A stretch of 32,888 nt of DNA from assembly GCA_025933775.1 (NCBI GenBank), contig JAICZH010000031.1, positions 1 through 32,888 on the forward strand, written 5' to 3'. The translations under genes were made by a program, and so were the position numbers. The notes below the pieces were generated by a model, which worked only from the letters and a program-made list of their open reading frames with translations, did not search any database and had not been told where the DNA came from. The stretch's first letter is position 1. Each line of letters starts with the position of its first letter. Shown piece after piece: positions 1-32,888 of this stretch. This DNA comes from Chitinophagaceae bacterium (lineage in GTDB: Bacteria; Bacteroidota; Bacteroidia; Chitinophagales; Chitinophagaceae).

Positions 1-57
1 TCATGTTTTAAGCGATTAATAAAAAAATTAGTAGCTTAACAATTCTAAACTAATCAC

Positions 58-444
58 ATGGCCAAAAATTTTTTTAAATTTTTATTCTTAGCTGCGTTTA
101 TTTTTTTATTTGTAAATAATTTAAGCGCGCAAAATAATAACACTGTTTTTAGGCATATTGTTATTATAACTTTTAAGCCGGATGCCCCGGCAGACAGCAT
201 CCAGGCATTGAACAATGTGTATCGCGATTTATCGAAAAGTTCTTTTGTAAAAGATTTTGAATGGGGAGTAAATGTTTCAGCCCGTGATAGTGGTGTTTTA
301 AAACACATATATGTTACCACTTTCGCAACAAAAGAAGATATGAAAAATTATCAAAAGATTCCTGAATATTCCAGACTTTTTAAAATATCACTTGCTATTG
401 CAGACGATGTTTCCGTTGCCGATTATTGGGCAAATAAAAAATGA
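58..444 (+). CDS. Exported Dabb (stress-responsive alpha/beta barrel) domain protein
   Basis: The 128-residue product begins with a typical signal peptide: positive start, hydrophobic core at residues 5-20, probable cleavage after LSA at residue 24. The rest matches the small Dabb ferredoxin-like fold: an opening FRHIVIITFK strand, a central helix, the VTTFATKEDMKNYQ segment, and a closing VADYW. Dabb proteins are dimeric barrels of varied and often unknown function. The signal peptide implies a periplasmic or outer location. It lies just upstream of nuoA on the same strand, but a 159-base A/T-rich gap separates them and nothing links it to complex I. ATG at 58 is the first start and gives a complete signal peptide. 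No substrate can be named. Confidence 0.8.
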   Translation: MAKNFFKFLFLAAFIFLFVNNLSAQNNNTVFRHIVIITFKPDAPADSIQALNNVYRDLSKSSFVKDFEWGVNVSARDSGVLKHIYVTTFATKEDMKNYQKIPEYSRLFKISLAIADDVSVADYWANKK

Positions 445-576
445 ATAAACGTAAAACTTAATAGATATTTTTTTTCAAGTTTTTTACAAAATATTTTTAT
501 ACAATAATTATTACAACAAATTGTTTTAATTCTGTTTCAGCCATTCAATCATTATGGAAAATTGAGCATCCTGTTG

Positions 577-584
577 TATTTTTG
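577..584 (+). promoter_or_regulatory. Candidate -7 box (TAnnTTTG) upstream of nuoA
   Basis: TATTTTTG matches the Bacteroidota -7 consensus TAnnTTTG exactly and lies 20 bases before the TTG start of nuoA, in the gap after the Dabb gene. No TTTG -33 element is visible at the usual distance; a TTG at 562 is too close. In A/T-rich DNA such a match can occur by chance, so this is only a candidate. Confidence 0.25.
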
Positions 585-603
585 CATATAATATTTTTCA
601 ATA

Positions 604-1005
604 TTGATACAAATATTTTTTTTGCAGGCAGCTGCATACGGCAATAGCCCCACAGATTATTTTCCAATAGGCATTCAGTTAATATTTGCAATTATTTTGG
701 TGGGTGGCATTATTACATTAACCCATGTATTTGGCCCAAAAAGAAAAACAGCGGAGAAACTTGAAAACTTTGAAAGCGGCATCGAATCGCATGGAAATGC
801 ACGAAGACCAATGGCAATAAAATATTTTTTAATCGCAATATTGTTTGTGCTCTTTGATGTAGAAGTTATTTTTTTCTATCCTTATGCGGTAAATTTTCGG
901 GAGCTGGGCTGGCACGGATTTGCAGCGATTGTTTTGTTTGTGGCTTTGTTTTTATCCGGATTTATTTATATAATAAAAAAAGGAGCATTGCATTGGGAAG
1001 AATAA
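604..1005 (+). CDS. nuoA: NADH-quinone oxidoreductase subunit A
   Basis: Small membrane subunit of complex I at the junction of the membrane and peripheral arms. The 133-residue product has three hydrophobic segments (about 20-42, 75-97, 103-125). It also has the family hallmarks: the KAxxLENFESGIES-like loop after helix 1, the KYFLIAILFVLFDVEVIFFYPYA stretch (quoted here only by its key residues D88, E90 and the preceding KY), and a C-terminal hydrophobic hairpin. An in-frame stop at 589-591 and the absence of any upstream ATG make TTG at 604 the best start; TTG at 622 is the alternative. First gene of the nuo operon; nuoB follows after a spacer with an inverted repeat. Confidence 0.93.
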   Translation: MIQIFFLQAAAYGNSPTDYFPIGIQLIFAIILVGGIITLTHVFGPKRKTAEKLENFESGIESHGNARRPMAIKYFLIAILFVLFDVEVIFFYPYAVNFRELGWHGFAAIVLFVALFLSGFIYIIKKGALHWEE

Positions 1006-1012
1006 AAGTAAT

Positions 1013-1112
1013 TAGCCAATTAGCTGATGTGATAATTTTTACAAATGCGAGTAACGAAATAAAAACTTAAAATAAATAAAAGTTGCTAATTAGCACATTA
1101 GCTAATTGGCAC
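1013..1112. repeat. Long-range inverted repeat between nuoA and nuoB
   Basis: The arm at 1013-1030 (AGCCAATTAGCTGATGTG) is matched on the other strand by 1095-1112 (CACATTAGCTAATTGGCA) with one mismatch in the paired core, leaving about 64 A/T-rich bases between. It fills almost the whole nuoA-nuoB spacer, and its right arm reaches to 18 bases before the nuoB ATG. It could fold in mRNA or be the scar of a small inserted element. Confidence 0.6.
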
Positions 1113-1129
1113 ATTATAAATTAAAAAAA

Positions 1130-1714
1130 ATGGCACGTCCTGTTCAATATAATACTAATAACAAACCGATAGAAGCGCCGATTGCTTTGGCAAAAGGCCC
1201 CGAAGGTTTTGCGGGTGAAGGTTTTTTTGCAACTAAATTGAATGATGTGGTTGGCCTTGCACGAAAAAATTCCATTTGGCCTTTACCATTTGCAACAAGT
1301 TGTTGCGGAATTGAATTTATGGCGTTAATGGCTTCTCATTATGACCTTGCAAGGTTCGGTTCAGAAAGAGTAAGTTTTTCTCCACGCCAATGCGATCTAT
1401 TAATGGTAATGGGAACTATTGCAAAAAAAATGGCGCCGATTGTAAAACAGGTTTACCTTCAAATGGCAGAGCCACGCTGGGTTTTAGCGATGGGTGCCTG
1501 CGCCAGCAGCGGCGGCATATTCGATTCTTATGCAGTGTTGCAGGGAATTGATCAAATTATTCCGGTTGATGTTTATGTGCCCGGTTGTCCTCCACGCCCC
1601 GAAGCAGTTTTAGATGGGTTTATGAAAGTGCAGGATTTAGTTGGCAAAGAAAGTTTGCGAAGAAGAAATTCTGAGAGATATAAAGATTTAATGAATAGTT
1701 ATGGAATAGAATAG
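1130..1714 (+). CDS. nuoB: NADH-quinone oxidoreductase subunit B
   Basis: Peripheral-arm subunit carrying the terminal N2 [4Fe-4S] cluster, which passes electrons to quinone at the NuoB/NuoD interface. From ATG 1130 the protein has 194 residues, with the tandem cysteines C58-C59 (SCCGIEF), C124 (GACASSGG) and C153 (PGCPPRPEA) that hold N2. The frame is open upstream to a TTG at 1106, but that would add eight residues encoded by the inverted repeat. ATG 1130 gives the usual MARP-type start and an A-rich leader, so it is preferred. Core and length are normal for the family. Confidence 0.96.
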   Translation: MARPVQYNTNNKPIEAPIALAKGPEGFAGEGFFATKLNDVVGLARKNSIWPLPFATSCCGIEFMALMASHYDLARFGSERVSFSPRQCDLLMVMGTIAKKMAPIVKQVYLQMAEPRWVLAMGACASSGGIFDSYAVLQGIDQIIPVDVYVPGCPPRPEAVLDGFMKVQDLVGKESLRRRNSERYKDLMNSYGIE

Positions 1715-1775
1715 GGTTGTGAGTTGTGAATAGGCAATAGGCAAAAGACAATAAAATTTTCAATTTTCAAATTTT
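1715..1775. repeat. CAATAGGCAA-type spacer repeat, copy 1
   Basis: The nuoB-nuoC gap holds GTGAATAGGCAATAGGCAA followed by an A/T-rich tail. CAATAGGCAA recurs in the nuoI-nuoJ gap (10361-10446), and the nuoD spacer (3571-3620) has a related form. No gene or strong hairpin is visible here. Confidence 0.45.
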
Positions 1776-1804
1776 TTCACATTGAGCAATTTTCATATTA
1801 ATTT

Positions 1805-2311
1805 ATGTCATTAACCAATGAAATAATACGGCAACATTTAACTGAAAAATTCGGTGAAGATGTTTATGATTGGGATGAGCCTTATGGTATGCTTACATTC
1901 ACCGCTCACAAAGATTTAAATCTTAAAGTGCTTCAATTTTTGTTTGATGATCCTACGCTTCAATTTCGTTTTCTCACAGACCTTTGCGCCGTACATTATC
2001 CCAATAAAAAAGGTGAAGAAATAGCTGTAGTTTATCATTTGCATAATCTTGTTAATAATGTTCGTATCAGGTTTAAAATTTTTACAGATATTAATAAGCC
2101 AGATGTTTTTAGTACAACTGCATTGTATGCTGCTGCCAATTGGATGGAAAGAGAAACGTATGATTTTTATGGAGTAAATTTTATTGGCCATCCTAATCTG
2201 GTAAGAATTTTAAATGCCGATGAAATGGATTATTTTCCCATGCGAAAAGAATATCCTTTGGAAGAACAAACCAGAGTTGATAAAGATGATGAAATGTTTG
2301 GCCGCAATTAA
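1805..2311 (+). CDS. nuoC: NADH-quinone oxidoreductase subunit C
   Basis: The 30-kDa-type subunit of the peripheral arm; it carries no cofactor and packs against NuoD. The 168 residues include the C-terminal signature ERETYDFYGVNFIGHPNL followed by RILNADEMDYFPMRKEYPL, characteristic of the family. NuoC and NuoD are separate genes here, unlike the fused NuoCD of E. coli. ATG 1805 follows an A/T-rich leader, and the gap to nuoD is only 20 bases of AATTAATA repeats. Confidence 0.95.
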   Translation: MSLTNEIIRQHLTEKFGEDVYDWDEPYGMLTFTAHKDLNLKVLQFLFDDPTLQFRFLTDLCAVHYPNKKGEEIAVVYHLHNLVNNVRIRFKIFTDINKPDVFSTTALYAAANWMERETYDFYGVNFIGHPNLVRILNADEMDYFPMRKEYPLEEQTRVDKDDEMFGRN

Positions 2312-2331
2312 AAATTAATAATTAATAATTA

Positions 2332-3561
2332 ATGCCCGATACAAAACAACATATTAAACTTCCTGAACATTCTCTTGAAAAACGAACAACCACTTTAAAC
2401 CTTGGCCCCACGCATCCTTCCACACATGGGGTTTTTCAAAACATTGTGGAGCTTGACGGCGAACGAGTGGTAAGCGCAGAGCAAACGGTTGGTTACATTC
2501 ACAGGGCGTTTGAAAAAATTGCCGAGCATCGCCCGCTTTATCAAATTACACCGCTTACCGACCGGTTAAATTATTGTTCATCCCCCATCAATAATATGGG
2601 TTGGCATATTTGCTGCGAAAGATTGTTGCATGTAAAAACTCCCAAGCGTGTGGATTATTTGCGCATTATAATTATGGAGTTGGCAAGAATTTCAGATCAT
2701 TTAATTTGTAATTCAATTGTTGGCGTTGATTCCGGGGCATACACAGGTTTTTTGTATGTGATGCAATATCGTGAATTGATTTATGAAATTTATGAAGAAA
2801 TATGCGGCTCCAGATTAACGACCAATATTGGGCGAATCGGTGGTTTTGAAAGAAATTTTACCAACGAAGCATTTACAAAACTTGAAAAGTTTATAAAAGA
2901 ATGGCCAGGTGTGCTGAAAGAATTTGAAAATCTTTTTAACCGTAACCGTATTTTTATGGAACGCACAATTGGTGTAGGTCCTATAAGCGCCGAGCGTGCA
3001 TTGAATTATGGTTTCACAGGGCCGAATCTCCGCGCAGCAGGAGTTGATTATGATGTGCGCATTCATTCGCCATACAGCAGTTACGAAGATTTTGATTTTA
3101 CGATTCCGGTGGGCAGCACGGGCGATTGTTACGATCGTTTTTTAGTGCGGAATGAAGAGATGTGGCAAAGCCAAAAATTGATTGAAGAAGCGTATAAAAA
3201 AGTGCAGGACTTTAAAGGCAAAGAGGCTGAAGTATTTCATGCAGATGTACCGGAATATTATTTGCCCGATAAAAAAGATGTTTACACAAAAATGGAAGCG
3301 CTCATTTATCATTTTAAAATTGTGATGGGTGAAATTGAGATGCCGGTTGGAGAAATTTATTCTGCTGTGGAGGGCGCCAATGGAGAATTGGGTTTTTATT
3401 TTATCAGCGATGGCGGCAGAGCGCCCTACAGGCTTCACTTTCGCAGGCCTTGCTTTATTTATTACCAGGCATATTCCGAATTAACAAAAGGGGGAATGCT
3501 TAGCGATGCAATTATAACGATGAGCAGTTTAAATTTAATTGCAGGTGAAATGGATGGGTGA
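2332..3561 (+). CDS. nuoD: NADH-quinone oxidoreductase subunit D
   Basis: The 49-kDa-type subunit of 409 residues, homologous to the large subunit of [NiFe] hydrogenases, forms the quinone-reducing pocket with NuoB. Visible hallmarks are LGPTHPSTHG near residue 25 (with the quinone-site histidine), the GYIHRAFEKIAEHR segment, YCSSPINNMGW, the GGFERNF and RTIGVGPIS segments, and the C-terminal SLNLIAGEMDG. Length and ends are normal. It stops with TGA at 3559-3561, and the next 297 bases hold only spacer sequence and a broken small ORF before nuoE. Confidence 0.97.
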   Translation: MPDTKQHIKLPEHSLEKRTTTLNLGPTHPSTHGVFQNIVELDGERVVSAEQTVGYIHRAFEKIAEHRPLYQITPLTDRLNYCSSPINNMGWHICCERLLHVKTPKRVDYLRIIIMELARISDHLICNSIVGVDSGAYTGFLYVMQYRELIYEIYEEICGSRLTTNIGRIGGFERNFTNEAFTKLEKFIKEWPGVLKEFENLFNRNRIFMERTIGVGPISAERALNYGFTGPNLRAAGVDYDVRIHSPYSSYEDFDFTIPVGSTGDCYDRFLVRNEEMWQSQKLIEEAYKKVQDFKGKEAEVFHADVPEYYLPDKKDVYTKMEALIYHFKIVMGEIEMPVGEIYSAVEGANGELGFYFISDGGRAPYRLHFRRPCFIYYQAYSELTKGGMLSDAIITMSSLNLIAGEMDG

Positions 3562-3570
3562 AGAAATTAT

Positions 3571-3620
3571 GAATGGAGCAATATGCAATAAGCAAAAAAC
3601 AATTACGCAATAAAATTTTT
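3571..3620. repeat. CAATAAGCAA-type spacer repeat, copy 2
   Basis: Directly after nuoD, GAATGGAGCAATATGCAATAAGC leads into AAAAAACAATTACGCAATAAAA. GCAATAAGCAA also occurs in the nuoI-nuoJ spacer. It ends exactly at the ATG of the broken small ORF at 3621. Confidence 0.4.
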
Positions 3621-3803
3621 ATGACTAAAAAAAGAGGAACATAAGTAGTTGTAAAAAAATTAAACTTTAAAGAAGCTGAAAAAGCAGATGATGAATATTG
3701 AACAAACGCAACAGTTGAAGAAAGATTACAGGAATTAATAGCATTGAGAAGAATGGTTTTTGGAGATTTAATTTATCAGCCAATTAAAAAAAGTAATTCA
3801 TAA
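3621..3803 (+). pseudogene. Broken small ORF with two in-frame stops between nuoD and nuoE
   Basis: One reading frame runs from ATG 3621 to TAA 3801-3803, interrupted by TAA at 3642-3644 and TGA at 3699-3701. Read through, it gives about 60 residues, including VVVKKLNFKEAEKADDEY, then a stop where a tryptophan would fit, then TNATVEERLQELIALRRMVF and a basic tail. The acidic EEADxxYW...ERLxxLxxLR pattern resembles small uncharacterised Bacteroidota proteins that I associate with nucleotidyltransferase-type gene pairs; that link is from memory and uncertain. Downstream, 3806-3830 holds two near-copies of GAAAAATTCATA. I infer a decayed insert in the operon. No function is assigned. Confidence 0.55.
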
Positions 3804-3858
3804 AAGAAAAATTCATAGAAAAAATTCATAGAAAAAATTAAAAATTCAATTTACTAAA

Positions 3859-4356
3859 ATGACTTTTTCGCCGGATAAATTAAATAAAGTAAATGAACTG
3901 ATAGGTCATTATCCTGAAGGAAAACAAAAGAGCGCAATCCTTCCGGTACTGCATTTGGCGCAGGAGGAATTTGGCGGCTGGCTCGATGTAAGCACAATGG
4001 ATTATGTGGCTTCTTTATTAAAAATTCAACCAATAGAAGTGTATGAAGTGGCTACTTTTTATTCAATGTACAACATGAAGCCTGTTGGCAAATATGTTTT
4101 TGAAGTGTGCCAAACGGGGCCTTGCATGATCAACGGAAGTGATGATATTATTAAATATATTCAACAAAAATTAAATATAAAAATTGGTGAAACCACTGCT
4201 GATGGCTTGTTTACATTAAAAGTAGTTGAATGCCTTGGAGCGTGTGGTTATGCGCCCATGATGCAGCTTGGAAAAACGTATCGTGAACATCTTACCAAAG
4301 AGAAAGTGGATGCAATAATTGAAGAATGTGTAAAAAATGCAGCCGCGAATAATTAA
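3859..4356 (+). CDS. nuoE: NADH-quinone oxidoreductase subunit E
   Basis: The 24-kDa-type thioredoxin-fold subunit of the NADH-oxidising module. The 165 residues carry the N1a [2Fe-2S] ligands C84-x4-C89 (VCQTGPC) and C125-x3-C129 (CLGAC). The helical N-terminal half (PEGKQKSAILPVLHLAQEEFG) and the VATFYSMYNMKPVGK segment are typical. It works with NuoF, which is unusually far downstream: a VOC-domain gene and a frameshifted DUF2442-like gene separate the two, where nuoE and nuoF usually adjoin. Confidence 0.96.
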   Translation: MTFSPDKLNKVNELIGHYPEGKQKSAILPVLHLAQEEFGGWLDVSTMDYVASLLKIQPIEVYEVATFYSMYNMKPVGKYVFEVCQTGPCMINGSDDIIKYIQQKLNIKIGETTADGLFTLKVVECLGACGYAPMMQLGKTYREHLTKEKVDAIIEECVKNAAANN

Positions 4357-4381
4357 TATTTTTAAATAAAATTTTTAAAAC

Positions 4382-4789
4382 ATGAAACTAATTCCTTACA
4401 TCAATTTTGCAGGCAATGCCCGCGAAGCGCTTGACTTTTATAAAAAGGCATTGGATGGCGACATTCAGCAATTGGGTACGTACGGCGAAAGCCCGATGCC
4501 CAGCGATGAAGATTATAAAGATAAAGTGATGCATGCACGTTTTGTATTCGACAATAACATGATCATGGTATCGGATGTTTTTAAAGGACAACCAGTTTCC
4601 ACTGATGGAAACATTCAATTATCTGTTGATGTGGATAATGAAGAAAAATTAGAAAAGGTATTTAATAAAATGGCTGAAGGCGGAACAGTAACTATGCCCT
4701 TGGCCGATCAGTTTTGGGGCGCAAAATTCGGAATGCTGAAAGATAAATTCGGAGTAAGCTGGATGTTCAATTGTGATAAGAGGAAATGA
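4382..4789 (+). CDS. VOC-family (PhnB/glyoxalase-like) protein inside the nuo operon
   Basis: A complete 135-residue protein opening with the IPYINFAGNAREALDFYKKA pattern typical of PhnB-like members of the vicinal oxygen chelate superfamily. It has the two-module beta-alpha-beta-beta-beta layout and ends with a FWGAKFGMLKDKFGVSWMFN-type segment. Relatives include glyoxalase, bleomycin-resistance and PhnB-like proteins, so the reaction cannot be told from sequence. It is co-oriented and starts 26 bases after nuoE, so it is probably co-transcribed with nuo. It has no known role in complex I, and I regard it as an insertion into the operon. The frame is intact, so it may be functional. Confidence 0.85.
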   Translation: MKLIPYINFAGNAREALDFYKKALDGDIQQLGTYGESPMPSDEDYKDKVMHARFVFDNNMIMVSDVFKGQPVSTDGNIQLSVDVDNEEKLEKVFNKMAEGGTVTMPLADQFWGAKFGMLKDKFGVSWMFNCDKRK

Positions 4790-4798
4790 TTAAATAAA

Positions 4799-5051
4799 AT
4801 GAAACTTATTGCTGTTAAAGAAGCTAAATACATTGAGGAATATAAACTGGAAATTATTTTTATAGATGATAAAAAAAGATTCGTGGATTTTCAACCTTTC
4901 TTTTTAAAGCATAGTAATCCTCAATATAATAAATATAAAAAAAACTGAAATTTTTAAAAAATTTAAAATTGAAAACGGTAATATTATTTGGGGCAAAGAT
5001 TGGGATATGATTTTTCCTGTGTATGATTTATATCAAGGAAAAATTAATTAA
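4799..5051 (+). pseudogene. Frameshifted DUF2442-like gene
   Basis: From ATG 4799 the frame reads MKLIAVKEAKYIEEYKLEI..., then a VDFQPFF segment, as in DUF2442 proteins, but stops at TGA 4946-4948 after 49 residues. Skipping one base in the eight-A run at 4937-4944 opens the +1 frame, which continues as TEIFKKFKIENGNIIWGKDW... and ends at TAA 5049-5051. This gives an expected full length of about 83 residues. DUF2442 is a small domain of unknown role. The break is either a true one-base insertion, slippage at the A-run, or a homopolymer sequencing error. It begins ten bases after the VOC gene and ends 11 bases before nuoF. Confidence 0.65.
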
Positions 5052-5062
5052 TAATTTATAGC

Positions 5063-6418
5063 ATGTCAAAAAAATTATTATTAGATAAAATAAATGTTGA
5101 AGGCATCAAAACTTTTGAAGTGTATCGCCGTGAAGGTGGCTACAAAAGTGTAAAGAAAGCTTTGCAAATGAAGCCCGGTGATATTGTAGAAGAAGTAAAA
5201 AAAAGCGGGCTGAGAGGCCGTGGTGGCGCTGGTTTCCCTACAGGAATGAAGTGGAGCTTTCTTGCAAAGCCCGAAGGAATTGCAAGATATTTGGTTTGTA
5301 ATGCTGATGAAAGTGAACCGGGAACTTTTAAAGATAGATATTTAATGGAATTCATTCCGCACCTTTTGATTGAAGGAATGATTGTTTCATCTTTTGCATT
5401 AGGAAGCAATGTTTCCTACATCTACATTCGTGGCGAGTACGATTGGATAACAGATATTTTACAAACAGCTATTGATGAAGCAAAACAAAATGGATTTCTC
5501 GGAAAAAATATTTTAGGAAGCGGATTCGATTGCGAATTGTATTTACATCGCGGAGCAGGCGCATACATTTGTGGTGAAGAAACTGCACTACTCGAAAGCC
5601 TCGAAGGTAAAAGAGGATTGCCAAGAATTAAACCGCCTTTTCCGGCTGTGAAAGGTGTATGGGGTTGCCCTACGGTTGTAAATAATGTAGAAACAATAGC
5701 TGCAATAGTTCCAATAATAAATGATGGTGGAGAAGCTTATTCGAAAATTGGTGTTGGAAAATCAACAGGCACAAAATTAATCTCAGCATGTGGCAACATT
5801 AATAAACAAGGTGTTTATGAAATTGATATGACCCTTTCGGTAGAAGAATTTATTTACAGCGATGAATATTGCGGAGGTATTGCAAATGGAAAAAGATTAA
5901 AAGCATGTATTCCCGGTGGTTCTTCAGTTCCTATTTTGCCGGCAAATCTTTTATTGAAAACTGCCAAAGGCGAAACCCGATTGATGAATTATGAAAGCCT
6001 TTCCGATGGCGGATTTGCAACGGGCAGCATGATGGGCTCCGGTGGTTTTATTGTTTTAGATGAAGATCAATGTGTGGTTCGTAATACACTTACGTTGGCA
6101 AGATTTTATCATCACGAAAGTTGCGGACAATGCTCACCTTGCCGCGAAGGTTCCGGTTGGATGGAAAAAATTTTGCACAAAATTGAATATGGAAAAGGAG
6201 AAATGAAAGATATAGATTTGCTTTGGGACATTCAACGGAAAATAGAAGGCAACACCATTTGTCCGCTCGGAGATGCAGCAGCATGGCCTGTTGCAGCCGC
6301 CATCAGACATTTCAGAGATGAGTTTGAATGGCACATTTTAAATCCTGAAGAATGTTTAAAAAGAAATTATGGATTGGCGCATTATGCGGATGCGATAGAA
6401 AATTCTGTGATAAGTTAA
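5063..6418 (+). CDS. nuoF: NADH-quinone oxidoreductase subunit F
   Basis: The 51-kDa-type NADH- and FMN-binding subunit, where electrons enter complex I. The 451-residue protein has the glycine-rich GLRGRGGAGFPTGMKW at residues 49-64, the flavin-site NADESEPGTFKDR at 80-92, ICGEETALLESLEG at 169-182, and the N3 [4Fe-4S] ligands C354, C357, C360 (SCGQCSPC) and C400 (ICPLGDA). All expected elements are present and the length is normal. Three bases after its stop begins a CTTTGCG-repeat arm flanking the next, unrelated gene. Confidence 0.97.
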   Translation: MSKKLLLDKINVEGIKTFEVYRREGGYKSVKKALQMKPGDIVEEVKKSGLRGRGGAGFPTGMKWSFLAKPEGIARYLVCNADESEPGTFKDRYLMEFIPHLLIEGMIVSSFALGSNVSYIYIRGEYDWITDILQTAIDEAKQNGFLGKNILGSGFDCELYLHRGAGAYICGEETALLESLEGKRGLPRIKPPFPAVKGVWGCPTVVNNVETIAAIVPIINDGGEAYSKIGVGKSTGTKLISACGNINKQGVYEIDMTLSVEEFIYSDEYCGGIANGKRLKACIPGGSSVPILPANLLLKTAKGETRLMNYESLSDGGFATGSMMGSGGFIVLDEDQCVVRNTLTLARFYHHESCGQCSPCREGSGWMEKILHKIEYGKGEMKDIDLLWDIQRKIEGNTICPLGDAAAWPVAAAIRHFRDEFEWHILNPEECLKRNYGLAHYADAIENSVIS

Positions 6419-6423
6419 ATATA

Positions 6424-6461
6424 CTTTGCGTTCTTTGCGAAACCTTGCTCACTTTGCGATA
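6424..6461. repeat. Left arm of inverted repeats framing the GxxExxY gene
   Basis: CTTTGCG occurs three times here (6424-6430, 6433-6439, 6452-6458). The ten-base blocks GTTCTTTGCG (6430-6439) and CTTTGCGATA (6452-6461) are both perfectly complementary, in nested order, to blocks in the right arm at 6852-6885. The intervening 12 bases match only weakly. The arm starts within six bases of the nuoF stop. Confidence 0.8.
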
Positions 6462-6469
6462 CTTACTTT

Positions 6470-6850
6470 ATGCCAACAGAAAATGAACTGTCAAATATAA
6501 TTATAGGAGAGGCCATCTATATTCATAAATCTTTAGGGCCAGGTTTATTAGAATCTGCTTATAAAGAATGTCTTTATTACAGGTTAATAAAAAAAGAATT
6601 GAATTTAGTAAAAGAAAAACCAATCCCATTAATTTTTGAAGAAATAAAGATGGAATGTGGATATAGAGTAGATTTAATTGTAGAAAATAAAGTTATAATT
6701 GAAATTAAATGCGTGGATGTTTTAGCAGATATTCATAAAGCTCAAACGTTAACTTATTTGCGCCTTACCGGTATTAAACTTGGACTTCTTATAAATTTTA
6801 ATGTTATCCTTTTAAAAGATGGTTTGAAAAGGATTGTAAATAATTTATAA
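6470..6850 (+). CDS. GxxExxY family protein (PD-(D/E)XK-like) inserted between nuoF and nuoG
   Basis: The 126-residue product contains the family-naming motif G25-x2-E28-x2-Y31 (GPGLLESAY) after a helical start with IHKSLG. It is followed by a PD-(D/E)XK-like core: D68 in GYRVDLIV and E78-x-K80 in VIIEIKCVD. The C-terminal half (HKAQTLTYLRLTGIKLGLLINF) matches the family (PF13366-type). These proteins are assigned to the nuclease superfamily, but to my knowledge their role is not established. The gene fills the nuoF-nuoG gap and is framed by inverted CTTTGCG repeats, suggesting a cassette. The frame is intact and co-oriented with nuo. The putative catalytic residues are present, so activity is possible. 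Confidence 0.9.
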   Translation: MPTENELSNIIIGEAIYIHKSLGPGLLESAYKECLYYRLIKKELNLVKEKPIPLIFEEIKMECGYRVDLIVENKVIIEIKCVDVLADIHKAQTLTYLRLTGIKLGLLINFNVILLKDGLKRIVNNL

Positions 6851-6851
6851 A

Positions 6852-6885
6852 TATCGCAAAGAAGGCTAAGACAAGCGCAAAGAAC
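6852..6885. repeat. Right arm of inverted repeats framing the GxxExxY gene
   Basis: TATCGCAAAG (6852-6861) and CGCAAAGAAC (6876-6885) are perfect reverse complements of the inner and outer blocks of the left arm at 6430-6461, separated here by 14 bases instead of 12. The arm begins two bases after the GxxExxY stop and ends 12 bases before the nuoG ATG, so the two arms and the gene account for nearly the whole interval. Confidence 0.8.
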
Positions 6886-6897
6886 ATTAAGAAAATT

Positions 6898-8094
6898 ATG
6901 CCCGACGAACAAAAATTATTTAAAGTAACGATAGATAACATCACCATTGATGTTCCTGCTGGCACTTCTATATTAAATGCTGCAAGAATGATAGGTGGTG
7001 AAGTGGCGCCTCCTGCAATGTGCTACTACAGTAAGCTGGAAGGCAGTGGCGGTAAATGCAGAACCTGTTTGGTAGAAGTTGCGGCAGGTTCTACTGCCGA
7101 TCCGAGACCAATGCCAAAGCTGGTTGCAAGCTGCCGTACCAATGTTATGGATGGAATGGTTGTAAAAAATATTACCAGCGAAAAAGTAATTGATGCAAGA
7201 AAAGGTGTTGTTGAATTTTTATTAATTAATCATCCACTCGATTGCCCGGTTTGCGATCAGGCAGGCGAATGTTATTTACAGGATTTAGGTTATGAGCACG
7301 GCGCCGTACAAACTCGTTATGAATTTAAAAGAAGAACTTTTGTAAGAGAAGATATTGGCCGATACATTCAATTGCACATGACGCGGTGTATTCTTTGTTA
7401 TCGCTGTGTGTATGTTGCCAATCAATTAACCGATCACCGCGTGCATGGCATTTTAGATCGCGGGGATTGCTCCGATATTTCAACTTATATTTCAAAAGCA
7501 ATTGAAAATGATTTCAGCGGAAATATGATTGATGTTTGTCCGGTGGGCGCATTAACGGATAGAACTTTCAGGTTTAAAAATCGTGTCTGGTTTTTAAAAC
7601 CAATGGATGCACATCGCGATTGTGATAAATGTTGCGGTAAAGTAACATTATGGAATCGGGGCGATGAAGTGTATCGTGTTACAGCCCGTAAAGATGAATG
7701 GGGCGAAGTACAAAGTGATGAAAACGGAAAGGCAATGTGGATTTGTAATACCTGCCGTTTTGATAAAAAAAATACATCCGATTGGATTATTGAAAAACCA
7801 ACATCCATCAACAGGCATTCTGTTATTTCTGCCAATCATTATGAAGTAAAAGTAATGCCCGATGATCCTTTGGATAAATTATTAAATGGAAGAGAGCCTT
7901 TGTTATTGATGAACATACATGAAGCCAGTCAAGTAAATCAGCAGGATGTACATCTGGATGAATTGCCAGGGCCGGCTACGTATGAAACTTTTAATGGAGA
8001 ACCTTTTTCAACAGGACATAATGTAACGGATATTAAAGAAAGTCTTGGAGTGAATACACAAGGAACGGATTCAACAAATCCAAATACGCCGTGA
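6898..8094 (+). CDS. nuoG: NADH-quinone oxidoreductase subunit G, short form
   Basis: Fe-S subunit passing electrons from NuoF towards NuoI. Of 398 residues, the N-terminal ferredoxin domain holds C42, C54, C57, C79 ([2Fe-2S] N1b). H112, C116, C119, C125 form the His-ligated N5 site, and C164, C167, C170, C214 the N4 site. A further Cys set (C242, C245/C246, C283, C286) resembles the cluster-binding start of the molybdopterin-like domain, but that large C-terminal domain is missing. Short NuoG forms are, to my knowledge, usual in Bacteroidota, so this is probably normal and not a truncation. The polar tail (residues 370-398) is poorly conserved. nuoH follows directly. Confidence 0.94.
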   Translation: MPDEQKLFKVTIDNITIDVPAGTSILNAARMIGGEVAPPAMCYYSKLEGSGGKCRTCLVEVAAGSTADPRPMPKLVASCRTNVMDGMVVKNITSEKVIDARKGVVEFLLINHPLDCPVCDQAGECYLQDLGYEHGAVQTRYEFKRRTFVREDIGRYIQLHMTRCILCYRCVYVANQLTDHRVHGILDRGDCSDISTYISKAIENDFSGNMIDVCPVGALTDRTFRFKNRVWFLKPMDAHRDCDKCCGKVTLWNRGDEVYRVTARKDEWGEVQSDENGKAMWICNTCRFDKKNTSDWIIEKPTSINRHSVISANHYEVKVMPDDPLDKLLNGREPLLLMNIHEASQVNQQDVHLDELPGPATYETFNGEPFSTGHNVTDIKESLGVNTQGTDSTNPNTP

Positions 8095-8136
8095 TTGTTT
8101 ATTAGACAATTTTATTTTGAATTTATAATTTTACTT

Positions 8137-9204
8137 ATGCATTTATTAGTGATCAATTGGGCAATGTTTACTGAAAAATTAGTTCTTATAATATTGGTGG
8201 TAAGCGGTTCGCTGGTAATTGCAATGTATTCAACCTATGCGGAGCGTAAAGTTGCCGCAATAATACAAGATCGCCGCGGACCCAATCGTGCAGGCCCTTT
8301 CGGAATATTACAACCATTGGCAGACGGTTTAAAATTATTTTTTAAAGAAGAAATTATTCCAAAATTTTCATCAAAATTTCTTTTCATTCTTGGGCCATCA
8401 ATCGCTATGCTTACGGCAATTATGATTGGCGCTGTAATTCCATGGGGGAATAAATTTCATATTTTTAACCGCGATGTTCCTTTGCAAATAGCAGATGTAA
8501 ACATTGGCATCTTATACATTTTTGGAATTGTAAGTCTCGGCGTTTATGGCATCATGATTGGCGGCTGGGCAAGCAATAATAAATTTTCTTTGCTCGGCGC
8601 TATGCGTGCTGCTTCGCAAATAATAAGCTATGAGCTTGCAATGGGTATTACACTTATTGCATTGCTCATGCTTACAGGTACATTAAGTTTAAAAACAATG
8701 GTTGGTCAGCAAATGGATCATTTGTGGAATATTTTTAAACAACCTTTGGGATTTTTAATTTTTTTGATATGCGCTTTTGCAGAAACCAATCGCACGCCAT
8801 TCGATTTAGCCGAAGCGGAAAATGAATTGATAGGCGGCTATCATTCAGAGTATTCGTCCATGAAGCTGGGCTTTTATTTATTTGCTGAATATGTAAATAT
8901 GTTTTTGAGCAGCGCAGTGATGGTTACATTATTTTTTGGAGGTTATGATATCCCTTTTATTAACGATGTTACTTTTATTGATAAGATAGGAACCAATTGG
9001 ATGGCGGTTTTCCAAGGATTCATATTTTTTATGAAAATACTTTGTTTCCTGTTTTTATTTATGTGGGTACGATGGACGATCCCAAGATTTCGTTACGACC
9101 AATTAATGAATTTGGGATGGAAAGTTTTATTACCATTGGCATTGTTCAATATGTTAGTAACAGGAGCCATCATTTTATTACATCAGAATCACTGGCATTT
9201 TTAA
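8137..9204 (+). CDS. nuoH: NADH-quinone oxidoreductase subunit H
   Basis: Membrane subunit at the foot of the quinone channel, linking quinone reduction to proton pumping. The 355 residues from ATG 8137 form about eight hydrophobic helices. Family signatures are YAERKVAAIIQDRRGPNRAG near the N-terminus and FAETNRTPFDLAEAENELIG, followed by GYHSEYSSMKLG and FAEYVNM. The frame is open upstream to a TTG at 8095 that abuts the nuoG stop, but the extra 14 residues are unlike the family, so ATG 8137 is preferred. The next nuo gene is interrupted by a decayed toxin-antitoxin pair. Confidence 0.95.
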   Translation: MHLLVINWAMFTEKLVLIILVVSGSLVIAMYSTYAERKVAAIIQDRRGPNRAGPFGILQPLADGLKLFFKEEIIPKFSSKFLFILGPSIAMLTAIMIGAVIPWGNKFHIFNRDVPLQIADVNIGILYIFGIVSLGVYGIMIGGWASNNKFSLLGAMRAASQIISYELAMGITLIALLMLTGTLSLKTMVGQQMDHLWNIFKQPLGFLIFLICAFAETNRTPFDLAEAENELIGGYHSEYSSMKLGFYLFAEYVNMFLSSAVMVTLFFGGYDIPFINDVTFIDKIGTNWMAVFQGFIFFMKILCFLFLFMWVRWTIPRFRYDQLMNLGWKVLLPLALFNMLVTGAIILLHQNHWHF

Positions 9205-9225
9205 ATAGAATACTTTTGCGGCATT

Positions 9226-9529
9226 ATGATTTTAACTCAGGAAAATATAAAACAAGTAGTGCAGGAATATTTTAAAGATAAGCCTGTAAATAAAGTGTAT
9301 TTATTTGGCAGGCTATGCAAGAGGCGATGCCGATGAAAACAGTGATGTGGATTTGATTGTAGAAATTGATGACACTAAAAAAAGATTAACCTTGTTTGAT
9401 TTTATTGGCTTGCAACTCGGTATAGAAAATTCTTTAAATAAAAAGGTTGACTTAGTTGAGCCACATTTATTTTTTCCGAGGGTAAAAATACAGGCAGAGA
9501 AAGAGAAACTTATATTGTATAAAAGATGA
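9226..9529 (+). pseudogene. Frameshifted MNT-type nucleotidyltransferase (antitoxin of an MNT/HEPN pair)
   Basis: From ATG 9226 the frame reads a normal start (MILTQENIKQVVQEYF..., ending KVYLFG) and then shifts. The remainder, YARGDADENSDVDLIVEID..., is in another frame and ends at TGA 9527-9529. Removing one G of the GG at 9311-9312 restores FGSYARGDADENSDVD, i.e. the catalytic GS-x10-DxD motif of minimal nucleotidyltransferases. The one-base insertion therefore lies exactly in the active-site motif. MNT proteins of this size (about 100 residues) pair with HEPN (DUF86) proteins, and a HEPN relic follows with an ATGA overlap. The downstream piece alone could start at TTG 9305 but would lack the GS. 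Confidence 0.8.
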
Positions 9530-9790
9530 ATCGTGATTTAGATTATGTGGAATTTTTATTGGAATGCATTACTCATTTAGAAAGCTATACTAAAGATACA
9601 GATGAGGATAGTTTTTTGAGAAATGAAGAAAAGAAAGATGCATGTCTTACAAGAATAGTAATGATTGGAGAATACAGTGCAAGAATTTCCGACAACCTTA
9701 AAGATAAGTTTAAGAGTTTGGGAAACTATAGAAAAAGATATTCCATCGCTTAAAATAAAAATTGAAAAAATTTTATCACAAATAACATAA
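9526..9790 (+). pseudogene. Decayed HEPN (DUF86/HepT-like) toxin gene
   Basis: The reading frame from ATG 9526 gives MNRDLDYVEFLLECITHLES..., then IVMIGEYSARISDNLKDKFK, as in the N-terminal half of DUF86/HepT proteins. It ends early at 9753 with an unrelated YRKRYSIA tail. From 9719 another frame reads WETIEKDIPSLKIKIEKIL and stops at 9788-9790, which is the usual HepT C-terminus. The centre, where the R-x4-6-H RNase motif belongs, is absent. An internal deletion that also shifted the frame explains this. The start overlaps the MNT relic by ATGA, and the old stop overlaps the nuoI ATG (TAATG). I infer a dead toxin. Confidence 0.75.
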
Positions 9791-10356
9791 TGCAAGCACT
9801 AACCAATAAAATAAAACCCGTTTCAAGAAAAAAAATGACCTTTTGGGAGCGAATCTATTTACCCGAAATTCTCAAAGGAATGTTTATTACTTTCAAACAT
9901 ATTTTCCGTAAAAAAGTTACCATTAATTATCCTGAACAAACAAGGCCTTTCAGCCCTGTATTTCGCGGGTTACAAATTTTAAACAGAGATGAAGAAGGCC
10001 GCGAAAGATGCACTGCGTGCGGATTGTGCGCTGTTGCTTGTCCTGCTGAAGCCATCACAATGGAAGCTGCAGAACGCCAGCCGGGGGAAGAGCATTTATA
10101 CCGCGAAGAAAAATATGCAGCCAAATATGAGATCAATATGTTGCGCTGTATTTTTTGCGGCTATTGTGAAGAAGCCTGTCCGAAAGATGCTGTTTATTTA
10201 AGTGAAACTTTTGCTCCATCCAATTATCAGCGAAGAGGATTTATTTATGGAAAAAAAGATTTGCTCATTCCCAATCCTAAAGAAGATCCGGAAGGTTATG
10301 CAAAAGCATTGGGTGATAGAAAACAACATCCGCAAGGGCATGGAAATGAACATTGA
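9790..10356 (+). CDS. nuoI: NADH-quinone oxidoreductase subunit I
   Basis: The 23-kDa-type subunit with two [4Fe-4S] clusters (N6a and N6b) that link NuoG to NuoB. In the 188 residues, the two ferredoxin motifs are C74-x2-C77-x2-C80-x3-C84P (CTACGLCAVACP) and C120-x2-C123-x2-C126-x3-C130P (CIFCGYCEEACP). The amphipathic N-terminal part (WERIYLPEILKGMFITFKHIF) anchors it to the membrane arm. ATG 9790 overlaps the stop of the HEPN relic; the internal ATG at 9835 would remove part of the N-terminus. Confidence 0.96.
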   Translation: MQALTNKIKPVSRKKMTFWERIYLPEILKGMFITFKHIFRKKVTINYPEQTRPFSPVFRGLQILNRDEEGRERCTACGLCAVACPAEAITMEAAERQPGEEHLYREEKYAAKYEINMLRCIFCGYCEEACPKDAVYLSETFAPSNYQRRGFIYGKKDLLIPNPKEDPEGYAKALGDRKQHPQGHGNEH

Positions 10357-10360
10357 TTTT

Positions 10361-10446
10361 TGTAAGTGGTGAATGGTCACTGGTCAATAGGCAATAAGCA
10401 ATAAGAAATAAGCAATAATAAAACAATTCAATAATAAAATAATTCA
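10361..10446. repeat. CAATAAGC-rich spacer repeat, copy 3
   Basis: The nuoI-nuoJ gap reads GTGAATGGTCACTGGTC, then CAATAGGCAATAAGCAATAA with more AATAAGC-like units (period about 7 to 10), then CAATTCAATAATAAAATAA. It shares CAATAGGCAA with the nuoB-nuoC gap and GCAATAAGCAA with the nuoD-downstream gap. No gene is present in it. Confidence 0.5.
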
Positions 10447-10959
10447 GTGACAACAACACAAATATTATTTTGGCTTTTATCGGCTCTAGCAATTGTGGGA
10501 GCAATTGGAGTTATTTCCTGTAAAAATCCAATCTACGGCGTGCTTTGGCTCATCATTGTTTTCTTTGCCATTTCCGGCCATTATGTTTTAATGAATGCAC
10601 AATTTCTCGCCATTGTAAATATTATTGTATATGCCGGCGCCATCATGGTGCTGTTTACATTTGTTGTTATGTTTATTAATTTAAATGAACATCCTGAAAT
10701 TCCTAAAAATATTTATGTAAAAGCTGCAGGCATTATTGCTGGCTTATGCCTGTTAATTGTTCTTGTTGCTGCGCTTTCACGTGCTTCTGAAAATAATACG
10801 CAATTAAGAATTGATACTGGCGTTGGTCTCATAAAAAATCTTGGAAGAACTTTATTTAATGATTATGTGGTTCCTTTTGAAATAAGCAGTGTATTATTTT
10901 TAAGCGCAATGGTTGGCGCTGTTATTATTGGTAAAAAAGAAAAACAACAAACGGTGTAA
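10447..10959 (+). CDS. nuoJ: NADH-quinone oxidoreductase subunit J
   Basis: Membrane-arm subunit of 170 residues with about five hydrophobic helices. Diagnostic segments are SCKNPIYGVLWLI near residues 24-36, AQFLAIVNIIVYAGAIMVLFTFVVMF near 51-76 (the pi-bulge helix region of the family, quoted by its parts NIIVYAGAIMVLF), and a C-terminal VLFLSAMVGAVIIGKKE. The start is GTG at 10447 right after the spacer repeat; there is no nearby in-frame ATG giving a full first helix. Confidence 0.94.
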   Translation: MTTTQILFWLLSALAIVGAIGVISCKNPIYGVLWLIIVFFAISGHYVLMNAQFLAIVNIIVYAGAIMVLFTFVVMFINLNEHPEIPKNIYVKAAGIIAGLCLLIVLVAALSRASENNTQLRIDTGVGLIKNLGRTLFNDYVVPFEISSVLFLSAMVGAVIIGKKEKQQTV

Positions 10960-11027
10960 ATGAAAAGATTAATAAAATTTTTCTTTTTAAATAAAAATTT
11001 TTTGTAAAATAAATTTAAAAACATAGC

Positions 11028-11354
11028 ATGGAAATTAAATGGTACTTGTTTTTATCAATCATTTTATTTTGCATCGGTGTGGCAGGAGCGCTCACACGAC
11101 GAAATTCAATCATAGTTTTTATGTGCATTGAATTAATGCTTAATTCGGTGAATTTGTTGCTGGTTGCATTTTCCAAAATGCATTTATCCATTCCCGGCAC
11201 GAGCGCTTATTCGGCTATTGATGCACAAATATTTGTTTTCTTTATTATGATTGTTGCGGCTGCAGAAGTGAGTGTGGGCCTTGCTATCATCGTAATGATG
11301 TATCGCAATACAAAATCAATTGATATAAATTTTTTAAACAGGCTTAAAAATTAG
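11028..11354 (+). CDS. nuoK: NADH-quinone oxidoreductase subunit K
   Basis: Small three-helix membrane subunit (108 residues) related to MrpC. It has [20 protein letters not shown] with the conserved glutamate in helix 2, and [20 protein letters not shown] with the second conserved glutamate in helix 3; both contribute to the proton path. Length is normal. ATG 11028 lies after a 68-base A/T-rich gap that has no recognisable gene. Confidence 0.95.
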
Positions 11355-11398
11355 AATAGAATAATTTTTTTTTGAAATAAATTTTATATCGCTGTTTT

Positions 11399-13327
11399 AT
11401 GATGAATATATTTGACGAAGTTTATTTAATTCCATTATTTCCTCTTCTTGGTTTTTTAATTAACGGGCTTGCAAGAAAAGTTATTTCAAAATCATTGGCA
11501 GGCTTTATCGGAAGCGTTGTAATATTTATTTCTTTTTGCCTGAGTGTTTTGGTTTTTATAAATGTTTCTAAAGAAGGTTTTACCACTCAAAACATAAATT
11601 ATTTTTCTTTTATTAATATTGATAAGCTTTATATCCCTTTTGAATTTCAGATAGACCAGCTTACATCTTTATTTCTTCTTATAATTACAGGTGTTGGTTT
11701 TTTAATTCATTTGTATTCTACTTCATACATGAAAGATGAAAGTGAAAGTAGTTACGCAAGATATTTTTCTTATTTAAATCTTTTTGTTTTTTCGATGCTG
11801 TTGCTGGTAATGGGCGGCAATTATGTAATTATGTTTATGGGTTGGGAAGGAGTGGGATTGTGCTCTTATTTGCTTATTGGTTATTGGTTTAAAAATAATG
11901 ATTTCAACAATGCAGCAAAGAAAGCATTTATCATGAACCGGATTGGCGACTTTGGTTTTATACTCGGCATCTTCTGGCTCATCAATGCTTTTGGAACTAC
12001 ATCGTATCATAATCTTTTTGATGCGCAAACCGGAATCCTTTCTTCAATCACTGAAAAAAATTCTACGATACTAACGGGTATTAGTTTATTACTTTTTGTT
12101 GGCGCAATGGGAAAGAGCGCACAGATTCCTTTATATACGTGGCTGCCCGATGCAATGGCAGGCCCCACGCCGGTTTCAGCATTAATACATGCGGCAACTA
12201 TGGTAACAGCAGGCATCTACATGATTGCACGTAGCAATATTATTTATTCCATGTCGCCATTTACCATGATGGTTGTCGCCATCATCGGATTAGCAACAGC
12301 AGTGTTTGCCGCAATAATTGCATTAAAACAAAATGATATAAAAAAAGTATTGGCATATTCCACTGTAAGCCAGTTAGGTTATATGTTTCTTGGTTTGGGA
12401 GTGGGCGCTTATTCTGCTGCTGTATTTCATGTAATGACACATGCATTTTTTAAAGCGCTTTTATTTTTGGGGGCAGGCTCTGTAATACATGCTATGAGCG
12501 GCGAACAAGATATAAATAAAATGGGCGGACTTGGTAAAAAAATGAAAATAACTTATGTTACTTTTTTTATTGCATGCCTCGCCATTGCAGGAATACCGCC
12601 ATTTTCAGGATTCTTTTCAAAAGATGAAATTTTAGGAGCCGCATTTTCTGTGAGCCCGGTATTATATGTTATTGGCGTTATTGGCGCATTGCTTACTGCA
12701 TTTTATATGTTCCGTTTATTATCATTAACTTTTGCAGGAAAGTTTCGCGGCACTAATGAACAATTACATCATGTGCATGAAAGCCCGGGCAGAATTACAT
12801 TCCCTTTAATATGCCTTGCAGTGTTTTCTGCAATTGGGGGCTTTGTTGGCATTCCGGAAGTATTTGTAAAAAACGGAAATAAATTAGCAGATTTTTTATC
12901 TCCCATATTTACAGATTCAAATAAAATTTTAGTTGCACAAACAACTTCTCCGCAAACGGAAATTATTTTGATGGCTGTATCATCAATTCTTATAATAGTT
13001 GTATGCATCTGGGCATGGAATAAATTTAAACGTTATGATGAATCAGTAAAAACAGAAACTGCATTAGGAAAAATTATTCAAAATAAATTTTATGTAGATG
13101 AATTGTATGATGCCATTATTGTAAAACCATTTAAAAGATTATCAAAAATTTTAAGCAACATTGTTGAAAGATCAGGAATTGATGCATTGGTAAATGGTGT
13201 AGGAAAAGGCATTAATTACGGCAGCCGGCAAATAAGATTATTACAAAGCGGCTTTGTAGGAAATTATATTTTATTGATGGTTGTCGGCCTGGTATTGTTA
13301 TTAATTATTCAATTGTTATCAAAATAA
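11399..13327 (+). CDS. nuoL: NADH-quinone oxidoreductase subunit L
   Basis: Largest antiporter-like subunit, at the distal end of the membrane arm. The 642 residues have many hydrophobic helices. Signatures include FMGWEGVGLCSYLLIGYWF near residue 150 (conserved glutamate), GKSAQIPLYTWLPDAMAGPT followed by PVSALIHAATMVTAGIYM (conserved lysine and histidines), and the long C-terminal extension with the lateral helix and final anchor helix (residues about 560-642). ATG 11399 and 11402 are adjacent; either would serve. Five bases separate its stop from nuoM. Confidence 0.96.
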   Translation: MMNIFDEVYLIPLFPLLGFLINGLARKVISKSLAGFIGSVVIFISFCLSVLVFINVSKEGFTTQNINYFSFINIDKLYIPFEFQIDQLTSLFLLIITGVGFLIHLYSTSYMKDESESSYARYFSYLNLFVFSMLLLVMGGNYVIMFMGWEGVGLCSYLLIGYWFKNNDFNNAAKKAFIMNRIGDFGFILGIFWLINAFGTTSYHNLFDAQTGILSSITEKNSTILTGISLLLFVGAMGKSAQIPLYTWLPDAMAGPTPVSALIHAATMVTAGIYMIARSNIIYSMSPFTMMVVAIIGLATAVFAAIIALKQNDIKKVLAYSTVSQLGYMFLGLGVGAYSAAVFHVMTHAFFKALLFLGAGSVIHAMSGEQDINKMGGLGKKMKITYVTFFIACLAIAGIPPFSGFFSKDEILGAAFSVSPVLYVIGVIGALLTAFYMFRLLSLTFAGKFRGTNEQLHHVHESPGRITFPLICLAVFSAIGGFVGIPEVFVKNGNKLADFLSPIFTDSNKILVAQTTSPQTEIILMAVSSILIIVVCIWAWNKFKRYDESVKTETALGKIIQNKFYVDELYDAIIVKPFKRLSKILSNIVERSGIDALVNGVGKGINYGSRQIRLLQSGFVGNYILLMVVGLVLLLIIQLLSK

Positions 13328-13332
13328 AATTA

Positions 13333-14826
13333 ATGCTGGGAAATTATTATACTTTTTCTGAATTACTGCTTTGGATTCCGCTGCTTACGGGCATCATTGC
13401 TTTTTTTATAAAAAACAATAAGACGGTAAAAATTTTTGCATTGTTTTCCTCTCTTCTTACATTGGCAGTTTCCATCATCAGTTTATTTTATAGCGATGTA
13501 GCGCATCATCCTGAATATTTAAATGATACCAACGTAAGTTATGTGTGGATGCCTTACATCGGCTCCAGCTTTAGCGTGGGGCTGGATGGCATGGGATTTA
13601 TTCTTACTTTTTTAACTGCATTTACATATCCTTTAATATTTTCGAGTACGCGTTACCGTGAGTACAGCAATGCCAATGTTTATTATGGATTATTGTTGCT
13701 TACACAGGCCGGGCTTATGGGTGTGTTTGTTGCAATGGATGCATTGGTTTTTTATTTTTTCTGGGAGCTGGCATTAATACCGATGTACTTTTTATGCAGC
13801 CGTTGGGGCGGCGAATTCAGGATACGAGTTACATTTAAATTTTTTGTGTACACATTTGTAAGTTCATTGCTGATGCTCATTGGAATTATTTATGTTTACC
13901 TGCATACACCAGCAGTTACCACTTTTTCTGATCATTCATTTTATTTAAAATCTTTTTATAATGCAAGCCTAACTGCGAGCGAACAAAATGGTTTATTCTG
14001 GTTATTCTTTTTAGCCTTTGCAGTTAAAATGCCGATATTTCCTTTTCACTCGTGGCAGCCCGATTTATATGAGCAATCGCCCAATTCTTCTGTAATGGTT
14101 TTAAGTGGGCTGATGGTAAAAATGGGCATCTTTGGAATGATACGATGGTTGTTGCCGATCTTTCCTGATGGAGTTGTGAAGTACCAATCATTTGCCATGA
14201 TACTTTGCATTATCGGGATCATTTATGCAAGTTGTATCGCTTATGTTCAGAGCGACCTGAAACGCATTGTAGCGTGGTCTTCCATTGCGCACATCGGATT
14301 AATGGGCGCTGCAATTTTTGCTGCAAATAATACAAGCCTGCAAGGTGTAATGCTCGAACTGCTGAATCACGGCATTAATATAATTGCATTGTGGATTGTT
14401 GTGGATATTATTGAAAACAAAACAGGCATTAGAAAAATTTCGGAGCTCGGCGGACTTGCAATAAAATCGCCTGCGCTTGCCATATTTTTTTTAATAATTG
14501 TTTTGGCAAATATTGCATTGCCATTAACGAATGGTTTTGTAAGCGAATTTTTAATGTTCACCGGTTTGTTTGAGTATAATAAATGGATGGCTGCATTTGC
14601 ATGTCTCAGCGTAATTCTTTCAGCTGTGTATATGCTAAACATGATGCAAAAAGTTTTTTTTGGCGCCACCAATTCAATTACCGAAAAAGCAACAGCCATA
14701 TCAACCGCGCAAAAATTTATTTTATCCATAATTGTTTTGGCAATATTTTTTTTAGGAATTTATCCGCAACCTGTGCTGCATTTAAGCCAGGATACGGTAA
14801 CCATGATTTTGCAAAAATTAAAATGA
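13333..14826 (+). CDS. nuoM: NADH-quinone oxidoreductase subunit M
   Basis: Second antiporter-like proton-pumping subunit (497 residues). Recognisable are FYFFWELALIPMYFL near residues 137-151 with the conserved glutamate, AVKMPIFPFHSWQPDLYEQS near 236-255, NSSVMVLSGLMVKMGIFG, and AWSSIAHIGLMGAAIFA. Length and helix pattern fit. Its stop is followed by a 176-base gap to nuoN that carries a GC-rich run of hairpins, while it almost touches nuoL upstream. Confidence 0.96.
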   Translation: MLGNYYTFSELLLWIPLLTGIIAFFIKNNKTVKIFALFSSLLTLAVSIISLFYSDVAHHPEYLNDTNVSYVWMPYIGSSFSVGLDGMGFILTFLTAFTYPLIFSSTRYREYSNANVYYGLLLLTQAGLMGVFVAMDALVFYFFWELALIPMYFLCSRWGGEFRIRVTFKFFVYTFVSSLLMLIGIIYVYLHTPAVTTFSDHSFYLKSFYNASLTASEQNGLFWLFFLAFAVKMPIFPFHSWQPDLYEQSPNSSVMVLSGLMVKMGIFGMIRWLLPIFPDGVVKYQSFAMILCIIGIIYASCIAYVQSDLKRIVAWSSIAHIGLMGAAIFAANNTSLQGVMLELLNHGINIIALWIVVDIIENKTGIRKISELGGLAIKSPALAIFFLIIVLANIALPLTNGFVSEFLMFTGLFEYNKWMAAFACLSVILSAVYMLNMMQKVFFGATNSITEKATAISTAQKFILSIIVLAIFFLGIYPQPVLHLSQDTVTMILQKLK

Positions 14827-14882
14827 TAATTTTTTTAAAAGCTGATTAAAAATGATTTTAGGGTTTTTTACAATTGCAAAAA

Positions 14883-14939
14883 TGGCCGGTGAGGTCACCG
14901 GCCACGGCGTACGCCGCGGTTGGTGTCCCCATCAACCGC
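14883..14939. repeat. GC-rich triple-hairpin element between nuoM and nuoN
   Basis: Three palindromes lie end to end. TGGCCGGTGA (14883-14892) pairs perfectly with TCACCGGCCA (14895-14904). CGGCGTACGCCG (14905-14916) is a perfect 12-base palindrome. GCGGTTGGTG (14916-14925) pairs with CATCAACCGC (14930-14939) through ten pairs including one G-T, around a TCCC loop. The block is about 70% G+C inside strongly A/T-rich DNA and is not followed by a T-run, so it is not a typical terminator. It could be a REP-like mobile repeat, an RNA processing or stabilising structure in the nuo transcript, or a structured RNA. No second copy is in this window. Confidence 0.8.
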
Positions 14940-15002
14940 AATCTGGAACCAAAATTTTCATTTTAGACAGTTTTTTAAAATAAAAAATAAAGGCGGAGTT
15001 AT

Positions 15003-16391
15003 ATGAATGCAATAATTATATCTGCAATTTGGGGAGTGATAATGATGTTTGGCGGCGTTTTTTTCAGAAAAATTTCTATGCCGAAATACTGGGCTGTTGC
15101 AGGTATCATCATTTTATTGACTGCAAATATTTTAGAATTTGTCGGCATATCATTTTTTAAAATTGATACAAAAGGCATGTTGCATTTCGACAATTTCGGT
15201 TTGCAATTCAATACCATTACTTTTTTTTGTACGCTTTTATATTTTTTATTAAATGGAAAAGAAATAGAAAAAGTAGGAGAGAATGTTTCAGAATATTTTG
15301 CATTGATATTTTTTATTTTATGCGGCGTTTCCATTGCTTCATCATTCAATACTTTGCTGATGTTGTTTTTAGGAATTGAAATCATGTCCATTCCATCGTA
15401 CATACTAACGGGCGCGGATAAACGTAATTTGAAAAGCAATGAAGCCTCACTGAAATATTTTTTAATGGGCGCTTTTTCCACAGGCTTGATGCTGATGGGC
15501 ATTGCATTAATTTATGGCGGAAATTCTTTAGGTTCTTTTTATATAAATATAATTGAATTAGGCACCGGGCAGATGCCGGTAATGATTGCCGCAGGATTAG
15601 TATTGTTAGTGGTTGCTTTGTCGTTTAAAGTATCTGCTGCGCCATTTCATTTTTGGGCTGCAGATGTATATGATGGAGCGCCGACTGTGTTTACTTCTTT
15701 CATGGCAACCATTGTAAAGATTGCCGGGTTTATTGCTTTTATAAGATTATTTAAAGTTTCATTTGGCATTATACAGCATCAATGGCAAATGCTGATTGCA
15801 TTGATTACTGCTACTACTTTACTTATCGGAAATCTTACAGCAGTTTTTCAGCAAAGTGTAAAACGTATGCTCGCTTATTCAAGCATTGCACATGCAGGCT
15901 TTATGATGTTTGCTTTGTTTGCATTAAATGATACAGCAAAAGAAGGATTGATATTATATGCGCTGGCTTATAGTGTGGCAACCATTGGCATGTTTGCCGT
16001 TTTGGTAAAAATGAATGATTATACCATTGAAGGTTTTAACGGGCTTTATAAATCTCAGCCGGTGCTGGCTTGTACTGCCACCATATTTCTTTTATCACTT
16101 ACCGGGATACCACTAACGGCAGGCTTTGCAGCAAAATTTTATATGCTGCTGGCGGCGGTAAAAGATGGGCATCAGATATGGCTGGTAATATTAGCAGTTA
16201 TTTGCGCAGCCATCAGCGCAATATATTATTTCAGAATTATACAAGCCATGTATTTTAAAGAAGCTTCGCACGATGCTAACAATGCAACGGATGTAACTGA
16301 TGGTTTTAAATATTTATTAATTATAGTAGTGGTTATTATAATTATAATTGGTATTCTTCCTTCGCTTGCTATTGATTGGTTGTATTATTAA
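15003..16391 (+). CDS. nuoN: NADH-quinone oxidoreductase subunit N
   Basis: Third antiporter-like subunit (462 residues), last gene of the operon. It has FLGIEIMSIPSYILTGADKR with the conserved glutamate near residue 125, the SAAPFHFWAADVYDGAPTVF segment near 210-229, then MATIVKIAGFIAF, and AYSSIAHAGFMMFALFAL. An unusually good ribosome site for this genome, AGGCGGAG (14991-14998), sits four bases before ATG 15003. This may support independent translation after the GC-rich hairpin block. Length is normal. Confidence 0.96.
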   Translation: MNAIIISAIWGVIMMFGGVFFRKISMPKYWAVAGIIILLTANILEFVGISFFKIDTKGMLHFDNFGLQFNTITFFCTLLYFLLNGKEIEKVGENVSEYFALIFFILCGVSIASSFNTLLMLFLGIEIMSIPSYILTGADKRNLKSNEASLKYFLMGAFSTGLMLMGIALIYGGNSLGSFYINIIELGTGQMPVMIAAGLVLLVVALSFKVSAAPFHFWAADVYDGAPTVFTSFMATIVKIAGFIAFIRLFKVSFGIIQHQWQMLIALITATTLLIGNLTAVFQQSVKRMLAYSSIAHAGFMMFALFALNDTAKEGLILYALAYSVATIGMFAVLVKMNDYTIEGFNGLYKSQPVLACTATIFLLSLTGIPLTAGFAAKFYMLLAAVKDGHQIWLVILAVICAAISAIYYFRIIQAMYFKEASHDANNATDVTDGFKYLLIIVVVIIIIIGILPSLAIDWLYY

Positions 16392-16403
16392 AAGAGCTCC
16401 CTG

Positions 16404-16418
16404 CCCTCCAGAGGAGGG
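16404..16418. repeat. Short GC-rich hairpin after nuoN
   Basis: CCCTCC (16404-16409) and GGAGGG (16413-16418) form a perfect six-pair stem with an AGA loop, 13 bases after the nuoN stop. It could end or protect the nuo transcript, but only an interrupted A/T stretch follows, not a clean T-run, so I do not call a terminator. The rest of the 156-base gap to the permease gene is A/T-rich without other clear structure. Confidence 0.4.
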
Positions 16419-16547
16419 TTCTAAAAATTTTATATAAAAAATAATTTTTAATAAAGAAAGATTTATAAAGGATAACAGAGAATAAATTCTTTCAATAACC
16501 TATCTTTATAATTCCAATTTATTTTTATAAATTATTTTATAAAAACT

Positions 16548-17822
16548 ATGCAATTATTAGATTCACTTTCTCTTGCTTATCGTACGGTAAAAAGTAATAA
16601 ACTTCGTACAGGCATCACCGTTACTATTATTGCATTGGGCATTACCGCTCTCATTGGAATTATTACTGCTATTACTTCCATGAACCAAAGTCTGAAAGAA
16701 AATTTTGCGTTGATGGGAGCTAATTCATTCCAAATCCATTACCGCGACTGGAACATTCACATCGGCGGCAGAAGGCAGGTAAAGAAAACAAATACCAACT
16801 CATTAAAAGAAAAAAAATCGGACATGCAAAAAGTGATTACCTACCAGGAGGCAAAACTTTTTAAAGAAAGATATTCGTTTCCTGCAATTGTAAGCATATC
16901 GTTAAGCGGCCCTGATAATGTAATAGTAAATAATGACAAGGTGAAAACCAATCCCAACATATCAATGGAAGGAGTGGATGAAAATTATCTTCTTCAAAGC
17001 GGCTACAGTTTATCCGGAGGAAGAAATTTTAATAAGATTGATGTGCAAAGCGGAAGAAGCATTTGCATCATTGGCAACAGCGTTGCAGAAAAACTTTATG
17101 GAGACAATACTTCACGAGCGATTGATAAAATAATAACCGTTGCCGGAATAAAATACAGAGTGATAGGAGTGCTGAAGAATAAAGGTTCCAGCGCTTTTTT
17201 AAATGCAGATAATATTGTATTAACTACATATAATAATATCCGCCGTCTTTTTACAACGAATGGCACTACTTACAGTATCGGCGTAATGGTAAATGATATT
17301 AAAGATATGGATGCAGCAATCAGCGAGGCCAAGGGAACCTTCAGGCCTATACGCAAAGTGGGCATTGATGAAGAAGATAATTTTTATATTGATAAAAGCG
17401 ATAGCATTGCAGAAGTATTTATGAAAAGCCTCGGCGCTATCACTACTGCTGCGGCTTTCATCGGATTGATTACTTTAATAGGAGCCGCCATCGGGCTTAT
17501 GAATATAATGCTGGTAGCAGTGAATGAACGCACACGCGAAATAGGATTGATAAAAGCAATTGGTGGCACCAAAAAAAGTATCCGCACACAATTTCTTTTT
17601 GAGTCTGTTATCATCAGTCTTATCGGCGCTTTCTTTGGAATTGTATTAGGCGTATTGATCGGAAATGGCGTAGGCATGTTATTGCATACCGGTTTTGTAA
17701 TTCCATGGTTCTGGGTTGTTTTAGGAATTGTGGTGTGCTCTGCTGTTGGGCTTTTTGCAGGCTTATATCCTGCAATTAAAGCGGCAAGGCTCGATCCGAT
17801 TGTTGCTTTGCGATATGAATAG
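16548..17822 (+). CDS. MacB/FtsX-type ABC transporter permease
   Basis: The 424-residue inner-membrane protein has a first helix at about 21-43 after LAYRTVKSNKLRTGIT, a periplasmic MacB-type core (about 45-290), and a C-terminal FtsX domain with three helices. The FtsX domain includes MLVAVNERTREIGLIKAIGG and ends PAIKAARLDPIVALRYE, both hallmarks of this class. Such permeases work with an ATPase in exporting peptides or lipoproteins, or as mechanotransmitters. No ATPase or membrane-fusion gene adjoins it here, so its partner must be elsewhere. ATG 16548 follows an A/T-rich leader. Substrate unknown. Confidence 0.9.
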   Translation: MQLLDSLSLAYRTVKSNKLRTGITVTIIALGITALIGIITAITSMNQSLKENFALMGANSFQIHYRDWNIHIGGRRQVKKTNTNSLKEKKSDMQKVITYQEAKLFKERYSFPAIVSISLSGPDNVIVNNDKVKTNPNISMEGVDENYLLQSGYSLSGGRNFNKIDVQSGRSICIIGNSVAEKLYGDNTSRAIDKIITVAGIKYRVIGVLKNKGSSAFLNADNIVLTTYNNIRRLFTTNGTTYSIGVMVNDIKDMDAAISEAKGTFRPIRKVGIDEEDNFYIDKSDSIAEVFMKSLGAITTAAAFIGLITLIGAAIGLMNIMLVAVNERTREIGLIKAIGGTKKSIRTQFLFESVIISLIGAFFGIVLGVLIGNGVGMLLHTGFVIPWFWVVLGIVVCSAVGLFAGLYPAIKAARLDPIVALRYE

Positions 17823-18077
17823 TTTTTAATTTGTTTAAAAAATTTTTTTTGAATGGATTGAACGATTAGATTTTTAATTATAAAAATTCCATATCCAAAT
17901 AAAGACAAAATTATTTATTTATTTTCTGTGCATTAAATTAATTATTTATTAACTTGTGTGCTTCTCAAAAATTTTTTTGCTTGATTTAATCTTTTCAAAA
18001 ATTTTTCATTACAATTGTACCACCAAATATTTTAATCAAATTTCATCTTAAACTTTTAACAAAAAAAACCTAACGTT

Positions 18078-18941
18078 ATGGCAGAATCAAATACAACTGC
18101 AAGCTCAACTGTAAAAGCCACCACATCAGTTCAGGCAAAAAAATCCAGCAACATTATTTCTTTAATCGCTCCTGTTGTTTGTATAATCGCAGGTTATTGT
18201 ATCTGGCGTTTCGTTATTGGTGCAGCAAGCAACTTTACAAACCCCGATCCTAATGGAGGCTTCTGGCCAAAAAATGAAGGGCCTAAATCAGACTTTTCAA
18301 GAATGTATGATGGAGGTATTATTGTACCCATTCTTATTGGCTTATTTTTAATTGTACTCACTTTTGTAGTTGAAAGAGCGCTTACCGTTTCCAAAGCAAG
18401 CGGAAAAGGATCCATTGCAGAGTTTGTAAGAAAAGTACAATTTTATCTTGCTGATAAAAAAATTGATGCAGCGCTTGCCGAATGCGACAGGCAAAAAGGA
18501 TCTGTTGGAAACGTAATGAAAGCAGGGCTTCGCAAATACAAAGCCATGATTGGCGATAATGAACTTGATACGGATCAAAAAGTGCTGGCGATACAAAAAG
18601 AAATTGAAGAAGCTACCGCACTTGAATTACCCATGCTCGAAAAAAATCTTGTATTTCTTTCAACCATTGCATCTGTAGCTACATTGATAGGATTATTAGG
18701 AACAGTGGTAGGAATGATACGTGCATTCAGCAACCTTGGCGAATCGGGCGGCGGCGAAGCGGCAAGAGAATTATCAAAAGGTATTGCCGAAGCTTTGTAC
18801 AACACAGCGCTTGGTATCGGTACATCAGCATTTGCAATTATCTCTTATAATATTTTCACCACAAAAATTGACGCCATCACTTATGGCATTGATGAATCTG
18901 GATTTACTTTAACACAAAGTTTCGCTTCGTTATACAAATAA
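18078..18941 (+). CDS. exbB: MotA/TolQ/ExbB proton channel family protein
   Basis: Inner-membrane channel subunit that, with ExbD, uses the proton gradient to energise TonB. The 287 residues have a polar N-terminal tail, a helix at about 26-49, a second at 80-98, a cytoplasmic domain, and two channel helices at about 191-217 (with GLLGTVVGMIRAF) and 238-260 (TALGIGTSAFAII). The first helix is extra relative to E. coli ExbB (three helices). The 255-base A/T-rich gap upstream should hold the promoter, but I see no convincing box. First gene of exbB-exbD-exbD-tonB. Confidence 0.92.
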   Translation: MAESNTTASSTVKATTSVQAKKSSNIISLIAPVVCIIAGYCIWRFVIGAASNFTNPDPNGGFWPKNEGPKSDFSRMYDGGIIVPILIGLFLIVLTFVVERALTVSKASGKGSIAEFVRKVQFYLADKKIDAALAECDRQKGSVGNVMKAGLRKYKAMIGDNELDTDQKVLAIQKEIEEATALELPMLEKNLVFLSTIASVATLIGLLGTVVGMIRAFSNLGESGGGEAARELSKGIAEALYNTALGIGTSAFAIISYNIFTTKIDAITYGIDESGFTLTQSFASLYK

Positions 18942-18993
18942 TGGTATGGAATTCTTTGAATATTGAATCTATTTATTTATAAAAAATTAAATA

Positions 18994-19638
18994 ATGGCCA
19001 GAGCCAAAATAAAAAGAGGGAGCACCCATGTAGATATGACCGCTATGTGCGATGTAGCTTTCCTGCTTTTAACGTTCTTCATATTAGCAGCGAATTTTAA
19101 ACCCACTGAAGCGGTTGAAATTACAACTCCTACTTCAGTGTCTAATACGCACGCTCCTATGAAAGATGCTTTCACCGTTTCTGTAGATAAGGATAATCGT
19201 ATTTTTTTAAACATGACAGATGAAATTAAAGGCGATGTATTTGATGAACTGGTTCAGGAAAAAAATATGAAAGTTACTCCGGAAGATAAAAAGTATTTTA
19301 TGGCAACCGGTTTTATCGGTGTTCCGTTCAACCAGCTTTTGCAATTTATAAGAATACCATCCGATCAATTAAAAAATATAAAGCTTCCCGGTATTCCTGC
19401 AGACAGTACTAACAATGAATTGAGCGAATGGATAAGGGCTGCAAAAACTGCAGGCATGGGTAAGAAATTAAATTTTTTGATTAAAGCAGATGATAATACA
19501 AAATATCCTGCTTTTGGTAAAGTAATTGATGCTTTCAAGAAAAATGATGAGTATAAATATAATCTTATAACATCAGCAGAAGACGTTCCCCCGGGAACCC
19601 CGCTATATGAAGATAATTTAAAGGCGCAACATAAATAA
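18994..19638 (+). CDS. exbD: ExbD/TolR family biopolymer transport protein, first paralog
   Basis: A single-helix ExbD-type protein of 214 residues. The N-terminal STHVDMTAMCDVAFLLLTFF places the essential membrane aspartate at D20. The periplasmic domain is longer and more divergent than in the other two ExbD copies here, with an insert around residues 70-150. The motif reads TAMCD where the other copies have TPMVD. It probably contributes to the ExbB5-ExbD2-type motor, possibly as a heteromer with the next gene. It starts 52 bases after exbB. Confidence 0.9.
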   Translation: MARAKIKRGSTHVDMTAMCDVAFLLLTFFILAANFKPTEAVEITTPTSVSNTHAPMKDAFTVSVDKDNRIFLNMTDEIKGDVFDELVQEKNMKVTPEDKKYFMATGFIGVPFNQLLQFIRIPSDQLKNIKLPGIPADSTNNELSEWIRAAKTAGMGKKLNFLIKADDNTKYPAFGKVIDAFKKNDEYKYNLITSAEDVPPGTPLYEDNLKAQHK

Positions 19639-19679
19639 CTGGGATAAAAATTATTTATTTAAAATAAAATATTTGTACA

Positions 19680-20210
19680 ATGGCAGAAATGGAAGTAAAA
19701 TCATCAGGCGGTAAAAAAGGGCCTGGTGTAAAAAAAGGTAAAAAACTTTCCACCCGGGTTGACCTTACGCCAATGGTGGATCTCGGATTTTTGCTCATCA
19801 CTTTTTTTATCTTTACTACAACTGTAACACAGGCAACCGCTATGAAGCTGAACATGCCAAAAGATACAAAAGATAAAAACCAGGAGAATAAAGTAAAAGA
19901 ATCCGGTTCACTCACACTCATGCTGGGAAAGGGAAACGTAATCTATTATTATTATGGAAGCGATCCCACTAAAATGCAAACTACCGGCTATAAAGATGTA
20001 AGAAAAATTATATTAGATAAAAAGAAAAATACTCCTGCCGATGATTTGTTTATAATTATTAAGCCCGATAAAGACGCCACTTATAAAAATGCTGTAGATG
20101 TATTGGACGAAATGACCATAAACGATATAAACAGGTATGCAATGGTAGATCCTACGCCCGATGAATACGGCCTGATTCAAAAAACTGAACAGGCAGGCGG
20201 GGTAAAGTAA
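19680..20210 (+). CDS. exbD: ExbD/TolR family biopolymer transport protein, second paralog
   Basis: A 176-residue ExbD with a Lys/Gly-rich cytoplasmic start and one membrane helix carrying the proton-relay aspartate D34 within TRVDLTPMVDLGFLLITFF. The periplasmic domain ends with a DEMTINDINRYAMVDPTPDE segment. It is much closer to the third paralog (21236-21718) than to the first; both share RVDLTPMVDLGFLLITFF and the INDI segment, pointing to a lineage-level duplication. It lies directly upstream of tonB. Confidence 0.92.
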   Translation: MAEMEVKSSGGKKGPGVKKGKKLSTRVDLTPMVDLGFLLITFFIFTTTVTQATAMKLNMPKDTKDKNQENKVKESGSLTLMLGKGNVIYYYYGSDPTKMQTTGYKDVRKIILDKKKNTPADDLFIIIKPDKDATYKNAVDVLDEMTINDINRYAMVDPTPDEYGLIQKTEQAGGVK

Positions 20211-20255
20211 TGTTATGGAAAAATTCCATTTAGGTATCTAAATAAAAAATAAAAC

Positions 20256-21083
20256 ATGGAAGCAAATAAAATATTAAAGTCTGATCTTTTAGACATTCTC
20301 TTTGAAGGGAGAAATAAAGATTACGGCGCTTATGACCTTCGAAAAACGTACAATAAACGAATAAAAATTGCTTTGTTAAGTACTTTAGGATTGCTGGTAA
20401 TTATTTTTGTAGGTTATGCAATCGCCAATAAAATTTCTTCAAATAACAATGTAAAAGAAATACAAACTAAAGACCTCGTGATGGAAGCAGCCCCTAATGA
20501 GCCGCCACCACCGCCGCCACCGCCACCCCCCAAGTTACCGCCGCCACCACCCATTGCCACCATTCAGTTTACACCTCCTAAAGTGGTAAAGGATGAAGAA
20601 GTAATAAAGCCACCGCCGGAAGTAAAACAAATTGAAGAAGCAAAAATTGATACCAAAACCGTGGAAGGAACAAAAGACCTTGGCATAGTGGCGCCGCCTA
20701 CTGAAGATAAGGGAACACAGGTAGTAGCCGCAGTTCCAAAGAAAGAAGATGAAGACCAAATTTTTACTAAGGTGGAAGTGGAAGCCCAATTTCCGGGCGG
20801 CCCTGCTGCCTGGACGAGATATGTTACAAAAGCAATACAAGCGGATATAGATGAGCTTCAGGAAGACCAAAGTAACAGCGGTACCTGTATTGTAAAATTT
20901 GTTGTGGACAAAACCGGTAAAGTAAGCCAGGTAGAAGCAACCACAATGAAAGGAACCAAACTTGCGGAAATAGCAGTGAATGCAATAAGGAAAGGCCCCA
21001 ATTGGACTCCTGCAATTCAAAACGGAAGAAATGTAAATGCCTATCGTTTGCAGCCGGTTACATTTACCATCCAGGATCAATAA
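20256..21083 (+). CDS. tonB: Energy transducer TonB
   Basis: TonB carries energy from ExbBD to outer-membrane receptors such as SusC proteins. In 275 residues there is a cytoplasmic start with LLDILFEGRNKDYGAYDLRK, a membrane helix at about 38-57, a proline-rich stretch at 80-99 with two long proline runs, a charged periplasmic linker (105-170), and a C-terminal TonB domain from about 178 that includes GTCIVKFVVDKTGKVSQVEA. The FEGRNKDYGAYDLRK N-terminus is, to my knowledge, characteristic of Bacteroidota TonB proteins. A hairpin terminator follows. Confidence 0.93.
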   Translation: MEANKILKSDLLDILFEGRNKDYGAYDLRKTYNKRIKIALLSTLGLLVIIFVGYAIANKISSNNNVKEIQTKDLVMEAAPNEPPPPPPPPPPKLPPPPPIATIQFTPPKVVKDEEVIKPPPEVKQIEEAKIDTKTVEGTKDLGIVAPPTEDKGTQVVAAVPKKEDEDQIFTKVEVEAQFPGGPAAWTRYVTKAIQADIDELQEDQSNSGTCIVKFVVDKTGKVSQVEATTMKGTKLAEIAVNAIRKGPNWTPAIQNGRNVNAYRLQPVTFTIQDQ

Positions 21084-21108
21084 TTTTATTTAGCTTAATA
21101 ATATATTT

Positions 21109-21140
21109 AAAGAGATGCATTTTATGTATCTCTTTTTTTT
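21109..21140 (+). terminator. Rho-independent terminator after tonB
   Basis: AAAGAGATGCA pairs with TGTATCTCTTT through 11 pairs including one G-T, with a five-base loop (TTTTA), and runs into a stretch of eight T ending at 21140. It lies 25 bases after the tonB stop and 96 bases before the third exbD, so the third exbD may have its own promoter or depend on read-through. Confidence 0.8.
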
Positions 21141-21235
21141 GTTCGGTAAAAAATAGTTTACTAACGGTAACGCATAAACGAAATAAAAAATTTATGCAAT
21201 TCCTCTAATAGAGCATCTTATTTATAAAAATAATT

Positions 21236-21718
21236 ATGGCACAAATAGAAGAAAGCAATCGCCGCAAATCAAAAAAAAATTATTATTCAAAAACCTTACG
21301 GGTTGATCTTACTCCAATGGTTGATCTGGGTTTTTTATTGATAACTTTTTTTATGTTTACAACAGTATTATCGCAGCCCACCATTGCAAAACTTTATTTG
21401 CCAAAAGATATAAATGTAAAGACGCCTATTAAAAAAAGCGCAGTACTAACGCTCATGCTTACACGAAATGATTCCATTGCCTGGTACGAAGGAAATAAAA
21501 TAAAGAATGAACCATTAGCCTATTGCAATTATAATAATTTGCGCTCGGTTATACAGCAAAAGCAGGCAAAAGTTGCAAAGGTTTTAGGCAATCGTTCCGA
21601 AACAGTTATTATTATTTATCCGGGTAAAGAATCTACTTATGAAAATTTTATAAACATAATGGATGAAATAAGCATAAATGATATCACGCATTATTTTGTT
21701 ATGAATTCTAAACAATGA
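21236..21718 (+). CDS. exbD: ExbD/TolR family biopolymer transport protein, third paralog
   Basis: A 160-residue ExbD-type protein with a basic cytoplasmic start and a membrane helix carrying D30 in LRVDLTPMVDLGFLLITFF. Its periplasmic domain contains TIAKLYLPKDI and ends INDITHYFVMN. It strongly resembles the second ExbD but sits beyond the tonB terminator. It may be an alternative stator subunit or a duplicate under separate control. 116 bases of A/T-rich sequence separate it from mnmE. Confidence 0.9.
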   Translation: MAQIEESNRRKSKKNYYSKTLRVDLTPMVDLGFLLITFFMFTTVLSQPTIAKLYLPKDINVKTPIKKSAVLTLMLTRNDSIAWYEGNKIKNEPLAYCNYNNLRSVIQQKQAKVAKVLGNRSETVIIIYPGKESTYENFINIMDEISINDITHYFVMNSKQ

Positions 21719-21834
21719 TTCTTTGTTCGCTAAATTTTTCTATTATCAATCCAAATACTTTCTGGTAGTAGGTTTCAATACATTACTTTGGAGGATGAAG
21801 CTGAAGGGTGGGTTGCTTTTTTTATCTTTACACG

Positions 21835-23220
21835 ATGCAGGAAAAATTTTCTCAATGGAATGATACTATTGTGGCTTTGGCAACGCCGCCCGGCATTGGC
21901 GCCATAGGCGTGATACGATTAAGCGGCAATCAATCATTTGAAATAATAAATAAAATTTTTCCTTCAAAAAATTTATTCTTGCAACCTGCCAATACAATTC
22001 ATGTTGGATATTTAAAAGATGATAACATCATCTTAGATGAAGCGGTTGTTTCCATTTTTAAATCTCCTGCGTCTTATACGGGTGAGGATGTGATAGAAAT
22101 AAGTTGCCATGGTTCTCCGTATGTACAGCAGCAAGTAATTAATGCACTCATCCATCATGGCGCCAGGCTTGCAAAAGCGGGAGAGTTTACACAACGGGCA
22201 TTTCTGAATGGTAAGCTCGATCTTACGCAAGCCGAAGCGGTGGCCGATCTTATTGCAAGCAATACCACAGCATCAAAAAATGCAGCATTAAAAAATATAC
22301 GTGGTGGCTTTTCTGAAATTCTTAAAAATATGAGAGAACAACTGATTCAATTTTCTGCATTAATTGAACTGGAGCTTGACTTTAGTGAAGAAGATGTTGC
22401 ATTTGCTGATAGAAAAAAATTTCTTGATCTCCTAAACGAAATTGGTATTACGGTAAAAAATTTACTGGATTCTTTCAGGCTGGGGAACGTAATAAAAAAT
22501 GGTGTAAGCGTGGCCATTGTTGGAAGTCCCAATGCAGGCAAGTCAACTTTATTGAATACGCTTCTTAATGAAAGCCGGGCAATAGTTAGTGAAATTGCCG
22601 GCACCACACGCGATACTATTGAAGAAGTAATTAACATAAATGGAATTTTATTCAGGCTTATTGATACTGCCGGCATTCGCGAGCATTCGGCGGACGTAAT
22701 TGAAAGCATGGGCGTTTTAAAAAGTAAAGAAAAAATAGCTCAGGCTGATATTGTTTTGTATTTATTTGATGTAAATACGATAAGCGATAATGAAATTATT
22801 TTTTTTATTAATGATATTAAAAAGCAAAACAGAAATGTAATACCTGTTGCCAATAAAACAGATTGCAGCATTGAAAAATTATTGGAGGAAAAAAAAGAAA
22901 AAATTAAAGACGTTGTTTTTATTTCTGCCAAAATGAATACCGGAATTGAATTGCTCAAGGAAAAATTATTTAATACAGTTGCTAATAACTCTTCATTGAC
23001 AGAAAACATTGTTATTACCAATGCCCGTCATTACAGCGCTTTGAAAGAAGTTAACCTTTCTCTTTCCGAAATAAAAAAAGGAATTCAAAATAATATTTCC
23101 GGCGATCTTTTATCAACAGACATTCACAGGTGTCTTCATTATCTCGGCGAAATCACCGGTGAAATCACCAATGATGATATGCTCGATTATATTTTTAGTA
23201 AGTTTTGTATCGGAAAGTAA
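21835..23220 (+). CDS. mnmE: tRNA modification GTPase MnmE
   Basis: MnmE with MnmG adds the carboxymethylaminomethyl group to U34 of certain tRNAs using methylene-tetrahydrofolate, glycine and FAD. From ATG 21835 the protein has 461 residues. The N-terminal folate-binding domain includes TIVALATPPGIGAIGVIRLS. A helical domain holds the inserted G domain, with P-loop GSPNAGKST from residue 230, GTTRDTIEE (G2), DTAGIRE (G3) and NKTD (G4). The C-terminus ends in the catalytic CIGK. A GTG at 21808 is in frame but adds nine unlike residues, so ATG 21835 is preferred. Housekeeping gene, probably independently transcribed. Confidence 0.97.
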   Translation: MQEKFSQWNDTIVALATPPGIGAIGVIRLSGNQSFEIINKIFPSKNLFLQPANTIHVGYLKDDNIILDEAVVSIFKSPASYTGEDVIEISCHGSPYVQQQVINALIHHGARLAKAGEFTQRAFLNGKLDLTQAEAVADLIASNTTASKNAALKNIRGGFSEILKNMREQLIQFSALIELELDFSEEDVAFADRKKFLDLLNEIGITVKNLLDSFRLGNVIKNGVSVAIVGSPNAGKSTLLNTLLNESRAIVSEIAGTTRDTIEEVININGILFRLIDTAGIREHSADVIESMGVLKSKEKIAQADIVLYLFDVNTISDNEIIFFINDIKKQNRNVIPVANKTDCSIEKLLEEKKEKIKDVVFISAKMNTGIELLKEKLFNTVANNSSLTENIVITNARHYSALKEVNLSLSEIKKGIQNNISGDLLSTDIHRCLHYLGEITGEITNDDMLDYIFSKFCIGK

Positions 23221-23268
23221 CTATTAAAATATTTAATTTTTTTAGTTTTCAATTTGAAAACATTTTAA

Positions 23269-23276
23269 TACCTTTG
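23269..23276 (+). promoter_or_regulatory. Candidate -7 box immediately upstream of higB
   Basis: TACCTTTG matches the Bacteroidota TAnnTTTG -7 consensus exactly and ends two bases before the higB ATG at 23279. A TTTG at 23253-23256 is nearer than the usual -33 spacing; TTTC at 23247-23250 is at about the right distance. If real, transcription would begin at or very near the ATG, giving an almost leaderless toxin message. Confidence 0.35.
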
Positions 23277-23278
23277 TT

Positions 23279-23590
23279 ATGAATATTATTAACCGGAAAA
23301 CGGTTATTTACTATACTGAAAAATATCCCAAAGCAAAAAACCAGTTGCTTACATGGTATAATGAAATGCTGAAACATGGATTTGAAAATTTTAATGAACT
23401 GAAAACGGTTTATGGTAATGCCAGCATTGTAAATAATCAAAGAGTAGTATTTAATATAAAGGGAAACGAATACAGGTTAGTGGTTTCAATCAATTTCAGA
23501 CGGAAAGTATGTTATACTATTTGGTTTGGCATACTTAAAGAGTACGATAAAATAAACGTGGCTGCAATACAATACAATCTTAATTTATAA
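23279..23590 (+). CDS. higB: HigB-type toxin, type II toxin-antitoxin system
   Basis: The 103-residue product matches HigB-like mRNA interferases of the RelE fold. It begins MNIINRKTVIYYTEKYPKAK, has a helical LLTWYNEML segment, the VVFNIKGNEYRLVVSINF core strands, and a KVCYTIWFGILKEYDKI closing strand. These toxins cleave mRNA on the ribosome and are restrained by HigA. The toxin-first order with the antitoxin ten bases downstream is the classic higBA arrangement. The frame is complete, so it should be functional if expressed. Usual regulation is autorepression by HigBA at the promoter, inferred from the family only. Confidence 0.9.
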   Translation: MNIINRKTVIYYTEKYPKAKNQLLTWYNEMLKHGFENFNELKTVYGNASIVNNQRVVFNIKGNEYRLVVSINFRRKVCYTIWFGILKEYDKINVAAIQYNLNL

Positions 23591-23600
23591 ATTAAAAAGC

Positions 23601-23957
23601 ATGAACTGGAAAGTAATAAAAACAGAAAGGGAACATAAAAAAGCGATTAAACGTGCTATGGAAATTTTTCATGCAGCGCCAAACACTCCCGAAGATGACG
23701 AACTGGGCGTATTAATTCTTTTGATAAAAGATTATGAAGACAGGACAATACAAATGCCTGAACTCGATCCCATAGAAGTAATTAAATTAAAAATGGAAGA
23801 AAGGGGTTTAAAAAATAAAGATTTAGAACCTATTATTGGAAGTAAAGGACACGTTTCATCAATCCTGTCCGGACGAAGGGAAATAACGCTGAAAATGGCA
23901 CAACGTTTAAAAGATTATTTTCACTTGCCCGCAGAAATATTTTTGCCTACAGCATAA
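23601..23957 (+). CDS. higA: HigA-type antitoxin with HTH DNA-binding domain
   Basis: A 118-residue antitoxin. The N-terminal helical half (about 1-60, with HKKAIKRAMEIFHA and DDELGVLILLIKDYED) resembles the toxin-interacting part of long HigA proteins. The C-terminal half (about 62-115, with MEERGLKNKDLEPIIGSKGH, VSSILSGRREIT and AQRLKDYFHLP) is an XRE-type helix-turn-helix. It neutralises HigB and is expected to repress its own operon. It begins ten bases after higB and ends before an independently readable hydrolase gene. No break or missing motif is seen. Confidence 0.9.
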   Translation: MNWKVIKTEREHKKAIKRAMEIFHAAPNTPEDDELGVLILLIKDYEDRTIQMPELDPIEVIKLKMEERGLKNKDLEPIIGSKGHVSSILSGRREITLKMAQRLKDYFHLPAEIFLPTA

Positions 23958-24012
23958 AAGAGTTGAAGTATCCGAAAGTGTTTTACAAACAGTAAAAATA
24001 AAAACCTGATTC

Positions 24013-24984
24013 ATGACTTCAAAAAAAACTGAACATTATTTTTTTAGAATAAAATATTTACTCACGTTCACAATAATATTTTGCATTCAATCTGCTACAG
24101 ATGCACAAATAAAAATCCCTTCTTATTTTATTCAGAAAAAAAGTTTTACTAATTCGCTTCAAAAAATTGTTCACGAAGTTGGATTGGATAGTATCTGGGA
24201 TGCAGGCGAAGATGGAAAGGAACAAATTTCATTTGCAGTAATTGATTTAAATAATAAGAAACCCATTTTAGGTTGTGTTAATTGCACCAACCTTATTTAT
24301 CCTGCATCGGTATATAAAATGTATGTGGCAATGGAAATTTTAAAGCAAGTGAGCAATGGCGATTTTTCTTTATCAAAACTATACATTGTAAAATCACCCA
24401 ACGATGTTGACAGGGAAAAAGAAATAAGTTATGATCCAAGGCCGCTTTTAAAAAGCGGAGATACCGTTACCATAAATTATTTATTGGATTTAATGATTAC
24501 ACGTAGTGATAACTCTGCGGCTAACTGTTTAATTGATGTAGCTACAAGAGACAGCATTAATAAAACCATTCAACAAATGGGCTGGTATGGAAGCGAAGTA
24601 ACACGAAAATTTTTAAGCCGCAAGTTTGAAGACCCTGGATATGATACAATACGTGGTACAGAAACATCTGCATTGCATGCCGCAGATTTCATGTATAAAA
24701 TTTATACAAATACATTAATAAATCCATGGGTAAGCATGCAGATGAAAGCCTTGCTGGGAAGGCAATTGGACACTACAAAGCTCTCATTGGGTTTACCGCA
24801 TTATGTTATGTATTATCACAAAACAGGATGGTGGGGTATTTATACAAATGATGTTGGAATTGTTACTGATGGTAAAATAAAATACATCATTGCGCTGTTT
24901 ACACCGGTTACCGAAGAAAAAGTAACTCCACGATTGAAAAAACTTTCAATGATGGTTTATGATCTCATCAATAGTATAAAATAA
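24013..24984 (+). CDS. Class A beta-lactamase-fold serine hydrolase
   Basis: A 323-residue exported protein: hydrophobic signal segment at about 13-30, probable cleavage near DAQ (31-32). The serine penicilloyl-fold motifs are all visible: S99-V-Y-K102 (SxxK), S165-D166-N167 (SDN) and K270-T-G272. The class A glutamate of the omega loop (ExxLN type) is not obvious; the segment near residues 196-216 reads RKFLSRKFEDPGYDTIRGTE instead. It may therefore be a beta-lactamase-related hydrolase with another substrate, not a resistance enzyme. It follows higBA, 55 bases away and co-oriented. Resistance cannot be claimed from sequence alone. Confidence 0.8.
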   Translation: MTSKKTEHYFFRIKYLLTFTIIFCIQSATDAQIKIPSYFIQKKSFTNSLQKIVHEVGLDSIWDAGEDGKEQISFAVIDLNNKKPILGCVNCTNLIYPASVYKMYVAMEILKQVSNGDFSLSKLYIVKSPNDVDREKEISYDPRPLLKSGDTVTINYLLDLMITRSDNSAANCLIDVATRDSINKTIQQMGWYGSEVTRKFLSRKFEDPGYDTIRGTETSALHAADFMYKIYTNTLINPWVSMQMKALLGRQLDTTKLSLGLPHYVMYYHKTGWWGIYTNDVGIVTDGKIKYIIALFTPVTEEKVTPRLKKLSMMVYDLINSIK

Positions 24985-25149
24985 TACTTCACACACTTCA
25001 TCTGTTCTTTATAAGAAATTTTATTAAGGCAACCTTTAGAAATTTTTCTGCGATTAACTTAATAATTGGTAATAACCTGTTGGTAAAAAACTGATTTTTG
25101 TAAAAATTTTTAAATTTTTTTCTCAAAATGTTTTTTATTTAACAATTGT

Positions 25150-25162
25150 GTGTAAATTACAC
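25150..25162. promoter_or_regulatory. Palindromic site upstream of susC
   Basis: GTGTAA-A-TTACAC is a perfect six-base inverted repeat around one central base, 38 bases before the susC ATG. The 216-base gap between the hydrolase gene and susC holds no gene. The location fits an operator, but no regulator gene is nearby and the sequence is A/T-rich, so binding is only conjectured. Confidence 0.35.
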
Positions 25163-25200
25163 GTTAAATAAACATTAACACTTACTTAATTTATTTGATT

Positions 25201-28170
25201 ATGAGAAAAAAACTTCTGCTTTGCGGCCTGTTTATAATGGGCTTTTTTCTGCAATCGATTGCACAACGAACCGTAACAGGAACGGTAACTTCACAAGATG
25301 GCACTCCGTTGGTTGATGCATCTGTAACAGTTGTCGGGCAAAGAACTGGTGTAAGAACCGCTGCCGACGGTACTTTTTCAATTAACCTTCCGGCTAAAGC
25401 GCATGTAATTCAAGTTAGCTATGTGGGTTCCGAAACACAAAAGGTAGATGTTGCCGATCTTTCAAGCGTTAAAGTAACATTGAAGAACTCTTCACAAGCT
25501 TTATCTGATGTAGTAATTATTGGTTATGGTTCTGCACGTAAAAGAGATTTTACGGGTGCAGTATCTTCTATTAAGGCAAAAGACTTTAACCAGGGGGTAA
25601 TTAGCTCTCCTGATCAATTAATTCAAAACAAAGTTCCTGGATTGGAAATAACTAATACAAGTGGTCAACCTGGCGTAGCAACTACAATCATTATTCGGGG
25701 GACTTCTTCAATTCGTTCCAGCAACAATCCTTTGTATGTAGTAGATGGTGTTCCATTGGATGGAAGAACGGCAAGGCCGAATATAGGAAATGCTTTTGGC
25801 AGCACACCTAATTCCGATCCCTTATTATTTATTGATCCTAATACTATTGCTCAAATAGATGTTCAGAAGGACGCGTCAGGAACTGCCATTTATGGTTCGC
25901 GAGGCGCCAACGGGGTTATATTTATTACTACCAAAAAAGGAAGTTCTGGTCCCATGAAAATTGACGTGGGCGTAAACTTCGGTGCCTTTGCTGGTTATAT
26001 GAAACGTTATGAGGTTTTGAGCACAAGCCAGTTTAGAGCTGCTTTGAAAAAATACAATGAACCTGCTTCGTTAGATGGAGGCACTTCTACGGATGCATTA
26101 AAAGCAATTACCCAGGATAATATCTCTCAAAATTATTCTATTTCACTAAGCGGAGGAAATGAAACCGGAAAATATAGGGCATCATTTCTAGCGGCAGATA
26201 ACAATGGTTTTTTGAAAAAATCAAATTTAAAAAAATATCTGGCAACATTTAATGGAGAATATAATTTTATTGATAATAAATTAAATATTGCTTTCGGATT
26301 GATTGCCGGTAATGTGGGTGAAAGCCTTACCCCGGTTGCTAATACGTCAGGCTCTACGGGAAATGTAATTTCATCGGCATTAAGTTGGAACCCTACTTCT
26401 CCATTACGAACTGCCGGAAAATATAATTTTCCTTCTACAGGATCAGGCAATCCACTCGCCATTATAGATGCGTACGATGATAAAACAAGTCTATCAGCAG
26501 TATTAGGAAATATTTCAGCATCTTATAAAATACTTCCCAACTTAACTTATAAATTTTTATTTGGAATTAATCATGAGACAGGAACAAGAAAACTGAACGA
26601 AGAAGGATGGCTTCCGGGATTTCCCGGCCTTTCAGGATTGGGAAATGCAGCGATAGCAACTGACTTACTTAATACACAGACAATTGATCACACGCTGAAC
26701 TATGTGGGAAATATTACCCATAAATTATCAATAGATGCTTTAGCCGGCTATGAATATTTTAAAACTGATTTTTCAGGCGGAGGTGTAACGGCAAGCGGGT
26801 TCAATACCAACTTAAATTATGATACACGAATCGGCATTCTTTACACAAACATTATGACCGATGCACAAACGCAAAATCCATATTATAGCTTTGCTGATCC
26901 ATCATCAGAATTACAATCATATTTTGCACGGGCAACTTTCAACTATGATGATAGATATTTATTGACGGGTACTTTTCGGGCTGATGGTTCCAGCAAATTC
27001 GGAACAAATAATAAATATGGTTATTTTCCTTCAGTTGCTGCCAAATGGCAAATAAGTAATGAAAGCTTTATGAAAGGAAGTACAACTTTCTCTAATCTTG
27101 GTTTACGCCTTTCTTATGGAATTACTGGTAACCAAGAATTTCCTGCAGGTTCGGGAATAGAACAATTATTTTTTGGGCCATTTAATACGGTTCAGCAAGA
27201 AGTTACTAAAAACGTAGATTTAAAGTGGGAGCAAACCAAACAATTTAATGCTGGTATTGACTTTGGATTGGCTAAAGGGAAAATTTATGGATCAATAGAT
27301 TATTATAATAAAAAAACCTCTGACATTCTGTTTTCTACAGTTGCAATTCAACCTGCTCCAGGTACTATAAGTTGGATAAACTTCCCCAATGCAACATTGA
27401 CAAATGACGGATTTGAAATAGCATTAGGCGCGACAATAGTGGATACTAAAAATTTTACATGGGATGTAGCAGGTAATTTTGCCCATAATCACAATGTTAT
27501 TGAAAATTTTAATAATACAGAAGGAGGCGCACCCATCCAAGAAAAAACAGGAGAAATTGATGGGCAGGGTGTATCAGGAACATTGTCTCAGGTTATCGAG
27601 AATGGTTATCCGGTAAACGAATGGTTTTTAAAACCTTTTAAGGGTTTTGATCAAAACGGAAATCAGATTTATGGAGATAATCCTGTTCATGAGGGCAATC
27701 CGAATCCAACGGTGTTGGCAGGATTTAGCACAACTTTGAGATGGATGAAATTTACTCTTGGCGTTAATATGGGAGGGTCTTTCGGGTATCTTATATATAA
27801 CAATACAGCAACCGCAGTTACTAATATTGCAGGTATAGCCCAGGGAAGAAATATTGACCTGAAAGCATATAATTCAGCCGAAAAACCAGGAAGTCCTGTA
27901 GCTGCTAATAGTAGGTTTCTTGAAAGCGGTAATTATTGGAAATTGAGAAATGCAACCCTTAGGTATAACTTTGGTAATGCTGGCAAATATTTTAAAAACA
28001 TAAGTGCTTACATAAGTGGAAGCAACCTGTTTGTTATTACAAAATTCAGCGGCTTCGATCCAGAAGTAAATATTGATAAAAGTTCTGGAGGGTTTCCTTC
28101 GAGGTCAGTGGAGTACATTCCTTATCCAACTCCACGAACTATAACGCTTGGATTAAATTTTTCTTTATAA
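25201..28170 (+). CDS. SusC/RagA-family TonB-linked outer-membrane protein
   Basis: The 989-residue outer-membrane importer has a signal peptide ending near SIAQ (about residue 22) and a carboxypeptidase-regulatory-like domain (about 23-105, RTVTGTVTSQDGTPLVDASV). A TonB-box-like VVIIGYG follows near 110. The plug (about 115-230) includes NNPLYVVDGVPLDG and DVQKDASGTAIYGSRGANGV. A long barrel ends TPRTITLGLNFSL. There is no N-terminal STN domain, so control by an anti-sigma factor is not expected. It forms a lid-and-barrel pair with the SusD gene 27 bases downstream. The cargo, glycan or peptide, cannot be told. The TTG at 25195 is in frame, but ATG 25201 is the natural start. Confidence 0.95.
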   Translation: MRKKLLLCGLFIMGFFLQSIAQRTVTGTVTSQDGTPLVDASVTVVGQRTGVRTAADGTFSINLPAKAHVIQVSYVGSETQKVDVADLSSVKVTLKNSSQALSDVVIIGYGSARKRDFTGAVSSIKAKDFNQGVISSPDQLIQNKVPGLEITNTSGQPGVATTIIIRGTSSIRSSNNPLYVVDGVPLDGRTARPNIGNAFGSTPNSDPLLFIDPNTIAQIDVQKDASGTAIYGSRGANGVIFITTKKGSSGPMKIDVGVNFGAFAGYMKRYEVLSTSQFRAALKKYNEPASLDGGTSTDALKAITQDNISQNYSISLSGGNETGKYRASFLAADNNGFLKKSNLKKYLATFNGEYNFIDNKLNIAFGLIAGNVGESLTPVANTSGSTGNVISSALSWNPTSPLRTAGKYNFPSTGSGNPLAIIDAYDDKTSLSAVLGNISASYKILPNLTYKFLFGINHETGTRKLNEEGWLPGFPGLSGLGNAAIATDLLNTQTIDHTLNYVGNITHKLSIDALAGYEYFKTDFSGGGVTASGFNTNLNYDTRIGILYTNIMTDAQTQNPYYSFADPSSELQSYFARATFNYDDRYLLTGTFRADGSSKFGTNNKYGYFPSVAAKWQISNESFMKGSTTFSNLGLRLSYGITGNQEFPAGSGIEQLFFGPFNTVQQEVTKNVDLKWEQTKQFNAGIDFGLAKGKIYGSIDYYNKKTSDILFSTVAIQPAPGTISWINFPNATLTNDGFEIALGATIVDTKNFTWDVAGNFAHNHNVIENFNNTEGGAPIQEKTGEIDGQGVSGTLSQVIENGYPVNEWFLKPFKGFDQNGNQIYGDNPVHEGNPNPTVLAGFSTTLRWMKFTLGVNMGGSFGYLIYNNTATAVTNIAGIAQGRNIDLKAYNSAEKPGSPVAANSRFLESGNYWKLRNATLRYNFGNAGKYFKNISAYISGSNLFVITKFSGFDPEVNIDKSSGGFPSRSVEYIPYPTPRTITLGLNFSL

Positions 28171-28197
28171 TAATAAATAATAATAAATCTATTCAAT

Positions 28198-29877
28198 ATG
28201 ATACATTATAAAAAAATAACTAAAATCGGACTCTTGTTTCTGGTGATAGCTGTTGTAACAGGGTGTACAAAACTCAAGGGAAAATTAAATAGCTCGGTTT
28301 CTACAGATCAGGCCGCTGCCGCTATAGGACCACAAGGAACTCAGTTCATACTTAATGGTGCGTATGCAGATCTTACATTTCTGGCAGGCCAGGATCAACT
28401 TTTTTCTCTGGAAGAAAATACATCGGATGAATCTTTAGTTCCAACAAGAGGTGGTGACTGGGATGATAATGGAGTATGGCGCGTGTTGCACAACCACACA
28501 TGGGACGCCAATCATGGACAAATATTGGCTGTATTTAATAATCTGAATAAATTAAATTTTGATGCAACAAATGTGCTCGGTTATAAACCTACACCTGCAC
28601 AAGAGGCACAGGCAAAAGCTTTAAGAGCCTTTTCATTATATTACTTATTGGATTTATATGGACAATTTCCAATAAGAAATCCGGGAGACAACCTGTTGCT
28701 TGCACCTGAAGTAAAATCCGGCGCTGATGGTATTGCTTTTATCATTAGTGAATTAACGGCTGCAATCCCTAATCTTCCTGATGCAAGTGGTAGCAATGCA
28801 AATGTTGTAAATAAAGATGTTGGTAATGTTTTATTGATGAAATGTTATTTACAAAAAGGAACTTTTGCAAACAGAGCGGCTCCTACATTTGACCCTGCTG
28901 ATATGGCGCAAGTGGTTTCCATCGGAAATGCTATAATAAGTAGTGGCACCTATAGTTATTCTGCAAACTATTTTGATAACTTTTCACCCAATAATCATTC
29001 TTCAAAAGAAGCGATATTTCTCTATCCAAATACTGGTGGAGTTGGCGCAAGCCATGCAGGCACTGAAGCAAGATGGAATATGACTTTGCATTATAATAGT
29101 TGGGATAAATTAGCTCCAAATGCAGGCTGGAATGGCTTTTCAACCATCAGTGATTTTTATAATAGCTTCGGCGCTGTAACTGCAACATCAGCAAGCAATA
29201 GAGTCGGAGGATTCTTTACTGGTGTGGGTGCTAAAAATAATGCGGATACTTCAATTGATACAAGATTAGGTGGAAGAGTAACAAGTAATATTACTTCAAC
29301 TAATACATCAGGGATCAGGCCCGGATTTTTAATAGGTCAGCAATATGATGAAAATGGAGTAGCAGAAAAAGACAGGAAAGGAAATCCTTTGGCTTTCGAT
29401 CCGGCAATTACAGCCGACATGAAAGAGCAAGGAACTAATCTGGAACTTACTGGTATAAGGATCATAAAATATGCTCCTGATTATAATTTTTATGGAGGCC
29501 CTGCTAATAACGATTTAATGATTTTCAGGTATCCGGATGTGGTATTAATGGTAGCTGAAGCTAAAATGAGAATTAATGCTGCCGATCCCACAGCGCTTAC
29601 TATGGTGAATGATTTAAGAGCCGCAAGAGGTGCTGCTCCATTAGCCAGCATGACGCTTGTAAATGCCGCAAATATTCATGATCCTAATACTTTATTATCA
29701 GAAAGGGGAAGAGAATTTTATTGGGAAAGTTTCAGAAGAACTGATTTGGAAAGGTTTGGTGTGTTCAATACCATTTGGCAATACAAACCGGCAGACGATC
29801 CAAAATATTTATTATTTCCAATACCAAGTCAGGCATTGGCAGCTAATCCTAATTTGAAACAGAACCCCGGTTACTAA
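28198..29877 (+). CDS. RagB/SusD-family nutrient-binding outer-membrane lipoprotein
   Basis: A 559-residue surface lipoprotein with signal peptide and lipobox VVTGC (lipidated C23). The SusD-like N-terminal region includes ALRAFSLYYLLDLYGQFPI. The RagB/SusD C-terminal domain includes MIFRYPDVVLMVAEAKMRI, NDLRAARGA, LLSERGREFYWESFRRTDL and the closing LFPIPSQALAANPNLKQNPGY segment (key parts LFPIP and NPGY). SusD proteins cap SusC and bind the nutrient. The gene is paired with susC, and a strong terminator follows. No degradative enzyme is in the window, so the substrate stays unknown. Confidence 0.95.
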   Translation: MIHYKKITKIGLLFLVIAVVTGCTKLKGKLNSSVSTDQAAAAIGPQGTQFILNGAYADLTFLAGQDQLFSLEENTSDESLVPTRGGDWDDNGVWRVLHNHTWDANHGQILAVFNNLNKLNFDATNVLGYKPTPAQEAQAKALRAFSLYYLLDLYGQFPIRNPGDNLLLAPEVKSGADGIAFIISELTAAIPNLPDASGSNANVVNKDVGNVLLMKCYLQKGTFANRAAPTFDPADMAQVVSIGNAIISSGTYSYSANYFDNFSPNNHSSKEAIFLYPNTGGVGASHAGTEARWNMTLHYNSWDKLAPNAGWNGFSTISDFYNSFGAVTATSASNRVGGFFTGVGAKNNADTSIDTRLGGRVTSNITSTNTSGIRPGFLIGQQYDENGVAEKDRKGNPLAFDPAITADMKEQGTNLELTGIRIIKYAPDYNFYGGPANNDLMIFRYPDVVLMVAEAKMRINAADPTALTMVNDLRAARGAAPLASMTLVNAANIHDPNTLLSERGREFYWESFRRTDLERFGVFNTIWQYKPADDPKYLLFPIPSQALAANPNLKQNPGY

Positions 29878-29899
29878 ATAATATCAATTATAAATTCAT

Positions 29900-29935
29900 A
29901 AATACTAAAAGGCCGTCAACGGCCTTTTGGTATTT
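29900..29935 (+). terminator. Strong bidirectional-type terminator after susD
   Basis: AAATACTAAAAGGCCG (29900-29915) pairs with CGGCCTTTTGGTATTT (29920-29935) along 16 positions, with one T-G wobble, around a TCAA loop. The GC core GGCCG/CGGCC flanked by A-runs and T-runs is a textbook intrinsic terminator that can work in either direction. It isolates susCD from the downstream lipoprotein gene. Confidence 0.88.
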
Positions 29936-30075
29936 ATATTCTGTTATAATAAAATAAAACCAAACTTTTTACAATAACATGTAAATTCAATTTTTACCGG
30001 TAATACAGTTGCGATATCATTTCTTTACCTTTATCAAAAAAAATTATTTCGTACTCAATTATATTTTTCTGAATA

Positions 30076-32888
30076 ATGAAGCATTTACCAAAGCGCTCGC
30101 TGATTTTTCTTTTGCTATTATTTTTTTCATGTACAAAAAAAAGCAATAAACCTCTTTTTGAATTAGTAACTGATAGCGGAATTGATTTTACTAATAAAGT
30201 TGTTGACGGCGAATTAGAAAACAGTTTTCTTTTCCGCAATTTTTATAATGGCGGCGGCGTAGCCATTGGAGATATTAATAATGATGGCTTGCCCGATGTT
30301 TTTCTTACATCAAACATGGGTGAAAATAAATTATACCTCAATAAAGGAAATTTTAAGTTTGAAGATATATCTCAAAAAGCAGGACTGAAGCAGGATAGCA
30401 TGTGGAGCACGGGCGCAACGTTTGTTGACATTAATGGCGATGGCTGGCTGGATATTTATGTTTGTAATTCGGGCCACATGAAAAATGGAAACCGAAGAAA
30501 TAAATTATACATCAATAATCATGATAACACATTTACCGAAGAGGCTCATAAATATGGGTTAGATATTTCTGCTTATACCACACAGGTTTCTTTTTTTGAT
30601 TATGATATGGATGGAGACCTCGACTGCTTCATGATCAACAACAGCCCTATGCCCATTAATACATTGAACAATGCTAATCGCAGAGACCTACCCGATTCTC
30701 TTTGGCCTGTTGCCAATTTTCTAAAAGGTGGCGGCGATCATTTATACAGAAATGATAACGGGCATTTTACTGAAGTAACCCAATCTGCAGGCATACACGG
30801 CAGTTTAATAAGTTTTGGATTGGGCGTAAGCGTTGGCGATATTAACGGTGATGGCTATCCCGATATTTATGTGGGCAATGATTCTTATGAAAAAGATTAT
30901 CTCTATATCAATCAAAAAAACGGAACGTTTAAAGATGAAATGGAGCAATGTCTTCAAAGCATCAGCATGTCTTCAATGGGAACTGATATTGGTGATCTCA
31001 ACAACGATGGCTATCCTGAAATATTTACAACAGACATGTTGCCTGCAGACGATTACCGGCTAAAAACACTGGGCTCTTTTGATAATATTGATTTTTATAA
31101 CAGCAAAGTAAAAGCTGGATTCTATCACCAGTTTATGAAAAACTGTTTGCAATTAAATAATGGAAACGGAACTTTTTCAGAAATTGGAAATTATAGCGGC
31201 GTTTCTGCAACCGATTGGACGTGGGGCGAATTAATTTTTGATGCAGACAACGATGGCTTAAATGATATTTATGTTTGCAACGGAGTAAATAAAGATGTTA
31301 CCAATCTTGATTTCATGGATTTTTTTGCAAATGATGTTATTCATAAAATGGTATTAACCGGCCAGAAAGAAAGCGTGGATAAAGTGCTGGAGCATATACC
31401 TGTAAATCCTTTGCCCAACAAGGCTTTTAAAAATATGGGCAATTTAAAATTTAAGGATGTAAGTGCTGCATGGGGCTTTACACAACCTTCATTTTCAAAT
31501 GGCGCAGCTTATGCTGATTTGGATAATGACGGAGACCTTGATCTTATTGTAAATAATGTAAATGAAAAATCTTTTGTTTACAGAAACAACAGCAGGCAAA
31601 TAAATAAAAATAATTTTTTAGGAATTTTTTTAAAAGGCAAAGACAAAAATACTTTTGCCATCGGAAGTAAAATAAAATTATATGTAGGCAATCAAATATT
31701 AAGCAGGGAAGTGGTTCCTTCAAGAGGTTTTCAATCGTCGGTGGATTATAAACAAATTTTTGGATTAGGAACTATCACTAAAATAGATTCAATGTTTATA
31801 AGCTGGCCCGACAGGTCTTACTCACGTTATATAAATGTTCCGATAGATACGGTTCTTGTAATTAATGAAACAAATCAAAAAAAATTATCGTCAGATACAA
31901 TTGCCCACGCATTGCCACCGCCATTACTTTCTTCTGTAAAAAATGTTTTTGATAAACATAATGAGAATGATTATAATGATTTTTATTACGAACGGAATTT
32001 GCCCGAGATACTTTCAAGAGAAGGGCCGCGAGCCGCTGTTGGGGATGTAAACGGCGATGGGCTTGATGATATTTATATTGGTGGCGCAGCAGGACAGGCG
32101 GGTCAATTGTATATTCAAACAAGCTCGGGAAATTTTGTAAAAAAACCTGAAAAAATATTTGAAGATTATGCAGACTTTGAAGACGTAGGCGTTTTATTTT
32201 TTGATTGTGATAATGATGGCGATTTAGATTTATTGATTTGTCCCGGTGGCAATAATTTTCCGCCTGTAAGTAAGCAAATGCAATTGCGTCTTTATAAAAA
32301 TGATGGCAAAGGAAACTTTACTTTAGATCCTGCTGCATTTCCAAATAATACATCTAACATTTCTGTTGCCATACCTTATGATTTTAATGGCGATGGAAAT
32401 ATTGATTTATTTGTGGGTGGAAGAAGTGTGCCTCAAAATTATGGAATCAATCCATCGAGCTATCTTTTTATAAATGATGGCAAAGGACATTTTACTGATA
32501 TTGCCAAAACAAAAAATCCTGATATTGCTTCAATAGGAATGGTAACAAGCGCAGCGTGGGCCGATGTTGTTGGAGATAAAAAGAAAGAATTAATAATTGC
32601 AGGAGAATGGATGAGCCCAAGAATTTTTTCTTACAATGGCGATCATTTCACTGAAATAAAAACTAATCTTGATAGCCTGTATGGTTTGTGGCAGTCAATT
32701 GCTGTTGGCGATTTTGATGGAGATGGGAGGCAGGATATTGTGCTAGGAAATATTGGCGAAAATTTTTATCTGCGGCCTGATCTGAATGATCCGGTAAAAT
32801 TATGGATCAACGATTTTAATAACAATGGCACACTCGATAAAATTCTTACACGCACGGTGGATGGAGAAGATAAAACTGTTTTTTTAAA
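30076..32888 (+). CDS. FG-GAP/VCBS and ASPIC/UnbV-type lipoprotein, partial at 3' end
   Basis: The frame is open from ATG 30076 to the window edge (937 full codons, no stop). The start has a hydrophobic signal and lipobox-like LFFSC with C19. Twelve calcium-loop motifs of the DxDxDGxxD type recur at about residues 66, 118, 175, 255, 307, 389, 481, 657, 710, 769, 879 and 913, marking integrin-like FG-GAP repeats. An ASPIC/UnbV-like segment lies at about 515-600 (with GSKIKLYVGNQILSREVVPS and SMFISWPD). This CRTAC1-like arrangement is common in Bacteroidota, often next to SusCD genes. The role is unknown and probably adhesion or binding. It is transcribed separately after the susD terminator. 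Confidence 0.92.
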   Translation, partial: MKHLPKRSLIFLLLLFFSCTKKSNKPLFELVTDSGIDFTNKVVDGELENSFLFRNFYNGGGVAIGDINNDGLPDVFLTSNMGENKLYLNKGNFKFEDISQKAGLKQDSMWSTGATFVDINGDGWLDIYVCNSGHMKNGNRRNKLYINNHDNTFTEEAHKYGLDISAYTTQVSFFDYDMDGDLDCFMINNSPMPINTLNNANRRDLPDSLWPVANFLKGGGDHLYRNDNGHFTEVTQSAGIHGSLISFGLGVSVGDINGDGYPDIYVGNDSYEKDYLYINQKNGTFKDEMEQCLQSISMSSMGTDIGDLNNDGYPEIFTTDMLPADDYRLKTLGSFDNIDFYNSKVKAGFYHQFMKNCLQLNNGNGTFSEIGNYSGVSATDWTWGELIFDADNDGLNDIYVCNGVNKDVTNLDFMDFFANDVIHKMVLTGQKESVDKVLEHIPVNPLPNKAFKNMGNLKFKDVSAAWGFTQPSFSNGAAYADLDNDGDLDLIVNNVNEKSFVYRNNSRQINKNNFLGIFLKGKDKNTFAIGSKIKLYVGNQILSREVVPSRGFQSSVDYKQIFGLGTITKIDSMFISWPDRSYSRYINVPIDTVLVINETNQKKLSSDTIAHALPPPLLSSVKNVFDKHNENDYNDFYYERNLPEILSREGPRAAVGDVNGDGLDDIYIGGAAGQAGQLYIQTSSGNFVKKPEKIFEDYADFEDVGVLFFDCDNDGDLDLLICPGGNNFPPVSKQMQLRLYKNDGKGNFTLDPAAFPNNTSNISVAIPYDFNGDGNIDLFVGGRSVPQNYGINPSSYLFINDGKGHFTDIAKTKNPDIASIGMVTSAAWADVVGDKKKELIIAGEWMSPRIFSYNGDHFTEIKTNLDSLYGLWQSIAVGDFDGDGRQDIVLGNIGENFYLRPDLNDPVKLWINDFNNNGTLDKILTRTVDGEDKTVFL

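Follow-up and report, generated by a model that had tools for sequence, protein, structure and literature searches.

What is a small nuclease-like gene, enclosed by inverted repeats, doing between nuoF and nuoG? The question is raised by a stretch of 32,888 nucleotides from a Chitinophagaceae bacterium (contig JAICZH010000031.1), referred to here as the window, in which a gene of the GxxExxY family occupies that junction. Genes of this family are annotated in many genomes by motif alone, and among the titles and abstracts listed by searches of the open literature, no link of GxxExxY/PDDEXK_3 proteins to repeats or mobility was found. A preliminary description of the locus took it for a minimal mobile cassette, or else for a gene that needs its flanking hairpins. 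In this study, the locus was compared with its counterparts in 59 genomes, comprising the window's own genome (G000) and related ones, and with further members of the family from named genomes. On balance, the segment from 6424 to 6891 appears to be an element similar to the REP/RAYT systems, the nuclease of which would read its own repeats.

Structure of the locus between nuoF and nuoG

The features of the locus are listed in Table 1.

Table 1. Genes and repeat arms at the nuoF-nuoG junction of the window.
Feature	Position	Strand	Basis or remark
nuoF, upstream host gene	5063..6418	+	TIGR01959, 586 bits, above cut-off
Left arm, four units	6424..6461	.	Repeats and pattern matches
Units of left arm	6424-6430, 6433-6439, 6443-6449 (degenerate), 6452-6458		Spacing 9-10-9, then ATA
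GxxExxY gene, 126 aa, predicted PD-(D/E)XK fold	6470..6850	+	TIGR04256, 137.5 bits (cut-off 35); PF13366, 134.1 bits (cut-off 22)
Right arm, four units, inverse of left arm	6852..6891	.	Sequence, repeats and pattern matches
Units of right arm	6855-6861, 6864-6870, 6876-6882, 6885-6891		Spacing 9-12-9
nuoG, N-terminal part, downstream host gene	6898..8094	+	TIGR01973, Fer2_4, NADH-G_4Fe-4S_3, Fer4_Nqo3

Its score, its motif, and its predicted fold all place the window protein clearly in the GxxExxY/PDDEXK_3 family. Residues G25, E28, Y31, D68, E78 and K80 are invariant in an alignment of 18 diverse members, and the D...ExK residues (D68, E78 and K80) are taken here, from the fold class, to be the active site. 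The AlphaFold2 model, with a mean pLDDT of 94.7, has a predicted PD-(D/E)XK nuclease fold; the nearest folds given by Foldseek are Cas4 SSO0001, LHK-Exo, and lambda exonuclease, with probabilities of mostly 0.9-1.0, TM-scores by query of about 0.5, and a best E value of 1.1e-3 (none at or below 0.001). No relative of solved structure was found by sequence at E <= 1. PF13366 is the only domain in the protein at E <= 0.001; a Y1 (HUH) transposase domain is absent, and the protein is not an S23p four-helix bundle. For the downstream host gene, TIGR01973 (NuoG) is the best NCBIfam match, at 274 bits under a model cut-off of 470.

Each arm is made of four 7-bp units of the CRCNRAG type. The inverted arms reported at both gene junctions were confirmed as two exact and properly nested 10-mer pairs, the outer one formed by GTTCTTTGCG at 6430 with CGCAAAGAAC at 6876, and the inner one by CTTTGCGATA at 6452 with TATCGCAAAG at 6852. 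Gene and arms together fill the interval between nuoF and nuoG, as had been described; the arms themselves extend further than was first thought, and the element covers 6424-6891. The site lies between nuoF and nuoG and not inside a 23S rRNA gene, and no Rfam family matched positions 5000-8100 of the window at E <= 0.1.

Taken alone, the window arms match only moderately beyond chance. When the two intergenic pieces were resampled 5000 times by a first-order model, 54 resamples reached their alignment score of 24, a value that coincides with the family threshold, and 17 reached their three overlapping exact 10-mer matches. A two-unit pattern with up to two mismatches had four matches in the whole window, all of them in the two arms, with 1.8 expected by chance and four reached in 12 of 100 shuffles. 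The arms are secure because the homologous locus of G015, at the same junction, has a flank alignment score of 52. By eye, the left arms of G009 and G015, the two closest relatives of G000, are nearly identical to the left arm of the window, and the right arm of G000 is unlike theirs at about ten positions.

The nuoF-nuoG junction in related genomes

A NuoG query had matches in 49 of the 59 genomes, some of them only distant homologues. Thirty nuoG loci were sampled, the window included, and nuoF was within reach in 28. Relatives with an empty junction, which the proposal of a mobile gene leads one to look for, are common: 18 of the 28 junctions hold no gene and have gaps of 5-100 bp, 11 of them in the same genus. 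The presence of the gene at this site in all relatives, which would have refuted that proposal, is thus not what the junctions show. A GxxExxY gene is present at seven of the 28 junctions (G000, G009, G015, G020, G028, G029, and G030), with at least four different arm sequences among the seven. An eighth GxxExxY locus at the junction, in G019, falls outside the 28, nuoG there being split over contigs. Other contents were also found, namely an intact four-helix-bundle gene with its own arms in G022, a probable remnant of a four-helix-bundle gene in G026 (E 0.001), and 879 bp of other sequence in G031. At the junction of G027 (L144), a 100-bp gap holds a 9-bp tandem array of GTGAATGAG units and no gene, and this array is possibly a solo or decayed element.

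On the protein tree, the GxxExxY residents of the junction correspond to five changes. A single clade of junction residents, such as one ancestral insertion with changing arms would leave in place of repeated insertion, was not rejected by the AU test (p 0.143), in the input of which the row for L042 had the protein of an adjoining second copy. Among G000, G009, and G015 the gene has a dN/dS of 0.08-0.12 and is under purifying selection. The dS of nuoF among the same three genomes is 0.7-1.2, and the dS of the gene lies below that of both nuoF and nuoG in all three pairs.

Inverted flanks across the GxxExxY family

Matches to TIGR04256 are present in 42 of the 59 genomes, the window's own included. 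The loci returned by the search were combined with 60 places taken by coordinates, which gave 101 ORFs in 97 loci; 82 were kept after broken, duplicated, partial, and short-flanked copies had been dropped. For each locus, the upstream 250 bp was aligned locally with the reverse complement of the downstream 250 bp, and the threshold was set at a score of 24, the 99th percentile of mononucleotide shuffles. In the own and related genomes, inverted flanks reached this threshold at 60 of the 82 GxxExxY loci and at 1 of 45 control ORFs, the controls being other ORFs from the same set of loci. Of 1230 pairs made by combining the upstream flank of one locus with the downstream flank of another, 97 reached it. 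The flanks of these genomes also match as direct repeats at 45 of the 82 loci, since a flank often contains a whole palindromic element.

A scan of named genomes yielded at least 573 relatives, of which 80 were kept; nine of the 80 were then set aside because the ORF stopped early or a flank was short. Inverted flanks at the threshold were found at 50 of the 71 named loci, in several phyla, against 9 of 111 control ORFs. Mismatched pairs among the named loci reached the threshold in 219 of 1065 cases because many of these loci have one arm class in common. With the phylum taken as it stands in the record name, many of the records being metagenome bins, the loci at the threshold come from Bacteroidota, Planctomycetota (L163, L231), Acidobacteria (L239), Cyanobacteria (L213), Alphaproteobacteria (L233), Anaerolineae (L228), Melioribacter (L162), and Neomarinimicrobiota (L215), and those under it include loci of Spartobacteria (L212), Ignavibacteria (L229), and Acidobacteria (L180 and L237). 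Altogether, inverted flanks at the threshold are missing from 22 of the 82 and 21 of the 71 loci, a further copy of the window's own genome (L002) among them.

The comparison of flanks in relatives proposed with the preliminary description thus finds inverted arms at most GxxExxY loci and at few control ORFs. Chance as the source of the flanks in the family is rejected by the control ORFs and the shuffles. Members of the family occur at unrelated sites, such as between fabD and fabG or adjoining radA, and eight plasmid records have a GxxExxY match. On a plasmid of Sphingomonas parapaucimobilis (L242), the gene at 3971-4399 stands between the partner genes fabD and fabG. In two other loci (L074 and L069) both flanks hold perfect or near-perfect palindromes (TCCCGATAGCTATCGGGA), unlike the arms made of unit arrays.

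Arm classes and protein lineage

The preliminary description proposed looking for the CTTTGCG arms of the window outside every copy of the gene. CTTTGCG as a universal arm is rejected: it belongs to a single class among at least five. The arms were labelled by five motifs, written after the arms had been inspected: A, CRCNRAG; B, TCTGAA[CT]; C, CRCNGAT; D, CGAATT type; and E, CACATAG. A label was given to 119 of the 153 loci, leaving 34 without one.

Mapped onto a quick maximum-likelihood tree of all 153 proteins, the arm class needs 7 changes; 200 shuffles never gave fewer than 28 and averaged 31.7. When only the own and related genomes are considered, there are 6 changes, and in 300 shuffles within genomes the number never fell below 14 and averaged 22.1 (58 labelled loci from 30 genomes, 12 of which have two or more classes). 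Therefore, host background does not explain the arm class. Across host families, protein identity is correlated with arm similarity at a Mantel r of 0.387 (0 of 200 permutations, maximum 0.066), each named locus being treated as its own host family, so that some pairs may be closer than intended; without the named loci the value is 0.241 (0 of 500 permutations, maximum 0.096). The within-genome shuffle is a cleaner control than the Mantel test with r 0.387. Overall, the arm sequence varies among subfamilies yet follows the GxxExxY protein tree. In RAYTs, the repeat class goes with the protein clade.

Three arm classes can be distinguished by eye among the GxxExxY copies of the window's own genome. 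One broken copy (L004/L005, G000:C128) has arms of the TTACACGAATT type, and another copy (L003, G000:C36) lies between TCTGAACCATGATT arms.

Geometry of the arms

Pairs of CRCNRAG units in the flanks have spacing peaks at 8-10, 20-21, and 29-30 bp, of which almost none is seen in shuffles, and smaller peaks at 12 and 16 bp. Spacings of this kind would be given by two pairs of sites two helical turns apart. The 9-bp period of the GxxExxY arms is weak by plain autocorrelation and becomes clear only when the positions of the units are scored. The direction of the units was scored for 86 class-A loci and is canonical in 60, inside-out in 19, and tied in 7, where inside-out means that the gene is faced by the end which forms the terminus of solo elements. 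The arms of the window and of three same-genus relatives with the gene between nuoF and nuoG (L025, L026, and L032) are inside-out. Therefore, at such loci, the window included, the gene does not simply lie within a palindrome.

Gene-less elements

Arms are also found elsewhere without a gene. Measured by the second refuting condition of the preliminary description, arms at intergenic sites that lack such genes, the outcome is mixed, as gene-less copies are also to be expected of miniature elements. One solo element of the CGCAAAG class has 11 matches in the window's own genome, with the query copy and partial copies counted; the fuller copies are about 100 bp long and have an arm at either end. 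The class-B end TCTGAACCATGATTTGGG has exact copies in 7 of the 59 genomes, the window's own included, and its reversed control has none. In G000 and G006 the only two copies of TCTGAACCATGATTTGGG form an inverted pair around a GxxExxY gene. In 18 stretches around the class-B end (from G007, G009, G010, G015, and G023), both inverted ends are present in 13, and the second end was unmatched by the exact pattern in five. Twelve of the 13 two-ended stretches measure 103-142 bp, and the other one, of 265 bp, has four tandem left ends.

The gene-less elements resemble MITEs in their size of about 100-140 bp, their inverted ends, and their lack of a gene. The class-B copies inspected differ from MITEs in that their interiors vary from copy to copy, and by eye no target-site duplication was apparent in them. 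No dated insertion or recent transposition event was seen among the genomes compared.

The two-unit class-A motif is present in 29 of the 59 genomes, with gene-borne arms counted too. Two or more copies of it occur in 19 of the 42 genomes with a TIGR04256 match, against 1 of the 17 without (Fisher p 0.003, weak matches being counted as presence). Two genomes with many ends and no intact gene count against the simplest model, in that 7 class-B ends were found in G007 without any match to GxxExxY, and G053 has 38 matches to the class-A motif and only one weak GxxExxY fragment of 27 bits.

Four-helix-bundle genes in similar arms

A second gene family, TIGR02436, presumably the same family as S23p, encodes four-helix bundles and has matches in 50 of the 59 genomes. 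Its member in the window's own genome (L098) likewise lies between inverted repeats. From a sample of 33 loci, mostly the best-scoring ones, 30 were usable, and inverted flanks reached the threshold at 21 of these 30. The 21 arm sets have a strong 7-bp period, with an excess of 0.26 at lag 7 and of 0.21 at lag 14. In this family, too, the similarity of the arms goes with the identity of the proteins (r 0.181, reached by 1 of 1000 permutations; 30 loci, with host kinship uncontrolled). Since four-helix-bundle genes, which have no nuclease fold, lie in similar arms, the arms alone do not require a nuclease.

The intervening sequence (IVS) of Coxiella 23S rRNA is described in PMC4990558 as having tandem heptamers and inverted repeats, as being excised by RNase III, and as encoding S23p, a protein with four helices; its distribution is sporadic, and it has been proposed there to be mobile or selfish. 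The intergenic four-helix-bundle genes found here, with their clear 7-bp units, are comparable to this IVS with its heptamers (PMC4990558), and the two may well form one class. The S23p IVS also resembles the GxxExxY element in its small ORF, inverted repeats, short tandem units, and sporadic distribution (PMC4990558). The GxxExxY element differs from it in that its protein is unrelated, its units are spaced by 8-9 bp, it lies between protein genes, and it bears no sign of selection for RNA pairing. A Y1 transposase gene in G055 (L281, G055:C2) is flanked by inverted arrays that, by eye, resemble the 7-bp units of the four-helix-bundle loci.

Possible function and alternative explanations

In REP/RAYT systems, as presented in PMC3733652, a small gene for a Y1/HUH transposase lies between inverted palindromic repeats, and the REPs, which fall into several families, also occur without such a gene in intergenic DNA, where two often lie near one another in opposite orientations. 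The GxxExxY element is similar in having a single gene in inverted repeats and in the presence of these repeats alone elsewhere in the genome. It is unlike them in its protein, which is a PD-(D/E)XK nuclease by fold prediction and not Y1/HUH, and in its arm, which is a four-unit array of about 9-11-9 bp, whereas a REP is one palindrome of 20-40 bp.

The arms, their match to the protein subfamily, the solo copies, the presence or absence of the gene at the junction, its purifying selection, and its conserved active-site residues were all obtained from the genomes compared. The lineage of this nuclease-fold protein predicts the sequence of its flanking array, and gene-less copies of the same ends exist; a protein that recognises the arms would explain both best. 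The preferred scheme, somewhat more likely than not, is as follows. The element consists of one nuclease-fold gene between two inverted arms of four short units each. The units are separated by slightly less than one helical turn (9 bp) and by about two (20-21 bp). As duplex DNA, these arms would most likely be bound by the GxxExxY protein that the same element encodes, with several subunits per arm, and the bound protein may then cut at or near the arms. Such cutting could help the element to be copied or moved into short gaps between genes, and short gene-less elements with the same ends could be moved in trans. Against this scheme count the absence of any target-site duplication seen by eye and of a dated insertion, the ends in genomes without an intact gene, the inside-out arms, the flanks that match as direct repeats, the four-helix-bundle genes in arms of similar design, the loci with flanks under the threshold or with no arm class, and the altered right arm of G000. 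As regards the minimal mobile cassette that was proposed for the window, a cassette bounded by repeats is supported and holds more widely in the family, while its mobility is suggested rather than proven.

Two other readings of the arms have to be weighed. The arms could be those of miniature elements moved by another enzyme, for example a Y1/RAYT transposase, with the GxxExxY and four-helix-bundle genes as cargo. This would agree with the Y1_Tnp matches in 49 of the 59 genomes (the window's own included), with the similar arms around two unrelated gene families, and with the solo ends in genomes without an intact gene. However, in a sample of 20 Y1 loci inverted flanks reached the threshold at 9, for the most part with other sequences, and one of the GxxExxY arm classes was present at 1, which leaves Y1/RAYT transposases unsupported as owners of the arms; moreover, cargo is not expected to match the arm class so tightly, especially within one genome. 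Overall, the cargo explanation appears unlikely. An intervening sequence acting at the RNA level is a slightly less likely candidate still. According to it, the arms pair in the polycistronic transcript and are kept for this pairing, and the ORF is looped out and cut away by RNase III, which would let an operon tolerate the insert. Orientation is the strongest argument for an RNA role: GxxExxY genes lie along the transcription of co-directional neighbours in 90 cases and against it in 6 (of 153 loci, 33 with divergent or convergent neighbours and 24 not scorable), and four-helix-bundle genes in 24 cases and 1 (of 30 loci). In addition, the window segment folds as RNA with its arms paired (z -3.16), and the Coxiella IVS offers a precedent in its inverted repeats, heptamer repeats, and RNase III excision (PMC4990558). 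The orientation bias, however, fits selection against antisense inserts or the need of a host promoter, and pairing alone predicts neither solo elements nor arm classes that follow the protein. Transitions between the two arms are G:U-compatible in 123 cases and incompatible (A:C-type) in 113 (p 0.56; 110 GxxExxY loci), and the corresponding counts at the four-helix-bundle loci are 13 and 22. Therefore, with no excess of G:U between the arms, recognition of DNA is favoured over pairing of RNA; although the RNA folds, pairing as the selected property is unsupported, and the idea of a gene that needs its flanking hairpins is weakened at this level.

Two further explanations concern the gene more than its arms, and both seem very improbable. 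A resident gene, that is, a conserved complex I accessory or a hairpin-regulated gene with no mobility, would account for the purifying selection (dN/dS as given above) and for the shared site in G000, G009, and G015, but it is contradicted as a general account by the 18 empty junctions, the members of the family at unrelated sites such as fabD-fabG and radA, and the copies of the ends elsewhere. A defence or toxin-antitoxin gene lying between repeats would be consistent with the nuclease fold, the patchy distribution, the several copies per genome, and a very weak PHROG match (E 0.016) that is CRISPR/Cas-associated. Against this, the window gene has no match among the PADLOC models at E <= 1, which speaks against a known defence family, and no partner gene adjoins the window copy. 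Phage or viral carriage was also not found, with no GxxExxY match in the phage collection and no confirmed one in the viral contigs; an exception is an algal virus genome in which a GxxExxY protein is listed (PMC12085832).

With the recognition of its own arms by the nuclease as the preferred reading, a broader scheme can be put forward, which we regard as possible rather than probable. GxxExxY proteins might serve specifically as the mobility nucleases of single-gene elements that form one superfamily across phyla, in which each protein lineage reads its own unit-array arm, with four units about 9-11-9 bp apart in the largest arm class, and mobilises gene-less copies in trans. The S23p elements, including the 23S IVS, would then be a sister design with 7-bp units, two unrelated small proteins having founded parallel classes of unit-array elements that invade the same gaps in operons. 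If each of the GxxExxY proteins does read its own repeats, a large and unexplained protein family would be given a function, and one class of short repeats between genes, in Bacteroidota and in further phyla, would be traced to a source. The family would also supply a natural series of small nucleases, each with its matching DNA site, the specificity of which could be read from sequence, and the long-unexplained IVS of 23S rRNA would be tied to a wider class of elements of the same architecture.

Other repeats in the nuo operon of the window

Two more repeat structures were noticed in the window. At the nuoA-nuoB junction (1008-1117) there is an inverted pair of units of the 7-bp type without a gene, AATTAGCCAATTAGCTGATG ... 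GCTAATTAGCACATTAGCTAATTGGCACATTA, and by eye these arms belong to the same arm family as those of the four-helix-bundle gene L098 of the same genome. Between a Fer4 subunit gene and the gene for complex I chain 6 (10365-10446) there is a tandem heptamer-like array (GGTGAATGGTCACTGGTCAATAGGCAATAAGCAATAAG...), possibly a one-armed trace of an element of the four-helix-bundle type. If the array is such a trace, the nuo operon would bear three traces of repeat elements.
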